Below, in pieces: positions 1-54,698 of a DNA stretch of 54,698 nt (positions within the stretch are counted from its first letter, which is position 1; each line of letters opens with the position of its first letter). The notes beneath the pieces are model-generated. The model saw nothing but the letters and a program-made list of their open reading frames with translations. It did not search any database and was not told the origin of the DNA. The DNA comes from Candidatus Poribacteria bacterium (GTDB taxonomy: Bacteria; Poribacteria; WGA-4E; WGA-3G): positions 1 through 54,698 of the forward strand of contig JAJECK010000021.1 in assembly GCA_022822085.1 (NCBI GenBank), in the 5' to 3' direction. The translations under genes and the position numbers were made by a program.

Positions 1-373
1 TCAAATCGGAAACACTTTCTGTAATCTGTGAGGGTTTTAACATAATTAATATTAATCCTACCAACTATAAATTTGTAGTAAAATATAACAGAAAAGGAAA
101 AATATTAAAAGCGAAAATATTAACTGGAAATGGTATTATATATATGTTTCGTCAGGAAAAGTTTAGTTTTTATGATATTATCATTGTAGTCGCAACAATT
201 TAGGAATTACTTTCACTTATGTATACCAGGATGGACACAAATTCGGAGACACCTATTAGAATTTTGTCCTTTCAAAGATTTTACCTGATTTTTTGTCCTT
301 TTCAAGGGGTTACCCTGCAAAAAGGGGATGCATAAGTCCTGTTAATCTATAAAAATGTGTGAACTTTTCTCCT
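1..373. other. Intergenic stretch at window edge, no gene seen
   Basis: I see no credible coding region in either strand. The stretch is A+T-rich. It carries two near-identical copies of a TTTTGTCCTTTCAA-like motif at about 262-276 and 291-306, and a short palindrome AGGG-GTTA-CCCT near 304-315. The gene to its right is transcribed leftwards, so this is its 3' flank, but no convincing rho-independent terminator is visible. Confidence 0.5.
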
Positions 374-1339
374 TCACGACATTTCAACGACGGATCCTAA
401 ACCTTTGTTTTCTGCTTCTTTTAGGACAACCGATGCAGCGACTGCATCTTGCACAGCAACGCCTACTGATTTAAAGAATGTAATTTCGTCATCTGATTGG
501 CGTCCAGGCTTATTACCATTGATAATTTCACCAATTTCAGCATGGATTTCCGCATTTGGGATGATAAGGTCTCCTGCCTCCGCTAAACAATCCTCCCGTG
601 AATCCACTACAATACGGTTTGCACGTCTAATTGTGGTTGTATCAACTTCGCGCTTTTCGGGTACGAACGTACCTACTGCAGTGATGTGTGTACCCGGTTG
701 CAGATCATTCCCATCAAATAACGGAGTACCAGACGTTGTAGCACATAGCACTATATCCGCGTCTTCAACTACTTCTCGTGGCGTGGAAACGATATTTATG
801 TCCGGTGCTTCAGTCCACCTCGAAATTTCGTCTGCCAGCAGTTCTGCAGAGGACTGTGTCCGACTAATTAACTTGACTTGTTGAATGTCCCTTACGACCA
901 TAACTGCTTGCATCTGCACTCTTGCCTGCACTCCTGCCCCGAAAAGTCCCACCGTTGAGGCATTAGGCCGCGCAAGCATATCAGCAGCAACACCGCCACC
1001 TGCACCTGTTCGAATAGCAGTGAGACTGGCACCGTCCATGATCGCTTTTGTTTCACCTGTTGTTGGATCAAGAACTAACACTGTCGCAGTGATTCGAGGT
1101 AGATTATGCTTTGGGTTTTCATCATGGACAGATACGACTTTAATGCCAAATTCACTCCCTTCAGGTAGAAATGCGGGCATTATTAGCGTCACACCTTTGT
1201 CTGTGGATATATGTTGGCGGGAAGGCATAACAACTTTATCTGCTGAAAGTTGGCTGTATGCGTGCCGCATTGCATCGATTGCTTTCGGCATCGGTAGTGC
1301 AACACGGACATCTGCAGCGGTAAGGATTCTTATTCCCAT
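374..1339 (-). CDS. Ornithine cyclodeaminase/mu-crystallin family reductase, probable delta1-pyrroline-2-carboxylate reductase
   Basis: A 321-residue protein with the family layout: an N-terminal half with the substrate-binding RQH segment and a DGASLTAIRTGAGGGVAADML stretch, then a Rossmann fold opening with VGLFGAGVQARVQ that binds NAD(P)H. The family includes ornithine cyclodeaminase, alanine dehydrogenase and ketimine reductases. The gene lies 4 bases after the stop of the enolase-superfamily dehydratase upstream, and that pairing is known for cis-3-hydroxyproline breakdown, where this enzyme reduces delta1-pyrroline-2-carboxylate to L-proline. The specific substrate is inferred from that context. 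The ATG at 1339 is preferred because it starts the conserved region just after the neighbour's stop; an ATG at 1354 would overlap the neighbour. Confidence 0.85.
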   Translation of the reverse strand: MGIRILTAADVRVALPMPKAIDAMRHAYSQLSADKVVMPSRQHISTDKGVTLIMPAFLPEGSEFGIKVVSVHDENPKHNLPRITATVLVLDPTTGETKAIMDGASLTAIRTGAGGGVAADMLARPNASTVGLFGAGVQARVQMQAVMVVRDIQQVKLISRTQSSAELLADEISRWTEAPDINIVSTPREVVEDADIVLCATTSGTPLFDGNDLQPGTHITAVGTFVPEKREVDTTTIRRANRIVVDSREDCLAEAGDLIIPNAEIHAEIGEIINGNKPGRQSDDEITFFKSVGVAVQDAVAASVVLKEAENKGLGSVVEMS

Positions 1340-1343
1340 AGCA

Positions 1344-2447
1344 TTATTCCACATTCACGACTGCTTCACCTAATACATCCGGACGCGGTTTTGTACCCAA
1401 ACCCGATTCGGTTAATGCAGCCATTCTGCCATCTTTTCGTTGCGGGGCACCTTCTGCTGTGCTGACAGTGACATAACTATTGAAATCCGTTGCAGTAAAT
1501 AGAAAATCTTGTGGAGTGCTATGGGCAAGATGAGCAATCGCTGCGGTTGTAATATCACCACCCCAACTATCTTCAATCGTCATCGCGATACCGAGTTCAA
1601 CACATAGATCTCTTGCTAATTTTGCCTTGGTAAGCCCACCGAATTTGCTAATCTTGATGTTAACGACATCCATTGCTCTATCTGCATGTCCGCGCAGCAA
1701 TGTATGGATACTATCAATTGTTTCGTCAAGAACAAAAGGGTGATCTGTGCGTTCTCGTATCGCCAAACATTCTTCATAAGATAAGCATGGCTGTTCAATG
1801 TAGACATCTACATCACTCACACCTCGGACGACACGGGCAGCTTGATGCATTAACCATCCAGTATTGGCATCGGCAATCAGAACATCTCCCTGTTCCATGA
1901 GTTGTGAAACTGCGTGGATCCTTTCAATATCTGTATTTGGATCGCCACCCACTTTCAACTGAAATTTGCGGTAACCTTCTGCACGATAGGTGGCTACTTT
2001 CTCCGCCATCTCATCAGGAGATTGTTGTGAAATTGCGCGATAGAGCATGAAATCCTCACCATATCTACCACCAAGAAGTGTGCAAACAGGTTGATTTGTA
2101 ACCTTTCCCAAAATGTCCCAACACGCAATGTCTATTCCAGATTTCACATAAGGATGTCCCTTGAGAGCAATATCCATGCGTTGATTTAACGGTAGGAGTT
2201 GCATTGGATCTTCTCCAATCAGGTGGGGCGCAAGTTCAGCAATACCGGTGCGTGTGCCTTCTGCATAAGCAGGTAAGTAGAATGGTCCCAAAGGACATAC
2301 CTCTCCAAAACCTGTTATACCTTCATCTGTTTCCACAGCGACGATTGTGCTGTCAAAAACAGATACAGATTTCCCACCGGACCAGTTGTAGCTGCCTTCG
2401 TGGAGTGGAAGGTCAACTTGATATGCTTTGATAGATTGTATTTTCAC
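1344..2447 (-). CDS. Enolase-superfamily enzyme, probable cis-3-hydroxy-L-proline dehydratase
   Basis: A 367-residue mandelate racemase/muconate lactonizing enzyme homologue. The N-terminal capping domain has the [10 protein letters not shown] stretch seen in the hydroxyproline-related subgroup. The barrel carries K165 (FQLKVGG), metal ligands D193 (IADANTGW), E219 (YIEQPC) and D241/E242 (VLDET), and the opposite lysine near 265-268 (NIKISKFGG). This two-lysine arrangement suits abstraction of the alpha proton of a proline derivative. Characterised relatives are hydroxyproline-betaine epimerase and cis-3-hydroxy-L-proline dehydratase; the reductase immediately downstream favours the dehydratase. 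A GTG at 2447 is chosen because family homology starts there; 23 further in-frame codons upstream look non-coding, and no strong ribosome site is seen. Confidence 0.85.
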
Positions 2448-2597
2448 AATAAAACAAAAAGTGTGGATATATAAAAGTTCAATACTGTTATTACGATGAA
2501 TAACTGAATAACCCACAACAAAAACATGAAAGACTGAATTATGTTATCTATTGAATTCTCATTTTAGTTCATTAATCTTAAATCTAACAATATCCAT

Positions 2598-3194
2598 TTA
2601 TCCAATTGTAAATTCAGGTGAATGACTTACTAAAGATAATGGGATCCTCCACCAAACCTGCCAACTCATTGAAGGATGTAATGTAAAAATAACACCGTTT
2701 GAATTAATCTGTTTCCAAGTTGACTTGCTTAATCTTTCCCATTCAGCAGGATTGAGTTGATGAAGATACATTCCCTCTACATATACTATTTGGTAGATAT
2801 GATGTCTGCCTTGATCATCATCTACTTTGCGATAAGGTATAGATAGAAAATTTGCCCTATCCTCATTTAAGTACTCTGTCATGTCCTCGAAGTTTCCGTT
2901 AAAACGACCTAACCTATGCCCTGATAAAACCAAATGTGGTGACTTTGTAGCACCTGATTTGATATGTTTAATTTCACCAGATTTGATCTGTAAGGGATAT
3001 ATCTTTCCATTCACACGAACACGAATATCTGCTTGATCATCATGACCACCTTCCTGCCAGGTGGCATGGTGTCCAGCAGTACTATCCGATTGAATGGATT
3101 TAAATACAAGTTCCTCTAATTCCCAACCTGAACAACGTCCACCATCAAATAAATCGTGGTATTTTACCAAATATTGTCGTAATGCTTGTTCCAT
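2598..3194 (-). CDS. Putative type II restriction endonuclease, PD-(D/Q)xK type
   Basis: A 198-residue protein whose gene starts one base after the stop of the DNA methyltransferase gene (TAG-A-ATG), a classic restriction-modification arrangement. I see a probable nuclease core: a Glu in GWELEELVFKSI (about residues 23-34), an Asp in ADIRV (about 56-60) and LQIKSG (about 68-73). This fits a PD-(D/E)xK fold with Gln in place of the usual Glu before x-K, a variant known in restriction and type IV nucleases. The recognition site cannot be read from sequence. An ATG at 3215 is possible but overlaps the methyltransferase gene and has its GAGG too close. Endonuclease activity is inferred from position and motif. 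Confidence 0.7.
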   Translation of the reverse strand: MEQALRQYLVKYHDLFDGGRCSGWELEELVFKSIQSDSTAGHHATWQEGGHDDQADIRVRVNGKIYPLQIKSGEIKHIKSGATKSPHLVLSGHRLGRFNGNFEDMTEYLNEDRANFLSIPYRKVDDDQGRHHIYQIVYVEGMYLHQLNPAEWERLSKSTWKQINSNGVIFTLHPSMSWQVWWRIPLSLVSHSPEFTIG

Positions 3195-3195
3195 T

Positions 3196-4131
3196 CTACC
3201 CGTCAATTGATACATCCTCAGACTCCCACAACCACGGACTATGATCAGGTTGAAATTCCAGCCATTTCAGTGCAAAATCTGCGAATTCAGGATTTATTTC
3301 TATGCCGAGATAGTCCACACCTAACGTTTTTGCTACAACACATTCTGATCCAGAACCAGCGAATGGGATAAGCACTTTTCCATCTTTTCCATTGATTCGG
3401 GATAAGATGAGGCGTCTTGTCAATTCCATCGGTTTTTGAGTTGGATGTTTCAATATATCGTGTTCTCTGTGTTCGGAAAGGTCTGCTGGTGGATAAATAT
3501 TAGATTCACATGTTCTACAAAGGAACCACCTTTCTGCGCGTCCTGCGCCGCCAGCCAATGCTGGAATTTTTATAACATCTCTCGGTAAAGCCCCATTTTT
3601 ATGAGCATTATAGATCGTCATTTTTCCTACTGTTCCGTAGCGAGAAGGGGTGTCTTTCCGAACTTTTCCTGCAGCATTCTTTAGAAAATTCTCAGTATAA
3701 GGTTCTCTAATTTGATCTATTTCTAAATTTGTCCGAGGCATATTCGGTTTCCACAGACACAATATCGCCTCATGTGACCGCTGCCAAAATTTCAATGATG
3801 GCACAGTTTTGTTGGTATAATGCCACACCAACCAGCGTTGTTCGTGGATGGGAAAACGTACAGAAATTCTTGCGATTATTTCTGGGAATCCATACAGATA
3901 AAGCAAACCGTCATCAGTCAAGAGTTGAAGACAATCTTTTATCCACATCTCTGCCCATTCAACATAATCGTCTATGGGCATCATATCTGTCCCGTTCCCA
4001 AAATCTTTACCGATGTTATATGGCGGGTCGGCAATAATCACTTGATACTGTTCATCAGCCTTGATCAACTGTGGCAATATCTGGGTTGAGTCTGCGACCA
4101 TGATAGTGTTCGTCAAAGTGTCTGCCTTCAT
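3196..4131 (-). CDS. DNA (adenine-N6 or cytosine-N4) methyltransferase, beta class
   Basis: A 311-residue SAM-dependent DNA methyltransferase. Catalytic motif IV, DPPYNIG, is near the N terminus and the SAM-binding motif I, FAGSGSE, near the C terminus, so the motif order is that of the beta class (N6_N4_Mtase family). HPTQKP lies just before motif I, as usual. DPPY is commonest in adenine-N6 enzymes, but N4-cytosine is not excluded. The gene is followed at once by the putative restriction nuclease and would protect host DNA from it. The ATG at 4131 (MKADTL) is preferred over an in-frame TTG at 4143. The middle carries CxxC-type cysteines (FLCRTCESN), possibly a small metal site. Confidence 0.92.
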   Translation of the reverse strand: MKADTLTNTIMVADSTQILPQLIKADEQYQVIIADPPYNIGKDFGNGTDMMPIDDYVEWAEMWIKDCLQLLTDDGLLYLYGFPEIIARISVRFPIHEQRWLVWHYTNKTVPSLKFWQRSHEAILCLWKPNMPRTNLEIDQIREPYTENFLKNAAGKVRKDTPSRYGTVGKMTIYNAHKNGALPRDVIKIPALAGGAGRAERWFLCRTCESNIYPPADLSEHREHDILKHPTQKPMELTRRLILSRINGKDGKVLIPFAGSGSECVVAKTLGVDYLGIEINPEFADFALKWLEFQPDHSPWLWESEDVSIDG

Positions 4132-4233
4132 GTGTTGTCTCAATTATTCAATTATCTCATCGTATTGTGATTTACATTCAAAAGTATTATTTAATGGAAC
4201 GAATTTACATTCTGAAGGATACAATCACTGTAG

Positions 4234-4258
4234 GTTGGGTTGAGGCACGAAACCTAAC
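4234..4258. repeat. Short palindromic hairpin
   Basis: Arms GTTGGGTT (4234-4241) and AACCTAAC (4251-4258) pair over 8 bases with one G-T wobble around a 9-base loop. It lies in the 220-base gap between the GH32-like gene end and the methyltransferase start, both on the minus strand. It may be a terminator for the former without a clear T-tract, or a dispersed palindromic repeat. Nothing else is seen in this gap. Confidence 0.45.
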
Positions 4259-4365
4259 GGACAGTGGTTATTAGACTTAATTATCAACTCACGTTATTTT
4301 AGTTATTTACCCCCTAAATCCCCTTATGAATGGTGATGCGTCTGTCTTGAAAGAATTGAAATCAC

Positions 4366-6438
4366 TTACCATTGGTTTGCGGGTGCCATCTTCCATCCTG
4401 TTACAGTTGCCTTAATATCTCCACCTTTGCTGAATAAGCATATTCCAACATCTTCAGGGTTATGGATTTTTCTGTCGACTACTGCTTGTCGTTCATTGAC
4501 AAAAACTTCCACGAGTGGTCTGTCAAGGAAGATCCGTAGATTCAAATCCTCTCCCTGTAGCAATTCGAACGGAGCTTCACCGTAAGGACGGGAACTACCA
4601 TAAAGTTTTGTCTCATCACTGCCATCACCTATTGAAACAATCATCCTATCAGCAGAATAGAATATCTCAATGCCGTTTTGGTTGTCTTTATCACAAAATA
4701 CTTTTATTCCATAGTCTATCGCATCCGTAGGTTTGATTGTAACATTCAGTTCAAGCGTATCACCTGAAATATTTTTCAACCTATATTCTTCACCGTTATT
4801 GACAACAATGTTGTTTTCAACCATTTCGTTATAGCGGAGACATTCCAGCTCTCTAACAGGTTTAATCCGCACAATCCCGTCATCAGGTAGACTTAACTCC
4901 CAAGGTAATGAGAACACACAGCTCCATAGAGTGTTGCCAAGGTTGGACAGTAGGTTTGTAATAACAACTCTGCGTCCATCAGGTGTCAGAAAGGTTTTTG
5001 GTGCCCAATAGATAGGTATACCGCGATAATTGTAAGTCCAACTCATTTTGGTATGATATTCGGGTGTGAACTTGTTATCTTTCCATTCTCCAAGATAGTA
5101 CCGCGCTCCCCAACCATGACTGATAAGCAACATCATGTATTTGTTACCCAGTTTGAAAAAATCGGTGCACGAATGGTCATGATGCTCAAGTCCGGGTAAC
5201 TCCTTCGTCATAAACTGACCGAGAAACTCCCAGTTTTTAAAGTCTTTTGAACGCATGAGTGTTGTTCTTTTATACCAATTACCAAATTCTGGACGTGTAT
5301 CCTCCATAGCGTGATCACCAGTAAAAATGTAATAATAATCTCCCTCTACCCAAGCAGTTGGATCCCAGAATGTCCAATAATCTGCATCCCGTGCTTCTTG
5401 TGGTACATCAATCTCAATAGGTTTTGACCAATTCTCAAGGTGTTCATCCGATGCCTCAACATAAGTTGGTTGCCCACCGAATATACCGACAAATCTAACA
5501 TTCTTACCATCTTTAGTGATTATCGTACCACCTGTACCACAACCACCGCTGCCTAATGCACAATCCCTACGCCGTCGCCAGTGAACAAGGTCTGTACTGG
5601 TGAAGTGCCCGAACGCGTGTTCATCTCCTTTGTACATATAACCGAAATGATACTGACCTTTCCAATGGATCATGAAATTTGGGTCGAATGGATAGTTACG
5701 TTCTGAATCTCCGTCTGAATTAACCAAATGATAAGTCGGACGACTTGGGTCATGCATGAGTCGTTGACGAAAATCGCGTACTATACGGACAGCTTCGCTA
5801 TCCATGGTAAACATGTGTCTGTCGTCCCTATCGAAAACTATATAATCGTCATCTTCATTCACTTTTACTGCTGCCCTGTTAATGAACTCAGGAAATTTTC
5901 CAGCACGGTCTTCCCACCATCCATCTTGTGAGAAATCATACCAACTGAACGGTTGTATTTCTGATGGTTCGTTAGGTTTCAATGCCATAATTTCTTCTTG
6001 TGTCAACGCCTGGGCATAAATCCTTACGTCTTTGACCTTTCCTTTGAACGATGTGGCATAGTTAGGATTTAGATTGACTGAGCCGATTACTAATTGTAGA
6101 TAAGGACTGTTAAGGAAATCAAACGGCTCTTCAATAGTATAGTCGGCATACACTTCCCCATCGCGGTAAATGGTGACCGAGTTGTCCTTGTAAACGGCGG
6201 CCATCATCATGAACTGTCCGAGTACAATTTCCTGTACCGGATTCTGTGCAAGTTGTTCGGTGGTTTGCGTGCGAGTGCTATCTTCGCTGGCGGTGGACCA
6301 CTTCCCTGGAACATCCTGTCCAAAAGCAAGCGCGTCATACTTTTCAGCCGCTTGCACGGTAATCACGCTGCAGTGTTTCGGAACTTCCTCATCAAAGCAG
6401 AACCAACTTACGAGTGTCTTGTCCGTAGTCGTGAACAT
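4366..6438 (-). CDS. LamG/GH32-like five-bladed beta-propeller protein
   Basis: A 690-residue, three-part protein. Residues about 1-150 resemble a LamG/concanavalin-type lectin domain (KGKVKDVRIYAQALTQEEI). Residues about 230-540 form a GH32/clan-J-like propeller with D252 (PFDPN, nucleophile position) and D359 (FWDP, transition-state position). A C-terminal beta-sandwich (LRIFLDRPLVEVFVNE) is typical of GH32 enzymes. The usual ECP acid/base motif reads S-C-T-D at 423-426, so the catalytic Glu is absent. Activity on fructans is therefore doubtful; it may be a lectin or use another acid. No signal peptide is visible. A good ribosome site (AAGGTAGG) precedes the ATG. Confidence 0.8.
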   Translation of the reverse strand: MFTTTDKTLVSWFCFDEEVPKHCSVITVQAAEKYDALAFGQDVPGKWSTASEDSTRTQTTEQLAQNPVQEIVLGQFMMMAAVYKDNSVTIYRDGEVYADYTIEEPFDFLNSPYLQLVIGSVNLNPNYATSFKGKVKDVRIYAQALTQEEIMALKPNEPSEIQPFSWYDFSQDGWWEDRAGKFPEFINRAAVKVNEDDDYIVFDRDDRHMFTMDSEAVRIVRDFRQRLMHDPSRPTYHLVNSDGDSERNYPFDPNFMIHWKGQYHFGYMYKGDEHAFGHFTSTDLVHWRRRRDCALGSGGCGTGGTIITKDGKNVRFVGIFGGQPTYVEASDEHLENWSKPIEIDVPQEARDADYWTFWDPTAWVEGDYYYIFTGDHAMEDTRPEFGNWYKRTTLMRSKDFKNWEFLGQFMTKELPGLEHHDHSCTDFFKLGNKYMMLLISHGWGARYYLGEWKDNKFTPEYHTKMSWTYNYRGIPIYWAPKTFLTPDGRRVVITNLLSNLGNTLWSCVFSLPWELSLPDDGIVRIKPVRELECLRYNEMVENNIVVNNGEEYRLKNISGDTLELNVTIKPTDAIDYGIKVFCDKDNQNGIEIFYSADRMIVSIGDGSDETKLYGSSRPYGEAPFELLQGEDLNLRIFLDRPLVEVFVNERQAVVDRKIHNPEDVGICLFSKGGDIKATVTGWKMAPANQW

Positions 6439-6807
6439 AAATGACCTACCTTTGTTACGTTTCTTGATGCGGCATTTCCTGTGGCAGCGAATTCAGAAAA
6501 CAACAACCTATGCCAACATTAATTTGATATACTTATCGGAATCATTTTAAATATTGGAATAGGTTAGCAATCTGCCCTACGTTGCCATCAGCTGAAATCT
6601 GGCAAAGTTGTGATCATAAGCATTGCTTATTATACCAATTGCTTACTTGAAGGTCAATAAGAATCGAGGGTTAATTTTCCTTCGTAATGCTGCACTGATA
6701 GTGTCAAATCTCTGCACTTTACGATTCCTTTTGATTGCGTTCCCTTTCCACTCGTGCTAAAATAGTGAGAGTTTACCCAAGAACCTTAAGATTAAAGAAT
6801 ATATGAC
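6439..6807. other. Divergent intergenic region
   Basis: This 369-base gap separates two divergently transcribed genes, so it should hold promoters in both directions. On the plus strand I can point to one plausible sigma-70 promoter near 6735-6763. No coding sequence, RNA gene or long repeat is evident. Confidence 0.5.
6735..6763 (+). promoter_or_regulatory. Putative sigma-70 promoter for the adenosine deaminase-like operon
   Basis: A -35 box TTGCGT (6735-6740) and a -10 box TAAAAT (6758-6763) are separated by 17 bases. The predicted start near 6770 lies about 38 bases before the ATG at 6808. Evidence is pattern and position only. Confidence 0.4.
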
Positions 6808-7764
6808 ATGGAACACACCGATTTTATTGAGGCACTATCTACAGACGATTTAGATGCCATAAGAGCAGCACCAAAAACTGACGTTCACTCCCACGCGTTC
6901 CTTAGCACACGATTAAAAAACCTGGAACATTGGTTAGGATTTTCCCTCACGAAACCTCCAAAAAGAATGAGAGGACTTGAGGAGATGATGGAATACATAA
7001 ACGAAGTCTTATCCCATCACATAATCACCCGCGAAAGTTTTAAGTTTGTCGCATCAGCAGGAGTGAATGATGCAATACAAGATGGCGTTGTTGTGCTTGA
7101 GATGAGTTTTGACATTCGGATGGCTGAATACTATCCAGATGAATTAGTTGGGGTGCAAGTGTTTCTTAAGACATTAGTTGGTCAGTATCAAACACAGGTT
7201 GAGCTGCGTCCAGAACTCGGGTTTCCTCGGACGCATGCTGATGATGTAAAACTGATGAAGTTGGCGCACGAAGCAATAGAATTAGGAGTATTTCAATCAA
7301 TCGATCTTTATAGCTATGAAGAAGCGTGTGCTCCTGAAGCCGTGAAACCTTTATATGCAAAGGCACGTGCCGCTGGAATGAAACTGAAAGCACACGTCGG
7401 AGAATTCGGAGGCACGGAGGAAGTTCGGCAAACTGTTGAAGTCCTTGACTTAGACGAGGTACAGCACGGTATTGCTGCTGCAGAATCGATTGAAATTATG
7501 CAGTGGCTTTCCCAAAACCAAATTCAATTAAATATGTGTCCTACGAGTAACGTGATGTTGAGTGCTGTTCCTAATCTTGCTTCCCACCCCATCCGGATCT
7601 TATTTGATAACGGTGTACCTGTGACTATCAACACAGACGATCTAATGATATTCGGTCAAAGTGTTTCTGAAGAATATCGGAATCTGTATCAAGCAGGCGT
7701 TTTCAGTGCACAAGAACTGGATAATATCCGACGCGCCTCACTTACGAGTTTCACTATGGAGTAA
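6808..7764 (+). CDS. Adenosine deaminase family protein
   Basis: A 318-residue amidohydrolase with the adenosine/AMP deaminase signatures: the zinc-binding HSH at residues 27-29, a HVGEFGG segment with the proton-relay Glu near 195, a further His in DEVQHGIAA, and the catalytic Asp pair in INTDDLMIF near 278. The family hydrolyses adenosine, adenine or related purines to inosine or hypoxanthine in the cytoplasm. It is shorter than E. coli Add at its N terminus but has all the catalytic parts. The next gene, a nucleoside phosphorylase-fold nucleosidase, starts 3 bases after its stop, so the two are co-transcribed and probably act together in purine nucleoside salvage. The exact substrate is not determined. 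Confidence 0.85.
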   Translation: MEHTDFIEALSTDDLDAIRAAPKTDVHSHAFLSTRLKNLEHWLGFSLTKPPKRMRGLEEMMEYINEVLSHHIITRESFKFVASAGVNDAIQDGVVVLEMSFDIRMAEYYPDELVGVQVFLKTLVGQYQTQVELRPELGFPRTHADDVKLMKLAHEAIELGVFQSIDLYSYEEACAPEAVKPLYAKARAAGMKLKAHVGEFGGTEEVRQTVEVLDLDEVQHGIAAAESIEIMQWLSQNQIQLNMCPTSNVMLSAVPNLASHPIRILFDNGVPVTINTDDLMIFGQSVSEEYRNLYQAGVFSAQELDNIRRASLTSFTME

Positions 7765-7767
7765 TCT

Positions 7768-8487
7768 ATGAGGTGCCAACTGTGTATTATGACAGCTTAC
7801 GCGGACGAAACCTTAGCACTCCTCAAGTCCTTAGGACAAAACGTGAGTGATTCTGTTGACTGGAATAGTAGGTTACAGTTTGAGTGTTACAATGGAAACA
7901 AGCAGTGGATCATCATGCAGTCAGGTATGGGCAAAGTCCGTGCGGCGTCAATGTGTCAAATGATAATAGACAAGTATCAAGTGGATACCTTCTTTGAGTT
8001 TGGATTCGCAGGTGGTTTAATTGATACCTTAAAAATCGGGAATATCATAGTGATTAACGGTGTCTCCGAGCATGACGCACCGAATAGAGCAGAGATTCAA
8101 CGTGAGCAAGATACATGGAGAGAGCGTCTTTTTGGTGCTTCATCATCTTCAATAAGCAGGTTCGCAACAATTTTATCAGTAAACCCTTCTGTCACCTTCA
8201 TGGAATCTCCGGTAATTTGTGGAGATATGGACATATATGACCGTGAAATTAGAGATAGGATTGCCGAGGAAAGTGGTGCCGTAGCAGTTAATTGGGAATC
8301 GGCAGCAATTGCTGATGTCTGTGCGATTAATAATGTCAAGTACGTCGGTGTCCGCATCATATCAGATCTGTGTGTAGAAGAAGATAGCGGGTCTATTTCT
8401 AAAGAGAGAGTTGAACGCTTGCACAGATCCACGACTGCCTACGTGAATGCTTTAGTGGACTTTAACGATTCAGAGGTCAATGCTTAA
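7768..8487 (+). CDS. MTA/SAH nucleosidase-like protein (PNP/UDP family)
   Basis: A 239-residue nucleoside phosphorylase/nucleosidase-fold protein. The phosphate/ribose region appears as IMQSGMGKVRAA, the core glycine strand as FFEFGFAGGL, and the base-binding and catalytic end as VNWESAAIADVC followed by VGVRIISD. The Glu in the WES segment and the final Asp match the ribose-binding Glu and catalytic Asp of methylthioadenosine/S-adenosylhomocysteine nucleosidases, although the usual M-E-x-A around the Glu is W-E-S-A here. It is translationally close to the upstream deaminase, so the pair could strip purine bases from nucleosides. Assignment to MTA/SAH rather than another purine nucleoside is tentative. 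Confidence 0.78.
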   Translation: MRCQLCIMTAYADETLALLKSLGQNVSDSVDWNSRLQFECYNGNKQWIIMQSGMGKVRAASMCQMIIDKYQVDTFFEFGFAGGLIDTLKIGNIIVINGVSEHDAPNRAEIQREQDTWRERLFGASSSSISRFATILSVNPSVTFMESPVICGDMDIYDREIRDRIAEESGAVAVNWESAAIADVCAINNVKYVGVRIISDLCVEEDSGSISKERVERLHRSTTAYVNALVDFNDSEVNA

Positions 8488-8595
8488 AACCCTTTTATAA
8501 TCATACTTTTCTAAAAGAATCCGTAAGTTTATATGTGGAAAAGTAAATAGGTTAAATAGAAAATTTTAAGGTTACGGTAGAAAAAAGGAAAATGT

Positions 8596-9081
8596 ATGAA
8601 CATTGAACTTAAGCAAATTTCAATAGATGAAAAACCTGTTCTTAGTAATCTGATGCAGTTTTGCTTTCACGATTATAGTGAATATAATAACGAGGATGTT
8701 GGACCTTATGGACTGTTCAACTACAAATATCTTGACTACTATTGGACAGAACTTGAACGTTTTGCTTACTTTGTGAAGATTGACGGAAAATTGGCTGGAT
8801 TTGCGTTAGGTAGGCAGAGCCGACCAGAAAACGGTGAGCGTATAAACATACTCTTCGAATTCTTCATTATGAGAAAATACCGACGAAAAGGGATAGGAAT
8901 GAAGGTTGCTCATCGACTCTTCGCGAAATATCCGGGCAAATGGTCGGTTGTACAGGAAGCTGGCAATTTCCCTGCACAAGCCTTTTGGAGAAAAGTTATT
9001 GACGAATACACAAAAGGCAATTTCACAGAGACCCAAGGGAAGAAGGGACCTGTCCAAGAGTTTGAAAGCCCTAAAAAATAA
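8596..9081 (+). CDS. GNAT family N-acetyltransferase
   Basis: A 161-residue protein with a GNAT core: beta strands with YFVKIDGKLAGFALG, then FFIMRKYRRKGIGMKVAHRLF, where RRKGIG is the acetyl-CoA pyrophosphate-binding loop (Q/R-x-x-G-x-G/A). The tail has the NFPAQAFWRKVI segment typical of the last GNAT helix. The acceptor substrate is unknown. An AAGGAAA ribosome site lies about 5-10 bases before the ATG. It stands alone between two intergenic regions. Confidence 0.82.
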   Translation: MNIELKQISIDEKPVLSNLMQFCFHDYSEYNNEDVGPYGLFNYKYLDYYWTELERFAYFVKIDGKLAGFALGRQSRPENGERINILFEFFIMRKYRRKGIGMKVAHRLFAKYPGKWSVVQEAGNFPAQAFWRKVIDEYTKGNFTETQGKKGPVQEFESPKK

Positions 9082-9181
9082 TTACGGCACGCGAGGATTC
9101 ATTGTCAAGGACTTACGCATTTCCCCTTGAATGGAGTTTAAGTTTTTAATTCGGTAATTCTAATTGTTCCCAATCCCAGTA

Positions 9182-9403
9182 GGTGCGGTTTCCTAACCAC
9201 ACCATAGCCGTCAATTTAAGGAATATTATGTGTATTTTGGATGTGTTCAACCCAGGAATTAACGTCAAATGCGCGTTGACACCTCTTATATTCTGTCCGA
9301 GCGAGCTTTGCTCGCGACAAAGGACGAACGGTCGCGAGCAAAGCTCGCTCCTACAAGAAAATCTCCGCTAAATTGACGCCTATGGTGCGGTTTCCTAACC
9401 ACA
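9182..9403. repeat. Nested inverted-repeat element with GGTGCGGTT hairpins
   Basis: The motif GGTGCGGTTTCCTAACCACA occurs at 9182-9201 and 9384-9403. With its following bases the first copy folds as GGTGCGGTT-TCCT-AACCACACC with one mismatch. Between the copies, CCATAGCCGTCAATTTA (9202-9218) faces TAAATTGACGCCTATGG (9369-9385) as a near-perfect inverted repeat, and inside that lies the 9299-9350 cruciform. A related hairpin, GCGAGGTT-TCCT-AACCTCGC, recurs at 34168-34187. Confidence 0.65.
9299..9350. repeat. Perfect 20-bp inverted repeat (cruciform)
   Basis: The left arm 9299-9318 and right arm 9331-9350 are exact reverse complements over 20 bases, with a 12-base loop. Each arm also contains its own small palindrome (GCGAGC-TTT-GCTCGC). 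No T-tract follows, so it is more likely a palindromic repeat than a terminator. A relative with the same GCTCCTAC tail is at 19953-19978. Confidence 0.75.
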
Positions 9404-9642
9404 TCGGATCCTAAGCGAAAACTTTATCTTTAAGATATTCTAAGCAATGCAGCACGACACTAAACACTAACAACCCCTGGAATAAATCAGATGCGGTCGG
9501 GAAACCGCACCTACCGTTTCGGTGCATCGATAAATTGACAGTTATGGGTTTTCAGAGCTATTTCCACAGACATTAGCAGGTTCTTTTTTATCAAAAAAAT
9601 AATGTCTATGTATTTTTGTAATCCACTATAAGGAGCGATGTT

Positions 9643-10410
9643 ATGAAACTTATGCCTGAAGAGGTCCAACAATTCAAACGCGAAGGCTATCTCAAAATAG
9701 ATGAACGAGTCATTGATGACGAACACCTTGCCGTGCTACGCGAACATTATGACGCACTGTTTGCACAGAAACGCGGCACAATTGGTGAGGGGCTGCGTAA
9801 CCTTGCAGTTGTCGGGGACTCGGAAAGCGATGAAGACGCTGATCGTGCCGAAGAGATGTTACAGATCATGGAGATGTGGCGTTTCGATGAGGAATATCGG
9901 AAGCTACTCTACCACAAACCTTTATTAGACATCGCTGAGAGTTTAATCGGACCCAATATCCAGTTATTTCATGATCAAGCACTCTACAAACCTGCCTATC
10001 ACGGCGGAGAAGTGTATTGGCATCAGGACAATGCATATTGGCGGTGTGATCCACCCAATCTTGTGAGCATCTGGATAGCACTCGATGATGCCGACGAGGA
10101 GAACGGTTGTATGAACGTTATCCCCGGCAGTTATTCTGAAGGATTGGCGGCACATGGACGTGCTGAGTCAGAAAAAGGTAATGTGCCCGCGTTGTTGCAA
10201 GTAGATGCTGATGTCCATCGTGCTGTGCCAGTGCCTGTTGAAGCAGGATCTGCTATGGTCCATCACTGCATGACACTTCATCAGACTAATCCGAACCGCT
10301 CATCCAGGGACCGCCGGGCGATGGTCATTCATTACATGCCATCTGGTACGCGGAATGGCAATGGCGAAGTGATGAAAGATAACCTTCTGTTGCGCGGCGA
10401 GTTGGCATAA
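9643..10410 (+). CDS. Phytanoyl-CoA dioxygenase (PhyH) family oxygenase
   Basis: A 255-residue Fe(II)/2-oxoglutarate-dependent oxygenase. The first two iron ligands are in YWHQDNAYW (H-x-D, about residues 126-128) and the distal His is in HHCMTLHQTNPN, followed by SRDRRAMVIHYMP, whose Arg binds 2-oxoglutarate. The fold and length fit the PhyH family, which hydroxylates fatty acyl-CoA, small metabolites or natural products. The substrate cannot be told from sequence, and neighbours do not help. AAGGAG at 9630-9635 fixes the ATG. Confidence 0.87.
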   Translation: MKLMPEEVQQFKREGYLKIDERVIDDEHLAVLREHYDALFAQKRGTIGEGLRNLAVVGDSESDEDADRAEEMLQIMEMWRFDEEYRKLLYHKPLLDIAESLIGPNIQLFHDQALYKPAYHGGEVYWHQDNAYWRCDPPNLVSIWIALDDADEENGCMNVIPGSYSEGLAAHGRAESEKGNVPALLQVDADVHRAVPVPVEAGSAMVHHCMTLHQTNPNRSSRDRRAMVIHYMPSGTRNGNGEVMKDNLLLRGELA

Positions 10411-10431
10411 AGCAGATCGCTATCGTGGAAT

Positions 10432-10460
10432 TTGACATTTGCCCAAGATTTTGATAGACT
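10432..10460 (+). promoter_or_regulatory. Sigma-70-type promoter for the ABM monooxygenase gene
   Basis: TTGACA (10432-10437) and TAGACT (10455-10460) are spaced by 17 bases, placing the start near 10467, about 46 bases before the ATG at 10513. The -35 box is an exact consensus match. Confidence 0.6.
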
Positions 10461-10512
10461 ACAGCCTTAGAGGTGAAACCAATACTTGTATTTTACGAAA
10501 AGGAGAAAGATA

Positions 10513-10833
10513 ATGTTTGTTATTATTGCCCCAATTCAGATTAAAGAAGGTCATAGAGAAGCATTCATCGAAGCGATGATAGACGACGCGAAAGGCTCTA
10601 TTGAGAACGAACCCGGATGTCTGCGATTTGATGTAATTCAAGACGGTTCCGACGAGAATCGGATTTGGCTTTATGAGGTTTATGTAGACGAAGCTGCGTT
10701 CCAAGAACATCTAAAAGCCCCTCACTTCATTAAGTGGCGGGATACCGTCAAAGACTGGTTCGCTGAGAGCGACTTTAAAGGTGCTGGTAGCGGAAGTTCC
10801 AACATTTATCCACCAAATGACGACTGGAAGTAG
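10513..10833 (+). CDS. Antibiotic biosynthesis monooxygenase (ABM) domain protein
   Basis: A 106-residue dimeric alpha/beta-barrel type protein. It starts MFVIIAPIQIKEGHREAFIEAM and continues with EPGCLRFDVIQD and an ENRIWLYEVYVDEAAFQEHLKAPHF stretch that is the ABM family hallmark (the E-x-Y and H-x-x-x-x-H/F segments). Members are cofactor-free quinol oxygenases, haem-degrading enzymes or small stress proteins; which applies here is unknown. AAGGAGA just upstream selects the ATG at 10513 over an in-frame start at 10486. A good promoter precedes it, so it is probably its own unit. Confidence 0.88.
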   Translation: MFVIIAPIQIKEGHREAFIEAMIDDAKGSIENEPGCLRFDVIQDGSDENRIWLYEVYVDEAAFQEHLKAPHFIKWRDTVKDWFAESDFKGAGSGSSNIYPPNDDWK

Positions 10834-10900
10834 ATTAATTTTTGTTAATACGTTGTCATCAGACGTTTGAACCAACATCTAAACAACATGGAGGTATGAA

Positions 10901-11671
10901 GTGAAACAGATTATTTCTTGTATTCTAAGTGTAGCATTCACTTTTACATTCCCCTTTGTAAGTGATGCGATTAAGGACAACGCAATGGTACTCTATCTCT
11001 CATTCAATGAGGCAGAGGGAAAAGATGTCAAAGACTTGAGCGGCAAAGGGAATGATGGCACACTTGAAGGTGATGTTAAATGGATGCAAAATGGAAAGAT
11101 TGAATCAGCGGTATTTTTCAATGAACAGGTTCAGAAAGGCGTTGTCGCTGTCAAAGCTTCTAATAGTTTGGCGATTACCAAAAGTTTGACAATGGAGGTA
11201 TGGGTACATCCAGAGAGTATCGGTGATTATCGTAATGTGCGTGGACAGGCAAATCCACATACATATTATCTGAGTATCCATCAAGGCAAACCTTCAGTGT
11301 GGATTGGGAGCGGCGGTGCTGGCGGGCGGACATGGAACAGCGCAAAAAGCAGTATTCCGCTCAATAAATGGTCGCATGTCGCTGCGGTTTACGAGTTTAA
11401 TAAAGAACTACGATTTTATATTAACGGCAAACTTGATCAGACCCATAAGTTAGAAGGAGAAATTCCGGTTTCACAGGCAGACCATTGGTTTGGTAACCGC
11501 TTAGATGGTGCGTGGCCCTATAAGGGAATGCTTGATGAATTTGTCATCTATAACCGTGTCCTGACTGCAGCCGAGATTCAGCAAGATATGAATCAGGTCT
11601 TGAGCGTATCACCTTTGGACAAAGCTGCAACGACTTGGGGTATGCTCAAAAGAGATAGAGATGTTGACTAA
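10901..11671 (+). CDS. Secreted LamG-domain (concanavalin-like) protein
   Basis: A 256-residue exported protein: an N-terminal signal peptide (MKQIISCILSVAFTFTFPFVSDA) followed by a single LamG/laminin-G-like lectin domain, with LYLSFNEAEGKDVKDLSGKG at its start, LTMEVWVHPES in the middle and GMLDEFVIYNRVLTAAEI at its end. Such domains bind sugars or matrix polymers. The last residues, ATTWGMLKRDRDVD, carry a W-G-x-L-K tail also seen on two other exported proteins in this window. The GTG start at 10901 follows GGAGGTATGAA. Its end overlaps the start of the next gene by 11 bases. Confidence 0.83.
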   Translation: MKQIISCILSVAFTFTFPFVSDAIKDNAMVLYLSFNEAEGKDVKDLSGKGNDGTLEGDVKWMQNGKIESAVFFNEQVQKGVVAVKASNSLAITKSLTMEVWVHPESIGDYRNVRGQANPHTYYLSIHQGKPSVWIGSGGAGGRTWNSAKSSIPLNKWSHVAAVYEFNKELRFYINGKLDQTHKLEGEIPVSQADHWFGNRLDGAWPYKGMLDEFVIYNRVLTAAEIQQDMNQVLSVSPLDKAATTWGMLKRDRDVD

Positions 11672-12374
11672 ACTGATGCCCAATCTGTTTACTTGGGCGG
11701 AAATTCACGGTGCATCACGGAAGCAAACATATAACTGGAACAGTTTTTTTATACAAGACGAGAGCAACAAGACCCGAGTATTGATAGATCCACTCCCACT
11801 CTCAGCAAGTGAGATTCAATGGCTTGACAAACTTGGTGGTCCAACGCATCTAATGCTAACCTGTACCTATCATGAAAGATGCTTGACTAAATTCAAACAT
11901 AAATGGGGATGTGAGGTCCTGCTTCATGAAAATCAGGTGCAAGAGGCTGAATTTGCTTATGATAGGACATTCACTGACAGAGATGTGCTTTGGGATCTCG
12001 TTGAGGTTGTGCGTGTTCCAGATGTCCGCCATGGTGAGGAGGTCAGTTTCTATTTAAGACCTCGCGGGGGCGCATTCATCTTTGGTGATCTGCTCAGTGG
12101 CGGCAGAAAGGACAGAGGCATTCCAGATGGAAAGGTTGGAATTAACGCGCCTGAATATCTGGTGGATATCAACAAAGCACGCTTATCCCTCAGAATGTTG
12201 CTACATTTTGAGTTTGATCTTATGTGTTTCGGTCACGGATCGCCGGTGGTTCGTGGTGCTAAGGATGTTTTGAGACATTTTATTGAATGTAATGCCACGT
12301 GGAAAGACATGGCTCAAAAACGTGAGGAAGGTTTTCGTTTAAACCCTGAACTTAGGAAGCTGCACAGTCCATAA
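11661..12374 (+). CDS. Metallo-beta-lactamase-fold protein with a degenerate metal site
   Basis: A 237-residue protein resembling MBL-fold hydrolases. The strand before motif 1 reads PTHLMLTCTYHERCL, where a canonical enzyme has T-H-x-H-x-D-H; only the His and a charged residue remain. The bridging Asp appears in FIFGDLLSGG and the last His in CFGHGSPV. Motif 3 His is likely in PDVRHGEE. The loss of most of motif 1 suggests reduced or altered metal binding, so it may be non-catalytic or use one metal. It begins inside the end of the LamG gene, so translation is probably coupled. The start at 11661 has a purine-rich AGAGATAGAG before it. Confidence 0.68.
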   Translation: MLTKLMPNLFTWAEIHGASRKQTYNWNSFFIQDESNKTRVLIDPLPLSASEIQWLDKLGGPTHLMLTCTYHERCLTKFKHKWGCEVLLHENQVQEAEFAYDRTFTDRDVLWDLVEVVRVPDVRHGEEVSFYLRPRGGAFIFGDLLSGGRKDRGIPDGKVGINAPEYLVDINKARLSLRMLLHFEFDLMCFGHGSPVVRGAKDVLRHFIECNATWKDMAQKREEGFRLNPELRKLHSP

Positions 12375-12393
12375 TAGCTGGACACTTCTAACT

Positions 12394-13101
12394 ATGTTAA
12401 GTATTAGATTGGCACATTCAGATGATGCGCAATCAATTCACCTAATATTGCAGAAAGTTTGGAGAGAGTCTCTTCTCTTTGATGTTTTCAGCGATCATAT
12501 TTCGTCGCCGTTACATCAAATCTTCGTGGCAGTCGATGCAGGCGAAATCGCGGGTTTTCTCTCCGCTTTTCTGGTATCTAAACCGACACCTCGATGGGAA
12601 ATAGATATTATTATTGTTCATCCTAAAAGTCAGGGCAAGGGTATTGGGACTTCTCTCATTCAGGAAGCATTAACCTATGGGGAAAATCTGGGAGCATGTT
12701 GCGCAAAGGCATCAATCCGTGTCAATAACCATGCAAGCCAGCAGGCATTTTCCAAGGCTGGTTTTACAACGGATGATCAAGTGCTTAGTCTTCTCTTGTG
12801 GGATCCTGTGGCTTGCGAATCTGGCACCAATGTAGTGGAAGATGTCCGACTTATGCCTGTTGATGCATTAACCTATCGCGGATTATGGATTGGCGGATTT
12901 GTTGAGTCTCAGTTATCCGTAAAGGAGCAGCACAGTGTGATTCGCACGGCGCAAAGTCGTATTTTTCATGAGAACCGTTTAAACACAAGTATGTTTATCC
13001 CAGATAGTCTTAAACAGACAATTGCGCCTGATTTATTAGCCTCTGCAACTGATTACGGACAATTTCACCACTGGCATTACAAATTTAACAAAAATAAGTA
13101 A
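12394..13101 (+). CDS. GNAT family N-acetyltransferase
   Basis: A 235-residue protein. Residues about 1-140 are a GNAT domain: IRLAHSDDAQSIHLIL at the start, IDIIIVHPKSQGKGIGTSLIQEA with the acetyl-CoA loop Q-G-K-G-I-G, and SQQAFSKAGF as the C-terminal GNAT signature. The remaining 95 residues match nothing I recognise, so the acceptor specificity is unknown. It lies 19 bases after the MBL-fold gene and 12 before the isomerase-like gene, on one strand, probably one transcript. Confidence 0.8.
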   Translation: MLSIRLAHSDDAQSIHLILQKVWRESLLFDVFSDHISSPLHQIFVAVDAGEIAGFLSAFLVSKPTPRWEIDIIIVHPKSQGKGIGTSLIQEALTYGENLGACCAKASIRVNNHASQQAFSKAGFTTDDQVLSLLLWDPVACESGTNVVEDVRLMPVDALTYRGLWIGGFVESQLSVKEQHSVIRTAQSRIFHENRLNTSMFIPDSLKQTIAPDLLASATDYGQFHHWHYKFNKNK

Positions 13102-13113
13102 GGGAGATATTTA

Positions 13114-13911
13114 ATGAGCAAATTAAAATTCGCCTGCCATCTTATCCAATTTGGCGGGGAACAGCGAGAAAATCCAGAAAAAGTATTGCGCGAAGTAGCC
13201 GATGCCGGTTGGGAAGGGGTTGAAAGTGTTCCTATTGAAGGAGCAGAAAGCCTTGTTGAAATGGCAACGCTTGCCCGTAGTTTAGGACTTCATATTGTCA
13301 ATGCTGGCGGGGCAGGACTGGACAGAATTCGGTTTAACGTCACGCTTGGTAACAATGCTGCTGAAGTTCCTGCACTACGTCGTGGGGAATGGGGCGGTAC
13401 AAATCCGAGTGATGCGGATATAGAAAACGCTGCTCGGACTCTTGACGAAATCTTGGCTTACTGTGATGCACATTCTATCAAAGGTTTCCACCACGCGCAT
13501 CTCGGCACATTGATTGAGACAGTTGAAGATGCAGAACGTTTATTATCTGTTGCACCGAGTCTCTGGCTGCTTTATGACACTGGGCACATGCTTGCCGCAG
13601 GTAGCGACCCGATGCAGGTCTTTGAGAGTGAACTCTTGCGGAATCGGATTGGACATGTGCATCTCAAAGACTGCCACGCGGATGACCCGAAAACTTGGGA
13701 TTATAGAACGCAACGGTTCGGTGAAAAGGCACGTTTCGCAGAACTTGGTGCAGGTAACCTTGGACTTGATGTTAAGGCTGTGCTTGAAGGACTTGAATCA
13801 GTCAATTACGATGGATGGGTATCTGTTGAATTAGACCGTCCGTATCCGCCACGTCCACCAGCAGAAGCGGCAAAGGTAAATCGAGAATACTTGCGGAGTT
13901 TAGGATATTAA
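13114..13911 (+). CDS. Sugar phosphate isomerase/epimerase-like TIM barrel (AP endonuclease 2 superfamily)
   Basis: A 265-residue xylose-isomerase-like TIM barrel. Metal-binding landmarks are seen in order: a HHAHLGT strand, LLYDTGHM, IGHVHLKDCH and a final WVSVELDR. FAELGAGNLGLD is the loop common in inosose dehydratase (IolE) and hydroxypyruvate isomerase relatives. Members interconvert sugars, inositols or keto sugars with a divalent metal. Substrate is not resolved. It has a clear GGGAG ribosome site before the ATG and is followed 16 bases later by the AAA ATPase gene, which is functionally unrelated as far as I can see. Confidence 0.8.
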   Translation: MSKLKFACHLIQFGGEQRENPEKVLREVADAGWEGVESVPIEGAESLVEMATLARSLGLHIVNAGGAGLDRIRFNVTLGNNAAEVPALRRGEWGGTNPSDADIENAARTLDEILAYCDAHSIKGFHHAHLGTLIETVEDAERLLSVAPSLWLLYDTGHMLAAGSDPMQVFESELLRNRIGHVHLKDCHADDPKTWDYRTQRFGEKARFAELGAGNLGLDVKAVLEGLESVNYDGWVSVELDRPYPPRPPAEAAKVNREYLRSLGY

Positions 13912-13927
13912 ACGGAGGAACACCGCG

Positions 13928-15250
13928 ATGTTAAAGCGAATCAAAATTCAAGGGTATAAATCACTTGTGGATCTTGAGCTAAATCTTGAGCCACTCTGTT
14001 TACTTGTTGGCCCCGATGCTTCCGGAAAGAGCAATTTCCTTGATGCTCTACAACTTCTTTCACGGATCACAACTTCTAAAAAATTGAAAGATGCTTTCGC
14101 TTCCCCGTACCGAGGCTATCCGCTGGAATCGTTTACATTTGGAAATGAAGGTGTCAAGAGCCTTCGTAAAATGGAGCGTGTGTCGTTCAGTATAGAGGTA
14201 GATGTTCAGCTTTCAACTGCTGTTATTGAAAGTGTTAATCAACGTATCGAAAAAATAAAAGAAACAGCAGAACATGATAAAAAGAATTTAGTTAATCCTA
14301 TTTCAAGGCAGTGGCTACTAGTACGCGAGAAATACCTACGCTATCGGATTGAAATTGAAATGCTTCCAAATCAAGGAATTTTACGTGTAGCAGATGAACA
14401 TCTCGCAGCTCTTAGTGCCGATGGTAAACCCCAAAAAAAAAATCGGAAACCTTTTTTAGAACGGATCGAGAACCAATTACATTTGAGAGAAAAACAAAAG
14501 CACCCACTCTACTATGATCGTTATCTTGACCACAGTATTCTTTCAGGGTTGCACTATCCACCTCACTATCCCCATTTGACTGCAATGCAGGAAGAATTGG
14601 CTAACTGGTTTACTTTTTACCTTGAGCCGAGAGAACAGATGCGACTTCCAAATCCAGTCAGGGCAGTTCACGATATTGGATCAATGGGAGAGAACATCGC
14701 AGCTTTTCTCAATACTTTACATGGTCTCAATAAGAAACAGTTTGAATCCATTGAGAGATCACTTCATAAGATAATTCCATCCATAACAGGAATTGACATC
14801 AGTGTTAACGAATTAGGTGAAGTTGAGTTGGGTATTCGTGAAGATGAAAAGTACATATCTGCCCGCGTTTTATCAGAAGGCACACTCAGGATTTTGGGTT
14901 TTTTATCACTAGTTGGAGCAAAAGTCTCTCCGGCTTTGATAGGATTTGAGGAACCGGAAAATGGGATTCACCCCCGCATGATTCGTCGCATTGCACGTTT
15001 TTTGGAAACTCGTATGATTCTTGAAGATATCCAATTCATTGTTACAACGCATTCATCGCTTCTGCCCGACCTCATTCCTCCTGAATCTCTATACGTTTGT
15101 CGTAAAGCAGCAGGGAACACCGAAATTGAACCTTTTAAGTTGATGGATTTGGGTCCACAATGGAAGAAAATAGATATTGAGTTGGCATTGGATGACGAAG
15201 ATGCCCTGTCTCCTTCCGAACGTATCCTGCAAGGGGACTTTGATGCGTAA
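13928..15250 (+). CDS. AAA ATPase of the OLD/RecF-like (AAA_15/21) group
   Basis: A 440-residue ABC-type ATPase. The first 40 residues read IKIQGYKSLVDLELNLEPL then the Walker A loop GPDASGKSN (about 28-36). The signature-like LSEGTLRILGFLSL, Walker B LIGFEEPENGIHP with catalytic Glu, and the switch histidine in FIVTTHSSLLPDL follow in the last third. The middle has a coiled, charged insertion. This is the layout of the ATPase half of OLD-family and related phage-defence proteins. The TOPRIM-like partner overlaps its last codons by 8 bases, so the two probably form one complex. GGAGGA precedes the ATG. Confidence 0.85.
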   Translation: MLKRIKIQGYKSLVDLELNLEPLCLLVGPDASGKSNFLDALQLLSRITTSKKLKDAFASPYRGYPLESFTFGNEGVKSLRKMERVSFSIEVDVQLSTAVIESVNQRIEKIKETAEHDKKNLVNPISRQWLLVREKYLRYRIEIEMLPNQGILRVADEHLAALSADGKPQKKNRKPFLERIENQLHLREKQKHPLYYDRYLDHSILSGLHYPPHYPHLTAMQEELANWFTFYLEPREQMRLPNPVRAVHDIGSMGENIAAFLNTLHGLNKKQFESIERSLHKIIPSITGIDISVNELGEVELGIREDEKYISARVLSEGTLRILGFLSLVGAKVSPALIGFEEPENGIHPRMIRRIARFLETRMILEDIQFIVTTHSSLLPDLIPPESLYVCRKAAGNTEIEPFKLMDLGPQWKKIDIELALDDEDALSPSERILQGDFDA

Positions 15251-15791
15251 TATCAACCTATTTGTTGAAGATGTCGCACATGAGGATTTTCTCACAGCGT
15301 TGATTCAGCGGCTTGCTAATGAGTATAGCGTCGAAATTAATATCAAAACCTCCAGTGTAAGAGGTGGACATGGAAAGGTCATTACGGAATTGAAACAATA
15401 TATGCGAGGTCTACAACACAACAAAGAAGATTTACCAGATCTTGTTATCATTGGCACGGACAGCAATTGTAAAAATCTTTCAGAACGTGAAAAGGCGATC
15501 AATGAGGTAGTAACTGATTTAGCTGATATAGTCATTAGCATGATTCCCGAACCACATATTGAGCGATGGTTGCTTCTTGATTCGGGAGCATTCAAAACGG
15601 TATATGGTAAAGGTTGTCCGTCTCCGGATAAGAAATGTGAACGTGGTCGCTACAAGAACATTTTATATAATGCGATTTATCAGGCAACCCTGGTTTCACC
15701 TTTAGATGGTATGGAACGTATGGAAGAACTCATCAATGCAATGGACCTTCAGCGTATGACACAAAGTGATAAATCTCTTCAAAGGTTTTAA
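15243..15791 (+). CDS. TOPRIM-like/DUF4276-type nuclease partner of the AAA ATPase
   Basis: A 182-residue protein. Features of a TOPRIM fold are visible: the acidic first strand LFVEDVAHEDFL (Glu at about residue 9), a second strand DLVIIGTDSN (Asp at about 73) and the EPHIERWLLLD segment (about 103-113) that is typical of DUF4276/OLD-associated TOPRIM proteins. TOPRIM domains in OLD-like systems cut nucleic acid with metal ions. Its ATG at 15243 lies within the ATPase gene, sharing 8 bases, which suggests coupled translation and a fixed ratio. A longer in-frame ORF from 15177 is not needed. The role in defence is inferred from the pairing. Confidence 0.72.
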   Translation: MRNINLFVEDVAHEDFLTALIQRLANEYSVEINIKTSSVRGGHGKVITELKQYMRGLQHNKEDLPDLVIIGTDSNCKNLSEREKAINEVVTDLADIVISMIPEPHIERWLLLDSGAFKTVYGKGCPSPDKKCERGRYKNILYNAIYQATLVSPLDGMERMEELINAMDLQRMTQSDKSLQRF

Positions 15792-15879
15792 AATTCGATT
15801 CAACGCCGGTTTAGGATCTGGCAACAAGCAGAAAATTGATCGCAATCCTAACATTATAGTCTTTTTGGAAGGACATCCA

Positions 15880-17496
15880 TTATTCATCTAAACCTGCAGA
15901 ATGACGACCCGCAGCGGGATCACCTGCAGCATAGAAAGTTCCAGACTCATGATCAATATAGAGCATTGAAGGTGCTGCGATTGCAGAGGAAACTGCTGAT
16001 ACCTTATGTCCGCGTTCTGCGAGTTCTTCCCGAATATCTTCGTTTACACTATCATTGATAGTCAGTGAACCAGCACCCTTAAATGTCTGTTCACGATTGG
16101 GATTAGGGTCGAATGAATCTTCATGATGTGCGGTTGCGAATCTCGGTGCTGTGACAGCATTTTCTGGCAACATATCAAACTCAACGAAATTGAGCAGTAA
16201 ATTCATTGTTGCCTGATCCTGCAAATCACCGCCCGCAACGCTGATTGCTAAGACTGGTTTTCCATCCTTTAACACAAGTGTCGGTGTCAATGTAATTCTT
16301 GGACGTTTGCCCGGTTCAATACAATTTGGGTGTCCGGGTGTAGTATTTAGACTTCGTAATCTATTACCATAACTAACACCTGTGGTTCCTGTTCCTCCTG
16401 CGTGATAGACATTTGCACTCGGCGTAGCAGACACGACATTACCCCATCTGTCAGCAACGACGCAAGTTGTAGTGCCCCCAACACCCGGGCGAAACATACC
16501 GTTTTCCATTTCTGGCTTCATATTTTCTATATCTCCTGGTCGTGCTTCATTGGATGCTGTTTTCATATCAATTAATGGTCTACGTATCTCAGTATAGTCA
16601 TCTGATAGTAATGTAGACATTGGCACATCTACAAATTCAGGGTCAGCGTAATATTCGTCTCGGTCTGCCATCGCCAACTTGAGTGCTTCAGTGACGACAT
16701 GCACATAATCTGCTGAGAAGTGTCCCATCGCTTTGAGGTCAAAGCCTTCCAACAAACGCAATGCTTGACAAAGGTAGGGACCCTGTGTCCAGGTTCCACA
16801 CTTACATACTGTATATCCTTGATATTCCACTGTTATAGGATCTTCAATTAATGTGATATGTGCAGCAAGGTCATTTTTACGGAGAAAACCACCATTACTA
16901 ATATAAAAGGTTTCTAAATCATCTGCAATGTCGGTACTTACACCATTCCGTCCATAAAAACGGGCACTTGCAGCTTGTATTTTTTCTTCACGGGTTCCAG
17001 TTGTTTTCCTTTCCTCTTCGACCAATTTCCGCAATGTAGCAGCTAATTTTGGATGCCATTCGGCATTTCCATCGTCAAGTAGATTCAGAGTAGGAATAAC
17101 TATTTCTCCAAATGACTTAGTTCCATATACTTTAAGGGTTGTGCTACATAGATCAACAACTGATGGAACGGGAGCCATTTTTATATCATAGTTTGGTATA
17201 CCGTTTTCCATATACCAGTCGATTGCTGTTTGAGAGAGAGGGGCGCGTCCTTGACCTGAAAGTGATTTTACATCCTGTTTTTCGGCATCATAGATGAGTA
17301 GTGGCACCTCACCACCAATCGAACATGCCCCATGGTCTGTTACATTTAGTGCGAGTATCGTTGCTGCAGCTGCGTCGGCTGCGTTTCCTCCTGCTGCCAA
17401 GATCTCAATTCCTGCTGCAACTGCTTCAGCACCACCAGCACTTACGACCCCGAACTTGCTTTCTGACTTCCAACTAATTTCTTGAATATCAATCAT
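15880..17496 (-). CDS. Gamma-glutamyltransferase family protein
   Basis: A 538-residue Ntn-hydrolase of the gamma-glutamyltranspeptidase family. The N-terminal region shows the AGGNAADAAAATILALNV helix and GACSIGGEVPLLIYD; the small-subunit start, GGTTTCVVADRWGNVVSAT, holds the threonine nucleophile exposed by self-cleavage. The substrate-binding PRITLTPTLVLKDGKPVLAISVAGG block follows. The family removes gamma-glutamyl groups from glutathione and related amides. No signal peptide is visible, unlike classical periplasmic GGT, so this is likely a cytoplasmic acylase-type member. AAAGGAAA lies before the ATG. It converges on the TOPRIM-like gene. Confidence 0.88.
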   Translation of the reverse strand: MIDIQEISWKSESKFGVVSAGGAEAVAAGIEILAAGGNAADAAAATILALNVTDHGACSIGGEVPLLIYDAEKQDVKSLSGQGRAPLSQTAIDWYMENGIPNYDIKMAPVPSVVDLCSTTLKVYGTKSFGEIVIPTLNLLDDGNAEWHPKLAATLRKLVEEERKTTGTREEKIQAASARFYGRNGVSTDIADDLETFYISNGGFLRKNDLAAHITLIEDPITVEYQGYTVCKCGTWTQGPYLCQALRLLEGFDLKAMGHFSADYVHVVTEALKLAMADRDEYYADPEFVDVPMSTLLSDDYTEIRRPLIDMKTASNEARPGDIENMKPEMENGMFRPGVGGTTTCVVADRWGNVVSATPSANVYHAGGTGTTGVSYGNRLRSLNTTPGHPNCIEPGKRPRITLTPTLVLKDGKPVLAISVAGGDLQDQATMNLLLNFVEFDMLPENAVTAPRFATAHHEDSFDPNPNREQTFKGAGSLTINDSVNEDIREELAERGHKVSAVSSAIAAPSMLYIDHESGTFYAAGDPAAGRHSAGLDE

Positions 17497-17557
17497 ATAG
17501 GTTTCCTTTACTTTTTGTAAATGTTAATTTTACTATATTTTCCAAGATTATAAATTA

Positions 17558-19633
17558 TCAGTTTATGTCGGTCTTTTGGATGGTGAATCCACTCCATCCC
17601 CATCTATTGTATTCACCTTCTCCGCGAGAATATATCACCTGTGTTAGTTTTCCATCGGTAATATTAATCTCATAACTTTTCTCAACAGTCTCATCTCCTT
17701 TTGAGATCTGTAGTTGTTTGATTTTATGGTTTCCATTTGCAATTAAGTTTATCTCTAAAGGTTCAGATTCACTTGCGCTGAAATAACATACCACTTCATA
17801 CTTTCCATTTGGTAGTGTCAATCTGAAAATACCATCCTCTTTTGCAATGATACCATCTTGATAGGAGTGTAAAATATCAGTTTCCTTATGCAAATTATCT
17901 TTGACAGATTGGGTCATCCATCCATATAAACCATCACTGAAGAGAGTATCCGTATAAATAGGAATGTGTCCCGGTGCCGTTTTCGCATCATGAGGTTGCA
18001 TGTCAAATGCTAATTCATCAGTTGCTTTCCACAGTTGGGTATCCGATAAAACCTGCTTTCGTCTATATAGTCTATTGTAGTTGTTGGAATCAATAAGGTC
18101 ATATTCTTGTTCCAATCCCTCAGTATCGTCATATTCAGTCTTCCATACGATGACATAGTCAGCGGTTATGTCTTTATTTTTGTATTGTAGTGGGAAGTGA
18201 TCTGTATTTGCTTCGTAGTTGTTAAGATAAGCAATACCCTTATTTGTTGCCAATAGACATTCAAGATGTCCAAATGGTTCAACGTATTTTGTTTCAAATC
18301 CGAGTGCATCAGAACGGCCATTCCACTCACCTGGCATACTGCTGAGTACGGTATGTCTCTCATCCATTCCATCTAAAGACAAAGCCTCGTTTATGTCTTG
18401 ATTTAACATGGTATAAGTATGGACATTGTACCCAAGATGTAATAGAGATATTCCAATGATAGTTCCCACTACTACATAATGTATCTTTCCCAAAATATTG
18501 ACACTGAGGAATGGAAGAACTATCAGAAAAATATAGATATGGAAACGGTCGTTGATCCATCCTCCGCTGTATCCTGACCAAGGTAAGATGAAGAACATTA
18601 TACAAACAATAACTGAAAGTATCAAAAACCCATCAGTTTTTGAGAAAAAGTGAAGCCAGTGTTTATGGTCGGTAGAGGTGAATTCCTCCTGAAAATTACG
18701 AACTCTGTTAATCACGGTAATTACTAACAAAAAACCGAACACTAACAATAGAATTTGTCCAATCAGAACATGTTCATCACGAAAAGCAACTATAGATTTC
18801 ATTGAGAAAAAGTAGTTGAGAAGCCAATCTAATCCTTTATAGTCCCCTTTACTTCCATGTTTATTTACAAGGTATAGGTAGTAGGATAACAATATACAGT
18901 ATGCAGGGATTAGTGATATGATGAATACAAGTGAAGGTTTGAATCTCACTATAACATTTTTCAATTTAGACATTGCAGAATCTTCTATATGAATATTCTT
19001 TCTTTCTACTTGCATCAATTCAATAAAGGATGTGAAAACTGATAGAAATGTGAGAGATATTAGGAGCAAGGCATAGGAATGGTAATGTGTAAAGTAGGTC
19101 AATATAAGTAATAGGTATATGACAATGGCATGAGTCCATCGTAGATTATCTTTGATTTTCCACCAGTAACCTAAGGTAAAGAAATACAGTGACATACTGA
19201 GAACAAAATTATAGAATCCCATATGAAGAAGATAATTATAGGCAAAGATAAATCCTGCAATACCGAAAATCAGATTACTCTTCTGAACACTGTTAAGAAA
19301 ATAGAATAGAGAAATTGGGAGTAGTGCTATACACAAAGAAAGCACTATCTTTTCACAAACAATCGGAGGGAATACATACATGAGAATGACCAACAATGCA
19401 TGTGAAGCCCAATTTGGAAATAAAGTTTGGTTTAGTTCGTAGACTTCGCGTAATCTATAGTTTTCGTGGTGGTGGTACTCTTTCAGTACATAAGCATTGT
19501 AAATATGGCTCGCGCCGTCTTGTGTAGGAAAATATTGAAAACACCAAACAGGTAATAAGTGAATTACCATAAAAATAATAATTATTGTCTTACCAATAGT
19601 ATGTCTGTCTAATTCCATAATTTTATTTGCCAT
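17558..19633 (-). CDS. Multi-pass membrane protein with C-terminal carbohydrate-binding-like domain
   Basis: A 691-residue protein. After a first TM helix comes a loop with YFPTQDGASHIYNAYVLKEY, then about ten TM helices to residue about 430, reminiscent of GT-C-fold membrane glycosyltransferases, whose first outside loop carries a catalytic Asp. The remaining soluble part ends in a beta-sandwich (GIFRLTLPNGKYEVVCYFSAS ... GWSGFTIQK) like malectin or galactose-binding domains. It may transfer sugars from a lipid carrier or assemble surface polymers; this is inference. The ATG at 19633 is chosen because the 82 codons upstream are low-complexity and unlikely coding; no clear ribosome site is visible. 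Confidence 0.62.
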   Translation of the reverse strand: MANKIMELDRHTIGKTIIIIFMVIHLLPVWCFQYFPTQDGASHIYNAYVLKEYHHHENYRLREVYELNQTLFPNWASHALLVILMYVFPPIVCEKIVLSLCIALLPISLFYFLNSVQKSNLIFGIAGFIFAYNYLLHMGFYNFVLSMSLYFFTLGYWWKIKDNLRWTHAIVIYLLLILTYFTHYHSYALLLISLTFLSVFTSFIELMQVERKNIHIEDSAMSKLKNVIVRFKPSLVFIISLIPAYCILLSYYLYLVNKHGSKGDYKGLDWLLNYFFSMKSIVAFRDEHVLIGQILLLVFGFLLVITVINRVRNFQEEFTSTDHKHWLHFFSKTDGFLILSVIVCIMFFILPWSGYSGGWINDRFHIYIFLIVLPFLSVNILGKIHYVVVGTIIGISLLHLGYNVHTYTMLNQDINEALSLDGMDERHTVLSSMPGEWNGRSDALGFETKYVEPFGHLECLLATNKGIAYLNNYEANTDHFPLQYKNKDITADYVIVWKTEYDDTEGLEQEYDLIDSNNYNRLYRRKQVLSDTQLWKATDELAFDMQPHDAKTAPGHIPIYTDTLFSDGLYGWMTQSVKDNLHKETDILHSYQDGIIAKEDGIFRLTLPNGKYEVVCYFSASESEPLEINLIANGNHKIKQLQISKGDETVEKSYEINITDGKLTQVIYSRGEGEYNRWGWSGFTIQKTDIN

Positions 19634-20116
19634 GAATAGTATTGTTTGACTAACGTGCTCACATATAAGATAAAATAAGTAATAACACATATACTTGAAA
19701 ATGTCAAGAAATTGACTTAGATAAATCGTAGAAAATGAATTGTCATGATTCAAAAAAGACAAAATCATGAAGAATGGAAAAATATTGATGATCTCTATTT
19801 TTTCTTGACTAAATCTTCTTGAGAGATTACACTGAATTAGCCAATGGACAATAAACATTAGAAAACAGCACTGTATCAAGCAGAAGCCGTGTTACCAAGT
19901 TCCAACTACTTACTGCAGAGCCATTCAGTTTTTTGTTGTTTTTGTCGAAGAAGTCGCGATTCGGAGATCGCTCCTACCAAAGAGGGTGCTCCTACAGGAA
20001 GCACTAAATGCCTCTGCAAAAGACGTGGTTTGTGAAAGTTAAAATGTGTTGTAACGCTCTGATCGAAGATAGATTGATGGTATTTATAGTTTCTCGCGAA
20101 TAATCGCTATTGAAGA
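19634..20116. other. Divergent intergenic region with a short palindromic repeat
   Basis: This 483-base stretch separates divergent genes. The open frame that runs through 19634-19879 on the minus strand looks non-coding. At 19953-19978 there is a hairpin-like GCGAT-TCGGAG-ATCGC followed by TCCTACC, related in tail to the cruciform at 9299-9350. A second GCTCCTACAGG follows at about 19989. No strong promoter was picked out. Confidence 0.5.
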
Positions 20117-21007
20117 ATGGGAAAAAGTATGATCCAAATAATATCTCACAACCATGCAAGCGAACTTATTTCACTTTCTGGTGCCTACTTAGAACAGAAT
20201 GAGAGTGAAAACAATCTGCCTATCGGTTTGGCTTATAGGCTCGCTGAGGATCCACACTACTACGGACCCGAGTTGCCGCTTTTGTTAAGTATTTTGGAAC
20301 AGGGGAGAGTTGTCGGTGTCGTAGTAAGGACTCCACCTCACCGAATCATCTTGAGCAGAATTGACGCAAATATCAAGGTTGCTATAGTTCATCTTATCCG
20401 CTACCTACATGGAGTTAATACACGAATACCGGGGGTCGTTGGGCCGGCAGCCGAAGCCCAAGCCTTTTCTGATTGTTGGTCTGAGGGCATACTTGATGTA
20501 TCAACTAGTATAGACAAGCGAATGCGTGTATTTGAGGCGAGAAGCGTCACAAATCTTCCACTTTCCCCAGGGAAGTTACGCTTGGCACGTATGGACGACC
20601 ATCTACTCATGGCACAGTGGTTTGTCGCCTTTTCGGAGGAAACAGGTGAGCCCGCTGATCTTGAGAGTGCCAAAAAACGCGCCGAACAGCACATCAAGGC
20701 TCAACGATTATATATTTGGGATCGCGGTGCGCCGGTTTCTATCGCCGCCGCGACGCGTCCGACGAGAAATGGTACAACAATCAACTGGGTGTACACACCA
20801 CCGGAGCATCGTAATAGGGGATATGCGACTTCATGCGTGTTGTCCTTGACAAAGAAACTGCTCTCGGAACGCTACGCATTTTGTAGCCTCTATACCGATT
20901 TGTCAAACCCAACTTCTAACAGCATCTACACCAAGATCGGTTATGTGCTTGTAGGGGATGCGTTTTCATTTGATTTTGTACCTTCAGAGAGTTTCAACGG
21001 AGTCTAA
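20117..21007 (+). CDS. GNAT family N-acetyltransferase, two-domain type
   Basis: A 296-residue protein. The C-terminal half (about 155-290) is a GNAT domain: LRLARMDDHLLMAQWF, then INWVYTPPEHRNRGYATSCVLSLT with the acetyl-CoA loop R-N-R-G-Y-A, and YTDLSNPTSNSIYTKIGY as the terminal signature. The N-terminal half resembles a diverged second GNAT-like fold, as in other proteins of about 290 residues. Substrate is unknown. The ATG at 20129 (MIQIIS) with GGGAAA upstream is an alternative start. Its G+C content by eye is higher than that of the preceding membrane protein gene. Confidence 0.8.
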   Translation: MGKSMIQIISHNHASELISLSGAYLEQNESENNLPIGLAYRLAEDPHYYGPELPLLLSILEQGRVVGVVVRTPPHRIILSRIDANIKVAIVHLIRYLHGVNTRIPGVVGPAAEAQAFSDCWSEGILDVSTSIDKRMRVFEARSVTNLPLSPGKLRLARMDDHLLMAQWFVAFSEETGEPADLESAKKRAEQHIKAQRLYIWDRGAPVSIAAATRPTRNGTTINWVYTPPEHRNRGYATSCVLSLTKKLLSERYAFCSLYTDLSNPTSNSIYTKIGYVLVGDAFSFDFVPSESFNGV

Positions 21008-21088
21008 TACTATGTCTTCGGTTGTGGTCCAAGAACTCCTTCGCCAAATTATGGCGCGGCACAATCTTAGCACTAACAAAGGAAAAAT

Positions 21089-22153
21089 ATGGCTGAATAT
21101 AAGATTGCGGTAATTCGTGGAGATGGGATTGGGGTTGAGGTGATGGAGGAGAGTCTCAAGGTCCTCAACGCTATCGCCGACAGATACAACATCAAATGGG
21201 ACTTTGTAGAGTTCCCTTGGGGTTCAGACTACTATTTCAAGCATGGGCACATGATGCCAGCGGATGCCCTTGATACTCTTGCGGAGTTCGACCAGATTTA
21301 TCTTGGCGCAGTCGGGCACCCCGACATCCAAGACCATGTTTCGCTCAATGGGCTTCTGCTGCCAATCCGCCGTAGATTCGATCAGTACGTCTGTGAGCGA
21401 CCGAGTGTCCTCTATCCCGGCATTAACACACCGCTCAAGGACAAGGAGGCTTGGGAGATTGATCTCGTGGTCATAAGAGAGAACACAGAAGGGGAGTATG
21501 CCAACGTCGGTGGGTTTCAGTACCAAGGGTTCCCCGAAGAGATCGGCGTTCAGGTTGGCATATTTACTCGCCACGGCTGCGAGCGCATCATCACTTATGC
21601 CTTCGAGCAAGCGCGTGCACGAGATAAGAAGCGCAAAGTCACTTCGATCACCAAGTCGAACGCACAAGGCTATGGTATGATTGTATGGGATACAGCCTTC
21701 GAGCGAGTGGCTGCAAAGTATCCCGACATAGAGGCGGAATCGTTGCTTGTAGACGCGGCATGTATGGATTTCGTGCGGAGACCAGAGGACTTTGACGTGG
21801 TTGTTGCCAGTAATCTGTTTGGAGATATCCTCACGGACATCGGCGCGATTATCACCGGAAGCATGGGACTGGCACCGAGTGGCAATATCGACCCACAACG
21901 TCGATTTCCATCAATGTTCGAGCCGGTTCACGGGAGTGCACCGGACATCATGGGAAAAGGCATCGCGAATCCGTTGGCGGCAATTATCTCCGGTGCGATG
22001 ATGTTGCGCTTCATGGGTGAGGAAGAAGCGGCGGAAACGGTAGATGCAGCTGTACTAAAGGTCGTCGAAGAAGGCGAAATCCTCCCACCGGACCTCGGTG
22101 GTCAAGCAACGACTTCACAGGTCGGCAACGCTGTCGTGAATGCGCTCAGCTAA
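21089..22153 (+). CDS. Tartrate/D-malate dehydrogenase-type beta-decarboxylating dehydrogenase
   Basis: A 354-residue member of the isocitrate/isopropylmalate dehydrogenase family. The start IAVIRGDGIGVEVMEE is the family N terminus. GAVGHPDIQDHVSLNGLLLPIRR is characteristic of the tartrate dehydrogenase/D-malate dehydrogenase branch. DLVVIRENTEGEYANVGG, then the catalytic Lys/Tyr/Asp region (ITKSNAQGYGM; NLFGDILTDIGA) and FEPVHGSAPDIMGKGIANPLA complete the active site. It should oxidise and decarboxylate a 2-hydroxy acid using NAD. It stands apart from any leucine biosynthesis genes, so LeuB is less likely. The gene looks distinctly G+C-richer than its surroundings, a possible sign of transfer. 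Confidence 0.87.
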   Translation: MAEYKIAVIRGDGIGVEVMEESLKVLNAIADRYNIKWDFVEFPWGSDYYFKHGHMMPADALDTLAEFDQIYLGAVGHPDIQDHVSLNGLLLPIRRRFDQYVCERPSVLYPGINTPLKDKEAWEIDLVVIRENTEGEYANVGGFQYQGFPEEIGVQVGIFTRHGCERIITYAFEQARARDKKRKVTSITKSNAQGYGMIVWDTAFERVAAKYPDIEAESLLVDAACMDFVRRPEDFDVVVASNLFGDILTDIGAIITGSMGLAPSGNIDPQRRFPSMFEPVHGSAPDIMGKGIANPLAAIISGAMMLRFMGEEEAAETVDAAVLKVVEEGEILPPDLGGQATTSQVGNAVVNALS

Positions 22154-22205
22154 TGTGCTATGTCGCGGACTTTGCACCTCTTTAACAATCTGAGGAAGCA
22201 GTAAT

Positions 22206-22877
22206 TTGAAAGCAGTCTTTTTTGATTTATTCGAGACCCTCATAACTGAGAAAACGAGAAGTGATTTCCAAACAAGGGCTCCGATTCATGAGCGACTAGG
22301 CACGACCAAAGATAAATCTTCGCTTTGGTGGGCAGAGAACGGTGATACCGCAATGACCGGAAGATTTCCTGATTGTCTGGCGAGGTTCACCGATTTGTGC
22401 GCTGCAGTCGGGTCGCCGTTCACGAAAAATGAAATTGTCATGGCCGCCCAAGAGCATGAGGTATGGAAATCAAAAGTCTTGAGTTGTGTCGAGCCTCATA
22501 TATTTAAAATGTTGCGCACAGCCCAGGCGCGTGGACTGAAAGTTGGAATTATCAGCAATACCTTACCAGAAGAAGTCCTTGCCTGGCAATTCTGCCCGCT
22601 CCAAGATCTCATGGACCCGGTCGTGTTTTCTTGCAGTGTTGGCATAATGAAGCCCGATAGGGAGATATTCGAATTAGCATGTTCACGTATGTGTGTTCAA
22701 CCTTCTGAAGCATACTTTGTTGGAGATGGCGGTTACGATGAACTGCAAGGTGCGGCATCTGTGGGCATGAGAGTGATTCAGGCAGCGTGGTATCAAGATC
22801 GAGATGTGAAATGGTCCTGCACACCTCCGTTAGTACGGGCAAACTTGATAAGCGACCTTCCTGAGCTGCTGTGTTAG
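22206..22877 (+). CDS. HAD superfamily hydrolase
   Basis: A 223-residue HAD-fold protein. Motif I is FFDLFETLI (the first Asp is the nucleophile; the usual second Asp is replaced by Glu), motif II is the Ser/Asn in VGIISNT, and motifs III and IV are KPDREIFELA and YFVGDGGYDEL. A helical cap lies between residues about 20 and 95. Such enzymes dephosphorylate small phosphates or dehalogenate. The Glu in D-x-F-E-T is seen in some HAD phosphatases and does not rule out activity. A TTG start at 22206 is supported by TGAGGAAG nine or ten bases before it. Confidence 0.82.
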   Translation: MKAVFFDLFETLITEKTRSDFQTRAPIHERLGTTKDKSSLWWAENGDTAMTGRFPDCLARFTDLCAAVGSPFTKNEIVMAAQEHEVWKSKVLSCVEPHIFKMLRTAQARGLKVGIISNTLPEEVLAWQFCPLQDLMDPVVFSCSVGIMKPDREIFELACSRMCVQPSEAYFVGDGGYDELQGAASVGMRVIQAAWYQDRDVKWSCTPPLVRANLISDLPELLC

Positions 22878-22896
22878 ATTAAGATAGGATTACTAC

Positions 22897-23691
22897 ATGA
22901 AAACCACAAGACCACGACAATACTGGAACGATTACGCATCCCGATTCAAGAACCGGAGTTTGGCTGAAGTTTATGAACTCCGCCCTCCGTATCCAGATGA
23001 GACGTATAGGATACTTCTCGGTTTGCTGGAAGAATCGAGAGGGCGCGTTTTGGATGTCGGATGTGGTACGGGGAAGATAGCACGGGCACTTGTCGATCAT
23101 GTAAACGGAATAGATGCAGTTGACTTTTCAGAAGAAATGATCCGAGTGGGAAAGTCGCTCGCTAACGGGGATCATCCAAACCTCCGGTGGATCAATGGAC
23201 CTGTTGAAAATGTTCGGTTATATCCGCCCTACGATATGGTGACGGCTGGCGCAAGTATTCATTGGATGGAGTGGAACATAGTTTTTTCGAGATTCAAAGA
23301 AGTGCTGACAACAGATGGCTATCTTGTAATCATTGATGGGGATCGTCCTATTGAGGTACTTTGGCATGACGCAGAACTTGCCTTGATCCGCAAGTATTCT
23401 ACCAACAAGCACTATAAACAGATTGATCTGGTTCAAGAACTTACAGATAGGGGACATATACATCTAATTGGAGATAAACGGACAGCACCAGTTAACTTCT
23501 CACAACCGCTAACAGATTATGTTCAGTCATTTCATTCCAGACAAAGCCTGTCTAAGGAGGACATGGGAGAGGAAAACGTCAGAACTTTTGATGCCGAACT
23601 ATCTGATATTTTATCTGGCTTTGCTGATGATAAAGGATACCTCAGCTTTCAATTACAAACACGGGTTTCGTGGGGAAAACCGCTGGCATAA
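22897..23691 (+). CDS. Class I SAM-dependent methyltransferase
   Basis: A 264-residue Rossmann-fold methyltransferase. Motif I, RVLDVGCGTGKIARALV (about residues 49-65), binds SAM; motif II region IDAVDFSEEMIRVG and post-I LRWINGPVENVR follow; the acidic strand is YDMVTAGASIHWM. It belongs to the broad Methyltransf_11/25 group, which methylates small molecules; the substrate is unknown. It follows the HAD gene by 19 bases and probably shares its transcript. An AGGA lies upstream of the ATG. Confidence 0.85.
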   Translation: MKTTRPRQYWNDYASRFKNRSLAEVYELRPPYPDETYRILLGLLEESRGRVLDVGCGTGKIARALVDHVNGIDAVDFSEEMIRVGKSLANGDHPNLRWINGPVENVRLYPPYDMVTAGASIHWMEWNIVFSRFKEVLTTDGYLVIIDGDRPIEVLWHDAELALIRKYSTNKHYKQIDLVQELTDRGHIHLIGDKRTAPVNFSQPLTDYVQSFHSRQSLSKEDMGEENVRTFDAELSDILSGFADDKGYLSFQLQTRVSWGKPLA

Positions 23692-23808
23692 GATGCAGAA
23701 CCATAGCGTTTGACAACGTATTCTAATAAAGTAATCGCTTCTCGTTTTGAGATGCCTAAGAAGATTAAACTATAGAGACACTAAACATTCTGACAAAAAG
23801 TAATTCAC

Positions 23809-23837
23809 TTGACTGATTCTTATAGAAACTGTATACT
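23809..23837 (+). promoter_or_regulatory. Near-consensus sigma-70 promoter for the DUF123-sulfatase pair
   Basis: TTGACT (23809-23814) and TATACT (23832-23837) are separated by exactly 17 bases, each box one base off consensus. The predicted start is near 23844, about 53 bases upstream of the GTG at 23897. Confidence 0.7.
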
Positions 23838-23896
23838 CACACAGAATCAGAAGTTGCTCATGAGATAAACTTACACAGCGTGTAAGTGGAGGGACT

Positions 23897-24475
23897 GTGA
23901 AAATTCCAGACATTTTTATTATCGGAGAAAATTCACAAGCAGGAACTTATATCCTACGAATTAGACTTAAAGAAGATACCAAATTACAATTTGGAAGATT
24001 TAAGAAAGGTAAGCTCATTTCATTGGCCGCAGGTGATTATACTTATGTCGGATCAGCCTTATCAGAAAAAGGATCGACTTCATTGGCACGTAGACTCGTC
24101 AGACACGCAACGCGATCCAACGACAGACCTCCCCATAAAATCTGTCCAGTGATGATCAAACATTTCCAAGAGTGTGGATTGGGACCGTCTGATCCTATTC
24201 CAAAGAATGGGAAAAAATTGATCTGGAACGTAGATTATATGTTAGATTTAGAGATTACGGAGATTATCAATGTCCTTGCTATTCGGTCTTCTCAAAAATT
24301 GGAAAGTACTATAGGAAGATTTCTTGAACTTAACAAAGATTCACAGATTATTGAAAACGGATTAGGTGCTAATGATGCTCCCAACCGGACCTATATCTTA
24401 CGAGTAAATTCAGATGATATGTGGTGGTCTTCCATTACCAAAGATATCCGGATAAAATACTTACACAATAATTAA
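23897..24475 (+). CDS. DUF123/GIY-YIG-like domain protein
   Basis: A 192-residue protein. Residues about 12-160 match the DUF123 type of GIY-YIG fold: AGTYILRIRL at the first strand, AAGDYTYVGSAL (the GIY/YIG equivalent), LARRLVRHATRSNDRPPHK with the conserved Arg and His, and LIWNVDYML, where most members have W-H-I-D-Y-L, so the usual His is Asn here. The terminal GxGxxDA-like ENGLGANDAPN is present. Family members are presumed structure-specific nucleases of unknown role. A strong GGAGGG supports the GTG start. The sulfatase gene starts 14 bases downstream, so both are on one transcript with no obvious shared task. Confidence 0.75.
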   Translation: MKIPDIFIIGENSQAGTYILRIRLKEDTKLQFGRFKKGKLISLAAGDYTYVGSALSEKGSTSLARRLVRHATRSNDRPPHKICPVMIKHFQECGLGPSDPIPKNGKKLIWNVDYMLDLEITEIINVLAIRSSQKLESTIGRFLELNKDSQIIENGLGANDAPNRTYILRVNSDDMWWSSITKDIRIKYLHNN

Positions 24476-24489
24476 TAAAAGGATGTAAT

Positions 24490-25926
24490 ATGTCAGATTC
24501 CCCTAATATTTTATTTCTTTTAACCGATCAGCAACGATATGATTCATTGGGTTGTAATGGTGCATCTGTGTGCAAAACACCTGCAGTAGACCATATTGCA
24601 GCAACAGGTATGCGTTTTACAAAAGCCTATACCCCTATTGCTCTGTGTTCACCTGCACGCGGTTCTCTACTTACTGGACTCTATCCCCACAATCATGGAC
24701 AGCTCTCCAATATGGGAAACTTCAATTCTGTATTTGGTGAACAGATTCTTGACAAACCTGCATATCCACAATTATTAAAGGCTGCTGGATATAATGTTTC
24801 ATGTATCGGTAAGTGGCATCTTGCTAAACAAGGTGATACAGAATTCTGGGGGTATGACAAATGGCATCCATATAGTGAATGGCATCAATGGCTTCGTGAT
24901 GATGATATAGATTTTAGGATTGACCGAGATGCTGTGCAACCTTATGAATGGGGAGGAGAAGCACCGTTCTATGGAAGACTACCACTTCCAGTTGAACGTA
25001 CGATGGAATCGTGGACAGCAGATAAAACTATTGATTTAATTAACGGTTATAAGAATTCTGATAAACCATTTATGATTGCTGCAAATTTCTTTGGACCTCA
25101 CTTTCCTTATGCTGTTCCAGAACCTTATGATACGATGTACGACCCGGAATCAGTAGAACGTTGGGGAAACTTTGATGAACAGTTTATTAATAAACCGCTA
25201 ATCCAACAAAAAGAGATGCTACGTTGGAACGCGAGTCATTTGACCTGGAAAGATTGGCAGAAGGTGATTGCAGCATATTGGGGTTTCTGTACATTCATAG
25301 ATGACCAAGTACAACGGATTCTCAATTGTCTTGAGCACAACGGTTTATCAGAGAACACGATTGTTATCTTTTCAACGGATCATGGGGATATGCTTGGGAG
25401 TCACCGTCTTTTCAATAAAGGATTTCACATGTATGAGGAGACACATCACATACCGCTTGTGATGAAATGGCCTGGCGTAACATCTGCAGGTTCAACATGT
25501 GATGAATTTGTCAATCTTGTTGATCTGATGCCAACATTTTTGGAAGTAGGTGGTGCAGAAATACCCGACAATCTTGATGGTAGATCAATAGTTCCTCTGC
25601 TCAAAGGAGAAGATGTTGGTGATTGGCCGGATGATGTCTTTGCTGAATTTCATGGATATGAAGCAACGCTTGCAACTGTACGAATGGTGCGTACCGACAA
25701 ATGGAAATATGTCTATAATCCATATAGTGAAGATGAACTCTATGATATGCAAAGCGACCCTCATGAACTAATCAATCTCGCGACACATCTTGGATACAAA
25801 CACGTGCTACGTCGTATGAAGGATCGCATGGTCAGATGGTTGCGTGATACGAGAGATAATATCGTGATGGAGGGTGGCTGGCAAAGCAATTCGTACGATC
25901 TTCTTATATCTGATAGGGAGCGTTAG
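24490..25926 (+). CDS. Sulfatase (arylsulfatase family, Cys-type formylglycine)
   Basis: A 478-residue type I sulfatase. The modification motif C-S-P-A-R (C53 in LCSPARGSLLTG) is converted to formylglycine in active enzymes by a maturase. Metal ligands sit in LLTDQQR at the N terminus and in FSTDHGDMLGSHRLFNKG; GKWHLAK has the substrate-contacting Lys/His. The C-terminal DELYDMQSDPHELINLA is the common small-domain motif. It removes sulfate esters, probably from sulfated polysaccharides, in keeping with the carbohydrate-related genes nearby. No signal peptide is seen. An AAAGGATG lies before the ATG. A sulfatase-maturing enzyme is not in the window. Confidence 0.92.
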   Translation: MSDSPNILFLLTDQQRYDSLGCNGASVCKTPAVDHIAATGMRFTKAYTPIALCSPARGSLLTGLYPHNHGQLSNMGNFNSVFGEQILDKPAYPQLLKAAGYNVSCIGKWHLAKQGDTEFWGYDKWHPYSEWHQWLRDDDIDFRIDRDAVQPYEWGGEAPFYGRLPLPVERTMESWTADKTIDLINGYKNSDKPFMIAANFFGPHFPYAVPEPYDTMYDPESVERWGNFDEQFINKPLIQQKEMLRWNASHLTWKDWQKVIAAYWGFCTFIDDQVQRILNCLEHNGLSENTIVIFSTDHGDMLGSHRLFNKGFHMYEETHHIPLVMKWPGVTSAGSTCDEFVNLVDLMPTFLEVGGAEIPDNLDGRSIVPLLKGEDVGDWPDDVFAEFHGYEATLATVRMVRTDKWKYVYNPYSEDELYDMQSDPHELINLATHLGYKHVLRRMKDRMVRWLRDTRDNIVMEGGWQSNSYDLLISDRER

Positions 25927-25937
25927 TTCTGTACTGG

Positions 25938-26783
25938 TTAATTGACTTTATCTACAAATTCACATCCCTTCTGAAACCATTCACGCAAAATCGTGTCTTC
26001 GCTATAAGTCCGTTTTGCCTGTCCACCAGTCGCTTGAGAAATATCTATTATTGATACAATAATCTCATCACCGAAATAACCTGCTTCTGTGATGACATTA
26101 CCATTGGGATGTATTATTTTTGAGTTGCCGTGAGAAGAACCCGGTGCCCTTATATCATCTGGATTCGCGGGTGTATTTGCCATTACCAGATATATCCCGT
26201 TTTCGGTTGCACGTGAAATTGGCATAGCACGATATGCTGAGAGTTTATATTCAGATAACAAACCAGATTCACACGAACAGAAGAAGCAGATTTTAGCTCC
26301 CATCGCTGCGGGTAATTTTACCAATTCAGGATACCGAACATCATGGCATATAATAAAACAACAATCTACATCTACTAACTTCACAATTGGTAGTTTTCCT
26401 CTGTTGTTTGTACACCATTTCTCTCCTGCCAAAAATGTCTTTCCATAACGATATTTTAGGCTTCCATGATGATCAAATATTGCTAAATCGTTGTGCCAAT
26501 TAACGCCATCATGATGCGCAGATCCAACGATCACTGCTATTTTATGTCTCCGAGCTGCCTCAGCGATTTTTGCTTCCGCTTCTTTGAATACTTGTGGAGA
26601 GACTTGTTCCCAATATTTTACATCACAGCAATATCCAAATAAGCATCCTTCAGGAAAAGCTGCAATCTCTATCTGTTGGTCTGCACATTGTTCTATCATT
26701 TGAAGCACTTTCTCTGTGCTTGAAATAACATCGTTACTTGTTAACAATTGACAAGCTGCGACTTTTAATTGGTTGTTTTGCAT
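25938..26783 (-). CDS. Carbon-nitrogen hydrolase (nitrilase superfamily)
   Basis: A 281-residue nitrilase-superfamily protein. The catalytic triad is visible: Glu in IAAFPEGCLFGY, Lys in the GKTFLAGEKW region, and Cys in CCFIICHDVRYPEL. It should hydrolyse a C-N bond of an amide or carbamoyl compound in the cytoplasm. The ATG abuts the stop of the SLBB export gene upstream with no gap, so the two are co-transcribed and probably translationally coupled, an unusual partner choice. No closer function can be given. Confidence 0.88.
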   Translation of the reverse strand: MQNNQLKVAACQLLTSNDVISSTEKVLQMIEQCADQQIEIAAFPEGCLFGYCCDVKYWEQVSPQVFKEAEAKIAEAARRHKIAVIVGSAHHDGVNWHNDLAIFDHHGSLKYRYGKTFLAGEKWCTNNRGKLPIVKLVDVDCCFIICHDVRYPELVKLPAAMGAKICFFCSCESGLLSEYKLSAYRAMPISRATENGIYLVMANTPANPDDIRAPGSSHGNSKIIHPNGNVITEAGYFGDEIIVSIIDISQATGGQAKRTYSEDTILREWFQKGCEFVDKVN

Positions 26784-27998
26784 TTATCTTTGGGCAAGGT
26801 TGATGATAAAAGATGTTATTACTATGACTGTGGTTGATACACTACTTATCAATCCCCAATTTACTTCAAATTTTTTGTTTATTTCTAAGATATCTCCAGG
26901 ATACAGCACAACCTGGTCTTTGCCAGGTTCAATATGATGGACTAAGGTAGTTCCATCACTACGATGGATATGTACCTTCTTTTTGTTTGCTTCTTTCTCA
27001 AACCCACCAGCAGTTGCAATAGCTTTTTGTAGTGTGATAGGTCCACGGACTTTGTGAGCACCAGCAGTATGTACGTAACCAGTTACATAGATTGGTTCTA
27101 CTTTGATGGCGTTTGGCACAAACAATACATCACCATCGGACAGGTATTTTTCATCTCCGCTGTTTTCAGCAGTCTTCCAAAATTGTTCATCGACATTAAA
27201 TTCTGTTAGAGTTCCTTCCTTACTAACCTTTACAATCGCTGATATATCTGCTTCCTCAGTAAAACCACCACCCCTTGCTAATGCATTTACTATCTTGATC
27301 TTTTCGTGTATATATATTTTACCGGGAGACTTCACTTCACCCTGTATCTCTATAACACTTAACTGAGTCACATAAACCAAATCGTTCAAATTGACACGGA
27401 TATCCTTAATCGGTTGATTTGTTGATAAATCATAAGTCTCTACTAATGTTGAAATATCTTGTATAGTTGAATTACCTTGTGATTGTTTTGATTTATCCTC
27501 CTTATCTGTGTTGACCTTATATCTAATAAGATAAACCTGTTGAGTATCTGCATTTTCTGTCATTCCACCTGCAAGCGCAATAGCACGATAAATATCAATG
27601 TCCGACTCGGGTGAAATGAGGTATCGTCCCGGTGTCTCGACTGCACCACCAACAAACACTCCGTTTTCTTGGGAATCAAGTGAAACCAAAATTATTGGGT
27701 TAGTAATGAGTTCTTCACTTAATAAAAAATCTTGGATTTCCTTCTTAATTTCTTCAATAGTTTTACCTGATACCTGAATATCTCCACCAAAGTAACTAAT
27801 TCTACCATCCTCTCGGACTTTCACAGACAGACTGTATTCAGGTTGTCCAATCACAGCAATCAGGAGGTTATCACCTTGCCGGATCCGGTATACATCTCCA
27901 TACAGAGTACTATTTGTAAACAATAGTAGTAAAATAAAAACCTGCAAGTATTGCTTTGTTTTATATGCCACTTGCAAGTAATTTAATTTCGAATTCAT
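26784..27998 (-). CDS. Polysaccharide export outer-membrane-type protein (Wza-like, SLBB domains)
   Basis: A 404-residue exported protein. A signal/anchor segment (YLQVFILLLLFTNSTLYG) is followed by the poly-export domain (YRIRQGDNLLIAVIGQPEYSLSVKVREDGRISYFGG) and three SLBB repeats, each with the V-x-V-x-G-x-V-x-x-P-G pattern (about 113, 217 and 302). The C terminus is a hydrophobic helix, WGLISSVSTTVIVITSFIINL, perhaps the outer-membrane pore helix as in Wza. It should export capsule or exopolysaccharide. No polymerase or kinase partner is next to it; a nitrilase-family gene follows directly. Confidence 0.88.
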   Translation of the reverse strand: MNSKLNYLQVAYKTKQYLQVFILLLLFTNSTLYGDVYRIRQGDNLLIAVIGQPEYSLSVKVREDGRISYFGGDIQVSGKTIEEIKKEIQDFLLSEELITNPIILVSLDSQENGVFVGGAVETPGRYLISPESDIDIYRAIALAGGMTENADTQQVYLIRYKVNTDKEDKSKQSQGNSTIQDISTLVETYDLSTNQPIKDIRVNLNDLVYVTQLSVIEIQGEVKSPGKIYIHEKIKIVNALARGGGFTEEADISAIVKVSKEGTLTEFNVDEQFWKTAENSGDEKYLSDGDVLFVPNAIKVEPIYVTGYVHTAGAHKVRGPITLQKAIATAGGFEKEANKKKVHIHRSDGTTLVHHIEPGKDQVVLYPGDILEINKKFEVNWGLISSVSTTVIVITSFIINLAQR

Positions 27999-28081
27999 TT
28001 TCTATTTTAATACTGATTAAAAAGATTTATAACTTATTCTGTTAGAATAGGACAAACATGGTTGTGCACTACCAAGTACTG

Positions 28082-28279
28082 TTAACTATCAAATAATAAA
28101 ATTTGTCCATTTTTCCGGATTAATTCTTTGCGAGCACCAACCTGTCTACCCGGGAGTTTTCGCCAATACGATTTAACCTGAGTCCCGTTATTTCTGCGGT
28201 ATCCATGCACAAATACTTTACCGCTCGTATCACTTGGTGTCTTCATTTTTCTAAAAAGGTAGAGTTGCCTTGTCATCAT
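28082..28279 (-). CDS. Small basic protein with a GYxRxNGTxVxxYxR motif
   Basis: A 65-residue protein, rich in Lys and Arg. Its centre, SGKVFVHGYRRNNGTQVKSY, matches a short motif found in many small bacterial proteins of unknown function. AAGGTAG lies 6 bases before the first of two tandem ATGs (28279 and 28276). The gene starts 18 bases after the stop of the zinc-ribbon gene, so the two share a transcript. I do not know its role; nucleic-acid binding would fit its charge but is a guess. Confidence 0.6.
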   Translation of the reverse strand: MMTRQLYLFRKMKTPSDTSGKVFVHGYRRNNGTQVKSYWRKLPGRQVGARKELIRKNGQILLFDS

Positions 28280-28297
28280 AGCAGTCTACCTTATGTG

Positions 28298-28645
28298 TTA
28301 GTTTTCTTTTATTGATGCGAAATAAGCTTTAATGCATTCCAACGCACGCTGGACACTATATGTAGGAACAAGAAGATCACCCCATTCTGACTTAACTAAA
28401 GTGCCTTTTAACCCACCGTATGCAGGTATTTCATTTGAACGCAAATAAACTTCAATATCTTCATCCTCTAACACGCTTTTGAGGATATACCCGACAACTT
28501 CATTCGGTACGGATTGAACTACATACCAACCAACAGAGTCTGGCCTTTGAGTTGAGACTATTCCAGGCAGAAGATCTACGTTACACTTTGAACATTTCAT
28601 AACATCTTCATTGAATTCTGTGTTACATTCTGGACAATACGGCAT
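28298..28645 (-). CDS. Zinc-ribbon plus DUF2007-like (signal-transducing type) small protein
   Basis: A 115-residue protein. The N terminus holds a CPECNTEF...CSKCNVDL zinc ribbon (two CxxC pairs, residues about 4-21). After a linker, residues about 40-110 (WYVVQSVPNEVVGYILKSVLEDEDIEVYLRSNE ... LLVPTYSVQRALECI) look like the DUF2007 fold, a PII-like domain. Regulation or metal sensing is possible but unproven. A clean promoter and GAGGAGG ribosome site lie upstream. Confidence 0.75.
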   Translation of the reverse strand: MPYCPECNTEFNEDVMKCSKCNVDLLPGIVSTQRPDSVGWYVVQSVPNEVVGYILKSVLEDEDIEVYLRSNEIPAYGGLKGTLVKSEWGDLLVPTYSVQRALECIKAYFASIKEN

Positions 28646-28681
28646 TGTTTTTTCCTCCTCATATAAGGTGTTATATTATCC

Positions 28682-28710
28682 ATTATATCACATTCATCTA
28701 TACTATGCAA
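28682..28710 (-). promoter_or_regulatory. Sigma-70 promoter for the zinc-ribbon/small-protein operon
   Basis: On the minus strand, TTGCAT (28705-28710) and a perfect TATAAT (28682-28687) are spaced by 17 bases. The predicted start near 28675 lies about 30 bases before the ATG at 28645. Confidence 0.7.
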
Positions 28711-28727
28711 GAACCTCTTAGGGTGCC

Positions 28728-29068
28728 CAGGGTTATTTAGTTTTCAATATTTTTGATGATTCTTTGCTATTCCGTTAATGTTGTCCGTGTCTTTAGTCCC
28801 ACCAAATGCCATAAGTGCATTTGGCGTTGATTTGGTAGGGACGATATGTTAATAGAAAAAATGGGGTTCCCTTCTCTTGAGTTCCGTCCGAACAGTATAA
28901 AAAAAGATATCGTCCGGACGGGACTAAAGAGAGTATGGGCAGCTGCTTCTATAAACATTGCGTCTCTACAAGACTAAAGAGGCGTAATCTGATATGCAAA
29001 ATCAATGCGATCTATGGGACTAACAGTTAAACTCACAAACTGAAAATTCTTAAAACTAAATAACCCTG
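28728..29068. mobile_element. MITE-like element, family A, with 17-bp terminal inverted repeats and 9-bp direct flanks
   Basis: The ends are exact inverted repeats: CAGGGTTATTTAGTTTT at 28728-28744 and its complement at 29052-29068, with similarity running a few bases further. The 9-base sequence TAGGGTGCC stands directly outside both ends (28719-28727 and 29069-29077), as expected for a target-site duplication. Inside, TCTTTAGTCCC (28790-28800) faces GGGACTAAAGA (28920-28930), so the element is a nested palindrome. At 341 bases with no transposase it must be non-autonomous. Partial relatives are near 41.5 and 51.2 kb. Confidence 0.75.
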
Positions 29069-29249
29069 TAGGGTGCCCCTTTGCCCCTTTATGAGTGTTG
29101 TCTTCACATCGACTTAATGGTATACTTTGCATCGGTATCCTCTCCTATTGTTAATATTGATATATTCGGATAGAATACCATTTGAATACATTTTGTGCAA
29201 GAACACCTTGATTTTATCTATAAACAATAACTGTGGAGACGGATAACTC

Positions 29250-29846
29250 ATGTTAAATCAAAAGTTTTTAAAAACAACTGCTGTTATATTTTTCTTGTTA
29301 ATTGCGGTAGTTTTTTTAGGTCTATATGCTTACAATATATCTCAGCAACAAAAATTAAGTACGCCTGAAAAAGTGTATAGAGATTTAACTGAATCAGAAA
29401 TGAAAATTGTGGAACAGAATATAAAAAATGCGAAACAGCAACAACAGCATCATAGTAACCAACAAAATTTGGCATCAGAAAGCCCTGATCGCCCTGAGCA
29501 CTCAGATCCTGAGCGACCTGAGCAATTAGATGATGTTGAGCCAAAATCAAATGAGGACTTATCTAAATCACAAGTGAGTATAAAAGAGGATTTAGATGAT
29601 CCTATCATAGAGACGCTTATCAAAAATGGACCGGTAACTGACTTTGGTCATTTAATGCCAACAAGGGGCAATCCTACATTCGAAACTAACTCTTTTGAGG
29701 AATTACAAAACTATATTTCTAAACTTGAAAATAGTGATAATCCTAAACACAGAAGGGCGGCACAGGAATTAAGAAATTCATTAAGTCGAATGAATCCACC
29801 AGAAAATACCGAAAATGTCATATTTTCAATATCTGTAGAATATTGA
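29250..29846 (+). CDS. Hypothetical single-pass membrane protein
   Basis: A 198-residue protein I do not recognise. Residues about 10-29 (TAVIFFLLIAVVFLGLYAYNI) form one TM helix with a short cytoplasmic N terminus, so the rest should face the periplasm. A long Gln/Glu/Pro-rich, low-complexity linker (about 50-115) with repeats of RPE/PERPEQ precedes a more ordered tail (about 140-198) with an FEELQNYISKLE helix. It may be an anchor or scaffold. It lies between two mobile-element remnants and may itself be lineage-specific. Confidence 0.6.
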   Translation: MLNQKFLKTTAVIFFLLIAVVFLGLYAYNISQQQKLSTPEKVYRDLTESEMKIVEQNIKNAKQQQQHHSNQQNLASESPDRPEHSDPERPEQLDDVEPKSNEDLSKSQVSIKEDLDDPIIETLIKNGPVTDFGHLMPTRGNPTFETNSFEELQNYISKLENSDNPKHRRAAQELRNSLSRMNPPENTENVIFSISVEY

Positions 29847-30009
29847 TTGTTTCTTGATACAATTTTGTATTTTATTGAGGGTTTTTCACAAATAAATGTT
29901 GAAGTGTGTCAGGATATTATAATCCAAGTTGCTACCTATAAAACACTTTTAAATCCATGGGATTTCCTCTATAATGTTTTTATTTTAACAAAACATAAGG
30001 AGAAACCCC

Positions 30010-30556
30010 ATGGAATTAAACATTGTAGCAGTTTGAGCGATTTGTGACGATCTCTTAATTTCACTCGGACATCACATCGATCCACAAGCGAAAATGTCTG
30101 ATGCCGAGGTGTATGACAGCTGCTATCGTTGCAGCAGGTTTCTTTGGAGGAAATCATCCACGATACAATCGGAGACTCCATCGCATATCTGACTTGTTTC
30201 CACACTTTTTGAAATCTTGCTGAAGTGTCTAAAGGAGATAATCCGAACGACATCTACGCAATTGATACCTATCCCATTCCAGTTTGTGTGACAACATTCA
30301 GATAAGTCGTTGTCGTATCTATCAAGGTGAAGCATAGCGAGGCAAAATAGCCAGCAAACACCGATACTTTTATGGTCTTAAGGCACACTTGATGGTGACC
30401 AAAACGAGACACATTGTCCAAGTTTTCTTCACGCCAGGACGCTGCATCAATGTCAAAGGGATGCAATACTTTTCGTTTGACTTACCTCAAGGGGTTATCG
30501 TCTATGCTGACAAAGCATATTGCGACTATGGTATTGAAGATGCTCTTTGGCAATAG
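30010..30556 (+). pseudogene. Decayed IS982-like transposase
   Basis: Reading across frames gives recognisable IS982-type (DDE) blocks in order: MELNIVAV-stop-AICDDLLISLGHH, MSDAEV, then TAAIVAAGFFGGNH, RRLHRISDLFPHF, IDTYPIPVCDN, SRCRIY, GKIASKHRYFYGLKAHLMV, and VIVYADKAYCDYGIEDAL. The Asp in IDTYPIP, Asp in YADKAY and Glu in IEDAL would be the catalytic triad. There are stops at 30034-30036 and 30335-30337, frameshifts near 30107 and 30275, an internal deletion between the NHPRYN and RRLHR blocks, and the 3' part is missing. AAGGAG still precedes the ATG. It cannot make an active enzyme. Confidence 0.8.
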
Positions 30557-30572
30557 GTAGCAACTTGGGTTA

Positions 30573-30728
30573 TATAGTAAAATCAAAAAATATATGCACA
30601 CTTTTGGTACGTCAAACCTAAACCGCCGGACTGTGATGTAGCACAAACTTCCCAGTTTGAGCAGTAGTGTGCGCAAACTGGAAAGTGGACGGGACAAATG
30701 TGTGCCAGTAATTATAGATTCCACTATA
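30573..30728. mobile_element. MITE-like element, family B, with TATAG-type inverted ends
   Basis: TATAGTAAAATC at 30573-30584 faces GATTCCACTATA at 30717-30728; the arms match at 10 of 12 bases, and the similarity continues inward (GCACAC, CGTC blocks). The centre folds as a hairpin with arms around CCCAGTTTG and CAAACTGG. The ends begin with TA, as in IS630/Tc1-type elements that insert at TA. It is 156 bases long with no coding capacity and sits between the dead transposase and the mazG-like gene end. Confidence 0.65.
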
Positions 30729-30731
30729 ATA

Positions 30732-31016
30732 TTAACATCTACATGGTGTCCCATTGCATTTCGGACAACCCTCTGCATAAATATTCGCAGCATCCTCAAG
30801 CGATATTTCCAATAAACTTGCTAAGGTAGATAACCAAGCAAACACATCAGCAAACTCTTCACGTAAACGTGTCCTATCACGTGGTTCTTTACGTATCTCC
30901 TTTGCTAATTCACCTACCTCTTCAACAAACCAAGCGAATGTTAAGGGAACACCACGTTTTGCATCTCTTTTGAAATAGATTGCTTCAATCTGCTGTTGAA
31001 ATTTTTGAATTGTCAT
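30732..31016 (-). CDS. MazG-like nucleotide pyrophosphohydrolase
   Basis: A 94-residue all-alpha NTP-PPase. The metal-binding helix pairs are FAWFVEEVGELAKEIRKE (E-E-x-x-E) and REEFADVFAWLSTLA (E-x-x-D). These proteins hydrolyse NTPs or modified nucleotides to NMP and pyrophosphate, a housekeeping function. The last residues, CPKCNGTPCRC, hold four cysteines, two in CPKC, and may bind zinc; that tail recurs in some archaeal and bacterial single-domain MazG proteins. The gene's stop lies only 3 bases from a MITE end, so the element may supply its 3' end. Confidence 0.88.
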   Translation of the reverse strand: MTIQKFQQQIEAIYFKRDAKRGVPLTFAWFVEEVGELAKEIRKEPRDRTRLREEFADVFAWLSTLASLLEISLEDAANIYAEGCPKCNGTPCRC

Positions 31017-31094
31017 AAAACTCCTTTTTCAGTATAATAACCCAAAGTTCTCGGTATGTCAATTGAAACGACAAAGTTCAATATCTCTACATCG

Positions 31095-31137
31095 TATGTA
31101 ATTGTAATAATTGATGTTTGTTTATGTAATTGTAATA
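31095..31137. promoter_or_regulatory. 15-bp direct repeat in a divergent promoter region, possible operator
   Basis: TATGTAATTGTAATA occurs at 31095-31109 and again at 31123-31137, a spacing of 28 bases start to start. It lies between the divergent mazG-like and cupin genes, 39 bases before the cupin ATG. Paired direct repeats in such a place could bind a regulator, but the sequence is A+T-rich and the function is unproven. Confidence 0.4.
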
Positions 31138-31175
31138 TTTGTTAATGAGTATTCCACGTAAAGGAATCACATAAG

Positions 31176-31568
31176 ATGTTAAAACCAATAATAATCAATC
31201 AAGCGGAACTTGAATGGGAAAATTGGGAAGACCCGGATATCGCAGCAAAAAGTCCTGTGCGTTGGAAACTGCTTATAACGAGTGAACGTTGCCATAGCAG
31301 CGGAATTGTCACAGGAATAGCAGAAGTACCACCTGACGTATCACTATTACTTCACCATCATGAACCTGAAGAAACGTATTATGTTATTAGTGGCAATGGT
31401 TATATGAAGATTGATGATTACGAGGGACACCTCGTTCCAGGGGCAGCAGTTTACATACCTCCTAATTCCAAACATACTGTCCGTTGTACTGGAACTGAAC
31501 CGTTAGTTTTTATATTTACATTTGCACGCGATTCTTTCAATCAAATCGACTACATCTTTGACGAATAA
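31176..31568 (+). CDS. Cupin domain protein
   Basis: A 130-residue single-domain cupin. Motif 1 is LLHHHEPEETYYVISGNGYM, with the His-x-His...Glu metal ligands, and motif 2 is PGAAVYIPPNSKHTV with the last His. Single cupins of this size act as dioxygenases, isomerases or sugar-binding proteins; no more can be said. AAAGGA is present upstream. Two more plus-strand genes follow at 47 and 58 bases, so it may head a three-gene unit. Confidence 0.85.
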   Translation: MLKPIIINQAELEWENWEDPDIAAKSPVRWKLLITSERCHSSGIVTGIAEVPPDVSLLLHHHEPEETYYVISGNGYMKIDDYEGHLVPGAAVYIPPNSKHTVRCTGTEPLVFIFTFARDSFNQIDYIFDE

Positions 31569-31615
31569 GCATTGTCTCTCATGTAGCGTGTAATTTCACT
31601 TTATAGGTAAATAAT

Positions 31616-32605
31616 ATGTCATCAGCTAAGATTTCAGATACCGAACCTATTCTGTCCAATGACAAAGCAAGTCTATTTGATATAAACGATGGAATTGCTT
31701 ATTTGGATCTAAATAGTAAACTAAATATAATTGATGATGCCACTTTGGAAATTCTTGATTCTGCATTGGATGAAGTAGAAACAAATTTCTCTGGTATGGT
31801 ACTCGGTACTAAAGATAACCATTTTTCAGTCGGTCTAAACTTAATTCAATTGTTGGAACGTACCCAAAGCAACAATTGGAATGCTATATCAAATACAGTA
31901 AGAAACCTGCAAAATGTCTGTACTCGACTTCGTAATTCATCTATTCCAGTCGTGGCAGCAACAAATGGCATGGCATTAGGTGGTGGTTGTGAACTTGTTT
32001 TCGGTGCAAATGCAGTAACCGCTTTTAGCAACAGTCAGTTGGGGCTTGTTGAATTACGTGTGGGACTTATTCCTTGTGGAGGCGGAACGACTGAAATGGC
32101 GTTTCGCTGCTTAGATGGGCAACAGACATCTGCCTCAAATCAAAAGTTATTTTCACATATCATTCAAACATTTGAAACAATTCGCCAAGCCAAGGTATCA
32201 AGAGATGCAGAAGAGGCATTACAATACGGATACCTGCGCCATTCTGACCAGATTTCTAACCAAAGAGACAATCATCTAAATGATGCAAAACAATTAGCAC
32301 TCGCACTATGGAACAGTGGATATCAATCACCGCAACCACAACAGATTTTTGTATTAGGTGAAGAAGGCATTAACTTTATTAAACAACACCTACAAAAATT
32401 GCATCATACTGAGACAATAAACGAATATGAACAGTTTCTTGCAGAAAAATTAGCTTATGTGTTTTGTGGTGGAATGCTATCTACTTCACAGGACGTTTCG
32501 AGACAATATCTACTTGACCTTGAGCACGAGATTTTTCTTGGACTCTGCGGTGAACCAAGAACATATGCTATGATTGAATCTACTCTGAAAAAAGGTAAAA
32601 AATAA
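31616..32605 (+). CDS. Stand-alone crotonase (enoyl-CoA hydratase/isomerase) domain, FadN C-terminal type
   Basis: A 329-residue crotonase. The oxyanion-hole strands are in FSGMVLGTKDNHFSVGLNL and VAATNGMALGGGCELVFGA, and LVELRVGLIPCGGGTTEMA is the catalytic helix region. The C-terminal tail, SRQYLLDLEHEIFLGLCGEPRTYAMIESTLKKGK, matches the end of large FadN/FadB-like 3-hydroxyacyl-CoA dehydrogenases, in which the crotonase domain is the C-terminal part. Here the dehydrogenase half is missing and no such gene is adjacent, so it must act alone or with a partner elsewhere in fatty-acid oxidation. The expected catalytic Glu pair is not obvious. Confidence 0.78.
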   Translation: MSSAKISDTEPILSNDKASLFDINDGIAYLDLNSKLNIIDDATLEILDSALDEVETNFSGMVLGTKDNHFSVGLNLIQLLERTQSNNWNAISNTVRNLQNVCTRLRNSSIPVVAATNGMALGGGCELVFGANAVTAFSNSQLGLVELRVGLIPCGGGTTEMAFRCLDGQQTSASNQKLFSHIIQTFETIRQAKVSRDAEEALQYGYLRHSDQISNQRDNHLNDAKQLALALWNSGYQSPQPQQIFVLGEEGINFIKQHLQKLHHTETINEYEQFLAEKLAYVFCGGMLSTSQDVSRQYLLDLEHEIFLGLCGEPRTYAMIESTLKKGKK

Positions 32606-32663
32606 GAGCACCAGTCCCGTCTATTTTAACAATTAAGTTTCTATTCAAAATAAGAGGAGTGAT

Positions 32664-33725
32664 ATGCAAACACACCTTTATCTCTCCATTGCAGGAGAAA
32701 ACAGAATTGCTATTTTTACTTTTGATGTAAACAATGGCTCAATTGAATTACAAGATAATGTGGAAGTCAGTGGTTCACCTGGTCCATTGACACGCTCACC
32801 ATGTGGTAACTACCTATATGCCGGACTCCGTTCCAGTCGAGAAATCGCAACTTATCAAATAGATGAAAAAAGTAAGCAGCTTACGTTATTAAGTCCTATT
32901 CAACTGGACGCGGATACATGCTACATCGCTACAGACAAAACTGGAAGATATCTACTTTCGGCATATTATGGTGCAGGAAAAGTTACAGTTCATGCAATAG
33001 GTGAAGACAAAACCGTTCAAGAAGGAGCAATCCAAACAATTGAAACAGCACCACATGCACACTACATTGAAACCGACGCGACAAATCGGTTTGCTTTCGT
33101 CCCACACACCGTTCCGCGCAATGCTATCTATCAGTTTCACTTTGATCCAGATACTGGTAAACTAACACAGAACTTCTTTGGAAATTACAATCCTGATGAA
33201 CCCGTTGGACCTCGGCATTATAGCGAACATCCTAACAAACCGATCTTTTACTTCTCAAATGAACAAGGATCAAGTGTGACTGCTTGCAACCTTCAAGTAG
33301 GGGATCCAGATGTCACCATTCCAGAGTCTGGCACTCCTGATTACACAGTAAATGATGCACCTGGATTGCTATGGGAATTTCAAACTCTATCCACACTTCC
33401 AGATGATTTTTCAGAACATAATTCCTGTGCACAAATTCATATTGACCCACATGCAAAGTATCTTTATGTATCAAATCGTGGTCATGACAGCATCGCAATT
33501 TTTTCTATTGATGACGAGAATGGGGAATTGACTGCTGTTGGACATCAACCTACAGAACCGACACCTCGTGTCTTCAACATTGATGAAACAGGTAATTATC
33601 TATTTGTAGGTGGACAGGGCTCTGGTAAATTGGCTACCTACAGAATTAATCGGGATAGTGGGATGCTTTCTGAAATTGATACAATTGAGGTGGGTGAAAA
33701 CCCAATGTGGGTTCTATTTCTTTAG
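32664..33725 (+). CDS. Lactonase-type seven-bladed beta-propeller (6-phosphogluconolactonase family)
   Basis: A 353-residue propeller of the Pgl/YbhE family. Repeats of the type L-Y-x-x-x-x-x-x-x-I-A-x-F-x-(I/F)-D are visible, for example HLYLSIAGENRIAIFTFD, YLYVSNRGHDSIAIFSID and YLFVGGQGSGKLATYRIN. The GPRHYSEHPNKP segment includes the conserved His. Such proteins hydrolyse 6-phosphogluconolactone or a related lactone in the cytoplasm; no signal peptide is present. A hairpin shared with the opposite selenoprotein gene follows its stop. Confidence 0.85.
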   Translation: MQTHLYLSIAGENRIAIFTFDVNNGSIELQDNVEVSGSPGPLTRSPCGNYLYAGLRSSREIATYQIDEKSKQLTLLSPIQLDADTCYIATDKTGRYLLSAYYGAGKVTVHAIGEDKTVQEGAIQTIETAPHAHYIETDATNRFAFVPHTVPRNAIYQFHFDPDTGKLTQNFFGNYNPDEPVGPRHYSEHPNKPIFYFSNEQGSSVTACNLQVGDPDVTIPESGTPDYTVNDAPGLLWEFQTLSTLPDDFSEHNSCAQIHIDPHAKYLYVSNRGHDSIAIFSIDDENGELTAVGHQPTEPTPRVFNIDETGNYLFVGGQGSGKLATYRINRDSGMLSEIDTIEVGENPMWVLFL

Positions 33726-33752
33726 TTATAGTTGAATCTATTTACTATGAAA

Positions 33753-33783
33753 AATGGGTATGATATTCGGTACCATACCCATT
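33753..33783. terminator. Bidirectional hairpin terminator candidate
   Basis: AATGGGTATG (33753-33762) and CATACCCATT (33774-33783) make a perfect 10-base stem with an 11-base loop. It lies between the stop of the lactonase gene and the stop of the convergent SelW-like gene, so it could stop both transcripts, although T-runs are short. Confidence 0.6.
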
Positions 33784-33790
33784 CCACTCT

Positions 33791-34021
33791 TTATAATTTG
33801 TCAATTGCAGTGGTTATTTGGTCTTCTGTAGGGAATTTCCGTTGCTCAAGTTTAGAGAAGAGCAGTTCCTCATTTACATATACTTCAAAAGCTCCACCAC
33901 TACTTTCTACAAGTTTCACTTTCTTGACCTGACCACTATATTTCTTTTCTAAGGCTTCTGCCAAACTGGCTGCCCGTGGTTGATAGTTTCAAGATGTGCA
34001 ATACTCTATTCTAATATCCAT
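33791..34021 (-). CDS. SelW-like (Rdx family) selenoprotein with in-frame UGA
   Basis: Read through one TGA this is a 76-residue protein: MDIRIEYCTS-U-NYQPRAASLAEALEKK, then VKLVESSGGAFEVYVNEELL, FSKLEQRKFP and TAIDKL before TAA. Position 11 (33989-33991) is TGA and falls exactly at the last residue of the C-x-x-U redox motif of the SelT/SelW/SelH (Rdx) family; the GGAFEV block and the C-terminal F-P-x-x-x-x-x-x-x-A pattern are also family features. These are thioredoxin-fold oxidoreductases. AGGAGG (34033-34038) precedes the ATG at a spacing of 11. A hairpin at +19 to +29 after the TGA fits a bacterial SECIS. An ordinary ORF search misses the gene. The alternative, a simple stop mutation, would be a striking coincidence at this codon. 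Confidence 0.85.
33960..33970 (-). promoter_or_regulatory. Candidate bacterial SECIS hairpin
   Basis: In the mRNA, GCCA-GUU-UGGC forms a 4-base stem with a 3-base loop; the loop's first base is G and lies 23 bases after the UGA codon. A lower GGC/GCC pair could extend it with an internal loop. Bacterial SECIS elements are hairpins just 3' of the UGA with a G near the start of the loop, at about this distance. Folding is by eye. Confidence 0.5.
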
Positions 34022-34099
34022 TTAGTATTTTTCCTCCTAATGTACTGGGAATTCTACATAATTGTACCAGATTATATTGAAATTTGCAAGTATTTTGAT

Positions 34100-34221
34100 T
34101 TTTATAGTAAAATCCGAAAATACGTTCACATTTCAATTAACAACAATCCTCACACCATCGCTCGCTGGCGAGGTTTCCTAACCTCGCTAATGTCCAGGTA
34201 ATTATGGATTTAACTATAAAA
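34100..34221. mobile_element. MITE-like element, family B, second copy
   Basis: TTTTATAGTAAAATCC (34100-34115) faces GGATTTAACTATAAAA (34206-34221): the arms match at 15 of 16 bases. Near the right end is a hairpin, GCGAGGTT-TCCT-AACCTCGC (34168-34187), of the same type as those at 9.2-9.5 kb. The outer sequence agrees with the 30573-30728 element. At 122 bases it is non-coding and lies between the selenoprotein gene and the LamG gene. Confidence 0.7.
34168..34187. repeat. Palindromic hairpin with TCCT loop
   Basis: GCGAGGTT-TCCT-AACCTCGC is a perfect 8-base stem and 4-base loop. It shares the GGTTTCCTAACC core with the hairpins at 9182 and 9384, so it belongs to a dispersed repeat family. 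Confidence 0.65.
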
Positions 34222-34324
34222 GATATACAAATAATAGTGACATTTCTATATGTTTGTGTTATGCTTAACCTAAATTCAATAATTGTAAGGAAATTTTACC
34301 GAATCAACAATGGAGGAAGTATTA

Positions 34325-35104
34325 ATGAAATTCGTGAGCTACTATTTCACTTATGTCCTCTCTTTACTTCTGATCGGATTAACTTTACCAGCATTAAGTC
34401 AGGGTGAGAAGGAAGACGATCTGATTGGGCATTGGACTTTTGAAAACGGTGTTGAATTAGAGGATCATACAGGTCATTTTGGTGATATTGAATTAAGAGG
34501 TGCTAAAGTCAATGATGGGAAATTGCACCTCGGCAATAATGAATGGGGGTTGACAACAGGATATGAAGGCCCACAGATAGGACCTAATAAAACCTTGGTT
34601 ACGTGGCTCTATTTGGATGATCTCAATGTCAGAAGAGGTGCGACAATCGCAGTAAATAAGAGCAGTGCTGACACATTTGATGCTATTGTTTATGCTGAAA
34701 AGCATGAAAAACATTGGATGGCTGGAAGCAGTTTCTTTAGACGTACTCATAACGATCCACATGGAAAACCCGAGACGGAAACTGGGAAACTGATACAATT
34801 AGCAATTTCCTACGAAGATGATAACGGCAATGCAAAGATTATGATATACCGTAATGGAGAAATAATCGGCGACTATACACAGGGACCGATTAAATCCTGG
34901 ACAGCAGGTGATGTGGAAGCACTCTTCGGTCCACGGGCTCTTATTGCTGGAACAGCACACGGTTGGGTTGTAGCACGCGTTGAAGATGCACGAATCTACA
35001 ATGCTGTTCTCAGTGAAGATGATATTAATAATTTAGAAGCGGATACGCTTGATGTTGAACCACATGGCAAACTGGCAACGATATGGGGAAAGATTAAAAA
35101 TTAA
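34325..35104 (+). CDS. Secreted LamG-domain protein
   Basis: A 259-residue exported protein: signal peptide MKFVSYYFTYVLSLLLIGLT...LSQG, then one LamG-like domain starting LIGHWTFENGVELEDHTG and ending VARVEDARIYNAVLSEDDINNLE. The last residues, GKLATIWGKIKN, carry the W-G-x-I-K tail also found on the 10.9 kb LamG and 53.5 kb propeller proteins. GGAGGA seven bases before the ATG at 34325 picks this start over an in-frame ATG at 34310. The next gene, a propeller glycosidase-like protein, lies 61 bases downstream and may be a partner. Confidence 0.83.
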   Translation: MKFVSYYFTYVLSLLLIGLTLPALSQGEKEDDLIGHWTFENGVELEDHTGHFGDIELRGAKVNDGKLHLGNNEWGLTTGYEGPQIGPNKTLVTWLYLDDLNVRRGATIAVNKSSADTFDAIVYAEKHEKHWMAGSSFFRRTHNDPHGKPETETGKLIQLAISYEDDNGNAKIMIYRNGEIIGDYTQGPIKSWTAGDVEALFGPRALIAGTAHGWVVARVEDARIYNAVLSEDDINNLEADTLDVEPHGKLATIWGKIKN

Positions 35105-35165
35105 ATTAACGAAATGTTGTAGGCGCACTTTATATGTCCGCCGTTTGACTTAAGGATTTAAACAT

Positions 35166-36686
35166 TTGGACACCGTCCATACACTTAATTCTGGTACACA
35201 TCTGTTTATAGATGACGAACTAATCGCCTCTAAACAAGGTACGAATCGAACTCTACATCCATGTGTTAAGCATGAAGTCCCTGTTCTTGAACCTGATCCC
35301 AACAACCTATGGGAACACGGAGGTCCAGATCAATCCAGACGTGTGCATCTATACGGTACCACGATGTATGATGCAGCCTATGGAAAATACCGCATGTGGT
35401 ATATGTGTCGTATGGGACCGCATTGGCGATTTAAAGCAAACGAGATTCCCGGACTCTATGTTCCACGTCCTGATCGTAATCCATCAACATATAGAGGAAA
35501 AACACATGATAAATATGGACGAAAGTTTGTTGAAAATGATCGTGGTGACCTCACTTGCTATGCTGAAAGTGTTGATGGACTGACATGGACAAAACCTAAT
35601 CTCGGTATCTTTGAATTCAACGGTAATTCTAACAATAACATCGTATGGGATCTGCACGGGGCATGTGTTTTCCGTGATGACGAAGAATTGGATTCACAGA
35701 AACGATATAAAATGATCGGGTTCTGTAGACGTTACCGTAATGTGTTCTTTCTCACTTCTCCTGATGGAATACGATGGGACGACTCTGATTATCTTGAACC
35801 CGTTGCAGAACGAAACAATGAAGGGTGTTTCAATGTAATCTATGATAATAACACATCTCTGTTCCGTGCCTATGCACTAACTCGCGATACGGATAAAGAT
35901 GCCCGACGCATGATTGAATATACTGAAAGTCCGAAGTTAGAAGGTCCTTGGAAACCACTTGAACCGATGTTTAGGGCAACAGATATTGATGATCAAATTG
36001 GAGCAGAGAGATATGGCGCAGACCGCGCAGAAATTCACAATATGTCTGGTTTCCTGTATCATAATATATACATAGGAATCGCAGGAGTGTTGTATGTAAC
36101 AGGCCCTGGTGCCGCGGAACATGAAATACCTGTTGATGGTCCAATAGATGCACAATTAGTCTATAGTCGTGATGGATTTAATTGGGATTACATAAATTAT
36201 GACCGGACACCTATTATCCCAAGAGGTGAAAGTGGCACTTATGATACTGGTATGATTATGGGAACTGCTACCCAACCTATCATTAAGGATGATGAAATTC
36301 ATTGGTATTATACAGGTACTGAGCATACACACGGTGCTGCAATGAAGGATAGACATAAGGCAATTGGACTTGCAAAATGGCGTTTAGATAGATTTGTTTC
36401 TCTTGATGCGGAGGAAGGGACTGTTGAAACTATTCCCCTACAAATACCCAACGGCACCCTTGAAATCAATGCCGATGCAAGTAAAGGTCAAATTAGTGTT
36501 GAGGTGTTAAGTGCTGATGGCAAGGTACAACCAGGTTTTTCTCATGATGATGGTGTTCCACTTATAGAAGATAAGATACATCATTCTGGACATTGGAAAA
36601 CAAAAAAGTTGGAGAATGCAAATCAACCGTTACGATTTCGCTTCAAATTGAAAAATGCACGGTTGTTTTCCTTCCGTGTCATGTAA
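35166..36686 (+). CDS. Glycosidase-like five-bladed beta-propeller protein (GH32/43/62 clan type)
   Basis: A 506-residue protein with a propeller related to clan-J/F glycosidases: LFIDDELIASKQGTNRTLHP at the start, repeated Y-x-M-W-Y and ESVDGLTW/TSPDGIRW/YSRDGFNW blade motifs, and a beta-sandwich tail (LEINADASKGQISVEVL, LRFRFKLKNARLFSFRV). It is a family common in Planctomycetes and poribacterial-type genomes. I could not pick out certain catalytic acids. No signal peptide is seen, so the protein may be cytoplasmic. A TTG start at 35166 is backed by AAGGA nine bases before; no better start exists. Confidence 0.7.
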   Translation: MDTVHTLNSGTHLFIDDELIASKQGTNRTLHPCVKHEVPVLEPDPNNLWEHGGPDQSRRVHLYGTTMYDAAYGKYRMWYMCRMGPHWRFKANEIPGLYVPRPDRNPSTYRGKTHDKYGRKFVENDRGDLTCYAESVDGLTWTKPNLGIFEFNGNSNNNIVWDLHGACVFRDDEELDSQKRYKMIGFCRRYRNVFFLTSPDGIRWDDSDYLEPVAERNNEGCFNVIYDNNTSLFRAYALTRDTDKDARRMIEYTESPKLEGPWKPLEPMFRATDIDDQIGAERYGADRAEIHNMSGFLYHNIYIGIAGVLYVTGPGAAEHEIPVDGPIDAQLVYSRDGFNWDYINYDRTPIIPRGESGTYDTGMIMGTATQPIIKDDEIHWYYTGTEHTHGAAMKDRHKAIGLAKWRLDRFVSLDAEEGTVETIPLQIPNGTLEINADASKGQISVEVLSADGKVQPGFSHDDGVPLIEDKIHHSGHWKTKKLENANQPLRFRFKLKNARLFSFRVM

Positions 36687-36712
36687 GATCTCTATATACG
36701 ATTCCCAATAAT

Positions 36713-36763
36713 ACCCTTACTCAAAGTCACGTTATCGTGTTCTTTTGTAAGGGTTACTTTTTT
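36713..36763 (+). terminator. Rho-independent terminator after the propeller glycosidase gene
   Basis: ACCCTTAC (36713-36720) pairs with GTAAGGGT (36747-36754), with inner AAAG/CTTT and CACG/CGTG pairs closing a TTAT loop, followed closely by T6 (36758-36763). Confidence 0.7.
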
Positions 36764-36872
36764 AAACGAGAAATAAATACACACGTTAATTTCATTAGAG
36801 TAAATCAATTCTACATATCTTATTATCTTTCAATAAAGTAATTTCATCAAATCTACATTATAGGAATGAAAA

Positions 36873-39029
36873 ATGAATTACCGAATCACTTTATTGGTAA
36901 TAATAATCATTTTCTTACCAGACATATATACCTATGCCAACAAAGAAATAACTGCGTTGAAAACTACGGAAACAATTGAAATAGACGGTTACCTAAATGA
37001 AGAAGATTGGTCTCGTACACAGGTTATTGATGATTTCACGCAACAATATCCCGATGAAGGCGAACCACTTTCTCAACGCACAGAAGTCCGACTTTTATAC
37101 GACAGAGAAAAATTATATATAGCGTTTCAGTGTTTTGACTCACAACCACACAAAATTATTGCGAATGAGATGCGACGCGACGGTATGCTCTGGCAAAATG
37201 ATAATGTATACATTATGTTGGATACCTACGGTGATAAGCTCCAGTGCTTTTTCTTTAGGATTAACCCTCTTGGCGCAAAGTCAGATACTGCAGTTACGGA
37301 TGGCGGGGAAAATCTAAATGGGAGTTGGGATTGCATCTGGGATGCCGCTGGACAACAACATGATAAGGGATGGACTGTGGAGATTGCTATTCCCTTTAAC
37401 CAACTACGATATAAAGAAAATGAGAAAATGGAGTGGGGAGTGAATTTTGGACGCAATATTCCACGCACAACCGAAACATCTCAGTGGATTCAGGTGCCAC
37501 AAAGTCAGAGTTGGCCTGGAACTTTCCATCCTATATATCAAGGTAAATTGACTGGATTACAAGATATTCCGTCACCATCATATTTTGATGTAAAACCTTA
37601 TTTGCTTGGAGGTTTCGCAGAAAACCTTGATGATTCCTCTGATTGGCAGAGAGATAACGCTGGTGATATGGGATTGGACATGAAATACGGTGTTACCTCT
37701 AATTTAACGTTAGACTTGACTGTGAATACCGATTTTGCGCAAGTAGAAGCAGATCAAGAGCAAGTAAATCTGAATAGATTCAGTCTATATTTTCCAGAGC
37801 GACGCGATTTCTTTCTTGAAGGAAGTGGTTTGTTTTCGTTCGGTGCTGATATTGGTGGTTGGGGACCTCCTCCGTTATCTGTATTCTACAGTCGTCGTAT
37901 CGGAATTGAAGAAGAGAGGGAAATTAGGATACTTGGAGGAGGTAAATTAACAGGTAAGGTAGGTTCCTATAGCGTCGGGGCACTGAACATGACGACAGCC
38001 GTATCCGAAGAAATTCCTATGACAAATTTCTCAGTGTTAAGAATGCAACGTCATATTCTAAGTGATTCCAGTGTTGGTTTCATACTCACTAATCGTCAAA
38101 GTAATTTGGGTAGAGGCTATCACCGCAACGGTGGAATAGATCTATTTCTCAGACCACATGATCAATGGCGGATTCGCGCTATGACCGTTGGTAGTTGGTC
38201 TCCGAACGCAGATGAACGTGATTATGCATTCTATCTATCAAACAACTGGCGTAACAAACACTTGCGTTTTAATGTTTCATATCTTGACATCGGCCCCGAT
38301 TTTACAAGTGAAATGGGATATGTGTACCGAAATAATGTTAGGTCATTTAAGATGAATTCTGGCACTAACTCACAAATCAACAGATACTTTATTCGGGATG
38401 CTGGTATGGGGCTATCAGGAAATTACATACTTGATCACGACAATAGACTCATTGGCTGGGAAGTATATTTTGGTGGGAACATTTCTTTTCCTACGAGTGA
38501 TGGCATCAATATAAATTTTCAAAGATATTTTGATAGAGTTGACGAGGAATTTAACATAGAAGAAGTTAAAATCTATGTGGGAAATTATGAAATGAATCAA
38601 TATTCAATGAGTGTTTACACCGATTCCAGCAGGCCTATTTCTATCTATGGAGGACTGAATTTTGGGGACTACTTTCAAGGGAAAAAATTGGGATACTATT
38701 TAGAAAGTCAGTGGCGTGCAACGCATCAACTCGCACTTGATACAAGATTCAATCGCAATCACCTCTACTTCCCTGATATATCGGACATTACCGCGACAAT
38801 CGTAGGAGGAAGAATTAATTACGCTTTCAATACGCGTATTTTTACCAAATTGTTTGTCCAATATAATCATACAGAAGAACGGGCAAGCGCAAATTTCCTA
38901 TTAAATTACATTTATCGTCCAGGCAGCGATTTTTACCTTGTGTTTAATCAAACATGGAGGACATTAGACGGTTTCAATACTGACGAATGGACGATATTGA
39001 GTAAATTCACATTCTTACTTAACATCTAA
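36873..39029 (+). CDS. Outer-membrane CBM9/DUF5916 beta-barrel protein
   Basis: A 718-residue exported protein. The signal peptide (ITLLVIIIIFLPDIYTYA) is followed by a CBM9-like domain (about 25-220; IEIDGYLNEEDWSRTQ, VRLLYDREKLYIAFQCFD, WTVEIAIPFNQLR) and then a long DUF5916 region rich in alternating beta strands that should form an outer-membrane barrel (YFPERRDFFLEGSGLFSFG is a family hallmark). It ends in an aromatic-poor strand LSKFTFLLNI. A role in carbohydrate binding or uptake is inferred. It shows that the organism has an outer membrane. Confidence 0.83.
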   Translation: MNYRITLLVIIIIFLPDIYTYANKEITALKTTETIEIDGYLNEEDWSRTQVIDDFTQQYPDEGEPLSQRTEVRLLYDREKLYIAFQCFDSQPHKIIANEMRRDGMLWQNDNVYIMLDTYGDKLQCFFFRINPLGAKSDTAVTDGGENLNGSWDCIWDAAGQQHDKGWTVEIAIPFNQLRYKENEKMEWGVNFGRNIPRTTETSQWIQVPQSQSWPGTFHPIYQGKLTGLQDIPSPSYFDVKPYLLGGFAENLDDSSDWQRDNAGDMGLDMKYGVTSNLTLDLTVNTDFAQVEADQEQVNLNRFSLYFPERRDFFLEGSGLFSFGADIGGWGPPPLSVFYSRRIGIEEEREIRILGGGKLTGKVGSYSVGALNMTTAVSEEIPMTNFSVLRMQRHILSDSSVGFILTNRQSNLGRGYHRNGGIDLFLRPHDQWRIRAMTVGSWSPNADERDYAFYLSNNWRNKHLRFNVSYLDIGPDFTSEMGYVYRNNVRSFKMNSGTNSQINRYFIRDAGMGLSGNYILDHDNRLIGWEVYFGGNISFPTSDGININFQRYFDRVDEEFNIEEVKIYVGNYEMNQYSMSVYTDSSRPISIYGGLNFGDYFQGKKLGYYLESQWRATHQLALDTRFNRNHLYFPDISDITATIVGGRINYAFNTRIFTKLFVQYNHTEERASANFLLNYIYRPGSDFYLVFNQTWRTLDGFNTDEWTILSKFTFLLNI

Positions 39030-39210
39030 TTTTGACTAATTTGAGTGTTCATTGAAATATAATATGGAACTTCTTTATTTAGATTGTTATTATTCATACA
39101 AAGTGCATCCATAAATGTGTATAGATGAATCATTGCATTTTTGCAAAAATAAATCCTATTTTTGATGTGGGATTCAACAAAAAACTACAAACAAATAAGG
39201 AGTTTCAGTT

Positions 39211-40218
39211 ATGAGAAAACAACGCATTGCGGCAAGTTTCAAACAGTTTCATGTCATTACTCATGATTTGGATGAAACAGGAGACTTGAAAACTGAATGT
39301 AAAAGGCAATTGGGAGAAGGTGTTCGGTTAGCTGACTGGAACGACATAGTAGAATATATTGAGGAAGGTGGTTCGCTTGAGGATTTTATTAAGTCACTCA
39401 AGATTCCACTTGAATATGTCAATCCAGCAGATATGGATCCGATACCAAATACTTCGTATCGTATATCAATGAACGGTGAACTGCATTGGCGTGGGGATCG
39501 ACACTATTTCTTCGCGCGACATGATCACAAATTACGTGGAGATTTTTTGGCACACAGCAATCTTGATAATTACAGACTGTCATTGGGGTCCTGGTTTGGA
39601 GAAGGTGGATATGCACTTTGTATCGGAAATCCTGACAGCACTGAACCGCCTCCAGAACCAAGGGTAATTGCGCAGGAAGATATTGAGACGACTCCTACTC
39701 CTGAGTTTGAGCCAGATACCAGGGAGCCTGAACTGACGCATGTAGTCAGTTACAAGAACTTCCATGTCTTCACACACAATTTGAGCGAAAGAGGTGACCT
39801 CAAAACTGCATTTAAGGAAAAGGTAGGTATTGGAGTTCGTCTTGCAGATTGGACTGACATCGTTGTCTTCATCGAATCAGGTGGTTCGTTAGATACATTC
39901 ATCAATGCCCTTGAAATTCCACTTGAATACGTCAATCCAGAGGATATGGATGCAATTCCAAACACCTCATATCGCGTTTCTTTCAATCGTGAACTGCATT
40001 GGCATGGGGATCGACACTATTTCTTCGCGCGACATGACCATCAGAAACGAGCAGATTTTTTACCACACGACGAAATTGGTGATTTTCATCTAACATTGGG
40101 TTCGTGGATCGGAGAGGGAGGCTATGTGTTGTGCTTCGGAGATTTGAAAGGAAGAGTCGCTCCTCCTGAACCAGAACTCCGAGAACCTGTAATAGAGGTG
40201 ATAGAGGGTGGCGGCTGA
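39211..40218 (+). CDS. Tandemly duplicated domain protein of unknown function
   Basis: A 335-residue protein made of two homologous units, about residues 7-145 and 177-318, joined by a Pro/Glu-rich linker. Each unit has H-x-(L/N)-x-x-x-G-D-L-K-T, GVRLADWxDIV, a GGSL..FI helix, IPLEYVNPxDMD, IPNTSYR and DRHYFFARHDH, then LGSWxGEGGY. The conserved Asp/His/Arg-rich GDRHYFFARHDH could bind a metal or ligand. I do not recognise the family. There is no signal peptide. DNA identity is locally very high between the copies (39493-39524 and 40006-40037 are identical), which suggests recent duplication or gene conversion. AAGGAG precedes the ATG. Confidence 0.7.
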   Translation: MRKQRIAASFKQFHVITHDLDETGDLKTECKRQLGEGVRLADWNDIVEYIEEGGSLEDFIKSLKIPLEYVNPADMDPIPNTSYRISMNGELHWRGDRHYFFARHDHKLRGDFLAHSNLDNYRLSLGSWFGEGGYALCIGNPDSTEPPPEPRVIAQEDIETTPTPEFEPDTREPELTHVVSYKNFHVFTHNLSERGDLKTAFKEKVGIGVRLADWTDIVVFIESGGSLDTFINALEIPLEYVNPEDMDAIPNTSYRVSFNRELHWHGDRHYFFARHDHQKRADFLPHDEIGDFHLTLGSWIGEGGYVLCFGDLKGRVAPPEPELREPVIEVIEGGG

Positions 40219-40291
40219 GGCTGCGGATGCTAATGCAGTGGCGGTGCCACTGTTAGTTTTTGTTGCGTAAGTATTTTATGATTGTAACTGT

Positions 40292-40322
40292 TTGCAGGCG
40301 CGGTTATCTACCGCGCCTGCAA
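40292..40322. terminator. Bidirectional rho-independent terminator
   Basis: TTGCAGGCGCGGT (40292-40304) pairs perfectly with ACCGCGCCTGCAA (40310-40322) over 13 bases around a TATCT loop, followed by TTTT. It stands between two convergent genes. Confidence 0.8.
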
Positions 40323-40337
40323 TTTTAAGAGTATTGA

Positions 40338-41396
40338 TTATGCCCAAGGATCCAAAACAACCTTACCACATTCTCCTGTTGCTTGTAGTTCCCAAGCCTT
40401 TTGAACTTCAGTCATTGGGAATGTGTGTGTGATATAGGTATCTATTTTATCTTTAGACTCCTTGATTACCTTCATCAATTTTGGGTAAAATCCAAGGTTA
40501 TAGTGCCAATTTCCACGTAATACCAAGCCTTTCCGAATCATATCCCTACTTGCTGCCAGCGGAAATTCTCCACCCTCACCAACAAAGGTAACTTGACCTT
40601 TTCTTCGTGCTGCATCAACCATTAGTCGATGTGCTGCAGATGCTCCAGAACAGTCAACAGCCTTATCAATTCCGATACCATTCGTCAACTCACGTAATTG
40701 ATCAAGGATATCTTCATCGCTTGGATTTAGAACTACTTCAGCACCCAATTTCTTTGCAAGTTCTGCCCGATAAGGATGGCTTTCTACACCGATAACACGT
40801 GCACCACGATAACTGGCGTTGATGATTCCACCAAGACCAACCGGCCCTAATCCAGAAACCATCACTGTATCCAAGGCATCGACTTCCATCTGTTCCATTG
40901 CACCGAAAGTTGGTCCAAGACCACAACACGCCATTCCACCGTGTGCAAAACTCATATCATCTGGGATTGGAAATAATAGATCTTCCATTTTATGCATATA
41001 CTGAGCATAAGTTGAACCCCATACATCTCCTTCAACCATTTCACGGATGTTGCGTCCTCTCATACAATGGATGTGTTCACCTATCACACACATATTGCAT
41101 TTCCCACATGAATTCTGTGGTTGAACGACAACGCGATCCCCGACCTTCACGCGTCCAGGTTGTGCAACTTCAACAACTTCCCCAGCTGCTTCATGTCCAA
41201 AATGGTCGCCGGTATTACCTGCTTTGAACCCTTTATATTCAGTGCACATAGGAACAGCACGGATTTTGACGACTACAACATCTCCACCTGCCTTCGGATC
41301 AGGTTTGTCAACGACACCACCCTTGCCCTCACCAAACATTGCTGCTACTTTCATATATGTTTCTTGCCAACACTCTAATTCCTGAGATATAGGCAT
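40338..41396 (-). CDS. Zinc-dependent alcohol dehydrogenase (MDR family)
   Basis: A 352-residue medium-chain dehydrogenase. Catalytic zinc ligands lie in PMCTEYKG and DHFGHEAAGEV; the four structural cysteines are in CGKCNMCVIGEHIHC. The NAD-binding fold shows VMVSGLGPVGLGGI. The family oxidises sugar alcohols or other alcohols. AAGGAGGA directly precedes the ATG at 41396, almost too close; an ATG at 41354 (MKVAAMFGEG) matches the usual family start but has no ribosome site. The true start is therefore uncertain by 14 residues. Convergent with the duplicated-domain gene. Confidence 0.88.
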   Translation of the reverse strand: MPISQELECWQETYMKVAAMFGEGKGGVVDKPDPKAGGDVVVVKIRAVPMCTEYKGFKAGNTGDHFGHEAAGEVVEVAQPGRVKVGDRVVVQPQNSCGKCNMCVIGEHIHCMRGRNIREMVEGDVWGSTYAQYMHKMEDLLFPIPDDMSFAHGGMACCGLGPTFGAMEQMEVDALDTVMVSGLGPVGLGGIINASYRGARVIGVESHPYRAELAKKLGAEVVLNPSDEDILDQLRELTNGIGIDKAVDCSGASAAHRLMVDAARRKGQVTFVGEGGEFPLAASRDMIRKGLVLRGNWHYNLGFYPKLMKVIKESKDKIDTYITHTFPMTEVQKAWELQATGECGKVVLDPWA

Positions 41397-41655
41397 TCCT
41401 CCTTAATAAAATGTATCTACACCTTATCATAATCAAGTAAATCTGTCAATGAAATTCTTTTAATACAATAGGGTGATTTAGTTTTAAGAATTATCGCTTT
41501 TGTGTTTTACTAAAAGTTAAAATAGATGGTCAAGTCCAGCGTAGCAAAACCCATAAGTCCCAACTAAAGGATATGAGAGTCCGAGTAACGGCCTTCAGTC
41601 CTGTCCGGACGATATGTTTATAGATCGTGCATGAACACGGTCCCTTTAGTCCTAT

Positions 41656-41703
41656 AGGGACGATATGTTAATATTATTTCATCGGCACACACATATCGTC
41701 CCT
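41656..41703. repeat. 13-bp perfect inverted repeat inside a partial family-A element
   Basis: AGGGACGATATGT (41656-41668) and ACATATCGTCCCT (41691-41703) are exact inverse copies separated by 22 bases. A 19-base segment overlapping the left arm is repeated in the complete family-A element at 28836-28854. Confidence 0.65.
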
Positions 41704-41782
41704 AATGAATTTTGACGTTCAAGTTGGGTATTCGTCCGGACGTGGTTTCCACGCCCGATGGACAGAAACTCATAAACCAAGC

Positions 41783-41801
41783 GGGTTGGGGAACCCAACC
41801 C
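41783..41801. repeat. GGGTTGGG-GAA-CCCAACCC hairpin
   Basis: A perfect 8-base stem with a 3-base loop, followed by CCTAC. It is one of several short palindromes in the window with a C-C-T-A-C tail, probably a dispersed repeat. Confidence 0.55.
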
Positions 41802-41892
41802 CTACGTATTCAACTACCGATTTTGATTGTCAAGTTCATCAGGACTAAATACACACCAACATCAGACAGCTTATTATTGAAATTTGAATAAC

Positions 41893-41921
41893 TTGACATT
41901 ACGATTTTTATAGGATAAAAT
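41893..41921 (+). promoter_or_regulatory. Strong sigma-70 promoter for the ABC transporter operon
   Basis: A perfect TTGACA (41893-41898) and TAAAAT (41916-41921) are separated by 17 bases. The start near 41928 lies about 25 bases before the ATG at 41953. Confidence 0.75.
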
Positions 41922-41952
41922 TTCAGTGAATAATTATGCTAAATAGATAGGA

Positions 41953-42675
41953 ATGGCTACCTTTATTATGCAGCAAAATGACAAAAAAACACATCAATTG
42001 ACCGTTTCAAATGTGTTTAAAGAATTTGGAAATATAGAAGTCTTGCGGAATATTTCATTTAGTTTTAGTGCAGGACAATCTATTGCAATCACCGGTCCCT
42101 CAGGTTCAGGTAAAAGTACACTATTACACATCCTCGGCACATTAGAGAAACCTACTAAAGGTAAAATTAAAATAAACGAGACTGATCCTTTTAATCTTTC
42201 AGAACCAGAATTGGCACGTTATCGCAACAGCGTAATAGGATTTGTATTTCAAGATCATCATCTGCTTCCACAATACTCTGTTCTTGAAAATGTTCTCATT
42301 CCCACCCTTGCCTTCAAACAAGACCCGAATGCTACACAATATGCCCAAGAACTCATAAAACGAGTTGGATTAATGGATCGTATGTCACATAGACCAGCTG
42401 AACTCTCTGGTGGTGAACGTCAACGTGTTGCAATCGCACGAGCACTCATAAATCGTCCAAGTATACTGCTATGTGATGAGCCTACCGGAAATTTAGACAA
42501 CGTAACATCAATGAACATAGCAAACTTGCTATTTGAGATGCATAAATCAGAAAACAATATACTAATCGTTGTCACCCACAATCATGAACTTGCTTCCCGT
42601 TTCCAAAATCATCTTCGTCTTGTTGAGGGTGTCTGTTCTGATGAGACAAATAATAGTGATAATCAATTACTATAG
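41953..42675 (+). CDS. ABC transporter ATP-binding protein (LolD/MacB type)
   Basis: A 240-residue ABC ATPase. Walker A ITGPSGSGKSTLLHILG, Q-loop FVFQDHHLLPQYSVLENV, signature LSGGERQRVAIARAL, Walker B LLCDEPTGNLD and switch VVTHNHELA are all intact. The sequence is that of the LolD/MacB/FtsE group, which works with FtsX-type permeases in mechanotransmission or lipoprotein release rather than uptake. Its last base is the first base of the permease gene (GTG at 42675), so translation is coupled. MQQND at 41980 is an alternative start. Confidence 0.93.
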   Translation: MATFIMQQNDKKTHQLTVSNVFKEFGNIEVLRNISFSFSAGQSIAITGPSGSGKSTLLHILGTLEKPTKGKIKINETDPFNLSEPELARYRNSVIGFVFQDHHLLPQYSVLENVLIPTLAFKQDPNATQYAQELIKRVGLMDRMSHRPAELSGGERQRVAIARALINRPSILLCDEPTGNLDNVTSMNIANLLFEMHKSENNILIVVTHNHELASRFQNHLRLVEGVCSDETNNSDNQLL

Positions 42676-45600
42676 TGACTAAAGTCACAGGTTTTGAAAA
42701 TATGCAAACCTTATGGAAATCTGCTAAACATTATTGGCGTATTCATCTAATAGTTGCTTTATGTACCGCTGTTGCCACAGGTGTCCTGGCAGGTGCATTG
42801 ATCGTTGGAGACTCCATGCGGGGTAGCCTCCGCGACATTACATTAAACCGATTAGGTAAAATTCAACATGCAATAATTGCTGATCAATTCTTCTCACCTG
42901 ACATTGTAAATCGGGAGAATATGGAACCCGTCATTTTGTTGAATGGAACAGTAGTTGCTACAGAAACAGATACACGCGCTTCAAAGGTTAACATCTACGG
43001 GATAGAAAACACTTTCTATGAATATTGGGACCAAACAGATATACCGAACCTGACTAATGAAGATAATCAACCTTTTGCTAATGTTGTAATCAATGAAGCA
43101 CTGCGTAAAGAACTGAATGTTAAGACCGGTGAGGCAATTCTCATCAACTTTCCAAAAGGGACAGAAATTCATCCAGATTTTCTTTTGGGCTCAAGAGATA
43201 CTGCAGATACTATTCAGAGTCTACGTGTAAATATAAGCGATATTATTCCAACCGAAAATGTGGGTAGGTTTAGTCTTCAACCACATCAAAGTCTGCCATT
43301 GAATGCATACATATCAATTTCTGTATTACAGAAAGTTCTTGGACAAACGAGTAAAATTAACGCACTATTTACGGAAGATACAGAACCGCTTTCCTCAGAC
43401 TCTCTTGTTCTTACTCTTGATGCACTTGGTTTGAAGATCACTGTAGATAACAAACATTTTGATCTACAAAGTAAAAAGTATCTTATTGAACCTAAACTAT
43501 CGGAGACAGCATTAACCGTTGCGTCAAAAAACGATATTCCAACATTTCCTACATTGACCTACCTTACGAACACCATATCATTAAGGAAAAATAACAATGA
43601 ACGAAGAAATGTACCATATTCAACTATATTAGCATTACCACTTGATGATTCAAATTTAGATGCTCCGTTTGCTAGATACAATCCTGAACAAAATCCTATT
43701 GGAGAATATGATATTTTCCTAAATGAATGGACATCGGATGATCTTGGTGCTGAGATTGGTGATAAAATTGACATTACATTTTTCAACGTAAATGCTGAAG
43801 AAGAGTACATAATAAATTCTACAACATTCACATTGAAGGATATTGTTCCAATAGAGGGGATCGCTGCAGATACAAACTTAATTCCAACATTTCCAGGCAT
43901 ACATGACAGTGCCGGTCTCTCTGACTGGGATCCTCCATTTCCCTTTGATTACAGCCAGGTACGTAACAAAGACGAAGTCTATTGGGAGGCATACAAAGCA
44001 ACCCCAAAAGCATTTATACCATTAAGTACAGGTAAAAACCTATGGAAAAATCGGTTTGGTGACCTAACCTCTATTCGTATGGCAGCAGCACCAGGTCTTG
44101 ATATAGACACTACAAAATCACAATTTGAAACAGAATTTCTCAAATTAGTAAATCCGGAACAGATCGGTTTCCAATTTCTTAAGCTAAAGGAAGAAGGTCT
44201 GAACGCATCTTCCGGTTCAACAGATTTCGGTATGTTATTTAGTAGTCTCAGTTTTTTCATAATTTTTGCTGCTGCAACACTTGTCAGTTCTATCTTTGCC
44301 ATCGGTGTCTCACAACGTTCCCGTGAAATCGGAATATTACATGCAGTTGGATACAAACTCAAGAAAATACGGCGACGTTTTCTATTTGAAGGCATTCTAA
44401 TCGCCTTCATTGGGAGTATATTTGGATGTCTACTCGCAATTGGATATGCACAATTGATGATATTTGGATTGAAAACATGGTGGCTTCCCGCTATAGGAAC
44501 ACCGTTCATTGACCTATATGTTAGCAGCTGGAGTTTCTTGATTGGCATTTCTGTAACACTCATCATCGTAATTTTCTTCATACGGCATGTTGTCAAGAGA
44601 CTTGGCAAAGTGTCTACTGCTGCTCTGCTTGCTGGTGAAACTGATTTTGATGAAGTATCGCGAAAACCTAAATCTCAGAATGTACAATCCGAGATTAATA
44701 GGAAGATGTCATTATATCTTGGAATAGTCTTCGGATTTATTGCTGGATATTTCCTATGTGCAGAAGGCTGGGGTGGTTTCATTTTTGTCTTATTTTTCAA
44801 TTCCCTACTCTATTTTATTTTCCGCAGTAGGTGGTTTTCATTTCTTATGGAAAAACTCGGTCCTACAATTGATCATCATAGGAACAAACAGCTCAGACTA
44901 AATTTAAAAGGTAGAACAGCCTTAATAGGTTTTGTCATTGGAACAATATCAGGTTTTATTGTTACGATGTTGGTCTTTTCTCTTGATGTTTCACACGTCT
45001 ATGAAACAGTATCAGCTGTGTATAATCACCCCATTGTCAGATTATTGGGGTCAGCGATTACTATTCTTGGCGTAGGTACTTTTCTGTTTGATAGATGGTT
45101 GGGTTCACAAAGAGTTCCTAAACGTTTGAACCGACTGAGATTTGGACTTAAGAATGCAGCTTGGCAACCGATGCACAGTAACAGTTCTGTAGTGATTATG
45201 AGTTTGGCTTGTTGTATAATCGTTGCAGTGGGTGTGAATAGACATGATGCATTACCTGAAACTGAATATGCTTTTGTTGCAGAAACTTCACTACCAGTAC
45301 ACCATAATTTAAATTTACCAGAGGGTAGACTTGAACTGGGTTTCAATGAAGAAGGTTCGGCATTGATTGCAAAGTCGGAAATATTCCAATTTCGCGTATT
45401 ACCGGGTGAAGATGTGAGTTGTCTCAATCTTTATAAGCCTAGGAAACCGCAGATTTTAGGTGCCCCATATAGCATGACAGACGAAGAACCTTGGCGACTC
45501 TTATTCTCGGAACATCCACAAGTGAAAAGAGTATACGCAATTGGTGATGAAAATTCCTTAAGATGGATTTTACATCATAATCCGAAAGATGATTTCGTTA

Positions 45601-46238
45601 TACAGGATGAGAAAGGTGACTCCTTATATTTGCAGCTCAACACAATAAAAAACAGCCTCTTTCAAAGTCAAGTGATAATCTCCGAATCTGATTTTAAAAC
45701 ATACTTCCCGAGTCAAAGTGGTTATCAATTTTTTCTCATCAGAACACCGCCAGAATTGCGAGAACAAACGCAGCAGACACTTGAGTCAACATTAGAGGAT
45801 TTCGGTTTTGATGTCACCTCAGCATCAGAACGACTTGCGAGTTTTCGAGCAGTTGAAAATACATATATCTCAACTTTTCAGAGTCTCGGTGGGTTAGGTG
45901 TGCTACTTGGAACTTTAGGAATTGGTCTGGTTTTATTTAGAAATATCATTGAACGGAGAGGACAATTGGCAACGTTACGAGCGTTTGGGTTTCGTATGAA
46001 ACTACTGTTCAAAATGTTGTTACTCGAAAGTTGTTTTATTCTGACCGTAGGCATACTAATCGGGATTGCAGCAGGGTTTGTCGCAATCATTAGTTCACAA
46101 GGACATCTACCTTCATTCCCGTGGGTATCATTGACGATTACCTTGTTATTGATTTATGTATTCGGTATAATTTCAAATTGTATTGCTATTTCTGTTGCAC
46201 TCAGAAGTCCATTGATGTCAACATTGAAATCGGAGTGA
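42675..46238 (+). CDS. Giant FtsX/MacB-type ABC permease
   Basis: A 1187-residue permease, about three times the size of LolC/LolE. One N-terminal TM helix (about 22-42) is followed by a large periplasmic domain of about 470 residues, a block of TM helices with FtsX features (about 515-640; SQRSREIGILHAVGYKLKKIRRRF), more TM helices (about 675-810), a second soluble domain (about 850-1050) and a final FtsX block (about 1070-1187; RRGQLATLRAFGFRMKLLFKM). It looks like two permease units fused in one chain, so one protein may replace a heterodimer. It probably extrudes lipid-anchored or hydrophobic substrates. GTG start overlaps the ATPase stop; an ATG at 42702 is possible. Confidence 0.82.
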   Translation: MTKVTGFENMQTLWKSAKHYWRIHLIVALCTAVATGVLAGALIVGDSMRGSLRDITLNRLGKIQHAIIADQFFSPDIVNRENMEPVILLNGTVVATETDTRASKVNIYGIENTFYEYWDQTDIPNLTNEDNQPFANVVINEALRKELNVKTGEAILINFPKGTEIHPDFLLGSRDTADTIQSLRVNISDIIPTENVGRFSLQPHQSLPLNAYISISVLQKVLGQTSKINALFTEDTEPLSSDSLVLTLDALGLKITVDNKHFDLQSKKYLIEPKLSETALTVASKNDIPTFPTLTYLTNTISLRKNNNERRNVPYSTILALPLDDSNLDAPFARYNPEQNPIGEYDIFLNEWTSDDLGAEIGDKIDITFFNVNAEEEYIINSTTFTLKDIVPIEGIAADTNLIPTFPGIHDSAGLSDWDPPFPFDYSQVRNKDEVYWEAYKATPKAFIPLSTGKNLWKNRFGDLTSIRMAAAPGLDIDTTKSQFETEFLKLVNPEQIGFQFLKLKEEGLNASSGSTDFGMLFSSLSFFIIFAAATLVSSIFAIGVSQRSREIGILHAVGYKLKKIRRRFLFEGILIAFIGSIFGCLLAIGYAQLMIFGLKTWWLPAIGTPFIDLYVSSWSFLIGISVTLIIVIFFIRHVVKRLGKVSTAALLAGETDFDEVSRKPKSQNVQSEINRKMSLYLGIVFGFIAGYFLCAEGWGGFIFVLFFNSLLYFIFRSRWFSFLMEKLGPTIDHHRNKQLRLNLKGRTALIGFVIGTISGFIVTMLVFSLDVSHVYETVSAVYNHPIVRLLGSAITILGVGTFLFDRWLGSQRVPKRLNRLRFGLKNAAWQPMHSNSSVVIMSLACCIIVAVGVNRHDALPETEYAFVAETSLPVHHNLNLPEGRLELGFNEEGSALIAKSEIFQFRVLPGEDVSCLNLYKPRKPQILGAPYSMTDEEPWRLLFSEHPQVKRVYAIGDENSLRWILHHNPKDDFVIQDEKGDSLYLQLNTIKNSLFQSQVIISESDFKTYFPSQSGYQFFLIRTPPELREQTQQTLESTLEDFGFDVTSASERLASFRAVENTYISTFQSLGGLGVLLGTLGIGLVLFRNIIERRGQLATLRAFGFRMKLLFKMLLLESCFILTVGILIGIAAGFVAIISSQGHLPSFPWVSLTITLLLIYVFGIISNCIAISVALRSPLMSTLKSE

Positions 46239-46250
46239 AATGAAATAATC

Positions 46251-46865
46251 ATGAGTAATTTTGTGTCTATTGAAAATATGAGACGTTATAACATATATAT
46301 TTTAATACTACTATCTGTGTTGATATTTCTAACTTTAATAGGGTGTTCAGACGACATTGATACAGGGACTTCATCCGCAGTGCGTCATACCAAACAAGGA
46401 TGGATTTCATACAATTCAGGGAATTACACACAAGCACTCCTCAATTTTGAAAGGGCATTGAACAGCGATCCGGAACATGCTGATGCTCACAATGGTGTGG
46501 GTTGGGGGCAACTGAGTCTTTCACTCTCATTGTCATTAGTCCAAGAGTCTTTCCAAAATGCAGTTCGTTATGATTCCTCTAATGCGGATGCATGGGTTGG
46601 TCTTGCAAATGTTTTATATCTGCGGAACAAGGATAATTCTGATTTTACATCAGCAATACGTGCGATTGATAATGCCCTAAACGCTGATGAAGCATTTCTC
46701 TATCGTCACGACTATAATTCCAAAGCAGAAATATATGCTTTAAAAGCTGCATGTTATTTCTATCTCGGTGAAACACAACTTGCAGGTGAAGAAATAGACA
46801 AAGCAAAGCAAATTGATGGAGAAAACAGAACGGTCATTGCACTACAAAATCTATTACAAGAATAG
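46251..46865 (+). CDS. TPR-repeat lipoprotein
   Basis: A 204-residue protein with a lipoprotein signal: an N-terminal hydrophobic helix and a lipobox L-I-G-C (LTLIGCSDD). The mature part contains two to three TPR-like helix pairs (GWISYNSGNYTQALLNFERALNSDPEHADAHNGVGW; SNADAWVGLANVLYL; ALKAACYFYLGETQLAGEEIDKAKQID). It is probably anchored in a membrane and may dock with the permease encoded 12 bases upstream. ATG at 46278 (MRRYNI) is a possible shorter start. The region between TPRs has an LSLSLSLSL slip-prone repeat. Confidence 0.78.
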   Translation: MSNFVSIENMRRYNIYILILLSVLIFLTLIGCSDDIDTGTSSAVRHTKQGWISYNSGNYTQALLNFERALNSDPEHADAHNGVGWGQLSLSLSLSLVQESFQNAVRYDSSNADAWVGLANVLYLRNKDNSDFTSAIRAIDNALNADEAFLYRHDYNSKAEIYALKAACYFYLGETQLAGEEIDKAKQIDGENRTVIALQNLLQE

Positions 46866-46896
46866 TCATTTTCATAAGCATAATTAGGAGAAGAAT

Positions 46897-47796
46897 ATGT
46901 CCAAAAACGTTATAACATCAACAGAATTAACAAACTTAACACCTCACCATAGCGGTAAAGTTAGGGATCTGTATGATCTCGGTGATGAATATTTAATTGT
47001 GTCTACTGACAGAATATCCGCTTTTGATGTTGTTTTACCAAATGGAATTCCTGATAAAGGTAGAGTTCTAACTGGTTTGTCAACATTTTGGTTCAACTAT
47101 ACCAAATCTGTGGTAGAAAACCATGTTATTACAACTGAAGTTGAAGAATATCCAGATATACTTCAACCAGATGCTAAACTTCTCAATGGTCGTTCAATGT
47201 TAGTTAAAAAGGCGAATAGGGTCGATGTTGAATGCGTTGTGAGAGGATATCTTGCGGGTTCTGGATGGGCATCATATCAGAAAATAGGAGAAATCTGTGG
47301 GCAGAAACTTCCATCAGGCTTGCGCGAATCGGATAAGTTACCCGAACTATTATTTACTCCGACAACAAAGGCTGAACAAGGCGAACATGATGAACCAATC
47401 TCTATTGATGAAATGCGGGATCAGGTTGGAAGTGACCTGACAAGTGAATTAATTGACATCAGTTTTGCACTGTTCAGAGCTGCAAGCAAACATGCTGAAG
47501 ATTCAGGCATTATCCTATGCGATACAAAATTTGAATTTGGTCAACGTAATGGAGATATAATCCTTATTGACGAGGTATTCACACCGGACTCATCACGCTT
47601 CTGGCCTGCAGAATTGTATGAACCCGGCAAACCACAACAAAGCTTTGATAAGCAATTCGTGCGAGATTATCTGTCAGAAATTGGTTGGAACAAACAGCCA
47701 CCAGCACCAGAATTGCCTGAAAATGTAATTATCAAAACAAGTGAGAAATATCGTGAAGCATACAAACTAATTGTCGGTGAAGAACTACCTGATTAA
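46897..47796 (+). CDS. purC: Phosphoribosylaminoimidazole-succinocarboxamide synthase
   Basis: A 299-residue SAICAR synthetase, purine biosynthesis step 7: CAIR, aspartate and ATP give SAICAR. GKVRDLYDLGDEYLIVSTDRISAFDVVLPNGIPDKG is the N-terminal ATP-binding part; VECVVRGYLAGSGWASY and LLFTPTTKAEQGEHDEPIS, and CDTKFEFG and LIDEVFTPDSSRFWPA are PurC signatures. Length fits the longer yeast-like branch. It lies 31 bases after the TPR lipoprotein gene and may share its transcript. No other pur gene is in the window. Confidence 0.96.
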   Translation: MSKNVITSTELTNLTPHHSGKVRDLYDLGDEYLIVSTDRISAFDVVLPNGIPDKGRVLTGLSTFWFNYTKSVVENHVITTEVEEYPDILQPDAKLLNGRSMLVKKANRVDVECVVRGYLAGSGWASYQKIGEICGQKLPSGLRESDKLPELLFTPTTKAEQGEHDEPISIDEMRDQVGSDLTSELIDISFALFRAASKHAEDSGIILCDTKFEFGQRNGDIILIDEVFTPDSSRFWPAELYEPGKPQQSFDKQFVRDYLSEIGWNKQPPAPELPENVIIKTSEKYREAYKLIVGEELPD

Positions 47797-47884
47797 AAAC
47801 AAATGTCTGATTTTTAATCACATTAGTGTGTAAAAATTAGACATAAACTTATCTTCAACTATTCATTCAAACAAACAATTTTGG

Positions 47885-47901
47885 TTGGCATAGAAATTGC
47901 T
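47885..47901 (+). promoter_or_regulatory. Sigma-54 (-24/-12) promoter
   Basis: TTGGCATAGAAATTGCT matches the sigma-54 consensus TGGCAC-N5-TTGC, with the invariant GG (47887-47888) and GC (47899-47900) exactly 10 bases apart. The implied start is about 47912. It faces rightwards into a short structured segment, not into an open gene, because the next gene is convergent. Confidence 0.7.
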
Positions 47902-47911
47902 AATAAAGATA

Positions 47912-48036
47912 ATATGCCTCCTTAGGTGAGTCGGGATTGCGGTCATAATTATACACAATTTGTTAGTTGTTATTGTGTGTTAGGTTAGAACCCTGAGAAT
48001 TCTAAACCGATTGCAAGTTTCCGACTCTTTTTTTTT
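47912..48036 (+). ncRNA. Candidate structured small RNA, terminator-ended
   Basis: From the sigma-54 start the transcript would be about 125 bases. It can fold into a closing stem GAGTCGG/CCGACTC (47928-47934 with 48021-48027), an inner CGGT/ACCG pair (47940-47943 with 48006-48009), and two hairpins, ACACAAT/ATTGTGT (47953-47959 with 47972-47978) and TTAGAA/TTCTAA (47985-47990 with 48000-48005). The closing stem is followed at once by T9 (48028-48036), as in an intrinsic terminator. There is no ORF of note. An alternative is a large purC terminator, but the promoter and the nested stems favour an independent RNA. GGTTAGAA/TTCTAA-A-CC could compete with the inner pair. Confidence 0.5.
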
Positions 48037-48064
48037 CAGTGTTAAGACTTCAATTTGTAAAGTC

Positions 48065-49510
48065 CTAACCAGCCCCAACTATCTTTCGCAGAGAATTGAT
48101 TAAAGAACCTTCAGACAACCATTTTGCAGCAACACGCCATACACTGGTAGAATATGTCGGATAGACGTGGATCATCCCACTTAATTTTCGTAATGGAATC
48201 CCTTCCTGCATCGCAAGAACATACTCGTGAACAACTTCTCCAGCATTTGCTCCGACAAGGTGGACCCCTACAATTTTCCCGCGCCATTTCGTAGTGATTA
48301 CTTTAGAAAACCCAGATGTTTCTCCTTCAGCAACTGCCCTGTCAACATCTGATTGATCTAACCTGAACACATCAACATCACCATATTGTGCACGAGCTTG
48401 CATTTCTGTTAATCCACATCTTGCTATCTCTGGATCACAAAACGTAGTCCACGGTACAACAGCATAATTAATCTTTTTGGAAAAAGGCAGGAGGAAATTT
48501 CGAACAAGTAACTGCGCTTGAAAAGCAGCAACATGTGTAAATAAATAATGTCCAATCACATCACCTGCTGCATATATGTTGTTCACATGTGTCTGAAGTA
48601 GGTCATTTACTTCAATACCATTTTGTCCTACTTTAACACCAATATTTTCAAGTCCTAAACCTTCTATATTTGGCGCGCGACCTGCAGCAACCAGTATTTT
48701 ATCAAATGCTTCTTCAGTATTCTCGTTTGTGGATTTAGATGTGTTCTCTGAAAATGTCACCTTTACTCCATCCCCATGCTTTTCCACCTGAGTTATGTCA
48801 GTATTTAATCGTATGTTGATATCTTCTGATGTAAAATATGTTTGCATCTGCTCTGATACATCTGTGTCCTCTTTTGTTAGGATACGGTCACTACGTTGTG
48901 CTATAGTAACCTTTGAGCCGAGTCGATGAAACGCTTGTCCCAATTCTATGCCAATCGGTCCTGCTCCAATCACAAGCAAACTTTCAGGTAATTCTTCTAA
49001 TTCCCATACATTTTCACTATCAAGATATTCGCATTCATCTAAACCAGGTATAGAAGGAGCAAGTGGACGAGAACCGGTTGAAATCACATATTTCTTACTT
49101 TTTAGTTTTCTGGTCTGTCCATTTTCTCTATCTTCTACAACAAAACTCTCACCAGATTCAAAGTGTCCATCACCAAAGATTACTTCAACTCCCATTTCTC
49201 TAAACCTTTCAGGATTATCATGTTCCTCTTCAATGACCTGTTGCGTGCTACGGACATAATTCATAACACTTTGCCAATTAGGTTTAGATTCAGATGTACT
49301 TATTCCATACTTGTCTGCATTTTGAATGTAGTTTGCTACTTTTGCAGCTTTAAGTAGTGCTTTAGAGGGAACACATCCTGTCCAGAGACAATCACCACCT
49401 ATACGGTGTTTCTCTATAAGTGCGGTCTTTTTTCCAAGTTTTGCACCAGCAACCGCCAATACAAGTCCGGCACTTCCGCCCCCAATGATCGTCAAATCGT
49501 AGACTTCCAC
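48065..49510 (-). CDS. MerA-like FAD-dependent pyridine nucleotide-disulfide oxidoreductase
   Basis: A 481-residue flavoprotein of the dihydrolipoamide dehydrogenase/mercuric reductase group. The FAD site DLTIIGGGSAGLVLAVAGAKLG, redox disulfide GGDCLWTGCVPSKAL (C-x4-C), NAD site LLVIGAGPIGIELGQAFHRLG and FAD-binding NIYAAGDVIG are intact; the C-terminal dimer motif is HVYPTYSTSVWRVA. It lacks the N-terminal HMA domain and the C-terminal cysteine pair of true MerA, so mercury reduction is unlikely. Such proteins may reduce other disulfides. The GTG has GGGAGA upstream. It lies 23 bases after the D-aminoacylase gene. Confidence 0.85.
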   Translation of the reverse strand: MEVYDLTIIGGGSAGLVLAVAGAKLGKKTALIEKHRIGGDCLWTGCVPSKALLKAAKVANYIQNADKYGISTSESKPNWQSVMNYVRSTQQVIEEEHDNPERFREMGVEVIFGDGHFESGESFVVEDRENGQTRKLKSKKYVISTGSRPLAPSIPGLDECEYLDSENVWELEELPESLLVIGAGPIGIELGQAFHRLGSKVTIAQRSDRILTKEDTDVSEQMQTYFTSEDINIRLNTDITQVEKHGDGVKVTFSENTSKSTNENTEEAFDKILVAAGRAPNIEGLGLENIGVKVGQNGIEVNDLLQTHVNNIYAAGDVIGHYLFTHVAAFQAQLLVRNFLLPFSKKINYAVVPWTTFCDPEIARCGLTEMQARAQYGDVDVFRLDQSDVDRAVAEGETSGFSKVITTKWRGKIVGVHLVGANAGEVVHEYVLAMQEGIPLRKLSGMIHVYPTYSTSVWRVAAKWLSEGSLINSLRKIVGAG

Positions 49511-49533
49511 TAAAATTCTCCCAATGATATAGA

Positions 49534-51081
49534 CTATCGTTGCTTTCGCAAGACTTTTCCGGGTAATTTACCTGTCACATTGCCATTTTCAATAACTGCA
49601 ACGCCATTGACAAATACCCAGTTTACACCGATAGGAGGTTGCACGGGATCAAACCATGTAGAACGATCGGCAACGGTATCAGGATTGAAAACCACTATAT
49701 CCGCAGCAAAACCTTTTGCTATCCTACCACGATCAGAAATACGAAATCGTTCTGCTGGAAATCCACTCATCTTATAGATAGCATCTTTTAAGGAAACCAA
49801 CTGTCTATCACGGACGAATTTACCCAGATATTGCACGAAACACCCATAACTCCGCGGATGTGGATGTGGAATGTTATAGACCCCATCGCTGGCAATCATC
49901 ATTCGAGGATGGACAGCAGTTCGGTTTAATATCTTGTCATTTTCATCAAGAGGCGTTGCCCACGGCATCATAAAGGTTTCAACTGCCATTTCCTCTTGGA
50001 TAAAATCATACGCGAATTCTTCGTTTGATTTGCCTTCACTTTCGGCTGCTTCGGATAATAACATACCGATATATCTACCAGACTTATTGTAGCCAACAAT
50101 TTGGTTGCCTTTACCCAACTTTTCACGCAGATATGGGAGAGATTTTTTTCTGACATCTATATTATCCAAATTGGTTAACATCTCATCTGGTGTACCAGTC
50201 TGATATTCCATTGGTAATAACATCGCAAGATGGGTCATTCCTGCCGGATATAGGTAGGATTCAAAGGTCAAATCTATATCTTCACGTTCAACAATTTCAA
50301 GCACATCTGCGGATTCTGAATCTACTCTCTCATGTGAAATATGTACGGGAATCTCGGCTTGTTTTGCAATCTCAATAGTTTCCTCCCATGCAGCCTTCCT
50401 TCCGATAAGTTGATAGCGAATATGTGCTGCATAGATGGCATTATAACTTGCAGCAACCTTGGAGAGATAGACTAACTCATACAAATCAGCATTTGCAGAA
50501 GGTTGATAGTCAAGACCTAAACAGAGACAACATGCCCCCGCTTCAAGCCATTCACGAGTGGTTCTCTCCATTGCTTGTAATTCTTCTTTGGTAGCAGGAC
50601 GTGCATCCCATCCCATTGCTCCAAGTCTGACTGCACAATGTGGTACTTGCGGATAAAGATTGGCAGGTATCATGCCATCAAATATACTTAGGTATTCGTC
50701 AGGTGTTTGCCAATTGAGTGATAGCTTTGCATCTCCATAAGCAAATTGCATGTAATGCCAAAGTTCTTGTGCTCGTTCTGAGGATAATGGTGCCCATCCG
50801 AATCCATCAGGTGCAGCTAAATGTGTTGTGACACCTTGCATTAGCGGGGCATACTGATCGCGTCCACCGAGGAGAGATATTTCAGAATGTACGTGAACAT
50901 CAATGAACCCAGGACACACAACTTGACCTTCAGCAGAAATTCTATGAGATGTCTCAACATTACTGAGGTCACCTATTTCAATAATAGTATCACCTTGAAA
51001 TCCGATATCTGAAACGGACGGTTCTTGTTTTCCTGTACCATCAACGATTGTTCCACCTTGTATAATTATGTCAAATGCCAC
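49534..51081 (-). CDS. N-acyl-D-amino-acid deacylase (amidohydrolase)
   Basis: A 515-residue amidohydrolase of the D-aminoacylase/dihydroorotase-like group. Metal ligands and signature: GFIDVHVHSE, then IPVHISHERVDS, and ASDGVYNIPHPHPRSYG, a strong hallmark; the C-terminal RIAKGFAADIVVFNPDTVADRSTW is the usual ending. It hydrolyses N-acyl-D-amino acids in the cytoplasm or periplasm. A GTG at 51081 is chosen because GGAGGG lies four bases before it, whereas the longer frame would begin with TTG inside that ribosome site. It is co-directional with the flavoprotein that follows. Confidence 0.88.
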   Translation of the reverse strand: MAFDIIIQGGTIVDGTGKQEPSVSDIGFQGDTIIEIGDLSNVETSHRISAEGQVVCPGFIDVHVHSEISLLGGRDQYAPLMQGVTTHLAAPDGFGWAPLSSERAQELWHYMQFAYGDAKLSLNWQTPDEYLSIFDGMIPANLYPQVPHCAVRLGAMGWDARPATKEELQAMERTTREWLEAGACCLCLGLDYQPSANADLYELVYLSKVAASYNAIYAAHIRYQLIGRKAAWEETIEIAKQAEIPVHISHERVDSESADVLEIVEREDIDLTFESYLYPAGMTHLAMLLPMEYQTGTPDEMLTNLDNIDVRKKSLPYLREKLGKGNQIVGYNKSGRYIGMLLSEAAESEGKSNEEFAYDFIQEEMAVETFMMPWATPLDENDKILNRTAVHPRMMIASDGVYNIPHPHPRSYGCFVQYLGKFVRDRQLVSLKDAIYKMSGFPAERFRISDRGRIAKGFAADIVVFNPDTVADRSTWFDPVQPPIGVNWVFVNGVAVIENGNVTGKLPGKVLRKQR

Positions 51082-51206
51082 AACACCCTCCAATAGTCAA
51101 GTATAATCTATTACCAAACCCAGTTTAGATGAATTCATAACCCCAAACTATAGATAGCGAATTATATCATAGTCTTAGTAAGTAATCAATATAGACGATG
51201 ATATAG

Positions 51207-51223
51207 CAGGGTTATTTAGTTTT
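51207..51223. repeat. Family-A terminal repeat, isolated copy
   Basis: These 17 bases are identical to the terminal inverted repeat of the 28728-29068 element and continue with AAGAAT. No right-hand partner is seen up to 51487, so this is likely a remnant. Confidence 0.6.
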
Positions 51224-51389
51224 AAGAATATTCTTATGGGGAGTATTACAAAAAGTTTATATTGTCCGTCGGGTAGACAATAAAATATAGACTGGACAGT
51301 CCACTAGTTTGTGCAGTCCCGTACGCCAACTAAAAATTCACACTATAATTGTGTGTAGGTCCTTATGGTTTCCACTATAATGCTTGACG

Positions 51390-51441
51390 AAACGCTATAA
51401 GGTAGGCGATATTATGATTCCTCGCCTACCTTATAGCGTTT
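51390..51441. repeat. Perfect 20-bp inverted repeat, 12-base loop
   Basis: The arms 51390-51409 and 51422-51441 are exact reverse complements. The spacing (20-12-20) is the same as in the cruciform at 9299-9350, although the sequence differs. It lies 46 bases after the stop of the oxidoreductase gene on the minus strand and may stop its transcription, but no T-tract follows. Confidence 0.75.
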
Positions 51442-51487
51442 ATTGCGTTTTGAGCCTTACAATTCTATCCATTGAACAGAACAAAAT

Positions 51488-52534
51488 TTAACCGTCACCA
51501 AACTTTTTCCGAAACAGGGATATTGTGTCGTGATCAGGATGATTTGGCAGTTCTGCAGGAGATTCCCAATCTTCACCAACTTCAGTCAATTTCACAGGTT
51601 TTCCATCGTTTTCTAAGATAGATTTCCAACCTGCAAGAAAGACGTTTGTCTTATGCATAATCTGACCAAAGGTCTGTGCCATTTCTTTATGCAGTGCCAT
51701 ATTCTGAAATGCCCAGATTGTCGGGATCCATATTTCTGTCTTGTCAAATGGGTAGCCAGTCCCTGTATGAATTCTAAAATTTTCCCCACCATAAGCTTCA
51801 GATGTGTGTATCTGCACAGTCCCCCATGAACCGCTTACTTGATGAAGTGTTCCATAAAACTTATGTCCTTCACCGTTAACATGTTCTATTGTAAGGACAC
51901 CTGGTGGACTATGCCAACTGTCCGCCTGATATGCCACAGAAATAACTGGATTTCCTGCCTCAACAATTGCCTTACACACCATATAGACTCCGTGTATACC
52001 GTGTGTTGGATAGTCATCAAACGAGTTGGTTGCGGTATAACAAACAATCTGTTTTCCGCTTGCCCATGCTTTTGCCCTTGAAATTGGGTCGTTGTGTTCG
52101 TGGCTTGATGGTACCAATATCGTTGCCCCATGTTTTTCAGCTAAAACGGACATTTTCCGAGCTTTGGCAAGAGAATTCGCAAAAGGACGATTGATTAGGT
52201 TCGGTAAACCAGCTTCAAGATAAGGTTCATGCAGAATGTGGTTCCACGGATGGTTATAATATCCACCTGAAATAACGCCATCCACCTTACCTACCATGTC
52301 ATCAAAATTCTTGACCGCCTCACAACCGTATTCTTTTGCAACTGCTTGTGCCTTATCGTATTCAATGTCCCAGCAGTGTGTGATACGCATTCCAGTGAAT
52401 GGGTTATCTTTCTGACCGACTCTTGGATTTATTGCGGGTGCCCACAATGGCATGTGTGAATACGATGAGACATTTAGAAATCCAACGCGGAAAGGTGCAT
52501 ATTCCTGCTGATGTGTTTCATTAGATGTTTGCAT
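51488..52534 (-). CDS. GFO/IDH/MocA family oxidoreductase
   Basis: A 348-residue dehydrogenase-like protein. The N-terminal Rossmann part has FRVGFLNVSSYSHMPLWAPAIN and ITHCWDIEYDKAQAVAKEYG; VDGVISGGYYNHPWNHILHEPYLEAGLPNLINRPFA corresponds to the hinge, where the common E-K-P is replaced by N-R-P-F-A. The C-terminal half is the substrate-binding beta sheet. The substrate is unknown; sugars or inositol are usual in this family. The altered hinge could reflect a changed active site. AAAGGAGAG precedes the ATG. Confidence 0.78.
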   Translation of the reverse strand: MQTSNETHQQEYAPFRVGFLNVSSYSHMPLWAPAINPRVGQKDNPFTGMRITHCWDIEYDKAQAVAKEYGCEAVKNFDDMVGKVDGVISGGYYNHPWNHILHEPYLEAGLPNLINRPFANSLAKARKMSVLAEKHGATILVPSSHEHNDPISRAKAWASGKQIVCYTATNSFDDYPTHGIHGVYMVCKAIVEAGNPVISVAYQADSWHSPPGVLTIEHVNGEGHKFYGTLHQVSGSWGTVQIHTSEAYGGENFRIHTGTGYPFDKTEIWIPTIWAFQNMALHKEMAQTFGQIMHKTNVFLAGWKSILENDGKPVKLTEVGEDWESPAELPNHPDHDTISLFRKKFGDG

Positions 52535-52676
52535 TATGCTCTCCTTTAATGCCTTTCAAGTTGACTTTTTTAATCTACCAGTGATATAAAATGCAAAGTA
52601 CTTGTAGTAATGAATGCTAATTTATAGGATTCCGTTGAAAAAGTCAATTATTAACCTCTTCAGAATACACAACGTA

Positions 52677-53456
52677 CTACCACGTATCTCTAACACTCAC
52701 ACCTTCATCTGCAAGATAGTCTTTGATACTTTCAATTGTGAATTCACCATAGTGTGTGATGGAAGCAACGATGGCAGCATCTGCCTTGCTTTCTACAAAA
52801 ACGTCGCGTAGATGCTGTGGATTACCCGCACCACCTGAAGCAATTACAGGAATAGGTACAAGGTCTGCAATTGCACCTGTCAATTCCAATTCATATCCTG
52901 CCTTAGTGCCATCAGCATCAATACTATTGACGACGATCTCCCCAGCACCTAAATCAACACCGCGAGCGGACCATTCCAACGCATCCCATCCGATAGGTTT
53001 CCTTCCACCATCAATGTAGATTTCATATCCGCTTGGAATCTGTTGACTCTTTGGAACTTTTTTCACCTGCATACTCAGGACTACACATTGACTGCCAAAT
53101 GCCTGCGCGCCCTCCGATATAATATTGGGATTCCGCACAGCACCAGAATCTATGCTGACCTTTTCTGCTCCTGCAAGTAGTGCGCGCCGCATATCATCAA
53201 GGGTGCGTAATCCTCCGCCTACAGAAAATGGAATGAATATTTCTGAAGCGACATCAGAAACAACATCAATCATAATATCCCGTCTTTCATTGCTTGCGGT
53301 GATGTCATAAAAAACGAGTTCATCGGCACCTGCTTCATAATAAAACCGTGCCATTTCCACTGGGTCACCGACATCAACATTGCCTTGAAACGCAATGCCT
53401 TTTGTGACTTTTCCATCACGTACATCTAAACATGGTATTATCCGTTTTGTTAACAT
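52677..53456 (-). CDS. hisF: Imidazole glycerol phosphate synthase subunit HisF (variant active site)
   Basis: A 259-residue TIM barrel, clearly His[21 protein letters not shown] with catalytic Asp11, [46 protein letters not shown] with the family Asp at 180, and [14 protein letters not shown]. HisF cyclises PRFAR with ammonia from HisH to form imidazole glycerol phosphate and AICAR. The other catalytic residue, normally Asp130 in V-A-I-D-A-K-R, is Gln130 here ([11 protein letters not shown]). That block is unlike classical HisF, so activity may be changed. No hisH or other his gene is nearby. A GAAAGGG site precedes the ATG. Confidence 0.88.
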
Positions 53457-53526
53457 ATTATCCCTTTCTAAATTCTAATGTAGGAGCAAGTCTTTCAGAA
53501 ACGTAAAGGACTGAGCGTTAGCATCC

Positions 53527-54600
53527 TCAAAATATTACACGGGACGTGTGATTTTCTTTTTCGGAAGATGTCTTAATACCATATACTGCCTTTATATTTC
53601 CCCACTGCATGGGTAACTTATCCTGCCGTGACACGGGTAACGGTCCCGCTATCCAGTCAGGGGCCGATTCGTTGTATGGAAACTTTGTTGGAGCTGTTAA
53701 TCGCCGTAACTTACCCGTTGCAATTTCATATTGGTAGATATTGTGAAAATGATCTTTTTCTGGGACATCTAAGCGTCCCGCTGAAAAAAGAATGGCACGT
53801 CCATCATCCATCCAACGAGCACCGGAGCCAACCCATCTGCCACCGATTTTCTCGTTGATGTCGATCTCTGTTCTTGGACCATTTCTATGTTGAATGACAA
53901 ATCGTTTGACCCGCTGTTCCGCTGCGCCCCTTGATTCGATGAACAGAATCCGTTGTCCATCTGGTGCCCAGCAGGGATAGGATCTGAATAGCGAAGGTAC
54001 ATTTGCGGGTGGGTCTGGAAGGAACGGTTCCTGGTTTTTCCCATCTGCGGACATGATCCAGATGCCTTTGTGAGAGAGTCCGCCTCCCCGGCTGACAGAC
54101 CGTCCATATACAATTTCTTTTCCATCTGGTGACCAGTCCGATGTGGATGAACCGGTCTCTTCTTCAATTCCTGTCAACTGCGTCACCTTTCGACTTTGGA
54201 AGTGCATTATATGAATCTCGGAGCGTCCACTGCGGTTGCTCTTAAATGCCATGTGTTGTCCATCTGGAGACCATGCAGGTCTTCCATTTTGATCACCTTC
54301 GTTGTTGTCTGTCAGCTGCTGTTGGTTAGTGCCATCAGCGTTCATGATAAACAGTTGATACTTTTGTATATCTTTTTCAAGGTTCCTCTCAAAAGCGATT
54401 TTGGTGCCATCTGGCGGCCAACGTGGTTTGTCCTCCCAAAACTGGTTGTCTGTCAATCTACGTATGTTCCTACCGTTGTCGTTCATGACGTAGAGACTGC
54501 CATTGTAATTGAAAACGATCTTTGCGTTAACACTACAGACAAGACAACAACACATTAAACTGACATTTATCAAAATAGCGGAGAATCCACTAAATATCAA
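53527..54600 (-). CDS. Exported TolB-like (PD40/WD40-type) beta-propeller protein
   Basis: A 357-residue protein with a signal-type hydrophobic start (FSGFSAILINVSLMCCCLVCSVNA) and five or so PD40 repeats of the W-S-P-D-G-x-x-(I/L)-x-F-x-S-x-R type (RWPPDGTKIAFERN, AWSPDGQHMAFKSNRSG, DWSPDGKEIVYGRS, CWAPDGQRILFIESRG). It resembles the TolB propeller and probably works in the periplasm. The C terminus reads KLPMQWGNIK before a further 20 residues, a W-G-x-I-K tail shared with two LamG proteins. The only in-frame start with a signal peptide is TTG at 54600; upstream stops exclude a longer frame. Confidence 0.75.
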   Translation of the reverse strand: MIFSGFSAILINVSLMCCCLVCSVNAKIVFNYNGSLYVMNDNGRNIRRLTDNQFWEDKPRWPPDGTKIAFERNLEKDIQKYQLFIMNADGTNQQQLTDNNEGDQNGRPAWSPDGQHMAFKSNRSGRSEIHIMHFQSRKVTQLTGIEEETGSSTSDWSPDGKEIVYGRSVSRGGGLSHKGIWIMSADGKNQEPFLPDPPANVPSLFRSYPCWAPDGQRILFIESRGAAEQRVKRFVIQHRNGPRTEIDINEKIGGRWVGSGARWMDDGRAILFSAGRLDVPEKDHFHNIYQYEIATGKLRRLTAPTKFPYNESAPDWIAGPLPVSRQDKLPMQWGNIKAVYGIKTSSEKENHTSRVIF

Positions 54601-54698
54601 TACAAAAAGGGTTTTGCGTCATGAAAATGCGTTTATTTTGAAGATTTGACTTGATTTTATATGCATGAGTTGCCATCCTAATTATAAAAAATAACAGC

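What the first reader, a model, noticed from the sequence alone, without database searches (positions are those of the whole stretch)
33791..34021. Hidden SelW-like selenoprotein gene with in-frame UGA
The minus strand encodes a complete 76-residue Rdx-family protein if TGA at 33989-33991 is read as selenocysteine. The TGA falls exactly at the U of the C-x-x-U redox motif (YCTSU), a good AGGAGG site and stop codon frame the gene, and GGAFEV matches the family. Standard ORF calling drops it or truncates it, so selenoprotein use by this lineage could be overlooked. Seen: sequence, frame and ribosome site. Known: Rdx proteins often carry Sec here. Inferred: Sec insertion.
Basis: partly seen in the sequence, partly recalled or inferred. 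Interest (0 to 1): 0.88.

Follow-up and report, generated by a model that had tools for sequence, protein, structure and literature searches.

The report
SelW-like selenoprotein of sponge-symbiont Poribacteria
The window carries a real, conserved gene for a small redox protein in which an internal stop codon almost certainly encodes the selenium amino acid selenocysteine; the protein family is already known, but its bacterial phylum (Poribacteria, sponge symbionts) turns out to be a little-noticed heavy user of such proteins, including what looks like an undescribed many-copy family.

Summary
Confirmed. Window 33791-34021(-) encodes a 76-aa Rdx/SelW-like protein (PF10262 1e-24; NF041051 above cut-off) with TGA at the U of C-T-S-U. 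The host is a Candidatus Poribacteria species. All 78 homologues found in 85 Poribacteria genomes carry exactly one in-frame TGA; no Cys form was seen. The own genome holds selA, selB, selD and tRNA-Sec(UCA). The RNA after the UGA forms a bacterial SECIS hairpin with compensatory changes: one third-codon-position pair is C-G, G-C or A-U in 84 of 84 sequences. Codons after the TGA are under purifying selection. TGA is an ordinary stop elsewhere in the genome. A lineage lacking selA, selB and selD also lacks the gene. The SelW-like selenoprotein is a known kind, so this is a new member, in a phylum where no selenoprotein had been reported in the library I could search. Following the machinery showed more. 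The same genome has at least 14 selenoprotein genes, eight from a family with no Pfam, NCBIfam or PDB match (motif DE[SA]CU[GA][ST]GK, Cys next to Sec, thioredoxin_7-like). That family has about 436 copies in 65 of 85 Poribacteria genomes, up to 17 per genome, with its own covarying hairpin. It is the more novel result.

The parts
33791..34021 (-). SelW-like (Rdx family) selenoprotein gene, 76 aa, ATG to TAA
   Evidence: Pfam PF10262, NCBIfam NF041051/TIGR02174; AlphaFold model pLDDT 92, best PDB matches bacterial SelW-related proteins
33989..33991 (-). TGA codon read as selenocysteine (U11 of C8-T-S-U11)
   Evidence: one in-frame TGA in 78 of 78 Poribacteria homologues, and at this place in every homologous locus from other phyla examined
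33952..33975 (-). bacterial SECIS hairpin; core stem 33970-33967 / 33963-33960, apical loop GUU 33966-33964, 22 nt after the UGA
   Evidence: folds and covariation over 84 distinct sequences; meets the published bSECIS constraints (PMC13188914)
33998..34000 (-). TGC codon for the resolving Cys8 of the C-x-x-U redox motif
   Evidence: invariant in alignment A2 of 35 sequences
34033..34038 (-). Shine-Dalgarno AGGAGG, 11 nt upstream of the ATG
   Evidence: sequence; conserved in relatives
32664..33725 (+). convergent neighbour, lactonase (7-bladed beta-propeller, PF10282); not part of the gene, conserved neighbour in the genus
   Evidence: found beside the SelW-like gene in 15 related loci

Best explanation
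This is a functional gene for a SelW-like (Rdx family) selenoprotein. SelB with Sec-tRNA(UCA), guided by the hairpin that starts about 20 nt after the UGA, inserts selenocysteine at codon 11 instead of terminating. The protein is a small thioredoxin-fold oxidoreductase without a signal peptide, so probably cytosolic, in which Cys8 and Sec11 (C-x-x-U) cycle between a reduced thiol/selenol and a selenenylsulfide, reducing an unknown thiol or peroxide substrate. Shown by sequence evidence: gene, family, conserved UGA, SECIS, machinery, purifying selection. Inferred: actual Sec insertion, the redox cycle, location and substrate (the redox role I hold at about 0.8, cytosolic location about 0.8).
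For: Family and fold. UGA conserved in 78/78 Poribacteria homologues and in the Bacillota, Binatota, Planctomycetota, Acidobacteriota and other loci retrieved. Sec machinery in the own genome: selA C104, selB C94, tRNA-Sec with anticodon tca directly beside selB, selD C140, itself with TGA. SECIS: core stem paired 84/84, 84/84, 84/84, 83/84; pair +23/+29 (Ala third base with Leu/Phe third base) is CG 75, GC 8, AU 1, with 0 of 20000 shuffles as good; Ser codon AGU in 78/84 although AGT is 25% of Ser codons in this genome, and Ala GCC in 65/84 although GCC is 12%. dN well below dS after the TGA (dN 0.014-0.18, dS 0.38-2.2). Co-loss: the two f6 genomes (one 95% complete) lack Rdx, and lack selA, selB and selD above cut-off.
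Against: No expression, proteomic or biochemical data exist for this organism in my tools. The pattern search that brought the loci favours close relatives, so its non-Poribacteria loci are not a random sample; Cys-type Rdx proteins do exist elsewhere (solved bacterial structures). G046 (95% complete) keeps the machinery but lacks the gene, so the gene is dispensable or lies in an assembly gap there.
Confidence: 0.96

Rival explanations
1. Pseudogene: a Cys codon decayed to a stop, leaving a dead Rdx gene.
For: A TGC/TGT to TGA change is a single step; ordinary ORF callers would end the gene at 10 aa (one search lists no such ORF).
Against: The same TGA is kept in 78 species-level genomes and across phyla, the downstream part is under strong purifying selection, and the SD site is conserved.
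Confidence: 0.01
2. UGA is read as Trp or another ordinary residue, by genome-wide reassignment or by read-through.
For: Reassigned UGA is known in other bacteria (own knowledge).
Against: TGA ends 151 of 718 long coding frames here with no coding signal behind it (mean -23 bits) and a median of 9 codons to the next stop. The codon sits exactly at the redox-active position and the machinery for Sec is complete.
Confidence: 0.02
3. The conserved hairpin only reflects conserved amino acids (Ala-Ser-Leu-Ala), not an RNA signal.
For: The region encodes the conserved motif PRAASLA.
Against: Third codon positions pair through compensatory changes (C-G, G-C, A-U) in 84 of 84 sequences, and Ser is nearly always AGU and Ala mostly GCC against genome preference.
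Confidence: 0.03

Closest known systems
Bacterial SELENOW-like (SelW-like) selenoproteins, PF10262 / TIGR02174 / NF041051
   Same: Length, CxxU motif, Rdx fold, GGAFEV-type motif, Sec form predominant; listed as a predicted high-confidence family with CxxU in PMC13188914 and in PMC9312934; with SelD the most widespread selenoprotein of marine communities in PMC2398784; Sec thought to be the original form in PMC1794560.
   Different: Only the host is new: no paper in the searchable library names both Poribacteria and selenoproteins. PMC5649159 notes only that SelA and SelB COGs co-occur in most sponge-symbiont bins of various phyla.
Mammalian SelW (2npb) and MIEN1/C17orf37 (2ljk)
   Same: Same fold in Foldseek (TM 0.69 and 0.77), 36% identity to MIEN1 in the structural alignment; sequence match to MIEN1 E 3e-9.
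   Different: Eukaryotic; Sec insertion there uses a 3' UTR SECIS (own knowledge).
Cys-type bacterial Rdx proteins (2fa8, 2obk, 2p0g, 3dex)
   Same: TM 0.88-0.92, about 27-33% identity.
   Different: Cys where this protein has Sec (read in the alignment for 3dex; assumed for the others).

Membership tests
SelW-like / Rdx family (PF10262) | Profile score above curated cut-off over the full domain | tested here: met
   86.9 bits vs 22.6; NF041051 89.6 vs 88, TIGR02174 79.8 vs 34.2
SelW-like / Rdx family (PF10262) | CxxC/CxxU motif after the first strand | tested here: met
   C8 and U11 invariant
SelW-like / Rdx family (PF10262) | Thioredoxin-like Rdx fold | tested here: met
   AlphaFold pLDDT 92.3, TM 0.92 to 2fa8 (modelled with Cys for Sec)
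SelW-like / Rdx family (PF10262) | Thiol/selenol redox activity | not testable with these tools
   needs purified protein
Bacterial selenoprotein | In-frame UGA conserved at a redox position | tested here: met
[quoted passage not shown]
   loop GUU, 22 nt, -8.0 kcal/mol (model from PMC13188914)
Bacterial selenoprotein | selA, selB, selC, selD in the genome | tested here: met
Bacterial selenoprotein | Selenium physically present in the protein | not testable with these tools
   needs 75Se labelling or mass spectrometry

The most novel reading that the evidence does not exclude
Poribacteria of the host's order carry an undescribed, lineage-expanded selenoprotein family (motif DE[SA]CU[GA][ST]GKxLRA). 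It consists of thioredoxin_7-like domains in which the usual W-C/U-x-x-C centre became C-U-x-x-G, so that the resolving Cys moved next to Sec (a vicinal Cys-Sec pair, as in the GCUG tail of mammalian thioredoxin reductase). There are about 436 copies in 65 genomes, up to 17 per genome, often in tandem, with a conserved SECIS-like hairpin after the UGA. Sponge symbionts would thus be unexpectedly rich in selenoproteins.
Probability: 0.78. Interest if true: 0.72.

Novelty: new member of a known kind. Interest (0 to 1): 0.5.

Why it matters
It shows that nearly a whole uncultured phylum known from sponge symbionts decodes UGA as selenocysteine, so standard ORF calling truncates or loses its redox genes. 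A 2026 review (PMC13188914) says aerobic bacteria rarely keep selenoproteins, so selenium-rich redox biology in sponge symbionts would be worth explaining. The tandem Cys-Sec family offers a natural set of hundreds of sequences, with a paralogue that lost Sec to Gly rather than Cys, for studying how Sec enzymes arise and decay.

Tried and rejected
An MlrC-like ORF near selD (L119 6656-8143) looked like another selenoprotein; its TGA lies only a few codons before the end and is most likely its normal stop, so it was rejected. Rfam found nothing in the window at gathering thresholds. Paper PMC12013261 (Haft and Tolstoy 2025, selenoprotein neighbourhoods) is not held, so the new family could be checked only against NCBIfam and the 2026 catalogue, not against that text. 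SelW and the new family are not related at profile level.

Full report
Observation. Read through the TGA, it is a complete 76-residue Rdx/SelW-like protein: Pfam PF10262 86.9 bits, NCBIfam NF041051 'SelT/SelW/SelH family (seleno)protein' 89.6 bits against a cut-off of 88. The search of the own genome finds this one Rdx gene and reports it with one internal TGA. The AlphaFold model (Cys in place of Sec, 35 homologues) has pLDDT 92.3 and its best PDB matches are bacterial SelW-related proteins, TM 0.92 to 2fa8, then MIEN1 and mouse SelW.

Host. The relatives with 76-96% identity are all MAGs titled Candidatus Poribacteria. The own genome is 5.63 Mb, 96.5% complete.

The TGA is conserved. In the 85 genomes held for the phylum, 78 have an Rdx match over the cut-off; all 78 carry one in-frame TGA and none a Cys form. 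In the loci read codon by codon, Cys and TGA stand at the two motif positions in every Rdx gene, Bacillota, Binatota, Planctomycetota, Acidobacteriota and others included. The C8 and U11 columns are invariant.

The region after the TGA is coding and selected. The hexamer model gives +52.5 bits in frame against -28 in the best other frame. In the same genome, 151 of 718 long frames end in TGA and are followed by non-coding sequence (mean -23 bits over 30 codons), so TGA is a working stop codon and is not reassigned. Pairwise dN/dS over 63 codons after the TGA is about 0.04-0.19 within the genus.

SECIS. 22 nt after the UGA lies the loop of the hairpin GCCA-GUU-UGGC, meeting the published bSECIS model (3-9 nt loop, G in its first two positions, 16-37 nt from the UGA, MFE at or below -7.5; PMC13188914). 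Over 84 distinct sequences the four core pairs hold in 84, 84, 84 and 83. The pair between the third base of an Ala codon and the third base of a Leu/Phe codon is C-G 75 times, G-C 8 and A-U once; none of 20000 shuffles pairs as well. The Ser codon in the loop is AGU in 78 of 84, although AGT is a quarter of Ser codons in this genome. The shuffles do not correct for relatedness, but the compensatory G-C type recurs in separate phyla (Bacillota, Acidobacteriota and others).

Machinery. selA (611.7 bits), selB (354.7) and selD (372.9), all above curated cut-offs, and a tRNA-Sec with anticodon tca lying beside selB are in the own genome. selA is found in 72 of 85 genomes. Two genomes of one family (f6; one 95% complete) lack selA, selB and selD above cut-off, and lack the Rdx gene: a joint loss. 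Genome G046 keeps the machinery but not the gene. The tRNA-Sec model also gives near-threshold matches to what are probably other long-arm tRNAs, controls included, so matches at 47-50 bits (as in f6) are not taken as evidence.

Reading. Gene, conserved UGA, SECIS, machinery and selection are shown; Sec insertion and redox function are inferred. The gene stands alone, convergent with a lactonase gene that neighbours it across the genus, so no operon partner points to a substrate.

Known or new. SelW-like selenoproteins are an established bacterial family (PMC1794560, PMC2398784, PMC9312934, PMC13188914). No paper in the library mentions both Poribacteria and selenoprotein; one notes that SelA and SelB COGs are common in sponge symbiont bins (PMC5649159). 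So the gene itself is a new member of a known kind.

What following it revealed. Reading the selB and selD loci and sampling about 1.39 Mb of the genome gave further selenoprotein genes: SelD (motif CAGU, Sec17 of the ORF) and a UGSC-family protein (NF041046, 157 bits, cut-off 125) about 2.8 kb from it; an AhpC-TSA protein with FFRGGWUPWC; a thioredoxin_7 protein with DWUGYC; a protein with repeat domains ending in a heavy-metal-type domain with GMTUGAC (identified by eye, not by a family search); and eight members of a family with no Pfam or NCBIfam match and no significant PDB match. That makes at least 14 with SelW.

The new family (alignment A1) has the motif DE[SA]CU[GA][ST]GKxLRA. It is found in 65 of 85 Poribacteria genomes; summing the per-genome counts gives about 436 matches, up to 17 in one genome. 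Of the best-scoring matches listed there, all but four carry an in-frame TGA. Six lie in tandem in 10.5 kb of the own genome (L173 3976-14500). The 70 distinct members read have an AGGU/AGUU-type (56) or GGUC (14) hairpin loop about 23 nt after the UGA; in the larger class 327 of 336 pair cells hold against a maximum of 319 in 2000 shuffles. The smaller class is too uniform to test. Profile comparison with Poribacteria thioredoxin_7 domains, several themselves WUGxC, gives probability 93.5%, E 2.3e-7. In that alignment Sec takes the place of the first active-site Cys, the usual Trp becomes Cys, and the second Cys becomes Gly. My inference is a redox centre made of adjacent Cys and Sec. One paralogue read has Gly instead of Sec (L181 frame 7542). 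The family was seen only in the host's order (families f1, f2, f4). None of the 119 families in the 2026 catalogue (PMC13188914) matches both its motif and its domain, but I could not search outside the phylum or read every source paper.

Scores. The SelW gene alone is solid but of a known kind. Together with the evidence that the phylum is rich in selenoproteins and carries an apparently undescribed multi-copy family, overall interest is about 0.5; the new family on its own would deserve about 0.7.

Noticed in passing
L173 3976-14500 (G000:C123), L174 about 8964-9989 (G000:C112), L140 2613-3779 (G000:C21): Eight paralogues of an unnamed selenoprotein family, motif DE[SA]CU[GA][ST]GK, six of them in tandem; about 436 copies in 65 Poribacteria genomes, no Pfam/NCBIfam/PDB match, own covarying SECIS-like hairpin.
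   Followed up: yes
L119 8557-9090 and 4717-5763 (G000:C140): A UGSC-family selenoprotein gene lies about 2.8 kb from the Sec-containing selD.
   Followed up: partly
L118 7053-8678 (G000:C94): Putative lipoprotein with CopC/Ig-like domains and an AhpC-TSA domain carrying FFRGGWUPWC, about 1 kb from selB.
   Followed up: partly
L217 about 3591-3851 (G000:C99); L193-L196, L202, L211, L215: Thioredoxin_7 proteins with Sec in a UGxC centre, widespread in Poribacteria.
   Followed up: partly
L199 and L209 1501-1752 (G002:C21, G007:C272): Thioredoxin_7-like proteins with two in-frame TGAs, FRUVPUVSC: possible double-Sec centre.
   Followed up: no
L236 17033-18712 (G000:C58): Protein with repeat domains and a C-terminal heavy-metal-associated-like domain reading GMTUGAC, with a SECIS-like hairpin.
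   Followed up: no
L181 frame 7542 (G025:C2:7747-8880); also matches in G070, G066, G032 without TGA: Paralogue of the new family with Gly (CGGSGK, read in L181) where the others have Sec: Sec lost to Gly, not Cys.
   Followed up: partly
L173 9122-9124: A second TGA in one tandem paralogue, at a place where a relative has Arg and no SECIS was found: nonsense mutation or assembly error.
   Followed up: no
genomes G051 and G055 (family f6): Poribacteria lineage that appears to have lost selA, selB, selD and the Rdx gene together.
   Followed up: partly
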